Shown here piece by piece: positions 1 to 64,000 of a DNA stretch of 64,000 nt. Within the stretch, counting starts at the first letter, position 1. The number at the start of each line of letters is the position of its first letter. Origin of the DNA: Litorivicinus sp. (GTDB taxonomy: Bacteria; Pseudomonadota; Gammaproteobacteria; Pseudomonadales; Litorivicinaceae); contig JAOLBK010000003.1 of assembly GCA_028339155.1 (NCBI GenBank), forward strand, positions 62,001-126,000, in the 5' to 3' direction. A model generated the notes under the pieces. The model ran no database searches. It was not told the DNA's origin and saw only the letters and a list, made by a program, of their open reading frames with translations. The position numbers and the translations under genes were made by a program.

Positions 1-540
1 ACGAATATTATTTCCGACTGCATGCATGAGATGTGTTTTGCCAAGCCCGGTATCGCCATACAAGAAAAGCGGGTTGTACTCAGACCCCGGCTTCTCCGAA
101 ACACGATTCGCCGCCGCACGGGCAAGCTGATTCGATTTACCTTCTACAAAACTTTCAAAATTGAAATCCACATTAAGTCTATTACTGTGCTTAATTGATC
201 CTTCAACGACCGCAGGTTCACGCTGTCTCCGACTCTCCACTTTTCCCACTTTTTTGGATTCATCAACACCACCTACGGCACCCATTTCCCCGACAGACAC
301 GCCATCTTTACTAGACCCCACCACGACCGAGACCCTGAAGGAATCGTTACCGAGTTGGTTGTATAAAAACTTAATTTTCTCAAGATAACGGTCTTCCACC
401 CAGTCCTTCACAAACCGATTTGGTGCAAACAAAGAAACCGTTTTTTCGTTAATCACTGCCTGAAGCGGTCTAATCCACGTGTTCAACTGCTCAGCCGTAA
501 GCTCTTCCCTCAGTTGTTCTACACAAACTTCCCACTTCAC
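1..540 (-). CDS. dnaA: Chromosomal replication initiator DnaA (N-terminal part, runs off the window)
   Basis: Initiates chromosome replication by binding DnaA boxes and melting the origin. The visible 180 residues start at a GTG preceded by a GAGGAA ribosome site. They show domain I (the WIRPLQA and [11 protein letters not shown] stretches typical of the family), a variable linker of about 50 residues, the entry to the AAA+ domain ([14 protein letters not shown]) and the Walker A motif [15 protein letters not shown] just before the window edge. It is transcribed leftward, away from rpmH, and a DnaA box lies 31 bp upstream of its start, consistent with the autoregulation known for dnaA. The C-terminal DNA-binding domain is outside the window. 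Identification is secure. Confidence 0.96.
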
Positions 541-629
541 ATTTGATTCCTCTACTAATGTAGGGATAACTTATGCACAATTTACAGCACCTGCGTCAAG
601 GCCCAAGACAAATATTATTTCTAAGCCTT

Positions 630-643
630 TGGTTTATAAACCA
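630..643. repeat. Perfect 14 bp palindrome in the origin region
   Basis: The sequence TGGTTTATAAACCA is its own reverse complement. It lies between the dnaA-proximal DnaA box and the two rpmH-proximal boxes, in AT-rich DNA. It could be a protein-binding site or part of the duplex-unwinding element. No known consensus is claimed. Confidence 0.6.
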
Positions 644-802
644 TAAAACATTTCTGAATGAATCTGTGGATAACCTTGTGCAACTGCTCAAAACCTGTCC
701 AAAAACTCACGAAAAACAGTCCCTCTTACTCTAAAAGATTTTTATCCACAGAAATGAGGAAGCAACTAAAATACCCAGCTGCAAACCATCAATCTTTAAA
801 GC

Positions 803-831
803 TTCATTTTTTACCCAAGTTTCGATATGAT
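803..831 (+). promoter_or_regulatory. Predicted sigma-70 promoter for rpmH-rnpA
   Basis: A TATGAT -10 hexamer (826-831) lies 17 bp after TTCATT (803-808, weak -35), 34 bp upstream of the rpmH start codon. Judged by eye from hexamers and spacing only. Confidence 0.4.
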
Positions 832-865
832 GATGTCCCTATTTTTTAACTGGTAAGTATTACTC

Positions 866-1000
866 ATGAAGCGTACGTTTCAACCAAGTCTAATAAAACG
901 AGCACGCAACCATGGCTTTCGCGCTCGCATGGCAACCAAAAGCGGGCGCCAGATCATTGCGCGTCGACGGGCTAAAGGCCGGAAGAAACTGACAGCTTAA
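866..1000 (+). CDS. rpmH: 50S ribosomal protein L34
   Basis: Structural protein of the large ribosomal subunit. The 44-residue product starts MKRTFQPS and contains the near-invariant [14 protein letters not shown] and [11 protein letters not shown] stretches. Length and basic composition are normal for L34. It is followed 15 bp later by rnpA, the arrangement found in most bacteria, and its start borders the dnaA origin region. There is no long Shine-Dalgarno, only a weak GGTAAG upstream. Confidence 0.97.
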
Positions 1001-1015
1001 TTAAGGTTTAATGAT

Positions 1016-1360
1016 ATGGCGGTTTGCTCGCTGCCGTCTCGTAGTGACTTTGACAAAGTCTTTAAAAACCCGGACGCCAGATCAAGCACTCGGGATTTTT
1101 TATTATTAGCCCGAATCAACCAGAACGAAGATCGGTTATCCCGCATAGGATTTGTTACCCCAAAGAAAAAACTCAGGCGAGCAGTTGATCGAAACCGATT
1201 TCGCCGAGTTTTTAGAGAGTTTCTCCGCGCATCACTTAATGATATATCCATTGACTGCGTTGTCATTGCACGAAGCTTACCAACCGACCTACATGCTCGA
1301 GAATTTCAGACGGTATTAGCAAGAAGCTTTGGCAAGCTGTTCGGTAAACTAAAACCATAA
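1016..1360 (+). CDS. rnpA: Ribonuclease P protein component
   Basis: Protein cofactor of RNase P, which removes 5' leaders from tRNA precursors. The 114-residue product carries the diagnostic basic signature RNRFRRVFRE around residues 62-71 and the preceding GFVTPKKKLRRAV stretch that contacts P RNA. Length is normal. It lies 15 bp after rpmH and 1 bp before yidD, in the standard rpmH-rnpA-yidD-yidC-mnmE order. Confidence 0.96.
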   Translation: MAVCSLPSRSDFDKVFKNPDARSSTRDFLLLARINQNEDRLSRIGFVTPKKKLRRAVDRNRFRRVFREFLRASLNDISIDCVVIARSLPTDLHAREFQTVLARSFGKLFGKLKP

Positions 1361-1361
1361 G

Positions 1362-1616
1362 ATGCAAAAGTCTCACGTTTTCAGTCAATCAGCAATTGCA
1401 GTAATCCAGTTCTACCGGTACTTTATCTCACCTATTTTTCCACCCACTTGTCGGTTTGAACCAACATGCTCCGCCTACACCATTGATGCCATAAAAATTC
1501 ATGGCATTATTAACGGAATTTGGTTGGGAATAAAACGAATCGGCCGTTGCCATCCCGGGTGCGACAGCGGCTATGATCCAGTCCCGGATAAATCAGAAAA
1601 AACGGAACAAAATTGA
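1362..1616 (+). CDS. yidD: Membrane protein insertion efficiency factor YidD
   Basis: Small inner-membrane-associated protein that assists YidC-dependent insertion. The 84 residues contain the family core: an amphipathic start (VIQFYRYFISP), the cysteine-containing CRFEPTCSAY motif, a helix IHGIINGIWLGIKRI and the RCHPGCDSGYDPVP end. Its last four bases overlap the yidC start, suggesting translational coupling. Confidence 0.95.
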   Translation: MQKSHVFSQSAIAVIQFYRYFISPIFPPTCRFEPTCSAYTIDAIKIHGIINGIWLGIKRIGRCHPGCDSGYDPVPDKSEKTEQN

Positions 1617-3295
1617 TGGATATCCAACGCTCAGGCTTACTCGCGATGGTTGGCGTTTTGACGTATATCTTATTTCTGCAATGGAACAATTATTCAGAAC
1701 AAGCAGTCAAAACCGAAAGATCACAACCAGTCATCACCTCAACGCGTACTGATGCTCCGCAAATTATCGACCCATTAACCAACTCACAGATCAGTACGCA
1801 AACTGTTCAAACATCAACCAATCCTGACGATGAGACCACTGTTAACGTAAGTACTCCTCTATTTGACATCACAATTGATCTAGTGGGCGGTGATATTACC
1901 CAAGCATTATTGAAGAAATTTCCTAAAACTCTTGGCAGACCAGATGACCCGATAAGCTTATTAGAAAACCGTGAGCATACTTATATCGCTCAAAGCGGCT
2001 TAGTTGGCCCAGATGGACCCGACGCCTCAGTTGATGGTCGCCCGATCTACCTATCGCAGAACTTAAATTACGAAATCTCAGGGCTGACTCAAGTCATCTT
2101 GCAAACACAAACCGATAAAGGTCTCTTAGTCCAAAAAATCTACGAATTTACACCTGACAAATACGATATTAAATTAATACAACGCGTCACAAATAACGGC
2201 GATTCGACCAAAACAGTAATACCTTTCGTACAACTTAAAAGAGATAACTCTCCCGACCCGTCCATCCAAAACTCAATGGGCATGAAAGCCTTTTTAGGAT
2301 TTGCGCTCAAAACAGCAGACGAGCGTTATAAGAAGGTCACTTTTACCGATTTTGAAACAACGGCAGACGCTACAGAACTCAACTCCGAACTTAAAATTAA
2401 AACTGTAGGGCTGGAAGGCGGTTACCTTGCCCTGCTTCAACATTACTTCACTACCGCATGGATTCCGTCACCAACAAATACAAACAGCTACACTTTTCGA
2501 AAAAACGATAAGGGTGAAAATATTGGCAGTATTATAAGCCCTAACCAGACCGTAGAATCTGGAAAAACCGTTGACTCGATAACCACTCTTTACATAGGGC
2601 CTAAAGATCAAGAAGCTCTAGAAGCCTTAACACCAGGCTTAGAGCTAGTTGTTGACTATGGTTGGCTCTGGTTCATTTGCCAACCGCTTTTCTGGCTTTT
2701 GAAATTTATTCAAACTTACGTTGCAAACTGGGGTCTTGCCATTATCTTAGTTACAGTATTGGTTAAAGGTGCTTTTTTCCAATTATCCGCTGCCGCTTAT
2801 AGATCAATGGCTAAAATGCGGAAGTTCACACCAGAGATCGCAAAATTGAAGGAACTATACGGCGACGATCGCCAGCGGATGTCTAAAGAAATGATGGACC
2901 TCTACAAGCGCGAAAAAATAAATCCCTTAGGCGGCTGCTTACCAATTGTTGTGCAAATGCCAGTTTTCATATCGCTCTATTGGGTTCTTTTAGAATCTGT
3001 AGAACTTCGTCAAGCACCCTTCATTCTTTGGATTGTTGATCTTAGTACCAAAGACCCATACTTCATTCTTCCTCTTTTAATGGGCGTTTCGATGTTTATC
3101 CAAACCTCTTTAAACCCAACGCCACCAGATCCAATGCAAGCAAAAATCATGAAGTACATGCCTGTAGCGTTTACCTTCTTTTTCTTATGGTTTCCCGCAG
3201 GGCTCGTCCTTTATTGGGTAGTGAACAATATCCTTTCGATTTGCCAACAATGGGTTATTACAAAAGGTATTGAAAAAAATCACAGTAGTCTATGA
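1613..3295 (+). CDS. yidC: Membrane protein insertase YidC
   Basis: Inserts and folds inner-membrane proteins, including Fo subunits of ATP synthase, alone or with SecYEG. The 560-residue protein has an N-terminal transmembrane helix (GLLAMVGVLTYILFLQW), a large periplasmic beta-domain to about residue 340, and the conserved 60KD_IMP membrane core: WGLAIILVTVLVKGAFFQLS, the cytoplasmic coiled hairpin (RSMAKMRKFTPEIAKLKELYGDD), INPLGGCLPIVVQMPVF and the terminal LYWVVNNILSICQQW. Length matches gammaproteobacterial YidC. It overlaps yidD and mnmE by 4 nt each. Confidence 0.97.
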   Translation: MMDIQRSGLLAMVGVLTYILFLQWNNYSEQAVKTERSQPVITSTRTDAPQIIDPLTNSQISTQTVQTSTNPDDETTVNVSTPLFDITIDLVGGDITQALLKKFPKTLGRPDDPISLLENREHTYIAQSGLVGPDGPDASVDGRPIYLSQNLNYEISGLTQVILQTQTDKGLLVQKIYEFTPDKYDIKLIQRVTNNGDSTKTVIPFVQLKRDNSPDPSIQNSMGMKAFLGFALKTADERYKKVTFTDFETTADATELNSELKIKTVGLEGGYLALLQHYFTTAWIPSPTNTNSYTFRKNDKGENIGSIISPNQTVESGKTVDSITTLYIGPKDQEALEALTPGLELVVDYGWLWFICQPLFWLLKFIQTYVANWGLAIILVTVLVKGAFFQLSAAAYRSMAKMRKFTPEIAKLKELYGDDRQRMSKEMMDLYKREKINPLGGCLPIVVQMPVFISLYWVLLESVELRQAPFILWIVDLSTKDPYFILPLLMGVSMFIQTSLNPTPPDPMQAKIMKYMPVAFTFFFLWFPAGLVLYWVVNNILSICQQWVITKGIEKNHSSL

Positions 3296-4635
3296 CGGTA
3301 AATGACACGATTGTTGCCTCAGCAACGGCTACTGGCCGAGGCGCAATCAGTGTCATTCGCATTTCTGGCCCAACTAGCCTAAAAATCGCCGAAGCACTCT
3401 CTCAACGCGCCTTTACTCCGCGGATAGCAACACTAGGATCTATAACTACTAAACAAGATATTATTGACACCGGAATATGGCTTTACTTCCCCAGCCCTGC
3501 GAGCTTCACAGGAGAGGACGTCATAGAATTTCAAGGCCACGGCGGACCTGTTGTGACTCAAGCGGTAATTGCTGCCGTAATTAAAGAAGGTGCACGACTA
3601 GCAAATCCTGGAGAGTTTACTGAGAGAGCATTTTTAAATGGGAAAATCGATCTAACTCAAGCCGAAGCAATTAGTGATCTGATTTCTGCTTCATCAATCG
3701 AAGCTGTCAAAGCCGCAAATCGTTCTATGCAAGGCGAGTTTGGCCGCCACATCCAAAGTTTGGTGGACCAACTCAAACACTTACGAACTCATATAGAAGC
3801 CCACATAGACTTTCCCGACGAAGAAATTGAACCCGACACATTAACTAGCTTTTCACAACTTCTTCAGAGATATGAACTTTCATTATTGAATATTATTGAA
3901 AAAGCCAATCATGGTGCTCCACTCAATAATACCACTAACATCGTCTTAATTGGCGCTCCTAATACAGGTAAAAGTTCTCTTTTAAACGCCCTTGCACGAG
4001 CCCCATTAGCTATTGTTACAGATATACCCGGAACAACACGCGACCTTATTAGGCACAACATAGTCATTAATGGGCTAGAACTACAAATTACAGATACCGC
4101 GGGAATTCGCCTAACCGACAATCCAATCGAAACCGAAGGAATTAAACGCGCTTATGAAGCGTTATCCGGTGCTGATTTTATTCTTTGCTTATTTGATGCA
4201 CAAATTACAGATATCCACACAGCTGATATTCTAAATTTGTTTAACCCTAATAATGAAGATGCCACTACCTTATTGGTTAGAAACAAGATTGATCTCTATC
4301 CAAAAAAAGGAAAAACTTCCTCCACATTTCCACTTTACGACATTTCCGCCGTTACTGGTGAAGGTATAAACACATTAATTAGTGCTATTCACTCCCAACT
4401 AGGAATCATTGATTCCGCAGACACTTTTTTAGCTAGAAGCCGCCATATCATCCAATTAAAATTAGCTCTTAAACACCTGAAAACAGCTCGGGAAAATCCC
4501 TTAACTGCTGAATTCCTTGACCTAGTAGCAGAAGACTTACGCCTGGCTCAAAACGCTCTTTCGGAAATTACGGGTAGATTTACATCAGAAGACCTGCTCA
4601 CCGAAATATTCTCATCTTTTTGTATTGGCAAGTGA
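3292..4635 (+). CDS. mnmE: tRNA modification GTPase MnmE
   Basis: With MnmG it installs the (carboxymethyl)aminomethyl group on U34 of certain tRNAs. The 447 residues show the N-terminal tetrahydrofolate-binding domain (DTIVASATATGRGAISVIRISG), a helical domain, an inserted Ras-like G domain (P-loop GAPNTGKSS, switch region DIPGTTRD, NKID) and the C-terminal FCIGK that supplies the conserved cysteine. Its partner mnmG is the next gene, across a 239 bp origin-like gap. The start overlaps the yidC stop. Confidence 0.97.
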   Translation: MTVNDTIVASATATGRGAISVIRISGPTSLKIAEALSQRAFTPRIATLGSITTKQDIIDTGIWLYFPSPASFTGEDVIEFQGHGGPVVTQAVIAAVIKEGARLANPGEFTERAFLNGKIDLTQAEAISDLISASSIEAVKAANRSMQGEFGRHIQSLVDQLKHLRTHIEAHIDFPDEEIEPDTLTSFSQLLQRYELSLLNIIEKANHGAPLNNTTNIVLIGAPNTGKSSLLNALARAPLAIVTDIPGTTRDLIRHNIVINGLELQITDTAGIRLTDNPIETEGIKRAYEALSGADFILCLFDAQITDIHTADILNLFNPNNEDATTLLVRNKIDLYPKKGKTSSTFPLYDISAVTGEGINTLISAIHSQLGIIDSADTFLARSRHIIQLKLALKHLKTARENPLTAEFLDLVAEDLRLAQNALSEITGRFTSEDLLTEIFSSFCIGK

Positions 4636-4652
4636 GGTATAATTATCCCTCA
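4633..4652. repeat. Near-perfect 20 bp palindrome overlapping the mnmE stop codon
   Basis: Nine of ten base pairs are symmetric (TGAGG...CCCTCA arms around ATAATTAT). The centre contains TATAAT. It could be a weak terminator stem, since no T-run follows, or a binding site at the edge of the adjacent DnaA-box region. Confidence 0.5.
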
Positions 4653-4874
4653 ACTACACCTCCAAACCTCTGGATAAATTGACCTGTGCATAACCATACC
4701 TTTTGTACACAAGTACACACCGCTTGTAGAATGATTTTAAGGTAGATCACACACAGACTTTTTTTGGCAGTAACTTAATGATTTTTTTTCGAAAAAATGA
4801 CTTTTCCACACAACTAAACAAGCGTAATATTAATAACAATAACAATATCTTTATTTAAGTCTTTATATATATTT
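4636..4874. other. mnmE-mnmG intergenic region, second origin-like DnaA-box cluster
   Basis: The 239 bp gap contains one consensus DnaA box on the minus strand (4685-4693, TTATGCACA) and several one-mismatch boxes: 4669-4677 (minus, TTATCCAGA), 4703-4711 (TTGTACACA) and 4802-4810 (TTTTCCACA). A 14 bp palindrome of T6-CG-A6 lies at 4784-4797, and about 50 bp of almost pure A/T (4824-4874) runs up to the mnmG start, resembling a duplex-unwinding element. In E. coli oriC lies beside mnmG (gidA), and origin-like DNA has been described at both loci in Pseudomonas. Which of the two fires here cannot be told from sequence alone. Confidence 0.6.
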
Positions 4875-6770
4875 ATGGATCACACAACTCAATTTGATGT
4901 CCTCGTCGTAGGAGGAGGACACGCCGGTACCGAAGCAGCGCACGCGTCTGCTCGATTAGGCTGTAACACTCTCCTGCTTACTCATTCTATCGAGACACTT
5001 GGACAGATGTCTTGCAACCCAGCAATTGGCGGTATTGGAAAAAGTCATCTTGTTAGAGAAATTGACGCATGTGATGGTCTTATGGGTCAAATCACTGATA
5101 AAGCAGGAATTCAATTTAGAGTACTTAATCGGCGAAAAGGTCCTGCGGTAAGAGCGACAAGAGCTCAAGCAGACCGAGTTCTATATCGCCACCACATGCG
5201 TGAATGCATTGAGAACATTAGTAATTTAAAAATTTTTCAACAACCGGTAACGGATCTTTTAATTTCGGATGACCGCGTTATTGGTGTCGAATTAGCAATG
5301 GGCATTAAGATCTATGCAAAGACAGTCGTACTGACTGCTGGAACATTCCTTGCAGGACAAATACATATAGGCATGAACCAGCAATCAGGAGGACGCGCAG
5401 GGGACCCCGCGTCCGATAGGTTGGCCCAATCATTGCGTGACCGACCATTCCGCATGGCAAGGCTTAAAACAGGCACTCCACCGCGTTTAGATCGTCGATC
5501 CATAGACTTATCATCCTTAGAGCCTCAGCCAGGCGATAATCCTCCGCCTTATATGTCAACGATGAGTAAAGGGAATGAACATCCGCAACAAATCTCTTGT
5601 TATTTATCTAGAACGACTGAACAAACTCGAGATATTGTTTTAAGTAATTTACATCAAAGCCCTATGTATACCGGAAATATTGGAGGCGCTGGCCCAAGAT
5701 ATTGTCCATCTATCGAAGATAAAATTGTTCGTTTTAGTGATAAACCAACCCACCAAGTATTCTTAGAACCCGAAGGTTTAACATCTAATGAGATTTATCC
5801 TAATGGCGTAAGTACGTCGTTACCGTATTCAGTTCAATATGAAATTATAAAGTCGATGGTCGGTTGTTCAAAAGCAATTATTACAAGGCCTGGATACGCT
5901 ATAGAATATGATTATTTTGATCCTCGAGATTTGCAATTAACGCTTGAAAGCAAACTCATAAGTAATCTTTATTTTGCAGGGCAAATTAATGGAACTACTG
6001 GCTACGAAGAAGCAGCAGCTCAAGGCTTGCTAGCAGGCGTCAATGCTGCACTACGTTGTCAAGAAAAAGAAGCTTGGGTTGTTGGTCGAGACCAAGGATA
6101 TTTAGGGGTTATGGTCGATGACCTAATAACCCTAGGGACCCAAGAGCCTTATCGAATGTTTACGTCGCGAGCAGAGTACCGGTTAGCATTACGCGAAGAT
6201 AATGCAGATAGTCGTCTGACCGAAATTGCTAGAAATTTGGGCTTAGTCACAGAGGCTCGTTGGCAACATTTTAACCAACGTCAAGAAGCAATAGGTCAAG
6301 AAACTAACAGAATTGAGAGCATATGGATTCGGCCGTCAGACGCTATAGTCAATAAATTAAATCCTGAGTTGACGTCTCCGTTATTAAAGGAGACAACACT
6401 TAAAGATTTGTTGAAACGCCCTGAAATTCATTATGATCAATTAATGAGACTGACTGATACAAAACCTCATGATGATGCTTCTATTAGCTCTCAAGTTGAG
6501 ATCTTAATCAAATACTCGGGCTATATTGACCGTCAATCAGACGAAATAAAAAAACTAAAGAAAAATGAAAATATTAAAATTCCAATTAACCTTGATTATT
6601 CAATAATTACTGGATTGTCAAACGAAGCGAGGCAAAAATTAATAGATCATTGCCCAGAAACATTGGCTCAAGCATCGCGAATTTCGGGAGTAACGCCTGC
6701 CGCTATTAGTCTTTTATTAGTTCATCTAAAGAGGATGCAAGTGCATAACCGTCAACAATTAGCGAGTTAA
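4875..6770 (+). CDS. mnmG: tRNA uridine-5-carboxymethylaminomethyl modification enzyme MnmG
   Basis: FAD- and NADH-dependent partner of MnmE in wobble-uridine modification. The 631 residues begin with the dinucleotide-binding motif [12 protein letters not shown], followed by the family signatures [33 protein letters not shown] (residues about 93-102) and the later [17 protein letters not shown] and [17 protein letters not shown]. Length is normal. rsmG starts on the last base of the stop codon, the classic gidA-gidB coupling. Confidence 0.97.
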
Positions 6771-7390
6771 TGAATACGATGACTTGGCCTCAGCAACTAG
6801 GCCTTTCGATAACTGAGACAATCCAAAAAGATTTTGACTATCTAATTGATGAACATATTAAATGGAATAAGGTTTTTAATCTCAGTGCATACAGGGACAG
6901 AGACTCGGTACTAAATTATCAATTGATTGATTCTTTGAGTGTGCATTCATTTATCAACCAATCAAATTTATTAGATATAGGTTCAGGGCCAGGATTCCCG
7001 GGACTGCCACTGGCAATTTTATTTCCACACTTACAGGTTACTCTTCTCGACTCAAACGCGAAAAAGCTGTCATTTGCTCGGCACATAAAAGATCAGCTTC
7101 AATTATTAAATATAACGATTGAACACGTCCGAATAGAGAAATTTCAACCAGTTGCTACTTTCGAGCAAGTAATCACAAGAGCATTTACAAATCTGAATGA
7201 TATTATCGACGTAGCGCTCCCTGTGCTTTCGTGTGATGGTGTTATCCTCGCAATGAAAGGTGCTCGTGTAGGTGACGAACTTGTAGAGGCTAAATTAAGA
7301 TATCAAAATTGTAAGATATCGATTCATCAACTTCCACATATCGTAAATGAACAACGTAACCTTGCTGTTGTACAACGGATTATGAGATGA
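6770..7390 (+). CDS. rsmG: 16S rRNA (guanine-N7)-methyltransferase RsmG
   Basis: Methylates G527 of 16S rRNA using S-adenosylmethionine. The 206 residues show the N-terminal helical part (WNKVFNLSAYRD) and the SAM-binding motif LLDIGSGPGFPGLPLA, then LLDSNAKKLSF. Its start overlaps the mnmG stop by one base (TAATG) and its end overlaps parA by 4 nt, so mnmG-rsmG-parA-parB read as one unit. Confidence 0.96.
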   Translation: MNTMTWPQQLGLSITETIQKDFDYLIDEHIKWNKVFNLSAYRDRDSVLNYQLIDSLSVHSFINQSNLLDIGSGPGFPGLPLAILFPHLQVTLLDSNAKKLSFARHIKDQLQLLNITIEHVRIEKFQPVATFEQVITRAFTNLNDIIDVALPVLSCDGVILAMKGARVGDELVEAKLRYQNCKISIHQLPHIVNEQRNLAVVQRIMR

Positions 7391-8160
7391 CGCGAATTAT
7401 CGCTATTACAAACCAAAAAGGCGGGGTTGGAAAGACAACAACGTGTGTTAATTTGGGCGCAACGTTAAACGAGATTGGACATCGCGTTTTGGTCATTGAC
7501 TTTGATCCACAAGGTAATGCAACTAGTGGTTCAGGGTTTCAAAAACGAAGTATTGAAAACGATGTTCGAGGATTGCTGCTTGGTGAGAGCAATTTTGAGG
7601 AAGCGTGCGTTATCGGGACAAAAGCGGGCTATGATTTATTGCCATCCGACATTCAGTTAACTCAGGCAGAAGCGCACTTACTGTCGGCATCTCGCGGCCA
7701 GTACAGGTTACGTGACGTGCTAAAAGATCAGATCTCCAATTACGACTTTATTTTAATTGACTGCCCTCCGGCGCTCAGTATGCTTACAATTAATGGTTTA
7801 GTTGCAGCTGATGCCGCTATTATTCCAGTCCAGTGTGAGTTTTACGCCTTGGAAGGAATAGCATCGCTAATTGAAACTATTGAGCAAGTTTGTGCAACCC
7901 ACAATTTCGATCTTGTAATAGATGGTGTTTTGCGCACGATGTATGATCCACGCACAAGCCTAACAAGACAGGTTTCAGCTCAATTGGAACAGTTTTTTCA
8001 AGAAAAATTATTTAAGACTGTAATCCCGCGTAACGTAAGGCTTGCGGAAGCGCCTAGCCATGGGCTGCCTGTATTACGATATGATCGACTCTCGAAAGGA
8101 GCTTTGTCGTACTTAGCGTTGGCATCTGAACTATGTAAACGACTTAAAATGAAAAAATAA
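7387..8160 (+). CDS. parA: Chromosome partitioning ATPase ParA (Soj)
   Basis: Walker-type ATPase that works with ParB-parS to segregate newly replicated origins. The 257 residues start with the deviant Walker A KGGVGKTTTCVNLG, then have the Walker A' FDPQGNATSG, Walker B LIDCPPALSMLT and the family stretch RLAEAPSHGLPV near residue 217. It has no N-terminal HTH, so it is the chromosomal (Soj) type. It overlaps rsmG by 4 nt and is 1 nt from parB. Confidence 0.96.
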   Translation: MTRIIAITNQKGGVGKTTTCVNLGATLNEIGHRVLVIDFDPQGNATSGSGFQKRSIENDVRGLLLGESNFEEACVIGTKAGYDLLPSDIQLTQAEAHLLSASRGQYRLRDVLKDQISNYDFILIDCPPALSMLTINGLVAADAAIIPVQCEFYALEGIASLIETIEQVCATHNFDLVIDGVLRTMYDPRTSLTRQVSAQLEQFFQEKLFKTVIPRNVRLAEAPSHGLPVLRYDRLSKGALSYLALASELCKRLKMKK

Positions 8161-8161
8161 T

Positions 8162-9061
8162 ATGACCCATAAAAACCGTGGCTTGGGCTTCAATCCGCTC
8201 TTAGGCCTAGACCAGTCAACCATTAATGCTGTGTTGAAGAATAGATCACTTCAGGCCGCTGCCCCAATGGGCCAGGTAGCCCAATATGGACTCGTTAGTT
8301 TGCCAATCGAGCAGCTGGTGCCGAATCGTTTCCAACCACGAGTCCGGTTTGCCGACGTAGAGCTTAAAGAATTAGAAAGTTCGATTCGTCAGCATGGAAT
8401 CATGCAGCCTGTAATTGTTCGTAAGATTGCGGAAGGTTATGAGTTGATTGCTGGTGAGCGTCGTTGGCGGGCGAGTCAAAATGCTGGCTTATCTGAGTTG
8501 CCAGCTTTAATCCGGGATCTAGACGATCAGCAAGTCGCAGCACTTGCTTTGATCGAAAATATACAACGTGAGGCGTTAACGGCAATAGAGCAAGCGCGGG
8601 CTCTTGCCCGAATGAGAGATGAATTCGGGTTAGATCAAAATTCGTTGGCGGACCTAATTTCAACGAGCCGATCAAATGTAGCAAATTTGCTTCGTTTACT
8701 AAGCTTAACACCTGGCATCCAAAAAATGATGGACGATGGTGTTCTCGACATGGGGCATGCCAGAGCATTAATTCCCCTCCCTGAGTCTATGCAATTGCCT
8801 TTGGCAATAGAGATAGTTAAAAATAGGTGGTCTGTCCGCCAGACAGAAACTCAAGTTAAACGAGTTATGGAAGGTAAGGTCGCCAATCAAACAAAAGGTA
8901 CCGATCCAAATGTCTCAAGCTTGGAATCTAGGTTATCCGATTATTTGGGGGCAACCGTGCGCATAAAAACCAAAACGGCTGGCACAGGACAAATTATTAT
9001 AAATTATAGTTCATTAGATGTGCTTGATGGTTTAGTGGCACGCCTCAAAGTTAACGAATGA
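8162..9061 (+). CDS. parB: Chromosome partitioning protein ParB (Spo0J)
   Basis: CTP-dependent DNA clamp that loads at parS and spreads. The 299 residues have the variable ParA-contacting N-terminus, the ParB/Srx nucleotide-binding domain (PNRFQPR, GERRWRAS), the HTH segment (NSLADLISTSRSNVANLLRLL) and a C-terminal dimerisation part after about residue 245. I found no convincing parS (GTTNCACGTGNAAC-like) site near it or elsewhere in the window. Confidence 0.95.
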   Translation: MTHKNRGLGFNPLLGLDQSTINAVLKNRSLQAAAPMGQVAQYGLVSLPIEQLVPNRFQPRVRFADVELKELESSIRQHGIMQPVIVRKIAEGYELIAGERRWRASQNAGLSELPALIRDLDDQQVAALALIENIQREALTAIEQARALARMRDEFGLDQNSLADLISTSRSNVANLLRLLSLTPGIQKMMDDGVLDMGHARALIPLPESMQLPLAIEIVKNRWSVRQTETQVKRVMEGKVANQTKGTDPNVSSLESRLSDYLGATVRIKTKTAGTGQIIINYSSLDVLDGLVARLKVNE

Positions 9062-9096
9062 AATTGAACTTCAAATTGATAAAAAGATGATTGTCA

Positions 9097-9125
9097 TTGA
9101 TCAGTTACTTCTGACTGCTTATACT
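9097..9125 (+). promoter_or_regulatory. Predicted sigma-70 promoter of the ATP synthase operon
   Basis: TTGATC (9097-9102) and TATACT (9120-9125) are separated by exactly 17 bp and lie 20 bp before the atpI start, in the only appreciable gap between parB and the atp genes. This is the best hexamer pair seen by eye in the window. Confidence 0.6.
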
Positions 9126-9145
9126 CCGCGACGCGATGTTCGTTT

Positions 9146-10364
<1,219 letters not shown>

Positions 10365-10382
10365 ATTAACTATTTATTTTAA

Positions 10383-10661
<279 letters not shown>

Positions 10662-10712
10662 ATATATCAAAGCGACATGATTTGTTGATTTGACCGATCG
10701 CGAGGTGAATTT

Positions 10713-11183
10713 GTGAATATAAATTTAACCCTAATTGGGCAGCTCATTGCGTTCACAATCTTTGTTCTCTTTTGTATGAAGTATGTTTGGCCGCCAGTAT
10801 CCGAGGCCCTAGCAGAGAGACAAAAAAAGATTGCTGAGGGTTTAGATGCTGCTGATAAGGCGGCTCGAGACCTTGAAACGGCTAAAGCAAAAATCGAGGT
10901 AGAGCTCGGTTCTGCTCGAGCGCAAGCCACTGATTTGCTTGAGCAGGCTAATAAGCGCTCATCACAAATAGTGAATGAAGCGCAGGGTAAGGCGCGTGAA
11001 GAAGCCGAAAAAATAATGGCTTCTGCACAAGCCCAAATGGCCCAAGAGGTTGCGCAAGCGCGTGAAATATTACGTGCGGATGTTGCTAAATTAGCGATTT
11101 CTGGCGCTGAGCGAGTACTGAATGCAAGTGTTGATGCAGCTGCTCATAAAAAATTGCTGACCGAACTAGCAGAAGAGCTTTAG
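10713..11183 (+). CDS. atpF: ATP synthase Fo subunit b
   Basis: Peripheral stalk subunit linking Fo to F1. It starts at GTG with a good GAGGTGAA ribosome site. The 156 residues have one N-terminal transmembrane helix ([23 protein letters not shown]) followed by a long charged coiled coil to about residue 140 and the delta-contacting end. Length equals E. coli b. Confidence 0.96.
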
Positions 11184-11193
11184 GAGGGCGGTA

Positions 11194-11733
11194 ATGGCAG
11201 AACTGATCACGATCGCAAGGCCATATGCTAAGGCGGTTTTTGGATTTGCAAGTGACGCCAAAAAAGAGGCTGAATGGGCCGTATTTCTGCTCCTGGCTCA
11301 TGCCATTACTTCGGATATCGCTATGATAGAGGTTCTGAAAAATCCCAGTGTTAGTTCAGAACAAAAAGTCGCCATTTTGGCTGACTTAACTAAAGACGCT
11401 AATGTAGACGGCTCGAAGACTTTGCTGGATGCATTGGCTTATTATGGGCGATTGCTGGCACTCCCGGCGATCGCGGACGAATATGATCGTTTGGTGGCGC
11501 TTGGTCAACAGGCTCTTGAGATCACGATTACAAGTGCTTATCCACTTGATAATAATGACTTCAAACTCCTCGAAACCAAGTTGAAAACAAAATATGCTGG
11601 CACGACTATCCGTGTGGAGACTGCGGTAGATCAGTCCCTAATTGGTGGTTTTGAAATCCGCTCGAGCGACACTGTTATTGACGCGACAGTTCGGGGACGG
11701 CTATCAAAAATAGCTGAGTCCTTAACTTCTTAA
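11194..11733 (+). CDS. atpH: ATP synthase F1 subunit delta
   Basis: Joins the peripheral stalk to the alpha3beta3 head. The 179-residue product shows the N-terminal helical domain beginning ITIARPYAKAVFGFA and the C-terminal signature VDQSLIGGFEIRSSDTVID. AGGAGGGCGG lies just upstream of the start. It sits between atpF and atpA as expected. Confidence 0.96.
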   Translation: MAELITIARPYAKAVFGFASDAKKEAEWAVFLLLAHAITSDIAMIEVLKNPSVSSEQKVAILADLTKDANVDGSKTLLDALAYYGRLLALPAIADEYDRLVALGQQALEITITSAYPLDNNDFKLLETKLKTKYAGTTIRVETAVDQSLIGGFEIRSSDTVIDATVRGRLSKIAESLTS

Positions 11734-11760
11734 GCTTAGAGAATTTGAAAGGAACGTTTC

Positions 11761-13305
11761 ATGGATCAATTGAATCCTTCTGAGATCAGCGAGCTGATCA
11801 AACAGCGCATTGGAAAAGCTGATATTGCGGTATCTGCGAAAAACGAGGGCACAATCGTATCGGTTTCCGACGGCATCGTACGTATCTATGGTTTAGCTGA
11901 CGTGATGTACGGCGAAATGATCGAGTTTGATGGCGGTCTTTATGGTATGGCGCTGAATTTGGAGCGTGATTCTGTCGGTGCTGTAGTGCTCGGTGATTAT
12001 CAACGCTTGGCTGAAGGTCAGACCGCTCGTTGTACTGGTCGAATTCTAGAAGTGCCAGTTGGGCCCGGCCTGCTAGGTCGTGTTGTTGATCCTTTGGGTA
12101 ACCCCATAGATGGCAAGGGAGATATAATTTCGGATGAGACTGATGCAATTGAGAAGGTTGCGCCTGGTGTGATCGCCCGTCAGTCTGTTGATCAACCTGT
12201 CCAAACTGGTCTTAAGGCAGTTGATGCGATGGTGCCAATCGGCCGAGGGCAAAGAGAGTTGATTATTGGCGATCGTCAAACTGGTAAAACAGCAGTCGCT
12301 ATTGATGCAATTATTAACCAGAAAGATACTGGCGTTAAATGCGTTTACGTTGCTATCGGACAAAAGCAGTCTTCAATCTCATCAGTCGTTCGAAAGCTCG
12401 AAGAGCACGGTGCGATGGATCACACTATTATCGTTGCGGCTGGCGCGGCAGATCCTGCATCGATGCAATTTTTAGCACCATTTTCTGGCTGTACCATGGG
12501 GGAATATTTCCGGGACCGCGGCGAAGATGCGCTGATTGTTTATGATGATCTGTCAAAGCAAGCCGTAGCTTATCGTCAAATTTCGCTATTGTTGCGTCGT
12601 CCGCCTGGACGTGAAGCATACCCAGGAGATGTTTTCTATTTGCACTCACGTCTTTTAGAGCGCGCTGCTCGAGTCAATGCCGATTATGTTGAGCAATTTA
12701 CGAATGGAAAGGTAAAAGGCCACACGGGCTCATTAACTGCTCTACCTATTATTGAGACCCAAGCTGGTGATGTTTCTGCATTTGTTCCAACAAATGTGAT
12801 TTCAATTACTGACGGTCAGATTTTCCTGGAAACGAACTTATTTAACGCCGGAATTCGTCCTGCAATGAATGCTGGCATTTCAGTCTCGCGCGTTGGTGGT
12901 GCCGCTCAAACTAAAATTATCAAAAAGTTGGGTGGTGGTATCCGGCTCGCGTTGGCGCAATATCGTGAGTTGGCGGCGTTTTCACAGTTTGCATCTGATT
13001 TAGACGATGCGACGCGGAAGCAACTGGAGCACGGCCAGCGTGTAACAGAGCTTATGAAGCAGAAGCAATACAGTCCACAGTCGATCGCCGATATGGGTCT
13101 CGTTCTCTATATTGCGAACGAAGGATTCCTTGATGACGTTGATCTAAATAAGATTGTGGCGTTTGAAGTGGCACTGCTGGCGTACTTCCGTACAGAGCAT
13201 TCGTCCTTGCGAAAGACCATTAACAAATCAGGCGATTATAATGATGAGATTGCCGGAAAGTTGAAAGAGGTCGTCGAGACTTTCAAATCATCGCAAACGT
13301 ATTAA
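11761..13305 (+). CDS. atpA: ATP synthase F1 subunit alpha
   Basis: Non-catalytic nucleotide-binding subunit. The 514 residues start [18 protein letters not shown], carry the P-loop [14 protein letters not shown] near residue 169, the [16 protein letters not shown] segment and the [18 protein letters not shown] stretch. The arginine finger lies in the segment around [10 protein letters not shown]. Length matches E. coli alpha (513). Confidence 0.98.
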
Positions 13306-13331
13306 TCGCGATTTAGAAAGAGGCAAAGCGC

Positions 13332-15601
<2,270 letters not shown>

Positions 15602-15610
15602 GGAGTTCTC

Positions 15611-16033
15611 ATGGCTAAAACCATGCAGTGCAATGTGGTATCCGCTGAGCAGTCACTCTTCCAGGGTGACGTGGTAATGGTTATTGCGACAGGCGAACTT
15701 GGAGATCTGGGTATTGTCCCAGGTCATGCTCCTTTGATCACATCTTTACGGCCAGGACCGGTTCGACTTCAGTTTGAAAATGGTGATGATGAGCTCTTTT
15801 TTGTGTCGGGTGGTTTTCTGGAAGTAATTCCAACGCAGGTTACCATTTTGGCGGATGCGGCTGATCGTGCAGAAAACTTGGATGAGACGGCGGCCCTTGA
15901 CGCACAAGCAGAGGCGAAAAGATTGCTGGCGGATCAACCGTCAGAATTCGATCATGCTGGAGCAACTATGGCATTAGACGAAGCGGTGGCTCGTCTGCGG
16001 GTCATCGAACAACTGCGCCGACGTCGTGCTTAA
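15611..16033 (+). CDS. atpC: ATP synthase F1 subunit epsilon
   Basis: Rotor subunit and intrinsic inhibitor. The 140 residues have the N-terminal beta-sandwich (GELGDLGIVPGHAPLITSLRPGPVR) and the C-terminal two-helix inhibitory arm (ALDAQAEAKRLL and ALDEAVARLRVIEQLRR). It follows atpD by 9 nt. Its last 8 nt overlap the GTG start of glmU. Confidence 0.97.
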   Translation: MAKTMQCNVVSAEQSLFQGDVVMVIATGELGDLGIVPGHAPLITSLRPGPVRLQFENGDDELFFVSGGFLEVIPTQVTILADAADRAENLDETAALDAQAEAKRLLADQPSEFDHAGATMALDEAVARLRVIEQLRRRRA

Positions 16034-17393
16034 CGTAGTTATTTTGGCTGCCGGCAAAGGCAGCCGAATGTGTTCGGATTTACCGAAAGTAATGCACCCT
16101 CTTGCAGGGGAGCCAGTGCTATTACATGTCATTTCGACAGCTAAAGCTCTAATTTCAAATCGTGATGGACAAATCACCGTTGTTACCGGCTATGGTGCAG
16201 AAGTGATTGATCCATTTGTGCTTGACCGTGGTTGTCGTGTTGTTCATCAAATTGAGCAGAAAGGCACTGGTCATGCCTTAAAAACTGCGTTGAAGGGCGT
16301 TTCACCAGAAACAACGACGCTAGTGCTTTATGGTGATGTGCCCCTTGTTACCTCTGAGGAACTTTCTCAGCTCATCGATTCTGCCAGTGTAAGTTTATCT
16401 GTTTTGACAGCAATCGTTTCTGATCCAACGGGCTATGGCCGGATAATACGCGATCAAGATCACTCAGTGGTTGCTATTACAGAGGAGAGAGACGCTACCG
16501 CTGAAGTGCGATTAATCCGCGAGGTTAATAGTGGAATCTATGCTGCACCGACAAGTTTATTCCAAGAGTTGCTGCCCCAGATATCAGCCAGCAATAATCA
16601 AAATGAGTATTACTTAACTGATTGTGTAGGGCTTAGTACTGCAAGCGGCAATTCTGTAGTTGCGATTTACGGTTCAGAGGAAGTAATTTTAGGGGTCAAT
16701 GATCGGAAACAATTGGCGAGGCTGAATCAAATCGTTCAACAGCAACGACGCGATGAGGCGATGCGTAGCGGAGCGACCTTGGTTGATCCATCGAGCGTGT
16801 ACTTTAATGGTCGAATAGACCTGGCCCAAGATGTTGAGGTTGAGCCGAACGTGGTATTTCAAGGAAATGTTATTGTCGGGAAAGGCGCCCGTATTGGCTT
16901 CGGTTCACACTTAACTGACGCAATTATTGGAGCAGGGACAATTGTAAAACCCTACACGATAGTGGAGTCTGGTCAAGTTGGTGCTCATGCTGAAATAGGC
17001 CCATTTGCTCGAATCCGACCCGGCTCAAAACTTGCAGATAATACTCACCTAGGTAATTTCTGTGAAACAAAAAACGCGGTCATTGGCCAGGGGTCTAAGA
17101 TAAACCACTTGTCTTATCTTGGAGACACTGAAATTGGTGAGCGAGTAAATGTTGGTGCCGGCACCATCACCTGCAATTACGATGGTTTAACTAAACATCT
17201 TACGAAAATTGGCAATGACGTATTTATCGGTTCAAATTCGAGCTTGGTTGCGCCTATTAATATAGCTGATCAAGCGACAATCGGTGCAGGATCAGTAATC
17301 ACAAAGGACGTCGTGGAGGGTGAACTTGCTTTGAGTCGCGCACCACAGGTGCAGAAAGCATCTTATCAGCGCCCAAAGAAACGCGTGGAGTAA
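16026..17393 (+). CDS. glmU: Bifunctional GlmU: GlcN-1-P acetyltransferase and GlcNAc-1-P uridyltransferase
   Basis: Makes UDP-GlcNAc for peptidoglycan and lipopolysaccharide. It starts at GTG inside atpC. The 455 residues have the uridyltransferase motif LAAGKGSRMCSDLPKVMHPLAG at the N-terminus and, after about residue 250, a left-handed beta-helix acetyltransferase domain (hexapeptide repeats, GNFCETKNAVIGQGSKINHLSYLGD, GAGTITCNYDG). Length is as in E. coli (456). The atpC-glmU-glmS order is common in gammaproteobacteria. Confidence 0.97.
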   Translation: MLNVVILAAGKGSRMCSDLPKVMHPLAGEPVLLHVISTAKALISNRDGQITVVTGYGAEVIDPFVLDRGCRVVHQIEQKGTGHALKTALKGVSPETTTLVLYGDVPLVTSEELSQLIDSASVSLSVLTAIVSDPTGYGRIIRDQDHSVVAITEERDATAEVRLIREVNSGIYAAPTSLFQELLPQISASNNQNEYYLTDCVGLSTASGNSVVAIYGSEEVILGVNDRKQLARLNQIVQQQRRDEAMRSGATLVDPSSVYFNGRIDLAQDVEVEPNVVFQGNVIVGKGARIGFGSHLTDAIIGAGTIVKPYTIVESGQVGAHAEIGPFARIRPGSKLADNTHLGNFCETKNAVIGQGSKINHLSYLGDTEIGERVNVGAGTITCNYDGLTKHLTKIGNDVFIGSNSSLVAPINIADQATIGAGSVITKDVVEGELALSRAPQVQKASYQRPKKRVE

Positions 17394-17399
17394 GTCGGT

Positions 17400-19217
17400 A
17401 TGTGCGGTATCGTTGGCGCTGTTTCAGAGCGACCAGTACAGTCGATCCTGATAGAGGGCCTTAAGCGGTTAGAATATCGCGGGTATGACTCCGCTGGTAT
17501 AGCCTTGTTAGCTGAGGACGGACTCCTCCGTACTCGGGCAAAAGGCAAAGTTTCTGAGCTTGAGCAGAAGCTGGTTGAGAGCCGCGCATTAGTGGGTATC
17601 GCTCATACGCGCTGGGCCACTCACGGTGTACCAAACGAACTCAATGCTCATCCTCACCAGTCTGGAAGATTTTCTGTGGTGCACAATGGGATCATTGAAA
17701 ATCACGACAGTTTGAGGACTCAGCTAAAATCCGCAGGGTTTGTTTTTGAATCTCAAACAGACACAGAAACTGTCGCGCATTTACTGGCCTATGAAGCTAC
17801 TAAAGATAAAGACTTAAATCGCATTATTAGTACTGTGCTTACCCAGCTTGATGGTGCTTATGCGCTTGCAATTATCGACGTCAATAGCCCCGACCTTTTA
17901 TGGGTCGCGCGTAAAGGAAGTCCTCTCGTCATCGGCGTCGGCCATGGAGAATATTTTGTCGGCTCTGACCAATTAGCGTTATTACATGTTACAAATCGTT
18001 TTGTTTTTCTTGAGGATGGCGATTCTGCCTGTCTCACCACTTCTGGTTATCAAGTTTATTCCTCGGATGGCAATTCTGTTGAGCGACCAGTTATTCGTGC
18101 CGATATCTCAGGTGAAAGTGTAAGCAAGGGCGAATATCGCCATTTTATGGAAAAAGAGATTCACCAACAGCCCGCTGCGATTGAAACAACCTTAGCAGGT
18201 CGTTTGGGAAAAACACGGCTTCTTTCTGGCATCTTAGGCCCGAAGGGTGATGATCTTTTAACGAACGTGGAAGCCGTTCAGATTGTCGCTTGCGGCACCA
18301 GTTACCACGGAGGATTAGTAGCCAGGTACTGGATTGAAAGCCTCGTTGGAATTCCATGCCAAGTTGAGATTGCCAGCGAATATAGGTATCGCAAAGTGGT
18401 AACACTTCCGAATACTTTATGGATTGCAATTTCACAATCCGGCGAGACGGCCGACGTGTTGGCGGCGTTACGGCATACAGATAAGACAAATATTGTGGCC
18501 ACTTTGGCGATTTGTAATGTGCCAACCTCAAGCCTTATTCGCGAAACCGATCTCGCTTTCTTGACGGAAGCAGGACCAGAAATCGGAGTAGCAAGTACCA
18601 AAGCATTTACAACGCAGCTAACAGTCTTGTTGCTGTTGACTGGTTTGATGGCTCGGCAGCGTCAAAAAGAAAGCTTTGACGAGCTTAAATTTGTTGATGT
18701 TTTGAAGCAACTGTCGAAACTTGTGGTTAAAAGTTTAGCAATTGAAGGGCAGATTCAACAGATTGCAGAGCGTTTTGTGGGCAAGCAACATGCGCTCTTT
18801 CTGGGTCGTGGAACTATGAATCCGATTGCTATGGAAGGCGCTTTAAAACTTAAAGAGTTGTCATATATTCATGCTGAAGCTTATCCCGCGGGAGAGTTAA
18901 AACACGGCCCTTTGGCTTTGGTTGATGAAAATATGCCCGTCATCGCCGTTGCCCCTAATGATGAGTTGGTCGACAAGCTAAAATCTAATCTTTCGGAGGT
19001 CAAAGCACGTGGCGGCCAATTGATTGTGTTTACGGATGTCGCCGTAGTTGATCATTCAAGTGAAATGACTCAGTGTGTGATGCCTAAAACACCCTCACTT
19101 CTTGCGCCAATCGTGTTTACTATCCCGCTTCAATTATTGTCGTATCATATAGCTGTGCTTCGCGGTACCGACGTTGATCAGCCTAGAAATCTAGCTAAAT
19201 CGGTGACTGTAGAGTAA
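17400..19217 (+). CDS. glmS: Glutamine-fructose-6-phosphate aminotransferase (isomerizing)
   Basis: Makes glucosamine-6-phosphate, feeding GlmU. The 605 residues begin MCGIVGAVSERP: Cys2 becomes the N-terminal nucleophile of the glutaminase domain, with RWATHG and HNGIIENHD further on. Two SIS isomerase domains follow (ACGTSYHGG, SQSGETADVLAAL, then GRGTMNPIAMEGALKLKELSY). The C-terminus RGTDVDQPRNLAKSVTVE is the conserved end. It lies 6 nt after glmU. Confidence 0.98.
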   Translation: MCGIVGAVSERPVQSILIEGLKRLEYRGYDSAGIALLAEDGLLRTRAKGKVSELEQKLVESRALVGIAHTRWATHGVPNELNAHPHQSGRFSVVHNGIIENHDSLRTQLKSAGFVFESQTDTETVAHLLAYEATKDKDLNRIISTVLTQLDGAYALAIIDVNSPDLLWVARKGSPLVIGVGHGEYFVGSDQLALLHVTNRFVFLEDGDSACLTTSGYQVYSSDGNSVERPVIRADISGESVSKGEYRHFMEKEIHQQPAAIETTLAGRLGKTRLLSGILGPKGDDLLTNVEAVQIVACGTSYHGGLVARYWIESLVGIPCQVEIASEYRYRKVVTLPNTLWIAISQSGETADVLAALRHTDKTNIVATLAICNVPTSSLIRETDLAFLTEAGPEIGVASTKAFTTQLTVLLLLTGLMARQRQKESFDELKFVDVLKQLSKLVVKSLAIEGQIQQIAERFVGKQHALFLGRGTMNPIAMEGALKLKELSYIHAEAYPAGELKHGPLALVDENMPVIAVAPNDELVDKLKSNLSEVKARGGQLIVFTDVAVVDHSSEMTQCVMPKTPSLLAPIVFTIPLQLLSYHIAVLRGTDVDQPRNLAKSVTVE

Positions 19218-19286
19218 TTTTGGTAGGCAATAAATCGCACATCAAAGTCTAGACTATCTTTCTCCCTAATAACGAGGCATTAAAGC

Positions 19287-19664
19287 ATGAGGCTAATCAG
19301 ATTTTTACTTGGTCGTATCATTTTGTTGGTTGATTTTCTTTCCAGGCCAAAACCTGCGGTTCGTGAAAAGAAGGACCAGGATATAGTTGATCGAATGACG
19401 TCGGGGATGTCGCTTTATCAATTTAATGCGTGCCCTTTTTGTGTGAAGGTCCGGCGGCATATGCGTAAAAGATCATTGAATATTGAATTAAAGGATGCGA
19501 AAAATGACATTGACATTAAGAATGAATTAGTTGAATACGGCGGAAAGCACAAGGTTCCGTGTCTTCGGATTCAGACAGATTCTGAAAACATTAAATGGCT
19601 ATACTCATCTGACGATATCTGCGCTTTTTTAGACTTAGAATTGGATCGACTGAAAAGCGTCTAG
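19287..19664 (+). CDS. Membrane-anchored glutaredoxin-like protein
   Basis: The 125-residue product has a hydrophobic N-terminal segment (RFLLGRIILLVDFLS), then a thioredoxin-fold domain with a dithiol CPFC motif (CPFCVKVRRHMRKR), the cis-proline region KVPCLRI and a C-terminal helix. This matches glutaredoxin / GST-N-terminal-like proteins found in many gammaproteobacteria. Substrate unknown. It is expected to sit on the inner membrane with the redox domain probably cytoplasmic. A GAGG ribosome site precedes it, and it may be cotranscribed with glmS, 69 bp upstream. Confidence 0.8.
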   Translation: MRLIRFLLGRIILLVDFLSRPKPAVREKKDQDIVDRMTSGMSLYQFNACPFCVKVRRHMRKRSLNIELKDAKNDIDIKNELVEYGGKHKVPCLRIQTDSENIKWLYSSDDICAFLDLELDRLKSV

Positions 19665-19853
19665 TGTCCAAAACAGTGCTGCCTTAGCAATTCGAATTTG
19701 GTGCTTTTAAGTAAGCTGGTCCCAAGTTTCAGTCGTAATGAATGAGCTCATTTCGTATAATCAGTTAGTTAACGGTTTGTTAAAGCATGATGCCTTTTTT
19801 ACTGGTAAGATTTTTTGATGACACCAACGTTTTTTTCTCTATTGGTTTGCACT
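19665..19853. other. Convergent intergenic gap with an orphan TATAAT
   Basis: This 189 bp lies between the glutaredoxin-like gene and the oppositely oriented FAD/Fe-S dehydrogenase gene. It contains a perfect -10-like TATAAT at 19756-19761 (+) without a clear -35, followed by a small GCAT-G-ATGC hairpin and six T at about 19789-19803. No ORF or clear terminator for either flanking gene is visible. Confidence 0.3.
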
Positions 19854-22800
19854 TTAAGCATTAGATAAGTAGTCAGCTAAAAATACCGCCACGTGCTCAG
19901 CATGGCGCGGTGTCCCGTCAGCAATTTGATGTCGACAACTGATTCCATCAGCGATAATTCGAGTATCTGGCATTGCTGTTCGAATTGCTGGGAGTAAAGA
20001 GAGCTCCGCCATTGCTTTTGATGTATTTAGGGTTTCTTTTTGGTATCCAAAATGCCCAGCCATACCGCAGCAAGAGGACTGGATTAACTCGACCTCGATA
20101 CCAGGAATTCGTTTCAAGAGTGCTTCTACACTCCCCATTATGCCAGCTGCTTTTTGGTGACAATGACCATGTATCAATACTTTTTGTGGGGCTGTATTTT
20201 TAACATTTAGTGAGCACCGTCCCTCCGAAAGTTCTCTTTCTAAAAACTCTTCGAACATTAGGGCATTGTTTGCTAGTGCTTCACTATCTGATCCGGGAAG
20301 TAACGCCAGAAATTCGTCACGTAAAGTCAACAAACAAGAGGGTTCAAGTCCGACAACTGGGATGCCCTGTCGGATCCACGGCGCGATGGTTTCAATAAAT
20401 CGAGAGGCCTCTCTTCGCGCTTCATCGATCAGCCCAGCGGCGAGAAAGGTTCTGCCGCAGCATAACGGTCTATTGTCGGAGCTAGGCTTAGCTTCAATCA
20501 CCTCATAGCCAAGGTATTCAAGAACGTATCGAGCGGCATAGAGGTTATCTGGCTCGAAGGATCGGTTAAAGGTATCACCAAGCAATACGACCGTAGGTTT
20601 ATCGGTCGTTTTATCAGAGTGGGGTGCCCGATATTTTTTTGCCCAGACTGGGAGCGGCCGATCTTTAGTAAGACCTATCACTTTTTCTGTGACCCACGCC
20701 AAACCGGGAATCTGATCTCTTAAGTTCGCAAGCCAGCGGACATAACTGAAGAAGGGAGCGTATACGGGCAGATAAGCTATTAAGCGATCTCGAAGTGAAA
20801 GGTTATATTTTTTGCTCCGCTGATAGAGCACTTCTGTTTTCATTTTAGCCATATCAACGCCGGTAGGGCATTCGTTTTGGCATGCCTTGCATCCAATGCA
20901 AAGCTTCATAGTTTCCACCATCGCATCGGATACAAGAGCGTCAGAGCCAAGCTGCCCAGACAATGCAAGTCTGAGGGTGTTAGCTCGGCCGCGTACTAAA
21001 TCTTTTTCATCGCGAGTCACTCGATAGGATGGACACATGACGCCAGGATCTGTTTTTCGACAAGCGCCATTGTTATTACACATTTCGACTGCTTGACTTA
21101 GGCTACCCCAGTTAGACCAGTCAAAACCGGTTTCAAATGTACTTTGTCTTTTGATCTCTTTTTCGTATTCTGGATGGTAGCGAAATAAATTCGGGTCATC
21201 ATGACGTGGAGGGTCTACTATTTTATTGGGATTAAATAGACCGTTTGGATCTAAAATCTTTTTAACTTTCTCAAACAGAGTCACCACGTCATTGCCAAAC
21301 ATAACTCTGTGAAATTCGGATCTCGCTATTCCGTCACCATGCTCACCTGAGTGTGACCCTTTATATTCACGCACTATAGTAAATGCCTCTTCGGCAACGG
21401 CTCGCAATACTTTTGCGTCAAGATCTTTCTTAAGATTTAAAATGGGCCGAACGTGTAACGTACCAACGGAAGCGTGGGCATACCATGTGCCCGTTGTGCC
21501 GTATTTAGTAAATACTTCGGTGAGTCTTCGGGTGTATTCCGCAAGATCTTTTAATGGAACAGCGCAATCTTCAACGATCGAAATGGGCTTGGCGTCGCTG
21601 CGCATGGACATCATAATATTAAGGCCCTGTTTTCTTACCTCCCATATTGCTTTTTGAAATACGGGATCTTCCGCTCGAATTACTGAATCGTCTTGTCCAA
21701 GATCGGCCATCATTACTTGCAGTTGATCCAACTTACGCGCATTTTCCCCAGGACTTTCTTCACAAAATTCTACGAGCAAGATGGCGTCTGGATTGCCGCG
21801 CACGAACTGGTCGACGGTTTTCGAAAACATTGGGATGTCTCGAGATAACTCAATCATTGTTCGATCAACAAGCTCGACCGCGCTTGGTCCCAGTGTCACG
21901 ATGTGTTGGGTTAAATCCATCGCCTTATAGAAGCTGTTGAAGTGACAAATCCCAAGAGTTTTGTGTTGAGGAACTGGAGAGAGCTTCAAATGAATTCGTT
22001 TAAAAAACCCGAGTGTCCCTTCGCTCCCAATAAATAAATGGGATGGGTTACATTGTGTGCCTGGCCAGCAGCCAGATCCGCCCTTCCCATCGGGAATGAG
22101 TGCATCAAGATTGTATCCTCCAACCCGGCGCATCAACTGCGGGAACCGATCAGAGATTAGATCTTTGTGGAGGGCGCCTAAATGAAGCAGTTGGCCTAAT
22201 AAATCAGTCCGAATATTGAGCTGTTGTACCGAGAGTGTCTGTTCATGCTTATCCAACGGTTTCCAGTTAGCCATTGACCCGTCGGCGAGTAACATTTCTA
22301 CACGGTTAACGTTGTCGCGCATTGTGCCGTAACGAATTGAGCGAGAACCACAGCTGTTGTTCCCGGACATTCCACCAATGGTTGCCCGACTACTTGTCGA
22401 GACGTCAACCGGGTACCAGAGACCACTTGCTTTTATTTTTGCATTTAAATGGTCTAAAACCAGGCCTGGTTGGACTTCACATATTTGACTTTCAGAGTCA
22501 AAAGACACTAATTTATTTAAGTATTTGGAGCAGTCCACTACAAGAGAGCGATTAATTGCTTGACCATTTTGCGATGTTCCACCCCCTCGACCAGTGATTG
22601 CTATTTCAAATTCTTTGGCGATTTCAAGTACGGCAGAAACATCTTCTTCTGTTTTTGGAATTACTACACCGACAGGAAACATCTGATAGTGACTAGCATC
22701 CGTTGCGTAGCGCCCGCGATCGAATTGTTCGAATCGAATTTCACACGCAGTTTCTGAGGCTAGCCGTTTTTTTAAAGCACTTTGAATTGATTCATTGAGC

Positions 22801-22859
22801 TCAAGTGTTCTTAAGTGCGGCTCCATTAAATCTGGAGCAGGGAAAACAATGGGGGTCAT
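19854..22859 (-). CDS. FAD-linked 2-hydroxyacid dehydrogenase fused to Fe-S (CCG) electron-transfer domains
   Basis: The 1001-residue protein joins a GlcD/Dld-type FAD-binding half (PKTEEDVSAVLEIAKE, GRGGGTSQNGQA, TIGGMSGNNSCGSRS, HSGEHGDG near residue 510) to a C-terminal Fe-S half (CIGCKACQNECPTGVD, CCGRTFLAAG, HGHCHQKA, CCGMAGHFG). This architecture oxidises D-2-hydroxyacids (glycolate, D-lactate or D-2-hydroxyglutarate) and passes electrons to the quinone pool; the substrate is not readable from sequence. The start was set at 22859, where homology begins; an in-frame ATG at 22934 would invade the divergent promoter region. The divergent glyoxylate-type aminotransferase favours glycolate, as an inference. 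Confidence 0.85.
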   Translation of the reverse strand: MTPIVFPAPDLMEPHLRTLELNESIQSALKKRLASETACEIRFEQFDRGRYATDASHYQMFPVGVVIPKTEEDVSAVLEIAKEFEIAITGRGGGTSQNGQAINRSLVVDCSKYLNKLVSFDSESQICEVQPGLVLDHLNAKIKASGLWYPVDVSTSSRATIGGMSGNNSCGSRSIRYGTMRDNVNRVEMLLADGSMANWKPLDKHEQTLSVQQLNIRTDLLGQLLHLGALHKDLISDRFPQLMRRVGGYNLDALIPDGKGGSGCWPGTQCNPSHLFIGSEGTLGFFKRIHLKLSPVPQHKTLGICHFNSFYKAMDLTQHIVTLGPSAVELVDRTMIELSRDIPMFSKTVDQFVRGNPDAILLVEFCEESPGENARKLDQLQVMMADLGQDDSVIRAEDPVFQKAIWEVRKQGLNIMMSMRSDAKPISIVEDCAVPLKDLAEYTRRLTEVFTKYGTTGTWYAHASVGTLHVRPILNLKKDLDAKVLRAVAEEAFTIVREYKGSHSGEHGDGIARSEFHRVMFGNDVVTLFEKVKKILDPNGLFNPNKIVDPPRHDDPNLFRYHPEYEKEIKRQSTFETGFDWSNWGSLSQAVEMCNNNGACRKTDPGVMCPSYRVTRDEKDLVRGRANTLRLALSGQLGSDALVSDAMVETMKLCIGCKACQNECPTGVDMAKMKTEVLYQRSKKYNLSLRDRLIAYLPVYAPFFSYVRWLANLRDQIPGLAWVTEKVIGLTKDRPLPVWAKKYRAPHSDKTTDKPTVVLLGDTFNRSFEPDNLYAARYVLEYLGYEVIEAKPSSDNRPLCCGRTFLAAGLIDEARREASRFIETIAPWIRQGIPVVGLEPSCLLTLRDEFLALLPGSDSEALANNALMFEEFLERELSEGRCSLNVKNTAPQKVLIHGHCHQKAAGIMGSVEALLKRIPGIEVELIQSSCCGMAGHFGYQKETLNTSKAMAELSLLPAIRTAMPDTRIIADGISCRHQIADGTPRHAEHVAVFLADYLSNA

Positions 22860-22888
22860 GATCTTCTTCTTTTTTGTGCATACAAAGT

Positions 22889-22902
22889 ACCATATGTATG
22901 GT
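22889..22902. promoter_or_regulatory. Candidate operator: 6-2-6 inverted repeat between divergent genes
   Basis: ACCATA-TG-TATGGT is a perfect inverted repeat centred in the 119 bp gap between the dehydrogenase and aminotransferase genes. Its position 30 bp upstream of the dehydrogenase start suggests a dimeric repressor site, for example of a GntR-type regulator. No regulator gene is adjacent, so the binding protein is unknown. Confidence 0.4.
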
Positions 22903-22978
22903 GAAGAGGTTTCGGTTACGCCTGCAATGGCCAATTTTAAGATCAGTAACCCATTAAGATACTTAAAAGGACTTCATA

Positions 22979-24142
22979 ATGACCTACCGGGCTGGCCGAC
23001 ACTTCCTTCAAATACCTGGGCCAAGCACAGTACCCGATCGTATTTCACGAGCTATTGATTCGGCTGTTGTTGACCATCGTGGGCCAGGCTTCGCTGATTT
23101 AGGACTTTCTGTTCTTAAGGGGATGAAGCGAATATTTAAGACAGATTCACCCGTAGTGATTTATCCATCATCAGGAACGGGCGCCTGGGAAGCGGCGCTG
23201 TCTAATATTTTGAAACCTGGTGATCATGTGATTTTTTATGAGACAGGTGAGTTTGCGACGCTTTGGAAAAAAATGGCAGATCGGCTAGGAATTGTCACTG
23301 AATTTTTAGAAAGCGATTGGGGTCATAGTATTGATGCCAACCGTATTGAGGAGCGTTTGCGTTCGGATGCGAAGCGGGTAATTCGTGCGGTCTGTTGTGT
23401 TCATCATGAGACTAGCTGTGGTGTCACTTCAGATATCGCGGCTGTTCGTGCGGCGATCAATATTACAGGCCATCCAGCATTACTTTTAGTAGACAGTGTT
23501 TCGGGCTTGGGTTCTGTGGATTATTGCCATGATGCTTGGGGCGCTGACGTAACTGTTGCGGGCTCCCAGAAAGGACTGATGATGCCCCCAGGTCTTGGTT
23601 TTAATGCCTTGTCAGAGCGCGCTATTGAAGCTTCTAAAGTGGGTGGCTCACCCAGATCATATTGGGATTGGCAAGAAATGTTGTCAGCCAATGCCAGCGG
23701 ATATTTTCCTTATACACCAGCAACTACGCTTCTTTATGGATTGAAAGAGGCTATTTCTATGCTTGAGGAAGAGGGGTTGGAAAACGTTTTTTATAGGCAT
23801 CAGCGTTTGGCCGATGCATGTCGCGCAGCTGTTGCTACTTGGGATCTTGAGACAGTGTGTAAAAATCCTGCGCAGCAGTCCAATGTATTGACGGGGCTTC
23901 TGATGCCTGATGGAGTCGATGCAGATGCCGTTCGAAAGATTATTTTGGATAAATTTGATATGTCACTTGGGACGGGTCTCGGAAAGCTAAAAGGGCGCGC
24001 TTTTCGGATTGGCCACTTGGGTGATTTCAACGAACTCATGCTTATGGGCACACTGAGTGGTGTGGAAATGGGTTTGGGCCTGGCTGGTGTTCCGCACCAG
24101 TCGGGAGGTATAGAAGCTGCGATGCAGATTCTGAAGCAATAA
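22979..24142 (+). CDS. PLP-dependent class V aminotransferase, serine/alanine-glyoxylate type
   Basis: The 387 residues match the serine-glyoxylate / alanine-glyoxylate aminotransferase family: N-terminal IPGPSTVP substrate loop, HRGPGF, the SSGTGAWEAAL phosphate-binding stretch, LLVDSVSGLG with the cofactor aspartate, and the PLP lysine Lys198 in VAGSQKGLMMPPGLGF. Members transfer an amino group from serine or alanine to glyoxylate, giving glycine. AAAGGA precedes the ATG. It diverges from the hydroxyacid dehydrogenase and is followed by a TRAP transporter scar, so it probably belonged to an uptake-and-oxidation locus for a small hydroxyacid. Confidence 0.85.
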   Translation: MTYRAGRHFLQIPGPSTVPDRISRAIDSAVVDHRGPGFADLGLSVLKGMKRIFKTDSPVVIYPSSGTGAWEAALSNILKPGDHVIFYETGEFATLWKKMADRLGIVTEFLESDWGHSIDANRIEERLRSDAKRVIRAVCCVHHETSCGVTSDIAAVRAAINITGHPALLLVDSVSGLGSVDYCHDAWGADVTVAGSQKGLMMPPGLGFNALSERAIEASKVGGSPRSYWDWQEMLSANASGYFPYTPATTLLYGLKEAISMLEEEGLENVFYRHQRLADACRAAVATWDLETVCKNPAQQSNVLTGLLMPDGVDADAVRKIILDKFDMSLGTGLGKLKGRAFRIGHLGDFNELMLMGTLSGVEMGLGLAGVPHQSGGIEAAMQILKQ

Positions 24143-24190
24143 AGAAAATATGTTAATGAACTCCCTATAAAAATAATTTTCGAGGATTAC

Positions 24191-24352
24191 ATGAGATTTC
24201 GTTCTCTCTCGACATCACTAGTTGTGGTTTCAGCCATGACAGCAGGGTGTGCCATGGCAGCTGATGTCAAATTAATATTTGGCCACGTTGGAAAGCCAGG
24301 CTCCTTATTTGAAGCCAGTGTTAATGCATATGATACAAGGTGCAGGGATTGA
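24191..24352 (+). pseudogene. dctP remnant: first ~47 codons of a TRAP solute-binding protein
   Basis: A GAGG ribosome site and ATG open a 53-codon frame beginning MRFRSLSTSLVVVSAM, a signal peptide with an AMAAD cleavage region, then VKLIFGHVGKPGSLFEASVN, the standard start of mature DctP-family binding proteins. The family normally has about 330 residues. Here the homology stops near 24325-24335 and the frame ends at TGA (24350-24352) inside DNA that encodes the end of DctM in another frame. It is the 5' side of a deletion junction. Confidence 0.85.
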
Positions 24353-24578
24353 TCCGATCCATTTTGGGTTGGTGGTAACCTTGAACTTAGCGTTGGGCCA
24401 GCAAACGCCGCCGGTTACAAGCGTGTTGATTACTGCCTGCGCGGTAGCTAGAGCGAATATATGGGAGGTATCAAAAATAAATATTTACTTTATTGCGGTA
24501 CTCTTTGCTGTTTTGATGCTTTGTACTTATGTTCCAAGCGTCCCAATGTATTTGGTTGACGTGATTTATAGGTCATAG
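24330..24578 (+). pseudogene. dctM remnant: last ~80 codons of a TRAP large permease subunit
   Basis: In the +1 frame relative to the dctP remnant, the DNA encodes GAGIDPIHFGLVVTLNLALG, QQTPPVTSVL and a final hydrophobic helix ending CTYVPSVPMYLVDVIYRS. This is the recognisable C-terminus of DctM (GIDP-HFG, N-x2-LG-x-TPP). DctM is normally about 430 residues, so roughly 350 codons of dctM, all of dctQ and most of dctP are missing. No start of its own is credible. Confidence 0.85.
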
Positions 24579-24581
24579 AAG

Positions 24582-25349
24582 TTGGTAGATTACGTTACGA
24601 CAAATACTGATGGGATTGCGGAATTCAGGCTAAACCGACCTAAATCGCGAAACTCTCTTACATTTGAAATGTATCAAGCACTTGAGGATCTTTGTCAGGT
24701 TCCGCCAACAGGCACAGGGGCGATTGTCCTAACCGCGGAGGGTGAGAAAGCGTTCGCCTCAGGAACTGATATATCCAAGTTTAGGGAATTTCATTCAACC
24801 CAGGATGCGATTGAATATGAGGCTATGATTGGCCGAGTGATACAGGCGGTTGAACAATCACCTGTTCCTGTCATTGCCTCGTTGCATGGTGTTGTTGCGG
24901 GCGGGGGCGCCGCTATCGCTGCCGCTGCTGACATTCGTCTTTCAACACCGGATATCCGTTTTGGGATGCCAATGGCCCGTACGCTTGGTAATTGTCTGTC
25001 GGTTGCAAACCTCAATAGATTGGTTCGATTGCTTGGTGAATCTCGTGTACGTTATTTACTTTTAACGGCAAATTTTATTGAGATTGATTCACTGATAGTG
25101 AGCGGTTTTATTTCAGAGGTCCTACCTGATGTGATTTCCTGCGATCAGCAAGCAAGAGCTTTAGCCTCTCATCTAATGACCCTCGCACCGAGAACTATAT
25201 CTACAACTCGTGAAGGGCTGAGACGATTGGCTGGCCAAGTTCTTCCAGAGGATGAGGATCTGATCACCCACTGTTATTTGAGCCAAGATTTTGCTGAAGG
25301 TATTGATGCTTTTTTTGCCAAGCGAAAAGCTAAGTGGAGCGGCCAGTGA
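24582..25349 (+). CDS. Crotonase-fold (enoyl-CoA hydratase/isomerase family) protein lacking both catalytic glutamates
   Basis: The 255-residue product has the crotonase core: substrate loop ASGTDISKF (residues 59-67) and oxyanion-hole stretch GVVAGGGAAIAAAADIRL. Where hydratases carry Glu144 and Glu164 it has Ala111 and Met131 (GMPMARTLG). It therefore keeps the CoA and oxyanion sites but probably does not hydrate enoyl-CoA by the usual mechanism. The start is a TTG three bases after the dctM-remnant stop, which suggests it was the last gene of the former aminotransferase-TRAP operon. Reaction unknown. Confidence 0.8.
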   Translation: MVDYVTTNTDGIAEFRLNRPKSRNSLTFEMYQALEDLCQVPPTGTGAIVLTAEGEKAFASGTDISKFREFHSTQDAIEYEAMIGRVIQAVEQSPVPVIASLHGVVAGGGAAIAAAADIRLSTPDIRFGMPMARTLGNCLSVANLNRLVRLLGESRVRYLLLTANFIEIDSLIVSGFISEVLPDVISCDQQARALASHLMTLAPRTISTTREGLRRLAGQVLPEDEDLITHCYLSQDFAEGIDAFFAKRKAKWSGQ

Positions 25350-25440
25350 TTCGCCAGCGCTCGTCCAATGTGCGTGAGAAACTCCAAAAGAGATTTGGAT
25401 AGATCACGGTTGTCTTAATGCTTTATCAATCGCGTGGAGA

Positions 25441-26769
25441 TCACATGCGTTTTTTCTCAGGAATTAATCCTTCAGGGGCATACCTTAGTGTTACTAACAG
25501 AATTATGCCCACAGTCATCAATCTCATATGTGCTGCGCCCTCTAATAAATGAGCCCTAATTGGACTTGCTGGTTCCATTGATGAGGTAAGGTGGGCGATA
25601 ATCCAAAGTCCAATTGGTTCAGCTTCAATCCAGAAAAACCAAATAAAGAACCCTCCAAGAATGGCCCCCCAATTATTCCCAGAGCCACCAATTATGACCA
25701 TAACCCAAATGAGAAACGTGAATCGAAGAGGCTGATAGCCAACCGGAGTGAATTGACCATCTAACGTGGTGAGCATGGCACCCGCCATACCGATCACTGC
25801 TGACCCGATAACAAATACTCTAAGGTGCTGCCATGTAACATTTTTACCCATAGCGCCGGCAGCTACCTCGTTGTCTCGAATTGCTCTCATCATCCGGCCC
25901 CAAGGGGACCTAAGCGCTGTTTCTGAAAGCCAAAGAAGGACTGCAATTACAACGATAAATAATAATGCGTAACAGACTTTAACGAGTAACGAAGATGCAT
26001 CGTCGAGAGGGAGATCTAAAAATAAAGCCCAGTCCTGAAACCAAGCAGCTTGTTGAAGATCTACCTCATATGGAACCGGCCGTGGAAGGCCGTTTACGTT
26101 CTTGACACCTCGAGTCAACCATTCTTCATTTTTTATTATTATTATAATAATTTCAGAAATACCTAATGTCGCGATGGCCAGATAATCGGACCGTAGTCCA
26201 AGTGCAACTTTCCCAATTACAAACGCGACTCCAGCAGCTAAGATCCCTCCGACTGGCCAAGCAACTAAAATCGGTAATCCGAGGCCTCCCAGATACCCAG
26301 TTACGGATGGATTGACGTCCTCGATAGCGCGGACGCCAGGATCAAAGAAAATGCGAAGGCCGGAATAACCAAGAATCACTAATGTAAAAATAATCCAATA
26401 TCGCGATCTTTTATTTTTTTTGATTTTTGGCCAGATTATAAGGCATGACATGACCGTGGTGACAATGATCAGAAATCCTGCAAGTATTCCAAAACCTCCA
26501 ACTTCCCATGCCTCTTCGACGCGGGGCATGGAAATTAGAACACTGGCAAGGCCGCCGAGTGCGGCAAATCCCATAACTCCTACATTGAAAAGCCCTGCAT
26601 AGCCCCATTGTATATTGACACCCAAAGCCATAATTGCGCTTACTAAGCAAAGGTTGAAAATGGTAAGCGCTACCGACCAACTTTGAAAAACCCCCACCAG
26701 AATTAGCAATGTTCCCATGAAGCTAAACAGCAAAACAGATCGATGTTTTTGAAAGAATGATGCCTTCAC
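25441..26769 (-). CDS. livM: ABC transporter permease, LivM type
   Basis: One of two permeases of a branched-chain-amino-acid-type importer. The 442-residue protein is longer than E. coli LivM in its first half because of extra hydrophobic segments (about residues 75-135). It has the LivM core: NIQWGYAGLFNVG, LRSDYLAIATLGISEI, the coupling loop TALRSPWGRMMRAIRDNEVAA and the C-terminal APEGLIPEKK. It is the last gene of the leftward operon and overlaps livH by one base. Substrate (branched-chain amino acid, urea or another amide/amino acid) cannot be assigned. Confidence 0.85.
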   Translation of the reverse strand: MKASFFQKHRSVLLFSFMGTLLILVGVFQSWSVALTIFNLCLVSAIMALGVNIQWGYAGLFNVGVMGFAALGGLASVLISMPRVEEAWEVGGFGILAGFLIIVTTVMSCLIIWPKIKKNKRSRYWIIFTLVILGYSGLRIFFDPGVRAIEDVNPSVTGYLGGLGLPILVAWPVGGILAAGVAFVIGKVALGLRSDYLAIATLGISEIIIIIIKNEEWLTRGVKNVNGLPRPVPYEVDLQQAAWFQDWALFLDLPLDDASSLLVKVCYALLFIVVIAVLLWLSETALRSPWGRMMRAIRDNEVAAGAMGKNVTWQHLRVFVIGSAVIGMAGAMLTTLDGQFTPVGYQPLRFTFLIWVMVIIGGSGNNWGAILGGFFIWFFWIEAEPIGLWIIAHLTSSMEPASPIRAHLLEGAAHMRLMTVGIILLVTLRYAPEGLIPEKKRM

Positions 26770-27785
26770 TAAAGTGTTTTTCCTTGAAAAATTCCGGTTG
26801 GTCGAATAATCAAGACAATCACAAGGATGATGAAGGACACCGCGATTTTATAGTTGGTTCCCAGAAGTTGGATTAATGAGTCAACGGTAGTGCCCTCAGG
26901 CGCGAGATACAAAACCACTTTTTTGTAGGCAAAGGTCATAATTAATTCACTGAAGGCGATCACATAGCCACCAACAATGGCACCAACTGGATTGCCAACG
27001 CCGCCGACAATTGCTGAGGCAAAAATGGGTAACAAGAGCTGCATGTAAACAAAAGGCTTAAAGCTCTTATCTAGGCCATAGAGCGTGCCTGCGATGGTGG
27101 CTAAAGTTGCCACTAAGATCCAAGTGACCAAGACTACTTTTCGTGGATTAATACCAGACAATAGCGCAAGATTTTCGTTGTCTGAATAGGCCCGCATGGA
27201 TTTTCCGGTCCGTGTGTGGTTTAAGAACCAGAACAACCCAGCAACAATGATAATAGCGGTGATAATAGTGACACCTTGAGTCATTTTCAGAGACAACCCC
27301 TCATCTAAGCCGGTGAGCTCTTTGAATTCTTTCGCTTTAAGAATAAATCGAGTGCCGTCAAAAAAGATTTGATCGCCAGGCCCAATAATGAAACGGATCA
27401 GGCCCCCCATAAAAAACATCACGCCGATTGATACGATAAGAAATGTTACGGGGTTTGCTTTACGTGTCCGATGGTATTTGTAGACAGTTTGGTCAATTAG
27501 AAGGGTGAAAAAGATTGTAACAATAATGCCAACGGGGATCGCTATCAGTGCTGTTGGTAGCGGGTGGATAGAGACTCCTATGCTCTGGAGACCCCATGTC
27601 GTCAGGATGGTGACCATTGCACCGAAGGACATAGTCTCGCCGTGTCCAAAATTAGAAAATCGAAGTACTCCATAGACCAATGTCACACCGAGTGCGCCGA
27701 GTGCTAACTGTGAGCCATATGATAGCCCGGGGATAATGAGAAAGTTGCTGAGTAGAACGATGGCATTGAGAAGATCAGTCATCAA
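26769..27785 (-). CDS. livH: ABC transporter permease, LivH type
   Basis: The 338-residue membrane protein carries LivH features: ALGALGVTLVYGVLRFSNFGHGETMSFGAM at the N-terminus, the coupling loop HTRTGKSMRAYSDNENLALLSGI, FASAIVGGVGNPVGAIVGGYV and a final RPTGIFQGKTL. It is preceded by livF (adjacent stop and start) and followed by livM with a one-base overlap. Confidence 0.86.
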   Translation of the reverse strand: MMTDLLNAIVLLSNFLIIPGLSYGSQLALGALGVTLVYGVLRFSNFGHGETMSFGAMVTILTTWGLQSIGVSIHPLPTALIAIPVGIIVTIFFTLLIDQTVYKYHRTRKANPVTFLIVSIGVMFFMGGLIRFIIGPGDQIFFDGTRFILKAKEFKELTGLDEGLSLKMTQGVTIITAIIIVAGLFWFLNHTRTGKSMRAYSDNENLALLSGINPRKVVLVTWILVATLATIAGTLYGLDKSFKPFVYMQLLLPIFASAIVGGVGNPVGAIVGGYVIAFSELIMTFAYKKVVLYLAPEGTTVDSLIQLLGTNYKIAVSFIILVIVLIIRPTGIFQGKTL

Positions 27786-28490
27786 TTATCCCCCTAAAAA
27801 AGCGCGTCTGACTTCTTGGTTGGCGAGAAGAGCTTTACCGGAATTTGTAAATTTATTATGGCCTTGAACCAACACGAAACCCTTATCTGCAATTTCTAGC
27901 GCCTGCTTTGCATTTTGCTCGACCATCAAAATGGCCACACCCATACGTGCGATCTCGATGATTCGATCGAAAAGCTCATCCATTACAATAGGTGAAACAC
28001 CGGCTGTCGGCTCGTCCAGCATTAATACCTTTGGTTGAGTCATCAGTGCGCGCCCTACCGCCACTTGCTGTCTTTGCCCGCCAGACAATTGACCCGCCGG
28101 CTGCTTTCTTTTCTCTTTCAGAACAGGAAACAGGTCATACACTTGATTAAGCGAATCAGTAATGTCATCGGTCCGGATAAATGCCCCCATTTCGAGGTTT
28201 TCTTCGACACTCATCGATGTGAAGACGTTTTGATTTTGTGGGACAAAACTCATACCTCTTAAGACGCGGTCTTCAGGCTTTAACTGGGTGACATCTTCAC
28301 CATTAAAAATTACCTGTCCACTGCGCAAAGGAAGCATGCCAAACACTGCTTTCATGGCAGTCGATTTCCCGGCGCCGTTGGGACCAACTACAACGGCGAT
28401 TTGGCCTTTTTCAACGCCAATGGTGCAGTCATGCAAAATATCTGCTGCACCATATCCGCCTGTCATATCTCGTCCAACAAAAAAGCTCAT
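27786..28490 (-). CDS. livF: ABC transporter ATPase, LivF type
   Basis: The 234 residues have Walker A GPNGAGKST, the Q-loop, the ABC signature LSGGQRQQVAVGRALM, Walker B VLMLDEPTAGVSP and the H-region MVEQNAKQALEIAD. The ending VRRAFLGG is the usual LivF terminus. It lies 2 nt after livG and directly abuts livH. Confidence 0.92.
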   Translation of the reverse strand: MSFFVGRDMTGGYGAADILHDCTIGVEKGQIAVVVGPNGAGKSTAMKAVFGMLPLRSGQVIFNGEDVTQLKPEDRVLRGMSFVPQNQNVFTSMSVEENLEMGAFIRTDDITDSLNQVYDLFPVLKEKRKQPAGQLSGGQRQQVAVGRALMTQPKVLMLDEPTAGVSPIVMDELFDRIIEIARMGVAILMVEQNAKQALEIADKGFVLVQGHNKFTNSGKALLANQEVRRAFLGG

Positions 28491-28492
28491 GT

Positions 28493-29263
28493 CTACCGTT
28501 TATGTCTTTGGCCGGTGCCTAGATAGGCCTCGATTACTTGTTCATTATTTCTGACTTCGTCAACCGTGCCTTCTGTTAAGACCGAACCTTCCGCCATACA
28601 GATTACTGGATTACAAAGTCGGGTAACAAATTCCATATCATGTTCAATTAAACAGAAAGTGTAGTTTCGTTCTTGATTAAGTTTGAGAATTGCATCGCCT
28701 ATTTTGTGCAAGAGCGTCCGGTTAACGCCAGCGCCTACTTCATCTAAAAATACGATCTTGGCGTCGACCATCATGGTTCGGCCAAGTTCTAAGAGTTTCT
28801 TTTGGCCACCAGAAAGGTTGCCTGCAAATTCATCAGAGAGATGATCGATCTCTAAAAATTTCATTACTTCATTCGCTTTGGCTCGGACGGCTTCTTCGTT
28901 GGCTTTTACGAGATTAGGCCGAAGCCATGTATTCAGAAGACTTTCACCGACTTGGTTGGGCGGCACCATCATGAGGTTTTCACGCACTGTTAAGGTTGTA
29001 AATTCATGTGCAAGTTGAAAGGTTCTGAGTACGCCTTTATTAAATAGTTTGTGTGGCGCCAAACTGGTGATGTCATCATTTTCCAGATAAACGTTGCCGG
29101 ATGTTGGTTGATATAGCCCAGCAATCACATTGAACAGAGTGGTTTTGCCTGCCCCGTTCGGGCCAATAAGGCCAGTGATAGAGCCTTTGGCGATTGATAG
29201 ATTGACACCATTGACGGCTTGTACGCCCCCAAAGTGCTTGTGAAGATTTTTTACAATAATCAT
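28493..29263 (-). CDS. livG: ABC transporter ATPase, LivG type
   Basis: The 256 residues have Walker A GPNGAGKTTLFNVIAG, signature LSGGQKKLLELGRTMM, Walker B IVFLDEVGAGVNRTL and the H-loop CLIEHDMEFVTRLC. Note Val-Gly in place of Pro-Ala/Thr after the catalytic glutamate (DEVGAG rather than DEPAAG). The C-terminal VIEAYLGTG is typical of LivG. It is separated from the binding-protein gene by a stem-loop. Confidence 0.92.
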   Translation of the reverse strand: MIIVKNLHKHFGGVQAVNGVNLSIAKGSITGLIGPNGAGKTTLFNVIAGLYQPTSGNVYLENDDITSLAPHKLFNKGVLRTFQLAHEFTTLTVRENLMMVPPNQVGESLLNTWLRPNLVKANEEAVRAKANEVMKFLEIDHLSDEFAGNLSGGQKKLLELGRTMMVDAKIVFLDEVGAGVNRTLLHKIGDAILKLNQERNYTFCLIEHDMEFVTRLCNPVICMAEGSVLTEGTVDEVRNNEQVIEAYLGTGQRHKR

Positions 29264-29270
29264 GTTGTGT

Positions 29271-29309
29271 AAAAAAGCGGTTCAGAGAAATATTCTGAGC
29301 CGCTTTTTC
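29271..29309 (-). terminator. Stem-loop between binding-protein and ATPase genes (partial terminator/attenuator)
   Basis: Read on the minus strand, AAAAAGCGGCTCAGA pairs with TCTGAACCGCTTTTT around an 8-9 nt loop: a roughly 15 bp stem with one G-T pair, ending in a T-run. It lies just after the binding-protein stop and before livG. Such a structure would give more binding protein than transporter, which is common in ABC operons. Confidence 0.75.
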
Positions 29310-29317
29310 CTTATCGG

Positions 29318-30514
29318 TTAACGGTACCGAACTGTCGTATTTTTCCCGTCTTTCACTAGAATTTCGCGGTAACTCCCAGAGGATTCGCCTCCACCAATGA
29401 GTTCAACCGCAGTAGCTCCAACGTAGTCGATTTCTCCACCATTCTTTAAGATTTTTAAAGCTTTCCCAAGTTCACCTGGAAGGATTTTGACTCCTGGAGC
29501 ATTAGCGACATCAAAGACTTTTGCTTTAACTTTGTCGCTATCCTTTGAATTAGCAGCTTGCATTGCTAGCAACGTTAACGCTGCAGCATCATAAGCCTCA
29601 GGTGAGTATGGACCTGCTGTGAAGCCATCTTTTTCAGCCATCTGAGCATAAATTTGTGCGCCATTTGAATCTGTTCCTGGCACTGTTCCAATTGATCCAT
29701 TGAGATCTGGCCCGATTGCTTTGATTAAGCTTTTACCAATCATCGCGTCAGGAAGAAAGAAATTATCAAAAGCGCCAACGTCGAGAGACGACTGAATGAT
29801 GCCTTTTCCACCCTGATCTAAGTATCCAACTACTACTAATATATCGCCTCCAGCTTGAGCAAGTGCTCCAACCTCGGCGCCATAGTCACCCTTACCATCC
29901 TCGTGTGGGATATTGATTGTGATCTTGCCACCTGCTGATTCAAAATTAGATTGAATAGCATCGGCTAGTCCTTTGCCGTAATCATTATTCGTATATGTCA
30001 TGGCAATTGACCGGATTCCTTTTTCTTGAAGTAATTCGGAAATTACTTGGCCCTGGCGTGCATCTGATGGAGACGCACGGAAAAAGAGACCGTTGTCCTC
30101 AAGCGTTGATAGGGCAGGGGATGTTGCTGAAGGTGAAAATAGAAGAACTCCCTTCGGCATGGCGACATTCTGCAGAATAGAAATAGTTGCGCCAGAACAT
30201 AGCGCACCAATTATGGCATCAACTTTGTCTGATCCGATTACACGTTCTGCTGCGGCAGCGGCAGCAGAAGCATCTACACACGTGGAGTCGGCACGGACAT
30301 AACTAACTTTGGCGTTACTGAGCAACATCCTTGAAGCGGATATTTCTTTTATGGCAAGTTCTGCACCACGAGCCATTGATTCAGCAAGTGATTCGGCAGG
30401 ACCAGTGAAGCCAAGAACGATACCTATTTTTACGTTATTTGCGTGTCCTCCAGCGATGACTAATGACGATGAGAGGAGGGCAGCGCTAGCAATTGCGAGA
30501 GCGAGTTTTTTCAT
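29318..30514 (-). CDS. livK: Periplasmic binding protein, branched-chain amino acid type (type I fold)
   Basis: The 398 residues start with a signal peptide (KKLALAIASAALLSSSLVIAGGHA) and continue as a type I periplasmic binding protein: VKIGIVLGFTGPAESLAESMARGAELAIKEI, DAIIGALCSGATISI, a serine-rich ligand strand LLFSPSATSPALS and YTNNDYGKGLADAI. The pair Cys58/Cys96 could form a disulfide. It is the promoter-proximal gene of the operon, with GGAGAAAAAT before the ATG. The symbol marks family only; the ligand is not known. Confidence 0.86.
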   Translation of the reverse strand: MKKLALAIASAALLSSSLVIAGGHANNVKIGIVLGFTGPAESLAESMARGAELAIKEISASRMLLSNAKVSYVRADSTCVDASAAAAAAERVIGSDKVDAIIGALCSGATISILQNVAMPKGVLLFSPSATSPALSTLEDNGLFFRASPSDARQGQVISELLQEKGIRSIAMTYTNNDYGKGLADAIQSNFESAGGKITINIPHEDGKGDYGAEVGALAQAGGDILVVVGYLDQGGKGIIQSSLDVGAFDNFFLPDAMIGKSLIKAIGPDLNGSIGTVPGTDSNGAQIYAQMAEKDGFTAGPYSPEAYDAAALTLLAMQAANSKDSDKVKAKVFDVANAPGVKILPGELGKALKILKNGGEIDYVGATAVELIGGGESSGSYREILVKDGKNTTVRYR

Positions 30515-30629
30515 ATTTTTCTCCGAAATTTTTTTATCGATTGTGTGTCTAATTAGTACTCTACGTATAGAACCATAATGTTTCGAGACTTTTTAGAATA
30601 GAGGATAGATTTTTTCGTTTAAACTAGAT

Positions 30630-30653
30630 AAAAAGCTCAGTCAAAGACTGAGC
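30630..30653 (-). terminator. Rho-independent terminator of the rubrerythrin operon
   Basis: On the minus strand, GCTCAGTC-TTT-GACTGAGC is a perfect 8 bp stem followed directly by five T. It lies about 25 bp after the DUF3501 stop codon and before the liv binding-protein promoter region. Confidence 0.85.
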
Positions 30654-30677
30654 CGTGCAGGTAGATGCATCAATCAG

Positions 30678-31268
30678 TTATACAAAATCTGCAGTTAGAG
30701 ATCCTTGAGTTTCTGGATCAATTTCATCAACATGAAAATTGTAGTTGGCGTGGTCTACACCGACTGCAATGGGCGTTGCCTGCTTAATGGCTGTGATCAT
30801 TTCCGCCGAAAAATTGAACCGTGAAAAGTGAACCGCACTAGTTTTTTCTTGGTTTGATCGTTCAAGATCTTCATCAGCAATTGCGTAAACCCGCTCAAAT
30901 CCTTGGACCTGTATGTAAGTACGATTTTCAATGCCGACGAGTTCAGCAAGTCGCAATGCCCGTTCTTCTTCGTCTGGGAATTCGATCATTTGAGTGCATT
31001 TCAGATTGTTTCCATCTGGAATAAGCGGGTTGTACGCGTCAAGCTCGTCCTGAATGCCGGCTTCATCAAATGTTTTTTCAACACGGAGTACTTCTTGAAT
31101 TTGATATCGCATGGTTTCTTCGCTTTCGAAGTGCAGTGTCATATCGGGCCCAATAAAAACCTTTCTGATGCGTTTTAGTTTCATCGCTTGCTTGCGAATT
31201 TCGTCGCGTCTCCGCGCATACTCCTCTAAAGAAAGTAATGATCCGCGTTTAATTTTTGGCATATTCAT
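30678..31268 (-). CDS. DUF3501 family protein
   Basis: The 196-residue product matches the DUF3501 pattern: an N-terminal basic segment (LLSLEEYARRRDEIRKQAMKLKRIRKV), GPDMTLHFESEETMRYQIQEVLRVEKTF, DELDAYNPLIPDGNNLKCTQMIEF and a late GVDHANYNFHV. No signal peptide or membrane segment, one cysteine, no known cofactor motif. It overlaps the upstream Fe-S gene by 4 nt and is the third gene of the rubrerythrin/Fe-S/DUF3501 trio that recurs in proteobacteria. Function unknown; the fixed linkage suggests it assists the Fe-S protein or the diiron protein. Confidence 0.85.
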   Translation of the reverse strand: MNMPKIKRGSLLSLEEYARRRDEIRKQAMKLKRIRKVFIGPDMTLHFESEETMRYQIQEVLRVEKTFDEAGIQDELDAYNPLIPDGNNLKCTQMIEFPDEEERALRLAELVGIENRTYIQVQGFERVYAIADEDLERSNQEKTSAVHFSRFNFSAEMITAIKQATPIAVGVDHANYNFHVDEIDPETQGSLTADFV

Positions 31269-32620
31269 TCCTTATTTAATCCATATGCTTTTGCAACGAG
31301 TGACAACGGATGAGCCAATGTAGGCTCGTTGTTATGGTTTTCGCGAATACCCTGAGCAATGTGATGTCCGCCCAAGGGGCAGTCGCTTGAGATGTAATCA
31401 GGATTATTTTCGTTCATTGCTCGGAACACCGGCTTACCAATTTTCATTGAGGTTTCGTGAAATTCCTTCTTGACTCCGTAGGTGCCAGCATGCCCAGAGC
31501 AACGTTCAGTGGTTTTAACCTCCGTATCAGGAATAAGCTTTAAAAACTCCTCTGTCTTTTTGCCGATATTTTGTACCCGGCCATGGCAGGGTGCTTGATA
31601 GGAAACGGCTCCTAATCCTTCTTGAAATTCGGTGTCCATTAGACCGTCTTTTGTGCGAGCAATAAAATATCCGAATGGATCCCAGAAGGCAGCTTTGACT
31701 GCTTGAACATCCTCATCATTTGGATACATAAGCGGAATTTCTTGCTTAAACATAAGCGTACAAGATGGGACTCCTGCCAAGATTGCGTAACCTTCGCGAG
31801 CCAGTTTAGCAAGGTGCGGAATATTGATGCGCTTCAGGCGATCAACTGCATCCAAGTCTCCTTGCTCTAATTTAGGCATACCGCAGCACACTTCTTTTTC
31901 AGCAACAACCCAGGGAATATTATTGTGTTCGAGTATCTTGATCAGGTCTTGACCGATGCCGGGTTCGTTGTAGTTGATGTAGCACGTTGCGAAGATCGCG
32001 ACTTTCCCGGGTGTCTTTTGACCATTCCTGACTTCAGCGGCTTCGCAATTTTTAATCATTTGCCGTAGCGTTTTCGGCGCAAAATCTGGTATCCATGCTT
32101 TTTCATGAACGTCTAGCACGTTCTGCATAACCTTTCGTACAGGTTTCCAGTGGCTCACTGCATTTACAGTTTCAGTGATCAGTGGGATTCCGGCTAACTT
32201 ACCGAGTCCATCTGTGTCGGAAAGTATTTTATCGCGAATCGACATGCCTTCTTTTTGATGCTTTACGGCCTTGGCTTGCAACATCAAGTGTGGAAAATCA
32301 ACATTGAATGGATGGGGCGGAACGTATGGACATTTTGCCATGTAGCACATATCACACAGATAGCACTCATCAACGACCTTAACGTAGTCCTCTTTTGCGA
32401 CACCATCCACTTCCATGGTCTCGCTATCATCGATCAAATCGAAAAGTGTTGGGAATGAATTGCAGAGGCTTAGGCAGCGGCGACATCCGTGACATATATC
32501 AAAAACCCGCTCGAGTTCAGCGTTTAACTTCTCTTCATCATAATAATTCGGATTGGTCCAATCAATTGGGTGGCGGGTAGGAGCTTCGAGATTCCCCTCA
32601 CGTTTTTTTTCTGCTGCCAT
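31265..32620 (-). CDS. GlpC/heterodisulfide-reductase-like Fe-S protein with CCG domains
   Basis: The 451 residues contain two clusters of cysteines for 4Fe-4S centres (CHGCRRCLSLCNSFP near residue 41 and CYLCDMCYMAKCP near residue 88), then two CCG-type domains (CCGMPKLEQGD around 246; the second degenerate as CSGHAGTYG around 370). It has no FAD domain, so it must take or give electrons to a partner. It is cotranscribed with rubrerythrin upstream and DUF3501 downstream, suggesting an electron-delivery role for peroxide reduction. A strong GAGGAGG ribosome site precedes the start. Confidence 0.86.
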   Translation of the reverse strand: MAAEKKREGNLEAPTRHPIDWTNPNYYDEEKLNAELERVFDICHGCRRCLSLCNSFPTLFDLIDDSETMEVDGVAKEDYVKVVDECYLCDMCYMAKCPYVPPHPFNVDFPHLMLQAKAVKHQKEGMSIRDKILSDTDGLGKLAGIPLITETVNAVSHWKPVRKVMQNVLDVHEKAWIPDFAPKTLRQMIKNCEAAEVRNGQKTPGKVAIFATCYINYNEPGIGQDLIKILEHNNIPWVVAEKEVCCGMPKLEQGDLDAVDRLKRINIPHLAKLAREGYAILAGVPSCTLMFKQEIPLMYPNDEDVQAVKAAFWDPFGYFIARTKDGLMDTEFQEGLGAVSYQAPCHGRVQNIGKKTEEFLKLIPDTEVKTTERCSGHAGTYGVKKEFHETSMKIGKPVFRAMNENNPDYISSDCPLGGHHIAQGIRENHNNEPTLAHPLSLVAKAYGLNKE

Positions 32621-32639
32621 TATTGCCTCCTCGGGCGAA

Positions 32640-32667
32640 GAGAATCAGGGTTATTACCCTGATTCTC
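32640..32667 (-). repeat. Perfect 12 bp stem-loop between rubrerythrin and the Fe-S gene
   Basis: GAGAATCAGGGT pairs exactly with ACCCTGATTCTC across a 4 nt loop. It lies 7 bp after the rubrerythrin stop and 19 bp before the Fe-S protein start. There is no T-run after it on the coding strand, so it looks more like an mRNA-stabilising or processing hairpin that sets differential expression than a full terminator. Confidence 0.7.
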
Positions 32668-32674
32668 TATCGAT

Positions 32675-33106
32675 TTAAGCTTCAGCTTTATATGCGTCCA
32701 GAGTTTTCTGGAATTTATTTGCGTGGCTACGCTCCGCTTTTGCAAGTGTTTCGAACCAATCAGCGATTTCGTCAAAACCTTCTTCGCGAGCGGCCTTCGC
32801 CATTCCAGGATACATGTCTGTGTACTCATGCGTTTCACCTGCTATTGCAGACTCAAGCGCCTCTGCCACGTTATTGGCAGCTAGGCCAGTTTCTGGATCA
32901 CCTGAACCACCTTTAATAAGATACTCCATGTGTCCGTGGGCGTGGCCTGTTTCGCCTTCGGCAGTATTTCGGAAGATATTAGCGACTTCAGGAGCGCCTT
33001 CAATATCTGCCATATTTGCGAAGTAGAGGTAGCGACGGTTTGCTTTTGATTCACCCGCAAATGCGGCTTTTAGACTTTCTTCAGTTTTTGTGCCTTTTAG
33101 TTCCAT
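32675..33106 (-). CDS. Rubrerythrin-like diiron protein (no rubredoxin domain)
   Basis: The 143-residue protein is a ferritin-like four-helix bundle with the diiron ligands of rubrerythrin: Glu19 ([10 protein letters not shown]), Glu52/His55 (EGETGH), the central glutamates in [11 protein letters not shown], and Glu127/His130 (EAERSH-type [11 protein letters not shown]). The usual C-terminal rubredoxin with two CxxC motifs is absent, so electrons for peroxide reduction must come from another protein, plausibly the Fe-S protein encoded next. It diverges from katG. Confidence 0.92.
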
Positions 33107-33202
33107 TCTGCTTCTCCAAAAATGGTTAAACGAGACTTTTAATAGTGATTCTAGAAAGTTAAAAATCTCCTAGTCATCCACTTTAGTCTAAAGCAGGCAC
33201 AT

Positions 33203-33289
33203 CTATTCACAAATAGAATTGTTCTATCTTCATCATTAATAAATTTAATTATACAATCGAAAAGTATTCGATAGATTGATGTTATCTAT
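33203..33289. promoter_or_regulatory. OxyR-like half-sites in the rubrerythrin-katG divergent promoter region
   Basis: The OxyR consensus is a set of ATAG/CTAT elements spaced by about 7 bp. This gap holds CTAT (33203-33206), ATAG (33213-33216) and CTAT (33224-33227), with spacers of 6 and 7 bp, and further downstream the inverted repeat ATAGAT-N7-ATCTAT (33271-33289). An OxyR with both redox cysteines is encoded at 56597-57526. Binding and joint control of katG and rubrerythrin are inferences. Confidence 0.45.
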
Positions 33290-33335
33290 GGCAGCCAGCC
33301 TTACCCATATTTATAAAAATAATCGAGGAAAGCTT

Positions 33336-35468
33336 ATGTCAACTTCAGGAAAATGCCCCTTTGTGCATGGCTCAACAACAACGCCGAATAAGGGGACGCA
33401 AAACAAAGATTGGTGGCCGAATCAACTTAATTTGGACATTCTAAGGCAGCATGACACGAAGAGTAATCCCGTTCATGACGAGAATTATCGTGAGTCGGTA
33501 AAGTCTTTGGACATCGATCAAGTTAAGTCTGATATCCAACAAGTAATGCGAACTAGCCAAGATTGGTGGCCTGCTGATTATGGGCATTATGGCCCATTTT
33601 TCATTCGCATGACGTGGCACGCTGCTGGCACTTACAGAACGGGTGACGGTCGCGGAGGCGCGGGGACTGGAGCCCAGCGTTTTGCGCCTCTGAATAGTTG
33701 GCCGGATAACGGAAATCTTGATAAAGCCCGAAGACTGTTGTGGCCAATTAAAGAAAAATATGGAAACCGACTCAGTTGGGCCGATCTGCTCGTTTTGGCC
33801 GGCAATGTCGCTATTGAAGATATGGGCGGTCCCAATCATGGGACGGCACTTGGTCGAGTGGATATCTGGCATCCAGAGAAAGATATTTACTGGGGTGCTG
33901 AGGACGCCTGGCTTGGGGACGACCGATACGGCGCTACGCGTCAAGACCTTGAAAATCCCTTAGCTGCGGTTCAAATGGGCCTTATTTATGTTAATCCCGA
34001 AGGACCAAACGGGAATCCTGATCCAGCCCTTTCGGCTCAGGATATTAGGGAAACATTTGCGCGCATGGCGATGAATGATGAAGAGACGGTTGCGCTTGTG
34101 GCTGGTGGACATACCTTCGGTAAAGCCCACGGAAATGGACCGGGAGATGCTGTTGGCGTGGAGCCCGAAGGAGCGCCGATAGAGGCGATGGGCTTTGGTT
34201 GGTTGAGCAGCCATCGTACTGGCAAGGGCGTGGATGCAATTACTAGTGGTATTGAAGGTCCGTGGACTAGCAATCCGATTCGATGGGACATGGGGTATCT
34301 TGAGCTGCTGTTTAAGTATGAATGGACTCTAACTAAATCACCGGCCGGCGCAAATATTTGGCATCCGGCTGGGATTAGTAGCGAAGACTTGGCTCCAGAG
34401 GTCGATGGAAGTACGAAGGTCACGCCAATGATGACAACTGCTGATATGGCGCTCAAAACTGACCCAGCCTATAGAGTGATCTGTGAGCAGTTCCTCGCAA
34501 ACCCGGAAGAGTTTGGTGCCGCATTTGCTCGGGCATGGTTCAAATTACTACACCGGGACATGGGCCCTAAATCGAACTATGCTGCGGGTGATTACAATGA
34601 TGCCGAATATGTTTGGCAAGATCCTACCCCGGCCGGAAAACGTCTGAATGAAGGTGAAATTGCGTCCGTTAAAAAGCTTATCGTTGAGACTGATTTAACC
34701 ATCACAGAAATGGTTGAAACATCATGGGCCAGTGCCAGCACGTTCAGAGGTTCAGATCTGCGCGGTGGCGCCAACGGTGCTCGTATTCGCCTGGCACCTC
34801 AGAAGAGTTGGGGCGCCAATAAGCCAGAACAGTTAGCAAAAGTTCTTAATGAATACACCGTTATTGCCTCACAAACTGGTGCAAGTATTGCTGACGTGAT
34901 TGTCATTGGCGGTGCGGTTGCTATTGAACGTGCAAGTAACGCCGAGGTTCCAGTAACAACAGGTCGAGGGGATGCAAGTCAGCACGTTACTGATATTACC
35001 TCTTTCGATCTACTCGAGCCAAGAGCAGATGGTTTTCGAAATTATTCCGAGAAAGAGTTCTCCGCAAGCCCAGAGGAAATGATGCTGGACAAGGCACAGC
35101 TCCTGGGCTTGAATCCCGTAGAAATGACGGTTCTTGTTGGTGGGCTGCGTTCGTTGGGCGTAAGTGGTTCCGTAGAAGGCCTTTGGACGAACGGAGACTC
35201 CCTGGACAATAGTTGGTTCAAAACGCTTCTGGCTATGGACGTGGAGTGGATAGCGGCTGGATTTAATTCTTACGAAGCTAAAAATCGTGGAACCGGAATT
35301 GTTGAGCGAACCGGCTCAAGAACCGATCTAGTTTTTGGTTCAAATTCTGAGCTTCGGGCGATTGCTGAGATCTACGCACAAAATGATGGAAAGGATAAAT
35401 TCGTTCGTGACTTCATTGCTGCTTGGAATAAGGTAATGGACGCAGATCGTTTCGATTTAAGGGCTTGA
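33336..35468 (+). CDS. katG: Catalase-peroxidase KatG
   Basis: Heme enzyme that removes hydrogen peroxide. I chose ATG 33336 ([20 protein letters not shown] ribosome site) over an in-frame TTG at 33276. The 710-residue product has the distal Arg-Trp-His in [11 protein letters not shown], the tyrosine of the Met-Tyr-Trp adduct in [11 protein letters not shown], the proximal histidine in [15 protein letters not shown], and the second, degenerate peroxidase-like half. Length is normal. It is monocistronic with its own terminator. Confidence 0.97.
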
Positions 35469-35476
35469 TTTTCTGG

Positions 35477-35525
35477 AGGCAAGCATTCCTGGGCTTAGAT
35501 GGCTTCGGGATGCTTGCCTTTTTAT
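35477..35525 (+). terminator. Rho-independent terminator of katG
   Basis: AGGCAAGCATTCC pairs with GGGATGCTTGCCT (one mismatch or wobble) around a 17-18 nt loop that itself contains a short GGC stem, followed by five T (35519-35523). It begins 9 bp after the katG stop. Confidence 0.85.
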
Positions 35526-35682
35526 TGCTTGAATAGACCTGACGTTTAATGAGTATATGAGCATGGTGCCTAGCTCATGGATGGTCCATTACGATTGGTA
35601 TGCGATTTTATTTATGAAGTGAGTGGATAGAGGTTAGCTCAAAGACGTCTGTAGAAACTCTGAAAAACAGCTACAATGATGC

Positions 35683-37869
35683 ATGCTATTGAACCCCCCC
35701 CAAATAGAAGCTGTAACGGCCCCCTCTAAAAATATTTTGGTAATTGCTGGAGCTGGGTCTGGAAAAACCCGTGTTCTTGTTGAGCGTATGGCATATCTCA
35801 TGCGTGATCACGGACTGTCTCCGCATGCCTTATTGGCCGTAACGTTCACCAATAAGGCTGCTCGTGAAATGCGTGAACGGCTTGAGAAAGCTGTTGGCCG
35901 ATCTTTATATAGCATGTGGGTTGGCACTTTTCATGGGCTTGCCCACCGGTTTCTTCGAACCCACTGGAAAGATGCTGGATTGTCCGAACAATTTTTGATT
36001 TTGGACTCTGATGATCAAAATCGGATGCTGAAACGTTTGATCGCTGCAAACAATCTTGATGATGCAAAATTCAAACCCCGCGCCGTCGCTTCCTTTATTA
36101 ATGGTTGTAAAGATGAAGGCCAGCGCCACCATCACCTGCAAACGGGACGTGACTACTACAATGATACGCTAATCCATTTATACACCGCCTACGACGAGCA
36201 ATGCAGGGCTCAGAACCTGGTGGATTTTGGAGAACTTCTCTTTCGGACATTCGAGACACTTCGCGACAATCAAAGCCTTAAAGATCACTATCAAGATCGT
36301 TTTCGTCATTTATTAATTGATGAATTTCAGGATACTAATACAATTCAGTATGCTTGGATTCGGTTACTTGCTAGCCCAAAGACTGCGGTTATGGCGGTTG
36401 GTGACGACGATCAATCAATTTATGGCTGGCGTGGCGCGAAGATAGAGAATATTCATCGATTCGCTAAAGATTTTGCGCCGATCTCTACGATTCGTCTTGA
36501 GCAGAATTATCGCTCAACAGAAGTCATTCTTAGAGCAGCTAATGCGGTCATTTCAAATAATCCCGATCGACTGGGTAAGGAACTGTGGACGGAGCGCGGC
36601 ACTGGCGACCTGATCTCGCTCTACGCCGCATTTAATGAACAAGATGAAGCACGTTTTGTGGCCAATCGCATTAATGCATCCATAGATCAGGGTCGGCGTT
36701 ACTCGGATCTGGCTATTCTATACCGATCGAATGCTCAGTCTCGTGTCTTGGAGGACGCACTGCTTCGGGCTGCCATTCCGTATCGAATCTATGGCGGGCA
36801 GAGATTTTACGAGCGCCTCGAAATCAAAAATGCCTTGATGTACCTGCGTTTAATTCAGAATCGTTTTGATGATACCGCTTTCGAGCGCGTCATTAACGTT
36901 CCGCCCCGAGGTATCGGCGAAAAAACTATAGATCACATTCGTACCGATGCCCGGGACGAGGGATCAGGCCTTTGGGAGGCTGCGAACCGCTTGACGACAG
37001 CAGATGGTTTGTCAAGCCGAGCTAAATCTGCAGTTGCTTCTTTTATTACATTGATTGAAACAATGGACCAAAAAGCCCTTGACCTCGATTTATTCGAACT
37101 TGCTCGTTTGGTCATTGATACAGCTGGCTTGATCGCTCATCACGGATCAGAAAAAGGAGAGCGCGGGCAGACTCGGATTGATAACTTGAATGAGCTTGTA
37201 AGCGCTTGTCGAGCATTCGAACCTGAGGATGATGAGGCTTCAGTTTTACTTCAGTTTTTATCTCAGGCGAGTTTAGATGCGGGAGATACTCAGGCCGATC
37301 CTGATGCCGATGCAGTGCAATTGATGACCCTTCATTCTGCAAAAGGTCTTGAGTTTCAGGATGTATTTTTAGTTGGAGCTGAGGAGGAATTATTTCCGCA
37401 TCGAATGAGTATGGACTCTGCCGGCGGATTGGAGGAAGAAAGAAGACTTGCCTATGTCGGTGTCACTCGTGCGATGAGCCATTTAACGGTGACCTATGCT
37501 GAATCCCGTCGACTGAATGGCCGAGAACATTACGGGATACTATCGCGATTCATAAAGGAAATCCCAGAAGACTGTATCGAAGAAGTGCGATTGGAATCAC
37601 AAATCTCTCGTCCGTTTGGGGCTTCAAGTTTCGGGGCTGCTCCGGCTTTTCGTCCACAGCGTCATCCGCGTGTTAAAAATTGGGACGACAGTGTTGATTA
37701 TGGCATCGGTTTTGGCATTGGCTCGCGCGTTGATCATGGTCTGTTTGGAGAGGGCACTGTGGTTGACTTTGAGGGTTCAGGACCACAACTCAAAGTAAAG
37801 GTTAAATTTGATGACGGTGATGCTAAGTGGTTAGTAGCTCAATACGCTAAATTGGTACAACTTGGCTGA
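35683..37869 (+). CDS. uvrD: DNA helicase II UvrD
   Basis: 3'-5' superfamily 1 helicase of nucleotide excision and mismatch repair. The 728 residues have motif I AGAGSGKTRVL, Ia TFTNKAAREM, II LIDEFQDTN, III GDDDQSIYGWRGA, IV RLEQNYRS, V LMTLHSAKGLEF and VI YVGVTRAM. The C-terminal Tudor-like end (DHGLFGEGTVVDFEG ... LKVKFDDGDAKWL) favours UvrD over Rep. The start lacks a Shine-Dalgarno, and an in-frame TGA six bases upstream rules out a longer product. No LexA box was found. Confidence 0.95.
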   Translation: MLLNPPQIEAVTAPSKNILVIAGAGSGKTRVLVERMAYLMRDHGLSPHALLAVTFTNKAAREMRERLEKAVGRSLYSMWVGTFHGLAHRFLRTHWKDAGLSEQFLILDSDDQNRMLKRLIAANNLDDAKFKPRAVASFINGCKDEGQRHHHLQTGRDYYNDTLIHLYTAYDEQCRAQNLVDFGELLFRTFETLRDNQSLKDHYQDRFRHLLIDEFQDTNTIQYAWIRLLASPKTAVMAVGDDDQSIYGWRGAKIENIHRFAKDFAPISTIRLEQNYRSTEVILRAANAVISNNPDRLGKELWTERGTGDLISLYAAFNEQDEARFVANRINASIDQGRRYSDLAILYRSNAQSRVLEDALLRAAIPYRIYGGQRFYERLEIKNALMYLRLIQNRFDDTAFERVINVPPRGIGEKTIDHIRTDARDEGSGLWEAANRLTTADGLSSRAKSAVASFITLIETMDQKALDLDLFELARLVIDTAGLIAHHGSEKGERGQTRIDNLNELVSACRAFEPEDDEASVLLQFLSQASLDAGDTQADPDADAVQLMTLHSAKGLEFQDVFLVGAEEELFPHRMSMDSAGGLEEERRLAYVGVTRAMSHLTVTYAESRRLNGREHYGILSRFIKEIPEDCIEEVRLESQISRPFGASSFGAAPAFRPQRHPRVKNWDDSVDYGIGFGIGSRVDHGLFGEGTVVDFEGSGPQLKVKVKFDDGDAKWLVAQYAKLVQLG

Positions 37870-38268
37870 TCAGCCCGAATGATCCTGAGCTTGTCGTATC
37901 TGTCCGTTTGAATCGATCGCGACGAAGACGAATCTAGTTTCTGTGGATTTAGAACTTCCTTTCCCGCACTCGCTGATCCAAACTTCAATTCGAATTTGCA
38001 TCGATGAGCGGCCGATATCTTCGAGTTCACCATAGATAGAGATTTCAGATCCGACTGGCACTGGGGCCACAAAGTCTACGTTGTCTATCGACACAGTAGC
38101 ACATCGTCCGCCGCTGGCTCGCATAGCAACTTGCGCTGCGGCTTGATCCATTTGGTCTAATAGCCAGCCTGCATAAATATCCCCAAGCGCATTAGTAAAC
38201 CGTGGATGGGCGATGACACGCAGGATCAATTCACCTTCTGGGTTTGGTTCTTGTTCGTCAAAATCCAC
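37870..38268 (-). CDS. Acyl-CoA thioesterase, YciA/hotdog type
   Basis: The 132-residue product is a single hotdog domain with the YciA-like active segment TNALGDIYAGWLLDQMDQAAA and the strand ATVSIDNVDFVAPVPVGSEISIYGEL. Such enzymes hydrolyse a range of acyl-CoAs in the cytoplasm. Its stop codon directly abuts the uvrD stop, so the two genes converge with no space for a shared terminator. Confidence 0.88.
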   Translation of the reverse strand: MDFDEQEPNPEGELILRVIAHPRFTNALGDIYAGWLLDQMDQAAAQVAMRASGGRCATVSIDNVDFVAPVPVGSEISIYGELEDIGRSSMQIRIEVWISECGKGSSKSTETRFVFVAIDSNGQIRQAQDHSG

Positions 38269-38311
38269 AGCAACTCCTCAAAATTATTTTTAAGTTTTTA
38301 AGTCTACCCTC

Positions 38312-39832
38312 TCAGAGCGCTTTCAAGAAGAGATCTAAGCAGCTAGTTCGCTTGGTTTGCTGAGCCAAAGCGCGCCTTAACAGCGATTCGCTTGAAAATA
38401 AATGGAGCGACCGCTTTGCACGAGTCACTGCGGTATAAACAAGCTCTCTGCTTGGAATAAACGCGCTATTTTGTGTAGGTTCCGGCAGGCAGACGGCCAC
38501 ATCTTGGTATTCAGATCCTTGTGCACGGTGGATGCTCACGGAAAATGCTATTTCGTAATTAGCGATTTGATTCAGATGTAATGGCTGGTCGCGATGTGCA
38601 AATGAAACCAGCGTTTGATTTGAAGAAATCGGGTCTAATAGAACCCCAATGTCACCGTTATAAATATCTAATATCGGTTGGTTCTCAGTAACGAGAATCC
38701 GTGTGCCGCGCCCTTCAAGTCCGAGACTATTAGCTAAATCTTGCACGACGCGATTTACCCAATGGCGCCCGCCAATACCATGGCTCATAGCGCTTAGGCA
38801 TTGAAATTCAGGCGTTTGCGAATAGTTGGAATCAAGGCACTTTACGAGGTATGGTTGATAGTTTTTTGTAATTAGATTGACAAGTGATTTGTCGTTTGGC
38901 GGTGCAACCCAAGTTGAGTTCGTTTCTTTAAGTGCATGGATGAACCCATCACTATCGCCTGCTAAGCAAAGGTCTTGTAGTTCCGATAATCCGTTCATAT
39001 GACCACTGCGATGGCGCTTTGTGAGGGTGAATCGGGAGTCTGTGAAGGCCTTATGTTTTGCGAGCGTTGATAAAATAGTTCCGGCCTCCACGCTTGCCAG
39101 TTGGTTTGGATCGCCCATCAGAATAAGATGTGCTTTCGGGTCCATGGCAGTTAATAACCTGTCCATGAGCTCTAATGACACCATTGATCCCTCATCGACT
39201 AAGACTAGTTTCTTCTCTCTGAGCACGTTGAGCTGTCTATGAATAGTGGTTGCATCGGGAATGACCATTTGTTGAGTTGTTTCATCCGCCAATTCCTGAG
39301 CTGACTTCATCGAACTAGTCAGACGTACCGCCGCTTTGCCGGTCGGAGCTAAGACTGCAAGATCGTGAACTGATAAATCAAACTGTTTAATTTTAGCCAT
39401 TAAGATGGCCGCTGCGGCGGACGTTTTTCCTGTTCCAGGACCACCAAGAATTAGAGCGAAGCCAAGCAATGACGCGCCATAAATGGCCTTTAATTGTGAT
39501 GGATCTGCGTGGGGCATGAGATTGATAGGGTTAACCACGATATCCCCGCGCTGATCTAAACGGGAGAGCAAGGCCTTGGCGACACGCTTTTCTTGCTCTG
39601 CATGACGGTTCGTTTGCAAAAACTTTGATGTCATACTTAAGGGGCTGTATTCTGAATGTAATAGATCAAGCCCTGATTTTTCGAACAAATCAAATTCTTG
39701 AGTACTGAGTTCCAGCGCTGTGTGACCTTCTGATATGTTAACAAATAGGCGTCGTATTAATGGCGCCAATGAGACAGGTAAACCTCTTTTGATGAGGTAG
39801 TCCAGTATTGCTTTTTCAGTGTGTAGGTGCAT
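38312..39832 (-). CDS. recD: Exodeoxyribonuclease V subunit alpha (RecD)
   Basis: 5'-3' helicase subunit of RecBCD. The 506-residue product (from ATG 39832, with AAGGTG upstream; an in-frame TTG lies at 39850) has motif I GGPGTGKTSAAAAIL, motif II VLVDEGSMVSLEL, GDPNQLASVEAG and the C-terminal SIHRAQGSEYQDVAV and YTAVTRAKRSL. It is about 100 residues shorter than the E. coli protein, with a reduced N-terminal domain. It overlaps recB by 17 nt. Confidence 0.93.
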   Translation of the reverse strand: MHLHTEKAILDYLIKRGLPVSLAPLIRRLFVNISEGHTALELSTQEFDLFEKSGLDLLHSEYSPLSMTSKFLQTNRHAEQEKRVAKALLSRLDQRGDIVVNPINLMPHADPSQLKAIYGASLLGFALILGGPGTGKTSAAAAILMAKIKQFDLSVHDLAVLAPTGKAAVRLTSSMKSAQELADETTQQMVIPDATTIHRQLNVLREKKLVLVDEGSMVSLELMDRLLTAMDPKAHLILMGDPNQLASVEAGTILSTLAKHKAFTDSRFTLTKRHRSGHMNGLSELQDLCLAGDSDGFIHALKETNSTWVAPPNDKSLVNLITKNYQPYLVKCLDSNYSQTPEFQCLSAMSHGIGGRHWVNRVVQDLANSLGLEGRGTRILVTENQPILDIYNGDIGVLLDPISSNQTLVSFAHRDQPLHLNQIANYEIAFSVSIHRAQGSEYQDVAVCLPEPTQNSAFIPSRELVYTAVTRAKRSLHLFSSESLLRRALAQQTKRTSCLDLFLKAL

Positions 39833-42800
39833 CAAGACACCTTGCTTCAATTTCTAAAATGGCGTTGGCATCGAGTGGTGCTGACCATATCCCCTTCGAC
39901 GGGCCATCGATTCCGCGACAAAAAAGATATACCGCCGATCCCAAGTGTTGATTTGGATCGTACCCGGGCTTGCGTTGTGTTAGCCAGCGATGCAGGGCTA
40001 AGCCATAGATCGCTGCTTGTGCTTGATAGTGCGACGCCAGCATAGTTTGTGTGATTATTTCAGAGGTATAGTTGGCACCGGTCTCGCCTAGCATGTTGGT
40101 CTTATAATCTAGAATATAAAACCGATTCTCGGCTTCATAAACGAGATCAATAAATCCTATTAATTGGCCTTCGAGCGATCCATGTGGCAATTCTGATGGC
40201 GAGTTCCACCAAGGTAGCGAAGTAAAGCTTTGAAATAGGGCTTCAGTCGTTAATCCAGGCTTCAAAGGCAACTGAAATTGGGGTTCAGGTCGTTTTTGCG
40301 TTAATACTAAGTTCGAAAGAGATATCCCTGGTGGCAGAAATGTCTCCCGAATTGAAGTAATCCATTTTACGATATCAGGGAAAAAATGACGTTCCAGATG
40401 TGCAGGCCACAGGCGATCAATTAGTTGCTCTCGCTCTTCCTTGGCGTAGTTTCGTCTTGAGTCGTACTCTAAAATTTCGTGGATAAAATTTCCTGTTTCT
40501 ACGCCTCCCGGAATGCCATGCCAATTGCTACCTGTACGTGGGCTGATTTCATCGGCTACGTATTCATCGTTAGCGCGGATATAGCGGTCTGGGCTTAGAT
40601 CATGGCGGACCATGCTTGAAAAGCTTCTAAAAAACCACCCCGACGGCTGGGCTTGGTTTAGCTCTAGTTGTTCATCAATAGGCGGTTGAAAATTATGTTC
40701 TGAGGTATTTATTGGACTGATCTCGAATAAAGCATGATGAATACCTAAATCAGTGATTTCACGGTGATTGTAAAGTTCATCTAGTGAGGTTTTGTCACGA
40801 GGGAGGGCGCAAAAAACCGCATGTCTTGCCCGGGTTAGTGCCACATAGGTCAGCCGTCTGATGTCTTCCGTCTGGTCCAGCGTGGCAGACTCAATTGCTT
40901 GTGGCCTAAAATCGAGAGTGAGCCCATCGTCAGTACAATAATCAAAGGCATACGACTGAGAGGATAGGATTTTTGTTTTGATTTCCCCTGCCACAATAAC
41001 GATCGGATACTCGAGTCCTTTTGCCCCATGAATGGTCCCGATAGTTACGAGCCCCTCCCTTGATGGTGTCCGCGGTTTTCTGGTGTCGCTCGCTTGCGTC
41101 TGATCTGTTGCTTGTTGCATCCACCATCGTGCCGCTTCAAATGGACTGAGTCCGGTTGCTTCATCGCCAAAAATTTCTAAGCATTGGCTTAAATCTGTCC
41201 AATCCTCGAGTCCCTGAAGCGTGCGCGGCAGCCGCTCTGGTATTTTGCAGTGCGCAAGAATTTGAGTGGTTGCAGCGATTGGACCGTCTTGGTACCAAAG
41301 TTCCCGTGCTTTGATTATGGTCTGTTGAAATGATTGAAACCTTGGGTGTTCGAATAGGATGCCATGAACGCGAAGGTCCAATCCGGCAATAGAGGTCGTT
41401 CCCGCGCTCGCGATCTTGTTTAAATTACCTGGGTTAGCAATGGCCTCGAATATAGCCACCATTTCTCGACAAATTGCATGTGTAAATACGCTGTTTCGGT
41501 CCGCATAATGAAACAAAAGTCCTTTTTCTTCCCCCCGTCGTTTGATCCTTTTTGCAAGTTCCCGCCCTTGTACCAGAATCCCAATATCGGATGCTTCTAC
41601 TGGCACGCCTTGGCAAAGTAGTTTTGACTCTTGTCCAAGCGCCGTGAGTTGCACCACTAAAGCAACAACTTGCTCCGCATCCAATCCTTCGCACCATTGA
41701 AAGCCTTCAAAGGAGTTTCCGTTGAGTGTAAGCGATTGAATATCTTGACGTTTACTGGCCCGCATATTCTTTGATTCTAGTCGTTTTCCAACCGTATGAG
41801 CTGGATCATAAAGCGTGTTGAGTCCTTGAACGATCGTTTCGGCAGATCTATAAACGGTATCAAGGGTCCATCTAGCTTTGACCGTTAGTTGGTTGCGAAT
41901 ACGGAAATAGAATCCGGTATCAGCTCCGCGGAAGCGATAAATGGCTTGTTTTGGATCTCCGACCATCACAAATAGGCGATCGGTGGTATCTGGGTACAGA
42001 GCATCAAGCATGGTCCATTGGTGTCGGTCTGTGTCTTGAAATTCATCGACTAAAACCACCCGATGTTTTGGAAGCAAAAATGAGCTGGTTAATTGCGCGA
42101 CACGTGCTGCTTGTTCAACGATCTGATCCTGATCGGCGAGTCCTCTTTGGCTTAAGATTGCCAAGTATTTAGTGCAAACTTGCCGTAATGCGAAGGCAAG
42201 AAATTGAATTTCGATCTCTGTCGGTCGACATAGGTTGGCCCATTCGTCAAAACCATACTGGGGTAGCACGGTGCCCTTTTTTTTGAAATAGTCCACCGTT
42301 GTTTTGTCAATTGCCCAGGGGCCCGGGGCGGATTCTGCCTGATCACAATATTTGTCGATCGTTTTTCCAGGAATCCCGGGTGCTTTTTTTAAATCGTCCC
42401 GAGTTTTGGTCAGGGCTCGGACTCGTTGTTGATATTCCATTTTAGCTTGGTGCAAATCAGGACAAATTATTCCGGGAGGTGACCAGATATCCACCGGTTT
42501 TAATGCCAGCTTGGACTGTTGAACAAATCGCGGCAAACCCCCAGTTACCTGCTGTAAAAGCTCTGGTTCGTTCTTATTCCTAAGGTCACGATACACATCA
42601 AGCGCAGCTTCTTGTAACAATAGTTCAGTATCATCAATGAGCGTAGCTGGATTGATTTGTACAATTGGTCCAAGTTCTGAAAGCACCTTGATAGCAAAAC
42701 CATGGATGGTTTGAATTTCAATATCGTCAAGTTCTCGGGCCGCAATTTCCAAGTGCTTGGAGGCTTGCAGAGGATCCATTTTTGGATAAAGAGTAAAAAG

Positions 42801-43043
42801 CTCAGAGCGGTTGTTCTGGAGAGCTGCAAGTTCGTCCATAATACGCTCACGTATCCGAGCGCGGAGTTCGCGTGTCGATGCTCGCGTAAACGTCATCAAG
42901 ATTAATTCCCGAGCTTGCCGACCTTCAATTGCAATCATGCGGATCGCAATTGACATCAACGCGAAGGTTTTCCCGGTCCCCGCACTCGCCTCAATGAGCT
43001 GGCGTCCATTGATGGGAATGTTGTTTGGTTTAAAAAGCTGCAC
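39816..43043 (-). CDS. recB: Exodeoxyribonuclease V subunit beta (RecB)
   Basis: 3'-5' helicase and nuclease of the double-strand-break repair complex. The 1075 residues have motif I EASAGTGKTFALM, TFTRASTRELRARI, the DEFQDTDRHQW box, GDPKQAIYRFRGAD, GTIHGAKGLEYPIV and YVALTRARHAV. A C-terminal RecB nuclease domain carries ILDYKTNMLG, which contains the Asp and Lys of the active site. It overlaps recC by 14 nt. Confidence 0.96.
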   Translation of the reverse strand: MQLFKPNNIPINGRQLIEASAGTGKTFALMSIAIRMIAIEGRQARELILMTFTRASTRELRARIRERIMDELAALQNNRSELFTLYPKMDPLQASKHLEIAARELDDIEIQTIHGFAIKVLSELGPIVQINPATLIDDTELLLQEAALDVYRDLRNKNEPELLQQVTGGLPRFVQQSKLALKPVDIWSPPGIICPDLHQAKMEYQQRVRALTKTRDDLKKAPGIPGKTIDKYCDQAESAPGPWAIDKTTVDYFKKKGTVLPQYGFDEWANLCRPTEIEIQFLAFALRQVCTKYLAILSQRGLADQDQIVEQAARVAQLTSSFLLPKHRVVLVDEFQDTDRHQWTMLDALYPDTTDRLFVMVGDPKQAIYRFRGADTGFYFRIRNQLTVKARWTLDTVYRSAETIVQGLNTLYDPAHTVGKRLESKNMRASKRQDIQSLTLNGNSFEGFQWCEGLDAEQVVALVVQLTALGQESKLLCQGVPVEASDIGILVQGRELAKRIKRRGEEKGLLFHYADRNSVFTHAICREMVAIFEAIANPGNLNKIASAGTTSIAGLDLRVHGILFEHPRFQSFQQTIIKARELWYQDGPIAATTQILAHCKIPERLPRTLQGLEDWTDLSQCLEIFGDEATGLSPFEAARWWMQQATDQTQASDTRKPRTPSREGLVTIGTIHGAKGLEYPIVIVAGEIKTKILSSQSYAFDYCTDDGLTLDFRPQAIESATLDQTEDIRRLTYVALTRARHAVFCALPRDKTSLDELYNHREITDLGIHHALFEISPINTSEHNFQPPIDEQLELNQAQPSGWFFRSFSSMVRHDLSPDRYIRANDEYVADEISPRTGSNWHGIPGGVETGNFIHEILEYDSRRNYAKEEREQLIDRLWPAHLERHFFPDIVKWITSIRETFLPPGISLSNLVLTQKRPEPQFQLPLKPGLTTEALFQSFTSLPWWNSPSELPHGSLEGQLIGFIDLVYEAENRFYILDYKTNMLGETGANYTSEIITQTMLASHYQAQAAIYGLALHRWLTQRKPGYDPNQHLGSAVYLFCRGIDGPSKGIWSAPLDANAILEIEARCLDAPTH

Positions 43044-45885
43044 GAGCTTTTCCCAGATAGGCGAGTAGTGGCAGAACTAACTGTCTTACCAGCTCTGTAT
43101 GATCTGCGTGTACGGATGGAGAGTCTGAGAACAGACGCCTAAATTGAGGACTGTAATTGAGACTGTCGTCAGACCAGTGAATCCAATGCCGCGTATTTGG
43201 ATCTTTTTTAAGTTGTTTCGCTGTTTTGATTGCTATGGGAGAGATTAATGGCACCGGACAAGATGTCATGGTTCTGAATGTTGAAAGCCAGGCTGTCAGC
43301 AGTAACCGTGAGTCTGCGCGTGATATTGGACCGAACGGATGGACTTTACTTTCAAATGTAACGATATCGATCGGTTGATCACTTTCTTCGATGGCAAAAC
43401 AGACTAAGCATTCAATTAGCGCAGAAAGGGTCCTGCGGTTCTCAAATTTTGAGTCGATTGTTAAGCGCGGCACATTGGCTCGTTTTAGTCCGATGATTTC
43501 TAAGTGCATGCCAGAAAGTTCGATAATTTCTGCTGGATATTCTTCGGCTGGGATTTTTAATGCCGTTTGAACGTTTATTGGCGCATAGGTTTCAAGAAGC
43601 CTCTCAAGATCAAGATCTGAAGGTATTTCGGGATTTTTTAGAAGTATTTCCCTGATAATCTGTCGATCCCCTGAGCCCAAATAGGCATCGCGAATTTTAA
43701 AGCGATTCAGCGGATCAATCGTGATCGGCTCAAGTTGCAATTGGTCTTCGTTCGGGTGTGAGATTTTTGCCCCTTTTGCTCGTAAAAAAGTGGCCGCTGG
43801 ATCTTTGACAGCACTTAGAAATTCATGCAGTCGAAATTGTGTCTGCATTTCATTGGAATGCTGGCGCTCTTCGATTGCAGATCCTTTTTTTGGCGTTGCC
43901 ATTGATAGCCCTGTATCAAGCTTTAGCACCCATGCTTTTTGTTTTTCCGGAACTGATTCAATTGCTTGCAATAGTGAGAAGATCCCGCTTCCAGGGAACT
44001 CTTTTTTTAGAGTTACCGGGTGTTCGCCGATCCAGCTGATCCAGAGCCGATCGGATGTATTCAAGATCAGATCTAGCAGTACCTGGCGCTCTGACTCCGA
44101 ACCATTGGGGTCACCACTGCGGGGCATTTTGGCTATCAGATCCCATGGGTGATTTTTTTGTTCAGATGGAAATGTGCCGTCGTTCGCTCCAAGAATTGCT
44201 AACGCTGATAAAGGAATCGCCCGAGCAGATTGTGGCGAATTAATCGAGACTTGCTCATTCAAAGAAAAAGGTCGTGAGAGTGCTGTTTTTATGGTGGATT
44301 GGAACCAAGCAATCAGCGTTTCAATCGGTGTCGTGATTTTTTGAAAGTGATCTGGCACAGATGGCATTACCAGATTCTTGACCGTGCCCAATGTCATTTG
44401 TTGTAGGCAAATTGCAAAAGCATCCAGGCCATCTTTAATGAGTATCACGTCCGGCAACTCGAGGATCATCTTTTGCGCATTAAGACAACCCAGTAAAGCG
44501 TCGATAGCATGAGAATTTTCAATCGCTTCAGTTGGTGTTGCGTCCGCAGGCAGGGCAAGATTGGGATCGATTATCAGGCCACGTAATATGCGATCTCGTG
44601 CACTGGTAAGACTGTGTTTGTGACCGTCTAATCCTCTTCGTGCGCCCGACCGAATTAACCAGCGCTCGATATTTCGGAGGTCTTGATCTGCCAGATTCAG
44701 ATTTTTTCGAATGCTTTGTTTGGATAAAAAACACACTAGTCTGCTGGCCTGGAAACCGAGTCGACGCGTGTCGCCTAAAAATTGTAGGCAGGCGTCCTGG
44801 ATTGGCTGATCAAACAGTGGATCTGACGCTGTGGGCAAATGCATCAAAGCCGACTGGTCTGTAAATACACGCTGTACTATAGGGCCGTAAAGGCTGGGAT
44901 TCGGCGTGACGATTGCGATGTCTTTAAGTGTTTTGTCCGGATGTTTATTGAGGTAGTTAATGATCCAGATTTTGAGTGATTCAACTTCCTGCGTTGGTGA
45001 GGATGCAGCAATAAACCGAAGTGATCCGTCGACACTTGGGCATTCGTCAATGTCGATTTTTTGGTTCTGATAGAGCCCATATTTGAGTGTATTTAGTGCT
45101 CCTCCGGGTGTTGGGTCGCGAAACCCATCGATGGGGGCCAGGTCGGCTAGCATTGAAATTAGTCGCCGTTTTTCTCTTGCCAGGTCGGTTAATAAGCTAT
45201 GTGATTCTGGATCATCAAAGGCACCATCCACAAACCAGGCGCTGGGCGATGGTGATTGAGCAAGGCAAATGCATGGCCGCTCATTACTAAGTTTTAGAAG
45301 TACTTGAAGTTGAATGTCAGATAGCCGATCGGGTGCGAAAAGAAAAATCCGGGAGACAGTGGTCACCGTTGGCGCAAGGCTCCCGTTCGCGAGCGCAAGT
45401 ATGGCATCCTGCGGTCTGCTGGGGAGGTTGGGGGCTATTGAACGCCAAAGCTCCATTTGCCATTCAGCGCCTTCGGGCCCCGCTTGCTTAAAGCTTTCCC
45501 AAGCGATGAGCCAGTCTGGTCGCTCGGAGAGATACCTCTGAAACAGAGTGCATAACAGTGAGACTTCATTGGCGAGTTCGAGAGAATTACGGTTTGGATG
45601 CAAAGAGTGCCAATGTTTGGCGATCGACCAAAAAATTACGGTATCAAGGCTTATTACAAAAGCGTCAGGCGCGAGAGCTTTGAATAATTGATCAATGGTC
45701 AGGATGCGTGTGTTTACTAAGCCACCGAGTTGACTGGCCAACTGCATCTGGAGCCATCGACCAGTATCTTGGTTGGGAACGACGAGCCAATCCTCAGCGA
45801 GCGGCGAATCGAACCGCTCAGCCGCCAGTAAATTCTGGACGGTTTTAAGTAACTCGCTCAAGTGGTTTGAAAAGACACATTGCAT
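43030..45885 (-). CDS. recC: Exodeoxyribonuclease V subunit gamma (RecC)
   Basis: Chi-recognition scaffold of RecBCD. The product from ATG 45885 begins MQCVFSNHLSELLKTVQNLL, matching the family start; an in-frame ATG at 45927 is less likely. At 951 residues it is about 170 shorter than E. coli RecC. Recognisable stretches include EDWLVVPNQDTGRWLQMQLA, HLPTASDPLFDQPIQDACLQFL and GFLGANDGTFP-type IPLSALAILGANDGTFPSE. It leads the recC-recB-recD operon, as in Pseudomonas. The DNA between it and pstS is described under the Pho box entry. Confidence 0.93.
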   Translation of the reverse strand: MQCVFSNHLSELLKTVQNLLAAERFDSPLAEDWLVVPNQDTGRWLQMQLASQLGGLVNTRILTIDQLFKALAPDAFVISLDTVIFWSIAKHWHSLHPNRNSLELANEVSLLCTLFQRYLSERPDWLIAWESFKQAGPEGAEWQMELWRSIAPNLPSRPQDAILALANGSLAPTVTTVSRIFLFAPDRLSDIQLQVLLKLSNERPCICLAQSPSPSAWFVDGAFDDPESHSLLTDLAREKRRLISMLADLAPIDGFRDPTPGGALNTLKYGLYQNQKIDIDECPSVDGSLRFIAASSPTQEVESLKIWIINYLNKHPDKTLKDIAIVTPNPSLYGPIVQRVFTDQSALMHLPTASDPLFDQPIQDACLQFLGDTRRLGFQASRLVCFLSKQSIRKNLNLADQDLRNIERWLIRSGARRGLDGHKHSLTSARDRILRGLIIDPNLALPADATPTEAIENSHAIDALLGCLNAQKMILELPDVILIKDGLDAFAICLQQMTLGTVKNLVMPSVPDHFQKITTPIETLIAWFQSTIKTALSRPFSLNEQVSINSPQSARAIPLSALAILGANDGTFPSEQKNHPWDLIAKMPRSGDPNGSESERQVLLDLILNTSDRLWISWIGEHPVTLKKEFPGSGIFSLLQAIESVPEKQKAWVLKLDTGLSMATPKKGSAIEERQHSNEMQTQFRLHEFLSAVKDPAATFLRAKGAKISHPNEDQLQLEPITIDPLNRFKIRDAYLGSGDRQIIREILLKNPEIPSDLDLERLLETYAPINVQTALKIPAEEYPAEIIELSGMHLEIIGLKRANVPRLTIDSKFENRRTLSALIECLVCFAIEESDQPIDIVTFESKVHPFGPISRADSRLLLTAWLSTFRTMTSCPVPLISPIAIKTAKQLKKDPNTRHWIHWSDDSLNYSPQFRRLFSDSPSVHADHTELVRQLVLPLLAYLGKARAAF

Positions 45886-46101
45886 AGTGGTGATTTGCTC
45901 ATGTCTGAATGATTTGCGCAACTCCACAATGAATATTCATAGATCTCTGATTTTTAGTTTTTATCGACTATAGATACCTTAAATTTTAGGATTATTTTCG
46001 ATATGCCCATGCTTCGAACAAGTATTTATGCGGTGTCTTGCAGCAACTGCTTGTGGATTCGTTACTTTAGGCAATCTGATTGATTTAGTTTTATTTGATG
46101 A

Positions 46102-46135
46102 CTGTCATATAAATGTAACAATCTCGCGTTACAAA
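46102..46135 (+). promoter_or_regulatory. Candidate Pho box and -10 element of pstS
   Basis: CTGTCAT (46102-46108), 4 bp, then ATGTAAC (46113-46119) fits the Pho box layout of two 7-mers 11 bp apart: the first half is exact and the second matches 5 of 7. TACAAA (46130-46135) follows 10 bp later as a -10. The rest of the recC-pstS gap (45928-46210) shows no ORF and no other clear signal. AAAGGAG precedes the pstS start. Confidence 0.6.
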
Positions 46136-46210
46136 GAGCGCGTGCCCATCAACTGCAAATTTTGTTGATTTATTGATGGTCCTACAGAACAACTTTTAAA
46201 GGAGTCCTAC

Positions 46211-47242
46211 ATGTTTGTTCGTATCGCTACGGCTGCCGCGATAGTCGCGATGAGTACAGCCGTTATTGCACGTGATTATGTCTCAATAGCTGGTTCATCT
46301 ACTGTGTTTCCATTCGCAACAATCGTTGCTGAAAAAGTTGGTCAAAATCCAAAATTTAAAACCCCTGTTGTTGAGTCTGGTGGTTCATCAGTTGGTAAGA
46401 AAGGCGTTTGTGATGGTGTTGGAACTGAATTTATCGACATCGGTAACGCATCCTCACGCATGAAAGTAAAAGAGCTTGATTACTGTGACAAAAACGGTGT
46501 CAAACTTACTGAGATTAAAGTTGGCCACGACGGGATCGTCTTGGCAAACTCGAAGAAAGCACCGCAAATGAAGATTTCTTTGTCTGACTTGGGCAAGGCT
46601 TTGACGGCCAAGGTCCCGAATCCAAACACTAATGGCAGTGTTGGTGGGATGATAGATAACCCATTCAAGAAGTGGTCTGATATTAATCCTTTATATCCGG
46701 ACTCTGAAATTCGTGTGTATGGCCCACCAACGACTTCTGGAACACGCGCGTCTTTTGCAGAAATCGTCAATGAAAAAGCTTTCTGCGGGAAAAATGCTCG
46801 CGTAAAAGCAATGGGTATTAAGGCGAAGAGCTGCCGCGCAATGCGTACTGATGGTGCGTACATCGAAGCTGGCGAGCAGGACAACTTGATCGTTCAGAAG
46901 CTTCAAGAAGATCAAAGTGCGTTCGGTATCTTTGGATTCTCTTACTTAGACCAGAACTCAGATACGCTTCAGGGTACCGAGTTGTCAGGGATAACTCCTA
47001 CGTTCGATGCGATTGCTGCTGGTAAGTACAAAGCATCACGAGCACTTTACTTCTACGTTAAGCATCAACATATGGGTGTTGTGCCAGGTATCGCGGAATA
47101 TATGAATGAGTGGACTAAACACTGGAATGAGGACCAAATCTTGACAGACACTGGTATGATTCCAATGCCTAAGGCTGAGCGTATCGAAATGGCCAAACGC
47201 ATGAAAGATCTTCCAGTCTTGACTGCTGCTAACCTTAAGTAA
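46211..47242 (+). CDS. pstS: Phosphate ABC transporter substrate-binding protein PstS
   Basis: Periplasmic high-affinity phosphate receptor. The 343 residues have a signal peptide (MFVRIATAAAIVAMSTAVIA), then DYVSIAGSSTVFPFATIVAE and VESGGSSVGKKGVCDG, the ligand loops; TTSGTRASFAEIV carries the third phosphate-contact motif. Four cysteines in the mature part could form disulfides. It opens the pst operon behind a Pho box and is followed by a strong stem-loop, so it should be made in excess over the permease. Confidence 0.95.
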   Translation: MFVRIATAAAIVAMSTAVIARDYVSIAGSSTVFPFATIVAEKVGQNPKFKTPVVESGGSSVGKKGVCDGVGTEFIDIGNASSRMKVKELDYCDKNGVKLTEIKVGHDGIVLANSKKAPQMKISLSDLGKALTAKVPNPNTNGSVGGMIDNPFKKWSDINPLYPDSEIRVYGPPTTSGTRASFAEIVNEKAFCGKNARVKAMGIKAKSCRAMRTDGAYIEAGEQDNLIVQKLQEDQSAFGIFGFSYLDQNSDTLQGTELSGITPTFDAIAAGKYKASRALYFYVKHQHMGVVPGIAEYMNEWTKHWNEDQILTDTGMIPMPKAERIEMAKRMKDLPVLTAANLK

Positions 47243-47265
47243 TTAATCCTCTAGGGCTGATTACG

Positions 47266-47299
47266 AAGGCCGGTCGGGCTTATCCGACCGGCCTTTTTA
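47266..47299 (+). terminator. Strong stem-loop and T-run between pstS and pstC
   Basis: AAGGCCGGTCGG pairs perfectly with CCGACCGGCCTT (12 bp) around a short loop and is followed by a T-run. It is a good intrinsic terminator placed inside the pst operon; read-through would set a high PstS:PstCAB ratio. Confidence 0.9.
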
Positions 47300-47315
47300 T
47301 TGGAGAAAACTTAAC

Positions 47316-48701
47316 GTGTCATTAACAAGCCTTGTTCTCAGTGTGCTGATGATTGGTGCAGTTTACTTCTTTATGGGACAGCGCTTGATTACTAGATACC
47401 GCTCTTTAGGGAAGGCGAAGGCTCACTCATTACCTCACTATCATGGGCTTTGGGCTGCACTAACTTCTATATTGCCGGGCTTGATTCTGCTCGTTATTTG
47501 GTCGATCGGGGACGACTTTCTCTTCAAGCAAATGGTCAAAGATTTTTACCCAACAGAAATTCTCTCTATGGGCACTATGGATCAGGCCGTAGTACGAGCC
47601 AAAATCATGAATGTTGTTGAGGGGATTGCTTTTGGGACGCCTGAGCCATGGATCCAGGCAGCAGGTGAAGCTTGGATTAGTTGGAAATCGACCTCAGATC
47701 TAGCACTCACGGTACTGGCAATTGCTGTGTCCGTCGGCAGTGGTTTTTGCGGATACCGCCAAATTAATCCGGAATTTCGATCACGGAATAATGTAGAGCG
47801 GATCCTGTTATGGGCTCTCGCGCTCAGTTCAATGGTTGCTATTTTGACTACTCTAGGAATCGTTCTCTCGGTCCTTTTTGAATCAATCCGTTTTTTCAAG
47901 TTAGTGCCGCCGCAGGATTTTCTATTGGGCCTTGAATGGAACCCACAATTCGAAGGTGCTGAACGAGCCGGTTCGGGCGGCGGCACGGCGACATACGGTA
48001 TGTTGCCAATGTTTGTCGGTACATTTCTAATTTCCGCAATTGCACTTTTTGTTGCCGTCCCTGTGGGGCTGTTTGCCTCGATTTATCTGGCAGAGTATGC
48101 AACCACTCGGGTACGGGCTGTGGTAAAGCCATTGTTGGAAATTCTTGCGGGTGTCCCTACTGTAGTTTATGGTTTTTTTGCAGCATTAACGGTGGCTCCT
48201 TTCGTTAAGTCAGTAGGTGAATCTATGGGCTTGGAGGTGGCATCTGAATCGGCTTTGGCAGCTGGTTTGGTTATGGGAGTTATGATTATTCCATTCATTT
48301 CTTCCTTGTCCGATGACGTTATTAATGCCGTCCCTCAGGCACTTCGTGATGCAGCGTATGGTCTTGGCTCAACGAAGAGTGAGACCGTTAGGCAGGTGGT
48401 TTTGCCGGCGGCACTTCCGGGCATTGTTGCGGCAGTTATTCTTGCAGTGTCTCGCGCTATTGGCGAAACTATGATTGTTGTCATGGCGGCCGGATTAGCG
48501 GCTAATTTATCGTTTAATCCATTGGATGCTGTAACAACAGTGACATCTCAAATTGTTACGATTTTAGTTGGGGACCAAGAGTTTGAATCTGCTAAGACCT
48601 TGTCTGCGTTTGCCCTAGCATTGATTTTAATTTTGATTACCTTGAGCTTGAACTTTTTAGCGCTTCAGGTTGTTAAAAAGTACAGGGAGCAGTATGACTG
48701 A
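47316..48701 (+). CDS. pstC: Phosphate ABC transporter permease PstC (long form)
   Basis: Starts at GTG after TGGAGAA. The 461-residue protein has an N-terminal extension of about 150 residues with three hydrophobic segments, absent from the 319-residue E. coli protein. The normal permease core follows: LLPMFVGTFLISAIALFVAVPVGL, LLEILAGVPTVVYGFFA and the coupling motif ALRDAAYGLGSTKSETVRQVVLP. Long PstC forms of this kind are known in other proteobacteria. It overlaps pstA by 8 nt. Confidence 0.94.
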   Translation: MSLTSLVLSVLMIGAVYFFMGQRLITRYRSLGKAKAHSLPHYHGLWAALTSILPGLILLVIWSIGDDFLFKQMVKDFYPTEILSMGTMDQAVVRAKIMNVVEGIAFGTPEPWIQAAGEAWISWKSTSDLALTVLAIAVSVGSGFCGYRQINPEFRSRNNVERILLWALALSSMVAILTTLGIVLSVLFESIRFFKLVPPQDFLLGLEWNPQFEGAERAGSGGGTATYGMLPMFVGTFLISAIALFVAVPVGLFASIYLAEYATTRVRAVVKPLLEILAGVPTVVYGFFAALTVAPFVKSVGESMGLEVASESALAAGLVMGVMIIPFISSLSDDVINAVPQALRDAAYGLGSTKSETVRQVVLPAALPGIVAAVILAVSRAIGETMIVVMAAGLAANLSFNPLDAVTTVTSQIVTILVGDQEFESAKTLSAFALALILILITLSLNFLALQVVKKYREQYD

Positions 48702-50001
48702 TACACCTAAGGGCGCTTTGTCGCCGAAAGAGGCTGCTAAGTATGTTGCAGGGTCGATTGCTGCGCGTAATCGAAGTGAGAGCTGGTTCCAGTTTTGGGG
48801 TCGTTCGGCTATTGCGTTGGCGCTAGCATTTTTGATCTTGTTATTTGTTGGAATTCTCTCTCAAGGAATTCCAGGAATGTTCCAGCATTATGTGATCCTT
48901 GAAGTTGAACTGCACAAAGACCGTTTGGATCCACAGGGAAATATGTCTGAAGACTCTCTTTACGCAGGCGATGCGGGTGGTCTGGTTAATGAGGCGATCA
49001 TGAGGGCACTTGACGATCCCCAGGGGCGGAAGCAAAAGCGTGCAGCGCGTTCGATTATGTCATCGGGTTCTGCACTGCGTCTTAATCACTTTCTTAAAGA
49101 TAATTTGGATTTAATTGGTCAAACTGTGACCGTTAAGTTTGCAGTTGATGATGATATTGATTCATTTCTACGTGGATTCATTACACGAGAAACGCCAGAC
49201 GCTGATCGACGGATCAACAATGCCGTAATTGCTTTCGTTGATAAATTAAGTGCAGACGGACGTATTTCTTATGAATTTAGTGACTACTTGTTCACCGGAT
49301 CGGCTTCGCGCAATGCTGAGATTGCTGGAATTAAAGGTGCATTAGTTGGATCAATATGGACTTTGTTGGTTTGTATTTTGATTGCTTTTCCGCTCGGAGT
49401 GGGGACCGCCATCTATCTTGAAGAGATCGCGCCAAAGAATCGATTTACTGAGATCATTGAAATCAATATTAATAACTTGGCGGCGGTACCTTCTGTCGTA
49501 TTTGGGATTATGGGATTGGCAATTTTTATCGTGTTTTTTGGTTTGCCGCGTTCAATACCTTTGGTTGGCGGCATCGTGTTAGCGTTAATGACGTTACCGA
49601 CCATTATTATTTCGTCGCGTGCGGCAATTAGAGCGGTGCCCCCAAGTATTCGTGATGCGGCATTGGGCGTAGGCGCGTCAAGAATGCAAACAATTTTCCA
49701 TCATGTGATTCCATTGGCGATGCCTGGCATATTGACTGGAACCATCATCGGTATGGCGCAGGCCCTGGGGGAAACAGCACCTCTTTTAATGATTGGTATG
49801 GTTGCATTCATTGTTGATGTACCTTCGGGGATGTTAGAGCCGGCGACTGCGTTACCTGTGCAGATCTTTATGTGGGCCGATTTTGCAGAACGTATGTTTA
49901 TTCAAAAGACCAGCGCAGCAATTATTGTATTGCTTGCCTTTTTGATAACGATGAATGCAGGGGCGATCATTCTTCGGAAAAAACTTGAGCGTCGATGGTA
50001 A
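48694..50001 (+). CDS. pstA: Phosphate ABC transporter permease PstA (with N-terminal DUF3333-like domain)
   Basis: I chose ATG 48694 (MTDTPKGALSPKEAAKY, GGGAGCAG ribosome site) over an upstream in-frame start at 48670. The 435 residues have one N-terminal transmembrane helix, a soluble region of about 170 residues (roughly 60-220), probably periplasmic and resembling DUF3333, then the permease core with GSIWTLLVCILIAFPLGVGTAIYLEE, NLAAVPSVVFGIMGLA and IRDAALGVGASRMQTIFHHV. E. coli PstA lacks the extra domain. Confidence 0.93.
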   Translation: MTDTPKGALSPKEAAKYVAGSIAARNRSESWFQFWGRSAIALALAFLILLFVGILSQGIPGMFQHYVILEVELHKDRLDPQGNMSEDSLYAGDAGGLVNEAIMRALDDPQGRKQKRAARSIMSSGSALRLNHFLKDNLDLIGQTVTVKFAVDDDIDSFLRGFITRETPDADRRINNAVIAFVDKLSADGRISYEFSDYLFTGSASRNAEIAGIKGALVGSIWTLLVCILIAFPLGVGTAIYLEEIAPKNRFTEIIEININNLAAVPSVVFGIMGLAIFIVFFGLPRSIPLVGGIVLALMTLPTIIISSRAAIRAVPPSIRDAALGVGASRMQTIFHHVIPLAMPGILTGTIIGMAQALGETAPLLMIGMVAFIVDVPSGMLEPATALPVQIFMWADFAERMFIQKTSAAIIVLLAFLITMNAGAIILRKKLERRW

Positions 50002-50026
50002 TAAAGGCTAAGTAGTAGAAAAAATC

Positions 50027-50872
50027 ATGATGTCCAATGAACAGCTTATAAACACTAAGCAAAAGATGGAAGACCGTCTGATTCCGGATCACACGGTTGG
50101 GAATATTTACGTCGAAAATGCTCGAATGAGCGCAAGAAAGGTCAATGTTTATTATAGCGACAAACAGGCCCTAGACGATGTGAATCTGGATATTGGCTCG
50201 AGTCAGGTTATTGCTTTTATTGGTCCTTCAGGATGTGGTAAATCGACCTTACTCCGTTGCTTTAATCGGATGAACGACACCATTGACGGATGCCGTATCG
50301 AGGGTGAGATTAAAATTGATAAAGATGACGTCCATGATCCGGCTATCGACGTTGTGTCACTTCGAGCGCGTGTGGGTATGGTGTTCCAGAAACCAAACCC
50401 TTTCCCTAAGTCAATTTACGATAATATTGCCTATGGGCCACGAATTCATGGTCTTGCTGCGACTAAGGTTGATTTGGATAATATTGTGCAATATGCCCTC
50501 CACAGAGCTGGTTTGTGGGCAGAAGTGAAAGACAGATTGGATAAGCCGGGCACCGGACTGTCGGGAGGACAGCAGCAGCGTTTGTGCATTGCGCGAGCTA
50601 TTGCCGTTAGTCCCGAAGTTATTTTAATGGATGAGCCTTGTTCTGCACTTGATCCCATCGCTACTGCAAAAATAGAAGAGTTGATACATGAATTACGTGA
50701 ACAATACACGATTGTTATAGTTACTCATTCGATGCAACAAGCTGCTAGGGTATCTGATAGAACAGCATATTTTCATCTGGGTAAGTTGGTAGAGGTAGGT
50801 GAGACGACACAAGTTTTTACAAATCCTCAGCACGAACTAACGCAGGACTATATTACGGGCAGGTTTGGGTAG
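50027..50872 (+). CDS. pstB: Phosphate ABC transporter ATPase PstB
   Basis: The 281 residues have Walker [20 protein letters not shown], signature [16 protein letters not shown], Walker [16 protein letters not shown] and the H-loop [14 protein letters not shown], plus the PstB-specific [20 protein letters not shown]. The first 30 residues precede the family core; ATG 50030 is an alternative start. It ends 8 nt before phoU. Confidence 0.97.
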
Positions 50873-50880
50873 AAAATTGA

Positions 50881-51597
50881 ATGGCGACTGTAAAAGACGA
50901 TTTTTTCCGACATATTTCGAGTGAATTCAATGAAGAGCTTGAGGAATTAAGGCGGAGCTTGTTAAAAATGGGCGGATTGGTTGAAGACCAACTAGTCGGT
51001 GCGATTGACTGCTGCAATGACCCCAATACTGAGCTTTTTTCGCGCATCGAATCGGTAGAGGATGAGATTAATCGCTCTGAATTGCTGCTTGATGAAAAGG
51101 TTGAGTCTTTGATTGTTCGGAGGCAGCCGATAGCATCTGATCTGCGTCTCGTGCTTGCAGTTTCTAAGATTGTTCGGGATCTTGAGCGTATGGGCGATGA
51201 GCTTGAGAAAGTTGCTGCGTTAAGTTTTGAATCTTTTGGTAAGGGCGATAATTTCGGGTTACCAGAAGTTGAGAGGATTGGCGAACAAGTTAAAAAAATG
51301 TTGTCTGAATCCTTGACAGCGTTTGCTCGGCTTGACGTCGAGATGGCCCAGCAGATCTTCAAGCGTGATCGAGAGGTGGATAAAGCGTATCAGTCTGCCC
51401 TGCGTTCGTTAGCCACATTTATGATCGAAGATCCACGCAAAATAGGCAGTGTTCTGAATGTTATTTGGATTGTTCGTGCCCTTGAGCGTGTTGGCGATCA
51501 TGCGACCAATATTGCTGAGTACGTGATTTACCTTGTTAAGGGAGTGGACGTGCGACATCCCGGGATTAGAGATGCCGAAACTAATCCTCTTCGCTGA
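50881..51597 (+). CDS. phoU: Phosphate signalling regulator PhoU
   Basis: Links the Pst transporter to PhoR and damps the Pho response. The 238-residue product consists of two PhoU three-helix repeats with the metal-binding acidic motifs (ESVEDEINRSELLLDEKVE and KRDREVDKAYQSALR; LERMGDELEKVA and LERVGDHATNIAEYV). It is the last pst operon gene and overlaps phoR, on the opposite strand, by 17 nt at the 3' end. Confidence 0.95.
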   Translation: MATVKDDFFRHISSEFNEELEELRRSLLKMGGLVEDQLVGAIDCCNDPNTELFSRIESVEDEINRSELLLDEKVESLIVRRQPIASDLRLVLAVSKIVRDLERMGDELEKVAALSFESFGKGDNFGLPEVERIGEQVKKMLSESLTAFARLDVEMAQQIFKRDREVDKAYQSALRSLATFMIEDPRKIGSVLNVIWIVRALERVGDHATNIAEYVIYLVKGVDVRHPGIRDAETNPLR

Positions 51598-52918
51598 TCG
51601 AGTTTAGAATAATTCGATTTTTGGGAAAATGACAGCCGAACGTTGAGCCGTCATTAACTTGGGACCGTATTTTGAGATCAGCGTCGTGTCGTGACAAAAT
51701 GTGTTTCGCGATTGCGAGTCCTAACCCAGTCCCTCCAGTTTCTCGAGAGTGGCTATTATCGACACGGTAGAAACGTTCGGTAAGTCGGTCTAGATGTTCG
51801 TGGGGGATCCCAGGCCCATTATCTTTAACGGCTATGATTCCTTGATCGCCTTTCAATGTGAAACATATTTGGATTGTAGATCCATTAGGGCAATATTGGA
51901 TTGCATTGCTGAGTAAATTAGAAAAAAGAGAAAATAATTCATTCCAATTACCAATGATGATTGTCTGGTCTAAGTTTTTCGATATGATTTTTGTTTCGGT
52001 CTTCAGTATGGTTTCTTTCAAACGGTCGGTGTGTGAGATCACCTGTGAAACAAGGTCTAGTAATTGTATTTCTGTTTGTTCAGATGCCTTGGTAGTTTCG
52101 AGATTTGATAGTATTAAGAGTTCTTGAATTATTGTTTTCATCCGCAAGCCTTGGGTAAGCGAGTTGGCTAAGGCGCGATACATATTTTCTGGGACTGTAT
52201 TATTCTCGAGGAGTGTCTCGATATAACCGATGATCACAGTTAGTGGTGTTTTTAACTCGTGAGAGACGTTCGCGACGAAATCAGTTCGCATTTCTTCGAG
52301 GCGCTGGAAATGGGATATGTCTCTAATTAATATGATGTAGCCGCCTTGGTTGACCGAACCAATGAAGTGCTCAAGAACGATGCGTCGTTGTGAGTGCAAG
52401 GTAAGTATAAGTGGCTCTGTAAATTCTCTATTTTCAGCATATTCGCGAAGAGCGGGGTTTCGTATTAAGCTGAATAAGTGTGTTCCGAGGTCTTTGTTTA
52501 GTTTAAGCATCAGGAGCTTGCTTGCTTGTCCATTCCACCATTCCAAGCGCCAGTCACTGTCAACCTTTACCAAGCCAACATTCAAGCTACTGAGTGCGCG
52601 ATGAAGATTGTCGACCTTTCTCTCTAGTAATAAATTTTCTTTTTTTAGGGCCGCTTGTCGAAGTTCTATCCGCTTGACCATGTCTCGCCACATGTCGGAC
52701 AGCCAAAGACTGGAATTGGGTTCTTGTTTCTCGAGCCACTCATAGAATCTATTTCGACGCCAAATTGTGAGCAGAAGGTAGGCTACCGAAATTGCTAAGG
52801 CAGACCTCGTAAATTCTCCTGTAATTGACCCAATAAAAATGGCTGATGTGCTGAGTGTCAGTAATTCAATAATTGTTGTCGGACCGGCTCTTCTCACTAG
52901 TAATCCATCTCTTTTCAC
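51581..52918 (-). CDS. phoR: Phosphate regulon sensor histidine kinase PhoR
   Basis: Membrane kinase that phosphorylates PhoB. There is no well-placed ATG; GTG codons at 52918 (used here, 445 residues) or 52894 both lie within the 3' end of phoB. After a hydrophobic pair of helices come a PAS-like region (LNVGLVKVDSDWRLEWWNGQA), the H-box VANVSHELKTPLTVIIGYIE, an N-box (LFSNLLSNAIQYCPNG) and the G-boxes VKDNGPGIPHEHLDRL and TGGTGLGLAIAKHIL. The overlap with phoB suggests translational coupling. Confidence 0.92.
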   Translation of the reverse strand: MKRDGLLVRRAGPTTIIELLTLSTSAIFIGSITGEFTRSALAISVAYLLLTIWRRNRFYEWLEKQEPNSSLWLSDMWRDMVKRIELRQAALKKENLLLERKVDNLHRALSSLNVGLVKVDSDWRLEWWNGQASKLLMLKLNKDLGTHLFSLIRNPALREYAENREFTEPLILTLHSQRRIVLEHFIGSVNQGGYIILIRDISHFQRLEEMRTDFVANVSHELKTPLTVIIGYIETLLENNTVPENMYRALANSLTQGLRMKTIIQELLILSNLETTKASEQTEIQLLDLVSQVISHTDRLKETILKTETKIISKNLDQTIIIGNWNELFSLFSNLLSNAIQYCPNGSTIQICFTLKGDQGIIAVKDNGPGIPHEHLDRLTERFYRVDNSHSRETGGTGLGLAIAKHILSRHDADLKIRSQVNDGSTFGCHFPKNRIILNSISEED

Positions 52919-53624
52919 ATGAATGTAATACGTTTTCAGTAGTGAAGCGATAACCTGTGCCCCGGACTGTTTCAATGAGATGTTCATGTCGGTTACCCAC
53001 AGCCTTACGTAACCGACGAATGTGAACGTCTACAGTGCGTTCTTCAACATACACATCGCCACCCCAGACCCGGTCTAACAACTGCCCTCGTGTAAACGCA
53101 CGTTCAGGGTGAGTCATGAAAAGTTGCAATAACCTGTACTCAATGGGGCTTAATGTAATCCTTGCGCCATGTGAAGTTACCCGTTGTGCAACAGGATCTA
53201 ATCGTAAACCATTAAATTCGACTGGTTCTTCAAAACCTTTCGGCGTTGTACGACGCAATATCGCTTTTAATCGTGCGACTAATTCGCGGGACGAAAAAGG
53301 TTTGGTGATGTAATCATCTACAATCTGTAATCCTGTTATTTTGGCATCTTCTTCTCCGCGCGCAGTTAACAAGACTAATGGAATATTCGCCGTTTCTTGA
53401 TTGCGGCGTAGACGTCTGCATAGTTCGAGCCCAGAGACATTTGGCATCATCCAGTCGATAAGCATCAAATCCGGAATGTGCGCGGCGACCTCAGCAAGTG
53501 CTTCCTGTGCGTTCGCTGTTTCACGTACCTCGAAACCTGCCATTTCAAGCGCGACTGCCAACATCTCCCGAATAGCCGGTTCGTCGTCGACAATCACTAC
53601 TCGCCGGGTTGGCTTTTGGCTCAT
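52866..53624 (-). CDS. phoB: Phosphate regulon response regulator PhoB (atypical)
   Basis: OmpR-type regulator. The 252 residues have the receiver acid pair Asp13/Asp14, phosphoacceptor Asp57, Thr87 and Lys108, and a winged-helix DNA-binding domain ending in VRGTGYRFTTE. Two oddities: the segment before the lysine reads GLQIVDDYITKPF, one residue shorter than the usual GLxxGADDYxTKPF; and the protein continues about 20 residues past the usual end, into DNA that also encodes the phoR start. Otherwise it is clearly PhoB by sequence and position. Confidence 0.92.
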   Translation of the reverse strand: MSQKPTRRVVIVDDEPAIREMLAVALEMAGFEVRETANAQEALAEVAAHIPDLMLIDWMMPNVSGLELCRRLRRNQETANIPLVLLTARGEEDAKITGLQIVDDYITKPFSSRELVARLKAILRRTTPKGFEEPVEFNGLRLDPVAQRVTSHGARITLSPIEYRLLQLFMTHPERAFTRGQLLDRVWGGDVYVEERTVDVHIRRLRKAVGNRHEHLIETVRGTGYRFTTENVLHSCEKRWITSEKSRSDNNY

Positions 53625-53670
53625 ACGCTACCTTGAAAATATTTTTACTCATTAATAAGACCATAGATTC

Positions 53671-53688
53671 ATTACGAAACGGTTACGT
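53671..53688 (-). promoter_or_regulatory. Possible Pho-box-like direct repeat upstream of phoB
   Basis: On the minus strand ACGTAAC-CGTT-TCGTAAT is a 7-4-7 direct repeat 47 bp before the phoB start. The spacing fits a Pho box, but each half matches CTGTCAY at only about 4 of 7 positions. The second half resembles the degenerate half of the pstS box (ATGTAAC). Confidence 0.3.
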
Positions 53689-54575
53689 TAGTAAAGAATT
53701 TTTAACAGGCGGTCTAAAAGAACACCCGCAAAGACTGCTGCTCCAAATCGGTGGCTTTCAAGGAATGCTTGAAAGAAAGCATCACGTGACTTCTGGCGGG
53801 CTATGATTTGCTGATGAATGGCGAAGCCAACAGCTCCGGCTATTCCGAGATATGCGATCCAGCTGGTATTTGCCGCAGAAAAAGCGGCCGAAAAACAAAT
53901 TAGCGCGATGAACTGACTGATTGCGATTGCAAGCAGATCAAAGCGACCGAAAAGAATTGCTGTTGATTTTACGCCGATATTTAGATCGTCATCACGATCG
54001 ACCATGGCGTAAAACGTATCATATGAGAGTGTCCAGGCCACATTGCCTGCAAATAAGAACCAAACTTGTCGGTCCAGAGCCGCGCCATGGGCACTGTATG
54101 CCATTGGGATCGCCATTGAAAAGGCGAGTCCTAATCCAATTTGTGGCCAATAAGTGACTCTTTTGAGCCAAGGGTAAATTATGGTAAACCCCAATGCGAT
54201 AACTGATAGAAATATAGTTTCTATATTGGTTAGTAGAACCAATCCAAGCGCAATAAAAAGCAGTGAGACGGCTAACCCAATGCCTTCCCTGACCTCCATA
54301 TTTCCAGATGTTAGGGGACGGTTTTTGGTGCGTTTTACGTGACAATCAAATTTCCGATCGGTTAAGTCGTTGATTACGCAGCCCGCGCTTCGGGTAGTGA
54401 TTACGCCCAGAGTGAAGATGGCCCACAGTTGCCATGACCAGTCGGCTTGGCTGGCGGCTAGGGTAAGCGCGATCCAGGTTGGCCAGAGCAAAACAATCCA
54501 TCCGGCTGGCCGGTCGAGACGACTTACTGCGATCCAAAAAGGAAGTCTGCTAGCGAATGAATCGATTTTAGACAT
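53688..54575 (-). CDS. ubiA: 4-hydroxybenzoate polyprenyltransferase UbiA
   Basis: Attaches the prenyl tail to 4-hydroxybenzoate in ubiquinone synthesis. The 295-residue membrane protein has RLDRPAGWIVLLWPTWIAL, the first aspartate-rich motif NDLTDRKFDCHVKRTKNRPL and the second YAMVDRDDDLNIGVKSTAILFG. The start at 54575 overlaps the recG stop by 8 nt. No ubiC is next to it, unlike in E. coli and Pseudomonas. Confidence 0.95.
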   Translation of the reverse strand: MSKIDSFASRLPFWIAVSRLDRPAGWIVLLWPTWIALTLAASQADWSWQLWAIFTLGVITTRSAGCVINDLTDRKFDCHVKRTKNRPLTSGNMEVREGIGLAVSLLFIALGLVLLTNIETIFLSVIALGFTIIYPWLKRVTYWPQIGLGLAFSMAIPMAYSAHGAALDRQVWFLFAGNVAWTLSYDTFYAMVDRDDDLNIGVKSTAILFGRFDLLAIAISQFIALICFSAAFSAANTSWIAYLGIAGAVGFAIHQQIIARQKSRDAFFQAFLESHRFGAAVFAGVLLDRLLKILY

Positions 54576-56619
54576 GGACGAAGAGTGCTTCTTGACTAAT
54601 CCAGCGATCAATTAAGAGCGCCTTAATTTGGGGCTTGTCATTCCGAATTTGATGAGCTAAATCCGCAACTTCATCGAGTAAGTGAGCATGTGCCGAAAGG
54701 TTTGCAACCCGGAAATTCAAATCGCCGGTTTGCCTAGTCCCAGAAACATCGCCAGGGCCCCTAAGTCTCAAGTCAGCCTCGGACAGTTCAAACCCATCAT
54801 TAATTTCCTTTAAAAGTGTAAGTCTCTCCTTTGACTGTTGAGAGATTGACTCACCATAAAGAAGAATACAGTAGCTCACGCGGGTTCCTCGACCTACACG
54901 GCCCCGGAGTTGATGCATTTGAGCGAGGCCCAGTCGTTCTGGATTTTCAATTACCATGATGTTGGCATTGGGGACGTCTACACCAACCTCAATAACCGTT
55001 GTTGCAACGAGAAGGTCAAGCTGGTGATCGCTAAATGCTTGCATTAACGCTGTTTTTTCATCGCTTTTGATTCGGCCATGAATCAGTCCAATGTTACGGT
55101 GTGGCAAGAGAGCTTTGAGCTTTTCAAGCCGACTCTCAGCCGCCTCAGCTTGGCTTTGGTCCGTTTCTTCGATGAGCGTACAAACCCAGTACGCTTGGCC
55201 GCCTTCTGAGAATTGCACATCAAGCCGTTCCGCCACATCCGCATCTCTTGTCTGGCTGACTAGCCGCGTTTCGACTGGCGTTCGACCCGGCGGCAGCTCA
55301 TCAATAATCGATACATCCAAGTCTGCGAATTGGGTCATCGCAAGTGTTCTCGGAATCGGGGTTGCTGTCATGATGAGCTGATGTGGCGTTAGGATTACCG
55401 CTTTTTCTCTCAGCATGAGCCGTTGTGCGACACCGAATCGATGTTGTTCATCAATTATGACGAGGCCTAAATTGCCGAATTTCACTTCATTTTGAAAGAG
55501 GGCATGTGTACCAATTATCAACTGCACTTGACCAGTCTGCATCTTCTCTAGCATAAGTCTTCTTGATGCTATTTTCATCGAGCCTACCAACAAGCCTATC
55601 GAAATACCGAGCGGTTTCATCCATTGGCTAAATTTGTTGGCATGCTGCTTTGATAATAGTTCGGTGGGTGCCATGAGTGCGACTTGGAAGCCGGCTTGTA
55701 TCAATGGTAACGCGGCGAAAGCAGCAACGAGAGTTTTACCAGAACCAACATCTCCCTGTAAAAGTCGAAGCATTGGATGCCCCTGTGCTAAATCACCATC
55801 AATTTCGATCAAAACTCGCTCTTGTGCCTGCGTCAGTTTGAATGGGAGGAGTTCCCGTAAGCGTTGTCGCATCGGCAAAGCGCTTTCAGATATTTGCGGT
55901 GCATGAAAACGGATGTAGTCATCACGCCTAGTTAATAGCAACAGGCGGTGGGCTAATAACTCTTCGAGTGCTAAACGCTCAATACAACGCGCCGGTGGCA
56001 ATCCACGCGCTGGCTGGTGGACTGCAAGGAGTGCTTCCCACAAAGCCGGTCGATCTCGGATGTATCGTGGCTCGAGGAGTTCTTCCAGGGCGTAATTATC
56101 AGGACCAGCAAGGAATGCTTGGCGAACTAAATCACGAATTTTTGCTTGTGATAGTCCTTCGGTCGCTGGGTATATGGGCGTGAGACGGTCGTCGAGCGGA
56201 GGCGGATCACGTTTAAAGACAGAAATTTCTGGATGCACAAATTCAAGTGACCCTTGGTTCATTCTGGCTTCACCAAAGATGCGCACTTTATATGCCCCTT
56301 TGAGAGTGCTGAGATAGGCTCTTGAAAAATGAAACAAGCGAATTCGAGCGGCGCCAGTGAGATCTTCGAAGGTTAGTGTGGCCTGAAGTCGACGACCTGG
56401 AATTAGATTCTGTGATGTTATTTCGCCTTCGAGTAACTGCGGATATCCAGGGATGACGTGTACTAGATCAACAATTGTGGTCCTGTCCTCGTAGCGATTC
56501 GGCAGATGGAATAGCAGATCTTTGGTTGTCGTGATGCCGAGTCTTTTGAGGACTTCTTCGACTTTTGGGCCAACGCCTACAAGTTCTTGGAGTGATTTAA
56601 ACACCCAAATATTCAGCAT
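54568..56619 (-). CDS. recG: ATP-dependent DNA helicase RecG
   Basis: Remodels replication forks and Holliday junctions. The 683-residue product has the N-terminal wedge domain with an HhH-like start (LQELVGVGPKVEEVLKRLGI), the helicase motifs GDVGSGKTLVAAFAALP, DEQHRFGVAQR, MTATPIPRTLA and the C-terminal half with QLRGRVGRG, then the terminal TRG-type region (LRLRGPGDVSGTRQTG). It overlaps oxyR upstream by 23 nt and ubiA downstream by 8 nt. Confidence 0.96.
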   Translation of the reverse strand: MLNIWVFKSLQELVGVGPKVEEVLKRLGITTTKDLLFHLPNRYEDRTTIVDLVHVIPGYPQLLEGEITSQNLIPGRRLQATLTFEDLTGAARIRLFHFSRAYLSTLKGAYKVRIFGEARMNQGSLEFVHPEISVFKRDPPPLDDRLTPIYPATEGLSQAKIRDLVRQAFLAGPDNYALEELLEPRYIRDRPALWEALLAVHQPARGLPPARCIERLALEELLAHRLLLLTRRDDYIRFHAPQISESALPMRQRLRELLPFKLTQAQERVLIEIDGDLAQGHPMLRLLQGDVGSGKTLVAAFAALPLIQAGFQVALMAPTELLSKQHANKFSQWMKPLGISIGLLVGSMKIASRRLMLEKMQTGQVQLIIGTHALFQNEVKFGNLGLVIIDEQHRFGVAQRLMLREKAVILTPHQLIMTATPIPRTLAMTQFADLDVSIIDELPPGRTPVETRLVSQTRDADVAERLDVQFSEGGQAYWVCTLIEETDQSQAEAAESRLEKLKALLPHRNIGLIHGRIKSDEKTALMQAFSDHQLDLLVATTVIEVGVDVPNANIMVIENPERLGLAQMHQLRGRVGRGTRVSYCILLYGESISQQSKERLTLLKEINDGFELSEADLRLRGPGDVSGTRQTGDLNFRVANLSAHAHLLDEVADLAHQIRNDKPQIKALLIDRWISQEALFVHV

Positions 56620-57526
56620 TGATTTTTGGGCTGACCTGTTTTGAGATGACGTCGATTAAAAGATCGATGGCCTCTTTTCGTGGAAATTTTTTTCTCCAGG
56701 CTAAGGCAACGGTGCGGCTTGGCTCGGGTTTTGTGAATGGACGAGTGGTGAGATAACCAGGCGCATAATTTTCAAGTCCCGCTGCAGATGCTGGTAAAAC
56801 TGTCATTCCAAGCCCAGAGGCGACCATATGCCGCAATGTTTCAAGTGAGCTACCTTCTGCCATTAAATGATTTCCATTACCTGATCCCCTTGAGAGCGCT
56901 GGGCACGCGTCAATGACTTGGTCTCGAAAGCAGTGACCTTCGCCTAAGAGCAATACATCGTCACCATTTAACTGCTTCGGTTGAATCGAAGTTTCTTTGG
57001 CCCAGGGATGGTTTTCCGGGATCAGTACCTCAAATGGTTCGGTATAAAGAGGGATAACTTCGCAGTCGGGCTCGGTAAACGGCAAGGCGACAATAATTGC
57101 ATCGAGTTGGCCTTTTTTGAGCATCTCACGTAAGACTCCGGTGAAGCTCTCTTCGATAAAAAGTCTGAGTTTTGGCTCTTGTGATTTTAGTGCGGGCAAT
57201 AGTGCTGGGAATAGATAGGGTCCAATAGTGAAGATCGCTCCTATGCGCAAGGGCGCTGAAAAAGGGTCCTTGGTCTGATCGGAAAAGTTTTTAAAAGAAT
57301 CAACTTCTTGCAATATATTTCGCGCTTTTTCGATTAATTGATCGGCAGTGGCTGTTAGATAAACGCCAGTTTTGCTGCGTTCAAATAATGTCAATCCGAG
57401 CTCATCTTCTAATCGCTTGACACCAATTGAAAGGGTAGGCTGACTTACAAAACAACGTGAGGCGGCTCGTCCAAAATGTTTTTCGTCGGCTACTGCCACA
57501 ATGTATCGAAGTTCTGTGAGGGTCAT
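56597..57526 (-). CDS. oxyR: Peroxide-sensing LysR-type regulator OxyR
   Basis: The product from ATG 57526 (MTLTELRYIVAVADEKHFGRAA) has 309 residues: an N-terminal winged HTH (SQPTLSIGVKRLEDELG) and a regulatory domain with the redox pair Cys199 and Cys208 in GEGHCFRDQVIDACP, at exactly the E. coli positions. This makes it a true OxyR rather than a generic LysR protein. Likely targets in the window are katG and the rubrerythrin operon. It overlaps recG, as in the oxyR-recG arrangement of Pseudomonas, and its start is 4 bp from a divergent gene. Confidence 0.95.
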   Translation of the reverse strand: MTLTELRYIVAVADEKHFGRAASRCFVSQPTLSIGVKRLEDELGLTLFERSKTGVYLTATADQLIEKARNILQEVDSFKNFSDQTKDPFSAPLRIGAIFTIGPYLFPALLPALKSQEPKLRLFIEESFTGVLREMLKKGQLDAIIVALPFTEPDCEVIPLYTEPFEVLIPENHPWAKETSIQPKQLNGDDVLLLGEGHCFRDQVIDACPALSRGSGNGNHLMAEGSSLETLRHMVASGLGMTVLPASAAGLENYAPGYLTTRPFTKPEPSRTVALAWRKKFPRKEAIDLLIDVISKQVSPKINAEYLGV

Positions 57527-57530
57527 AGTA

Positions 57531-58349
57531 ATGTCAAAAATATGGGATGTTGTCATCCTAGGCTGTGGTCGGTTAGGTAGCAACCTGAAAAGTCGACTAG
57601 AAGCGGAAAAATTCAATGTTCTTGGTGTGCGACGTACCGAAGTTTTGGATGATTCCTCATTTATGTCACTCGACCTAGATCAAGAAGATGCCTGGGAACA
57701 TTGCGCTACCTTGAAATTGAATCCCCGTACCGTTTTAGTTGGAATTGTTACGCCGGATGAGCGCACTGAAGCTGCATACAGAAAGCGTTATCTTGGGGTG
57801 GCTCAGGGGATGAATCGGCTCGCGAGTGTTACGGGTCGCCAGCATCGATTAGTTTGGGTGAGTTCCACGGCGGTATTCGGTAATTCCCAGAGCGGTCGGT
57901 TGGATGAAATGGCTGAACCTATGCCTCAGAACTGGCGGGGTAATATTTTGAGCGAGGCCGAGCAGGTTATTGCCGATTCGTTCGTTCAACACACGATTCT
58001 TCGGCTGACTGGTTTATATACGAGGTCCACGATTTCTTGGTTGAACGATCCTCAAATGAGGCAACGTGTTTTACCAGATTCGGTGTCGAATAGGATTCAC
58101 CGTTTGGACGTAAATAGGTGGTTGGAATATGTGGTGATCTCGCACTGTAAAAACATTCCGATTCCTACCCTGATCCACGGTGTCGATCAGGGCTCTGCGA
58201 GCTACTCATCTATTTTCGCAAGGCTTGATGGGGCCGTGGCTTGCCTCGAGAATGCGAAGTCGGGTCGAATTATTACTACCCAGTACCGTAAGCAGATGCC
58301 CCCCCTTCGATATCCGACCCTTGATTCAGTTATTGCGGAGAGCCCTTAG
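57531..58349 (+). CDS. NAD(P)-binding Rossmann-fold protein, YeeZ-like SDR family
   Basis: The 272-residue product begins with the Rossmann motif VVILGCGRLGSNL and has the SDR-like strand LVWVSSTAVFGNSQSG (serine of the active site, with the YxxxK replaced by a later, less clear segment) and TILRLTGLYT. It resembles the YeeZ group of extended short-chain dehydrogenase-like proteins, whose substrate is unknown. A GAGGG ribosome site precedes ATG 57531. It diverges from oxyR at 4 bp, so its promoter must lie within oxyR coding DNA. Its stop overlaps the ridA stop by 4 nt. Confidence 0.75.
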   Translation: MSKIWDVVILGCGRLGSNLKSRLEAEKFNVLGVRRTEVLDDSSFMSLDLDQEDAWEHCATLKLNPRTVLVGIVTPDERTEAAYRKRYLGVAQGMNRLASVTGRQHRLVWVSSTAVFGNSQSGRLDEMAEPMPQNWRGNILSEAEQVIADSFVQHTILRLTGLYTRSTISWLNDPQMRQRVLPDSVSNRIHRLDVNRWLEYVVISHCKNIPIPTLIHGVDQGSASYSSIFARLDGAVACLENAKSGRIITTQYRKQMPPLRYPTLDSVIAESP

Positions 58350-58729
58350 CTGACCAGGACTCCATCGACCTCAACGCGAGCTCCTTTGGGCAGTTCGGAG
58401 ACGCCAATTGCAGCTCTTGCGGGATAAGGAGCTTCAAATAACTCTTCCATAACGCGGTTGACCACAGAAAAATTTGTAAGGTCAGTTAGATAGACGTTGA
58501 TCTTCACTAGGGAGTCCAGATTGCCACCGGCGGCTTCGGCGACAGCCGCTAAATTCCTGAACGCTTGGCGAATTTCTGCTTCGATATTTCCTGCTACTAA
58601 TTCCATTGTTTCAGGGATTAGCGGAATTTGTCCGGACAAATAAGTTGTTTGGCCTACTTTGACCGCCTGGGAGTATGTTCCAATCGCTGAAGGAGCATCA
58701 GCTGTTGAGATGTAGCTTTTGTTCATCAT
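58346..58729 (-). CDS. ridA: Enamine/imine deaminase RidA
   Basis: Hydrolyses reactive 2-aminoacrylate and related enamines formed by PLP enzymes. The 127-residue product has the YjgF/RidA signature SELPKGARVEVDGV with the catalytic arginine, plus IGTYSQAVKVG and YLSGQIPL near the N-terminus. It starts 1 nt after the spoT stop, an arrangement shared with Pseudomonas. Confidence 0.95.
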   Translation of the reverse strand: MMNKSYISTADAPSAIGTYSQAVKVGQTTYLSGQIPLIPETMELVAGNIEAEIRQAFRNLAAVAEAAGGNLDSLVKINVYLTDLTNFSVVNRVMEELFEAPYPARAAIGVSELPKGARVEVDGVLVS

Positions 58730-58730
58730 T

Positions 58731-60860
58731 TTAGGCTCGTATACGTGAAATTTTTGTGACCGATTTGATGCGGCGCATACTTCGGACCACTTGGGCTAAA
58801 TGTTTTCGGTCTCGTACGCCTACCTTGAGTATTATCACACTGGTTTTCGCATCTCGCTCCTCGCGATTGATGCGGTCGATAGCGGCATTTGCATCAGAGA
58901 CGGCTGAGGCAATAAGGGCAATAATTCCAGTCTCTGCTTCGACTAAAATCTTTAATGCAGTATAAAACTCACCTTGCAAATCTTCATCCCACGCTAGTGG
59001 AACGCATTTCTCTGAATCATCGCGAATATCAGAGATGTTGTTGCATGTTGCATGGTGGATTACCAAACCACGACCTTTAGAGATGTGGCCAACACAGGGA
59101 TCTCCTGGAATCGGACGACAACATTTTGCGTAACTTGTTACGAGCCCTTCTGATCCCTTAATTGCGAGGGGTCGAGCATCGGTACTTTGCGATAGCATGC
59201 CAGGAGTAAGGTCTGCGTTGGGTAAAAGGCTGCGCGCTACGGAGTAAGCAATGCGATTTCCGAGTCCAATATCTTCTAAAAGGTCGTCAAATTCTGGAAA
59301 TTTTCTTTCAGAGATCAAAAGATTTTGTTGTTGTTCTGTGACCTGATCGAGGTTTGTGCCAAGATTTTCGAGAGCTCGGCCAAGCAGTTGTTGACCGAGA
59401 TTAACAGATTCCGATCGTTGTTGATTTTTCAGCATATGGCGAATCGCTGAGCGGGCTTTGCCAGTTACCGCAAACGAGAGCCATGCTAGGTTTGGTTTAG
59501 CATATTTTGATATAACAATTTCTACGGTCTGGCCGGATTGCAGAATGGTCGACAAAGGGGCAAGCGCTTTGTCGATCCGGCAGGCAACACAGCCATTGCC
59601 AATGTCGGTATGAACGGCGTAAGCAAAATCTACTGCCGTGGAACCTGTAGGTAACTCCATGATTTTGCCTTTCGGCGTAAAGATATAAATATCATCTGGG
59701 AATAAATCAATTTTAACGTTTTCTATGAACTCGAGAGAACTTCCGGCTCGCTGTTGAATTTCTAGTAACCCCTTCACCCACCGGTTGGTCCGTTGGACGG
59801 CAGCTATATCGTCGGAGCCTTCTTTGTATAGCCAATGTGCCGCAATGCCGCCAGATGCCAAAGCATCCATTTCAGATGTACGAATTTGAATCTCTACGGG
59901 GACTCCGTGCATTCCAAATAGAGTTGTGTGTAGGCTTTGGTAGCCGTTACCTTTGGGGATGGCAATATAGTCTTTGAATCGTCCCGGCTTTGGCTTGTAG
60001 AGGTTATGAACCACACCAAGAACCCGGTAACAGTCATCAGCTGAATCAGTGATAATGCGAAAAGCGTAAACGTCCATGATGTCGGAGAAAGATTTGCGTT
60101 GATCTCGCATCTTTCGGTAAATGCTGTTGGCGGCTTTTCCTCGGCCTTCGGTACGCGTTTTGATACCTGCTCTCTCCAAAGCGTCTGTTAATGATTCAAG
60201 AATTTCCGACACAATTTTTTTACGATTTCCTGATGCTTTTAATACAGCCCGCTCAATCCGCTCAATCCGCATCGGATACATGGCGCGATAAGCGAGTGCC
60301 TGTAACTCGCTTCGGAGTTCGTACATCCCGAGTCGATTGGCTATTGGGCTGAAGATATCTAGCGTTTCTCTTGCAATTCGCCGCTGTTTCTCAGGATTAA
60401 GTGAGCCAAGTGTCCGCATATTATGTAAACGGTCAGCTAATTTGACGATAATTACCCGAATGTCTCGAGCCATCGCAAGTGTCATTTTTTGGAAGTTTTC
60501 AGCCTGCGCTTCAGCGTGCGTCTCAAAATTAATGTGAGTCAGTTTGCTGACTCCATCTACTAAATTGGCGACTGCTTCACCAAATTGATTTTCTAATGCA
60601 TCCTTGGTGATACCAGTGTCTTCGATGACGTCATGCAGCATCGCGGCCATCAGGCTCTGATGATCCATCCGCATATCCGCAAGAATTTCAGCGACCTGAA
60701 GTGGATGGATGATGTAAGGATGGCCAGAGCGGCGTTTCTGCCCATCATGGGCTTGTTCAGAATATAAATATGCTCGCTTGACCTGACGAATTTCGTCATC
60801 TTCGAGGTATCGAGCTAGACGGCCACACAAGCCGTCTATTGTTTCGACGGCAGTATTCAA
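58731..60860 (-). CDS. spoT: Bifunctional (p)ppGpp synthetase/hydrolase SpoT
   Basis: Controls the stringent response. The 709 residues show an intact HD hydrolase domain (HPYIIHPLQVAEIL, MLHDVIEDTG, LADRLHNMRTLG), a synthetase domain (GRFKDYIAIPKGNGYQSLHTTLFG, EIQIRTSEMDALASGGIAAHWLYK), a TGS domain starting near residue 390 (DDIYIFTPKGKIMELPTGSTAVDFAYAVHTDIG), and a C-terminal ACT domain. The HD residues argue for SpoT rather than RelA. It sits in the gmk-rpoZ-spoT-ridA operon. Confidence 0.96.
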   Translation of the reverse strand: MNTAVETIDGLCGRLARYLEDDEIRQVKRAYLYSEQAHDGQKRRSGHPYIIHPLQVAEILADMRMDHQSLMAAMLHDVIEDTGITKDALENQFGEAVANLVDGVSKLTHINFETHAEAQAENFQKMTLAMARDIRVIIVKLADRLHNMRTLGSLNPEKQRRIARETLDIFSPIANRLGMYELRSELQALAYRAMYPMRIERIERAVLKASGNRKKIVSEILESLTDALERAGIKTRTEGRGKAANSIYRKMRDQRKSFSDIMDVYAFRIITDSADDCYRVLGVVHNLYKPKPGRFKDYIAIPKGNGYQSLHTTLFGMHGVPVEIQIRTSEMDALASGGIAAHWLYKEGSDDIAAVQRTNRWVKGLLEIQQRAGSSLEFIENVKIDLFPDDIYIFTPKGKIMELPTGSTAVDFAYAVHTDIGNGCVACRIDKALAPLSTILQSGQTVEIVISKYAKPNLAWLSFAVTGKARSAIRHMLKNQQRSESVNLGQQLLGRALENLGTNLDQVTEQQQNLLISERKFPEFDDLLEDIGLGNRIAYSVARSLLPNADLTPGMLSQSTDARPLAIKGSEGLVTSYAKCCRPIPGDPCVGHISKGRGLVIHHATCNNISDIRDDSEKCVPLAWDEDLQGEFYTALKILVEAETGIIALIASAVSDANAAIDRINREERDAKTSVIILKVGVRDRKHLAQVVRSMRRIKSVTKISRIRA

Positions 60861-60863
60861 AAT

Positions 60864-61145
60864 TTAGAAGTCGCCGTCAAAAGCCGGTTGACGTGGTTCA
60901 AAGCGTGAGCGAGCAATTTCGAGTTCAGCTTCGGTTTTTGCATCCTCTGCATCCAGTGCTTCTTTGTTGATTAATCCCTCTGCGATTTCACGTAGCGCGA
61001 GAACGGTGGGCTTATCATTTTCTGCATCAACCAGAGGCTCTTTTCCACCGGTCGACAGCTGGCGGGCCCGACGGGTGCCCAGCATTACAAGTTCAAAACG
61101 ATTTTCAACGTTCTCCAGACAGTCTTCTACAGTCACTCGAGCCAT
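60864..61145 (-). CDS. rpoZ: RNA polymerase subunit omega
   Basis: Assembly factor for the beta' subunit and part of the ppGpp site. The 93-residue product begins [20 protein letters not shown] and has the core [15 protein letters not shown] and [17 protein letters not shown]. It lies 3 nt before spoT, the usual placement. Confidence 0.96.
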
Positions 61146-61194
61146 GGATGATCCTTCATAAATAATTTTTAGTTAACAAACTAGTCTATGGGAT

Positions 61195-61815
61195 TTAAGC
61201 CTTCCCGAGAAGCTTTTCAAGTAAATCTGGTTGCGTTTTTTGCATGGAAAGTCGTCTTTGCCGAAGTCCTGTAATAATAAAGCACAGTTGATCTAGGGCG
61301 ATATTAAAGTCATCGTTGATCACCCAGTAGTCATAGTTAGGCGCCTGAAAAATGGTTTCATCAGCTTGAGCCATGCGAGATTTGATTGTGCTCTCATCGT
61401 CTTGTTGCCTGCCAACCAATCTCTCTCTGAGCTCTTCGCGAGTTGGGGGGAAAATGAAAATAGAAATCGCCCCAGGCCAAGTTTCTCGGACCTGTTTTGC
61501 CCCCTGCCAATCAATCTCTAAAATAACATCAGAGCCCGATTGCAACTGCGTTATTACAGTTTTTTTCGAGGTCCCGTAAAAGTTGCCAAAGACTTCTGCA
61601 TATTCAAACATAGCGTTCTTGTGAGTTAATTCAGAAAAGCCATCAATTGATACAAAATGATAGTCATGTCCAGAAATCTCGCTAGGTCGTGGGGCACGCG
61701 TCGTATGCGATACGCTCACCTCAAGGCGCTCGATGCGTTCGAGTGCTGCCTTAACGAGACTGGTTTTTCCGGCTCCTGACGGAGCTGATATTACAAAAAG
61801 TTGGCCTTGCGGCAT
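61195..61815 (-). CDS. gmk: Guanylate kinase
   Basis: Phosphorylates GMP to GDP. The 206 residues start with the P-loop ISAPSGAGKTSLVKA, then the GMP-binding region VSHTTRAPRPSEISGHDYHFV, DVILEIDWQGAKQVR and the lid segment RLVGRQQDDESTIKSRM. It heads the rpoZ-spoT-ridA operon and diverges from rph over 71 bp. Confidence 0.97.
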   Translation of the reverse strand: MPQGQLFVISAPSGAGKTSLVKAALERIERLEVSVSHTTRAPRPSEISGHDYHFVSIDGFSELTHKNAMFEYAEVFGNFYGTSKKTVITQLQSGSDVILEIDWQGAKQVRETWPGAISIFIFPPTREELRERLVGRQQDDESTIKSRMAQADETIFQAPNYDYWVINDDFNIALDQLCFIITGLRQRRLSMQKTQPDLLEKLLGKA

Positions 61816-61886
61816 GAAAGATCCGTGTTAGATGGTCATAATAAAACTCAAGTTGTAAATTTTAGTCTAAATAGAGAGGTTCTGCC

Positions 61887-62606
61887 ATGCGACCAAGTGA
61901 GCGCGCATTTGATGCGTTACGTTCGATCCAATTTATTCGGCATTTTACGTGCCATGCCGCAGGCTCTGTATTGGTCGAGTTTGGCAATACTCGTGTGCTT
62001 TGTACGGCCTCGGTCATGGAACAGGTGCCTCGCTGGATGAAGGGAAAAGGGCGAGGTTGGATAACAGCTGAATATGGCATGCTGCCGGGATCTACCAATA
62101 CTCGAGTCGATCGGGAGGCGGCCCGTGGAAAGCAGTCTGGACGGACACAGGAAATACAGCGGTTGATCGGGCGATCGCTCAGGGCTGCAGTGGATCTGAA
62201 AGCACTTGGGGAGCGTCAGATTATAATTGATTGTGATGTGCTTCAGGCTGATGGTGGGACTCGCACTGCCGCTATTACTGGCGGCATGGTAGCTTTGGTA
62301 GATGCGCTTAATGGACTCCAGCGTTCTGGCATCTTAAAAAACGATCCTTTGATCAGCTTTGTGGCAGCCGTATCTGTTGGCATTTATAAAGGCAGTCCAA
62401 TTCTTGATCTGGATTATTTGGAGGACTCGAGTGCAGATTCGGACATAAATATAGTGATGACTGAGGGCGGGAAACTGATTGAGATTCAGGGGACGGCGGA
62501 AAAAGCACCTTTTGATCGTGATGAATTGAACGGACTTCTGGATCTTGGACAATCAGGAATTCAATCGTTGATTGCGATGCAACGCCAAGCTGTGGCTGCT
62601 GGTTAA
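61887..62606 (+). CDS. rph: Ribonuclease PH
   Basis: Phosphorolytic 3' exoribonuclease that trims tRNA 3' ends. The 239 residues start [21 protein letters not shown] and carry [34 protein letters not shown] and [19 protein letters not shown], with the phosphate-binding [13 protein letters not shown]. Full length; it is not the frameshifted form of E. coli K-12. Its 3' end overlaps crc by 4 nt. Confidence 0.96.
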
Positions 62607-63391
62607 TCCGTGGTCGGTGTTAATTCAATGTCGTAATCAACGACCAAAGGCACACGGTCATCAAATGGCCGTTTAGAGACGTACGCAGATGTGAGGATTC
62701 GTTTTGAAATTTCTGGTGAGACCAATTGCAAATCGGTCCGCCATGCTCCCGGATCGTCGATTCCAAGTACTCCATTTGATGGAAACCAGCTATATGCAGG
62801 CTCATTAGCAAAGACTGCTCGGAAAGCGTCTACATAGCCGCTATCAGTTAAAAGTGTGTCAATCCAATTCCGATCTTCTTGACTAAATCCCGGGGTGTTG
62901 TTGTGTTTATGCCATTTTTCTAGATCCAGCGTACGCGGTGCCACACCGAAGTCACCGCAAAATACAAAATGTCTACGTTTCTTTCGTATTTTACGTAACC
63001 ACGCTGCGAAGGCTTCAATAAACTCTGGGCGGTCGGCAGCATCAGTTTCCCAAGGGGCGGGCGGTAGTACGGAGACAATACTGACTTTTTCGAAATCTGC
63101 TTGGATGTAACGCCCGTTCCGGTCTAATTGATATGAGCCAAGTCCGCGCATTACTGCCTTGGGTGTGTGCCGTGTCCATATAGCCACGCCTCCTTTGGTT
63201 TCACTCTCTCCTTCAAAGTAAAAAGGTGTGAAGCCCTCCGGACAGAATCTTAGATCCTTAATGACTTTGTACTCGCGTACGCGCACATCTTGCAGGCAGA
63301 TTATGTCTGCATCTTTCGAGGAGAGCCAGTCAACGAGGCCCTGTTTAACTGCGGAAACGAGTCCATTACAGCGAAGGCTAATTATTCGCAT
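62603..63391 (-). CDS. crc: Crc-type catabolite repression control protein (ExoIII-fold, degenerate active site)
   Basis: The 262-residue product has the exonuclease III / endonuclease-phosphatase fold from [11 protein letters not shown] onward, but active-site positions are altered: QD (Asp35) replaces the metal-binding QE, the GDxN motif reads GDFG, and the terminal SDH reads DDR. P. aeruginosa Crc, encoded beside pyrE, shows the same QD replacement and similar loss, and also GRYLQADFDKVSI (here [13 protein letters not shown]) and PLIVDYD (here PLVVDYD). I therefore call Crc, the Hfq partner in translational catabolite repression, rather than XthA. Function in this organism is inferred. Confidence 0.82.
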
Positions 63392-63476
63392 TAAAGGGTT
63401 ATAGATCCTTGTTCAAGGCACGAGTTGTGCGTGTACTATACTAGCCTTAAATTAATTGTAATATTAGAAGCGTCTT

Positions 63477-64000
63477 ATGGTTGCATACAAACGGTCTTTT
63501 CTTGAAATAGCTTTTACAGCTAATGCCTTAGGATTTGGTAAATTTACTCTCAAGTCTGGGCGAGTGAGTCCATATTTCTTTAATGCATCAGCATTTTCAA
63601 GTGGTTGCCAGATGCAAGCGCTTGGAAGATGTTACCGCGATGCGATTCTCGACGCGGGCATTTCCTTTGACTCTTTATTTGGCCCCGCTTACAAAGGAAT
63701 CCCATTAGCGACAGCGGTAGGATTGGCATTTGCCGAGATGGATCAAGATTATCCTGTTTCCTTTAACCGCAAGGAAATTAAAGATCATGGTGAAGGCGGC
63801 CTGTTATTTGGAGCTCCAATATCGGGGCGAGTTCTGGTGATTGATGATGTTGTGACTGCAGGAACGGCAATACGAGAGTCCGTTCAGTTGATTGATGACG
63901 CTGGGGCCCAACTTTCTGCGTTCTGTGTGGCGGTTGATCGACAAGAGCGAGGTCAATCAGGATCACGTTCTGCCTTGATGGAATTATCCCAAAAGCTTGC
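63477..64000 (+). CDS. pyrE: Orotate phosphoribosyltransferase (5' part, cut by the window end)
   Basis: Adds phosphoribose to orotate in pyrimidine synthesis. The visible 174 codons encode [29 protein letters not shown], the [12 protein letters not shown] loop and the PRPP-binding motif [17 protein letters not shown]. It diverges from crc. TATACT at 63437-63442 is a plausible -10, without a good -35. About 40 residues are missing at the C-terminus by comparison with E. coli (213). Confidence 0.95.

Follow-up and report, generated by a model that had tools for sequence, protein, structure and literature searches.

The closest described systems to the present locus are the DctPQM clusters of HIMB30 and LSUCC0096, two genomes assigned to the group OM252 (PMC8269220). 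As set out in the text of that study, the genomes of OM252 differ by gene deletions, such as those of coxMSL and proteorhodopsin in LSUCC0096, whose absences have conserved flanks, lie away from contig ends and were judged by the authors to be likely true deletions (PMC8269220). The main text of the same paper contains no word starting with "trap" or "tripartite", and no paper was retrieved by a literature search for at least four of five gene terms of the cluster.

The window, i.e., the whole stretch of 64,000 nucleotides analysed here, belongs to the genus of HIMB30, LSUCC0096 (OM252) and the Litoricola single cells. The assembly behind it has 1.88 Mb in 34 contigs and is 88% complete. Flanking genes, gene order, orientation, the start of dctP and the end of dctM are as in the HIMB30 and LSUCC0096 clusters, but the window lacks about 2.48 kb of dctP-dctQ-dctM, and also the CoA-transferase and the GntR regulator. 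We interpret the first of these absences as very probably the trace of a recent, spontaneous deletion of ~2.48 kb in a conserved uptake-and-catabolism cluster, which left a dctP-dctM scar. Deletion pseudogenes generally consist of two truncated genes that meet out of frame at a short-homology junction, and this pattern is likewise found in the window. The OM252 deletions, as described in the text of PMC8269220, resemble the window in the loss of a gene block between conserved flanks; there, however, the genes are absent, whereas in the window the junction lies inside two genes and both stumps are left.

The intact cluster in related genomes

In HIMB30 (locus L045) the intact order is GntR and FAD-linked oxidase (both on the minus strand), followed by aminotransferase, dctP, dctQ, dctM, crotonase and class III CoA-transferase (plus strand) and by livM (minus strand). 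An intact aminotransferase-dctPQM-crotonase cluster, as the sequence-only reading had expected in relatives, is present on a single contig in 11 of the 21 other genomes of the genus (G001, G003, G005, G009, G010, G012, G013, G015, G017, G018 and G019), with contig ends cutting the outermost genes of this stretch in G010, G012 and G015. Seven further congeners (G002, G004, G006, G008, G011, G014 and G021) possess a partial cluster broken off at contig ends; these agree with the intact order as far as they go, although such partial data do not prove that the cluster is intact in them. An aminotransferase ortholog was found on no contig of G002 (96% complete) or G008 (82% complete), nor in G020 or G016 (the latter 56% complete), and a close dctM tail was not found in G004, G006 and G021 (60-68% complete).

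Two congeners display deviating arrangements. One contig of G007 (L160:1-1292) carries the end of an aminotransferase (61% identity) directly before a crotonase (48%), without transporter or CoA-transferase. It may stem from a different lineage or a contaminant, or reflect a second loss, and G007 was left uncounted as a transporter loss. In G013, ~2.3 kb of extra DNA (L145:3685-5990) lie between oxidase and aminotransferase, which are ~120 bp apart in HIMB30.

Outside the genus, the order aminotransferase, DctP, DctQ, DctM, crotonase and CaiB-type CoA-transferase also occurs in four (L089, L095, L096 and L103; L095 with ~2 kb between DctQ and DctM) of 73 loci around related aminotransferases, drawn from the best 80 of 396 relatives. 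This gene order is therefore not special to the genus. The closest PDB entries to the DctP of HIMB30 are 4nq8, 4p9k/4pak, 9bhf, 9bh3, the sialic-acid binder 4mmp, 4pdh and others, of which several presumably carry pantoate or D-erythronate. We assign no substrate to the transporter.

The scar and its junction

The sequence-only reading had described a dctP head joined to a dctM tail at 24191-24578, and both halves find their counterparts in HIMB30. Residues 1-56 of its DctP match positions 24191-24358 of the window (57%, E 1.4e-11, tblastn), and residues 341-427 of the 427 residues of its DctM match the 3' remnant (87%, E 1.6e-44, tblastn; Table 1). The dctP remnant comprises ~23 codons of signal peptide, as judged by eye, and 24 codons of the mature protein. 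Its frame begins with a signal-peptide-like start at the ATG at 24191, continues with ADVKLIFGHVGKPGSLFEASVNAY and, after six foreign residues, ends at the TGA at 24350-24352; on its own, the resulting piece of 53 residues matches nothing in Pfam or NCBIfam up to E 1. The frame of the dctM remnant ends in MYLVDVIYRS and a stop codon at 24578, and covers positions 336-412 of the 413 positions of Pfam DctM (E 8.8e-15). Shortly before the junction, the dctM frame contains two ATG codons, at 24324 and 24330, and the open frame of 84 codons that they provide might be translated.

Table 1. Features of the locus, with positions in the window
Feature	Position	Strand	Evidence
Site of the GntR/FCD regulator gene in relatives, downstream of the FAD-linked oxidase; absent here	19665..19853	-	comparison with relatives
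FAD-linked oxidase / Fe-S protein (YdiJ-like 2-hydroxyacid dehydrogenase type), divergent, retained	19854..22934	-	Pfam FAD_binding_4, FAD-oxidase_C, Fer4_8
Class V aminotransferase, retained, full length	22979..24142	+	Pfam Aminotran_5, E 1.3e-24
5' remnant of dctP, 47 codons	24191..24332	+	homology to DctP of relatives
Deletion junction	24331..24332	+	blastn ends in relatives; bases TG attributable to either side
3' remnant of dctM, last 81 codons and stop	24333..24578	+	Pfam, tblastn, codon alignment
Crotonase-fold protein (enoyl-CoA hydratase/isomerase), retained, full length	24582..25349	+	Pfam ECH_1, E 2.4e-32
Site of the class III (CaiB-type) CoA-transferase gene in relatives; absent here	25350..25440	+	comparison with relatives

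Order and orientation of the two stumps are as in the 11 relatives with a one-contig cluster, and their arrangement is thus not due to chance. Complete DctP, DctQ and DctM are absent: DctP is cut after ~47 codons, DctM is reduced to its last 81 codons, and DctQ has no match within the 64-kb window. Likewise, no other ortholog of DctP (best other match 33%) or DctM (best other match to its tail 34%) was found in the own assembly, although an intact copy of the transporter may formally exist elsewhere, given a genome 88% complete.

The breakpoint, previously placed near 24325-24345, is delimited by the ends of DNA homology (blastn). On the left, homology stops at 24332 in seven of the eight relatives aligned there, and at 24342 in G003; on the right, it starts at 24331 (five relatives) or 24333 (seven) in 12 of 14 relatives, at 24320 in G018 and at 24345 in G012. 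With the sequence of nine relatives as a proxy for the lost DNA, the missing length is 2472-2483 bp (~2.48 kb), in good agreement with the predicted 2.5-3 kb. Short direct repeats, for which the sequence-only reading proposed a look near the junction, do not account for it. Read by eye in the nine relatives, microhomology at the join is 0-2 bp in register: the bases TG are common in G009, G018, G019 and G003, one base is in G010 and none in G001, G005 and G013, while G017 has an N at the junction position. No common word longer than 7 bp was found near both breakpoints in these relatives (60 bp windows either side, with a shift of 3 on the left), which makes an assembly collapse on a repeat unlikely. 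The nearest relatives share only ~72% DNA identity over the aminotransferase and 79% in the scar, so that the base-level position of the breakpoint is derived from diverged sequence.

The deletion would have taken dctQ as a whole, the rest of dctP beyond its 5' remnant and four fifths of dctM from the 5' end, and the break was probably sealed by end joining or slippage with the aid of 0-2 bp of microhomology. The scar should no longer give rise to a binding protein or a permease. Uptake of the substrate of the cluster via the TRAP system would thereby be lost, while transcription presumably still passes the scar into the crotonase gene. This reading is based on the homology observed left and right of the junction, the junction itself, the order and strand of the stumps, the absence of other DctP and DctM orthologs and the undecayed dctM remnant.

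Losses beyond the transporter and the genes that remain

The locus had been proposed as a loss-of-uptake variant. This holds for the loss of the transporter but not for uptake as its whole extent: more than uptake was lost, because the CoA-transferase and the regulator are gone too. Every congener whose contig extends past a crotonase of >60% identity (14 genomes) has the CoA-transferase gene after it, a place that is taken by livM in the window. A search for a CoA-transferase remnant in the gap after the crotonase gave only chance-level matches (E 4), and the own genome has no ortholog elsewhere (best other match 39%). All 12 congeners in which the oxidase is uncut by contig ends have GntR next to it (identity of 45% in G006 and at least 68.7% in the others). 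GntR has no match in the window and a best other match of 32% in the own genome. A glutaredoxin-like gene (19287-19664) adjoins the oxidase in place of GntR. Neither of these two losses left a datable remnant. In the history that we propose, a cluster of seven genes plus regulator would have shrunk in the same lineage to three genes, those for flavin oxidase, aminotransferase and crotonase.

The aminotransferase and crotonase genes flanking the scar are both full length, as had been suggested. The aminotransferase is 77-82% identical to that of 14 congeners (full or nearly full matches) and, as judged from its sequence, is a class V enzyme of a kind neighbouring BhcA, the L-aspartate-glyoxylate aminotransferase, against which it scores 421.4 bits, below the NCBIfam cut-off of 650. 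A label of the cluster as beta-hydroxyaspartate cycle was prompted by this score and dropped, the score being under the cut-off. The crotonase passes NCBIfam PRK06144 (296.6 bits against a cut-off of 272). The oxidase, likewise full length, is 73% identical to its HIMB30 ortholog over residues 20-996 of 999, with the true start probably inside the listed open reading frame; the HIMB30 ortholog reaches 515 bits against NCBIfam YdiJ, under the cut-off of 1350.

No sign of relaxed constraint was found on the branch of the window in oxidase, aminotransferase, crotonase or LivM. This branch was the foreground of the omega tests; G006, G007, G016 and G020 stood outside the tree, and taxa with partial genes or N were excluded, some being omitted in the case of the oxidase to shorten the computation. 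Omega is 0.050 against a background of 0.048 in the aminotransferase (12 of 16 taxa), 0.022 against 0.072 in the crotonase (2 delta lnL 4.9; 13 of 16), 0.015 against 0.037 in LivM (9.9; 11 of 15) and 0.024 against 0.054 in the oxidase (4.4; 8 of 13). These values are rough, because synonymous change is saturated and a control branch, G003, shifts too (LivM 0.004, 2 delta lnL 7.0; crotonase 0.159, 2.5; aminotransferase 0.031, 1.5). An unconstrained phase costs 0.5 log units in the aminotransferase and 1.4 in the crotonase at 0.02 changes per codon, and 3.6 and 4.1, respectively, at 0.05; a short phase without constraint may have occurred in either gene. Saturation, the shifting control branch and the young age of the scar mean that a still-working core is not proven.

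Such a core can nevertheless exist alone, since three loci outside the genus (L051, L055 and L057) possess oxidase, aminotransferase and crotonase without a match to transporter or CoA-transferase in the stretch examined. Other uptake routes are conceivable, because about ten further genes of the DctM type are present in the own genome (12 matches, of which one is the scar and two are halves of one frame) and branched-chain-type ABC transporter genes adjoin the cluster. Among the DctM-type genes, a frame of 556 residues (G000:C12:144516-146060; L009, L011) has its Pfam match split in two, which suggests an extra stretch inside this permease; relatives have DctM-type frames of 541-554 residues.

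Age of the probable loss and alternative explanations

The dctM remnant of 81 codons has no stop and two private residues compared with 15 relatives, from which it differs in 52-69 of 243 bases but only 4-10 residues; omega of the stretch is ~0.007. In a codon model, the final part of the window branch was freed from constraint with stops disallowed, which makes the bound on unconstrained time conservative. The model is best at the smallest unconstrained time tried, and its likelihood falls once any is allowed. At 0.03 changes per codon, equal to 0.034 synonymous substitutions per site, the cost is 1.86 log units, and at 0.056 synonymous substitutions per site 3.96, which places the 1.92-unit bound near 0.035 and bears out the earlier suggestion of a recent loss. 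The constrained part of the branch is ~2.6 and saturated. Judged by these sequence data, the loss of the transporter would be very recent, polymorphic or a chimera; the lack of decay in the remnant agrees with a chimeric molecule or a minor strain variant as well as with a very recent loss.

An assembly or amplification chimera, in which the real genome keeps dctPQM and the contig joins places 2.48 kb apart, predicts exactly the undecayed remnant observed, and the sequence across the junction matches only the own genome among the 22 genomes of the genus (own genome included). We nonetheless consider it improbable, as the nine relatives offer no repeat to collapse on, the window has no N bases at the junction or elsewhere, and the absence of two further cluster genes fits a real erosion of the locus. 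It is somewhat more plausible, if still on the unlikely side, that the scar is real and carried by part of the population. This polymorphism is a sub-case of the recent deletion, with which its probability overlaps, and in these data it looks the same as a fixed recent loss; it agrees with the recency bound of the codon model, and variants could mix if the assembly is a population sample.

That the two short frames are working small genes, one for a secreted peptide and one for a small membrane protein, instead of debris, appears very improbable. Both frames are open, ATG codons precede the junction in the dctM frame and the remnant is conserved, but a recent loss explains this conservation. 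Moreover, most of the permease is missing from a DctM tail of 81 residues, and the same tail is part of a frame of 404-455 residues in the 15 relatives with a close match (81-88% identity), except in G002 (180 residues, cut by the contig end). A transporter-free form of the cluster, inherited without ever having been complete here, has parallels in the aminotransferase-crotonase pairs of L051, L055, L057 and the G007 contig. It is hardly credible, however, as the start of dctP and the end of dctM are still in place and are 57% and 87% identical, respectively, to those of HIMB30.

Under the preferred explanation of a recent deletion, a stepwise stripping of the cluster to a three-gene core, kept for a substrate made inside the cell, is put forward only tentatively, and we regard it as rather doubtful. 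The three loci outside the genus have the same three genes without this transporter or CoA-transferase, so that uptake, activation and regulation would, if the reading is true, be removable modules. As far as sequence can tell, the event is a genuine and ordinary gene loss, and it leaves the general view of gene loss unchanged. It provides a well-bounded and roughly dated case in which a marine bacterium of small genome size would have discarded an uptake system, and intact sister clusters are available for comparison. The scar would represent a natural knock-out of the transporter, and indicates that a short DctM-like frame can be debris.
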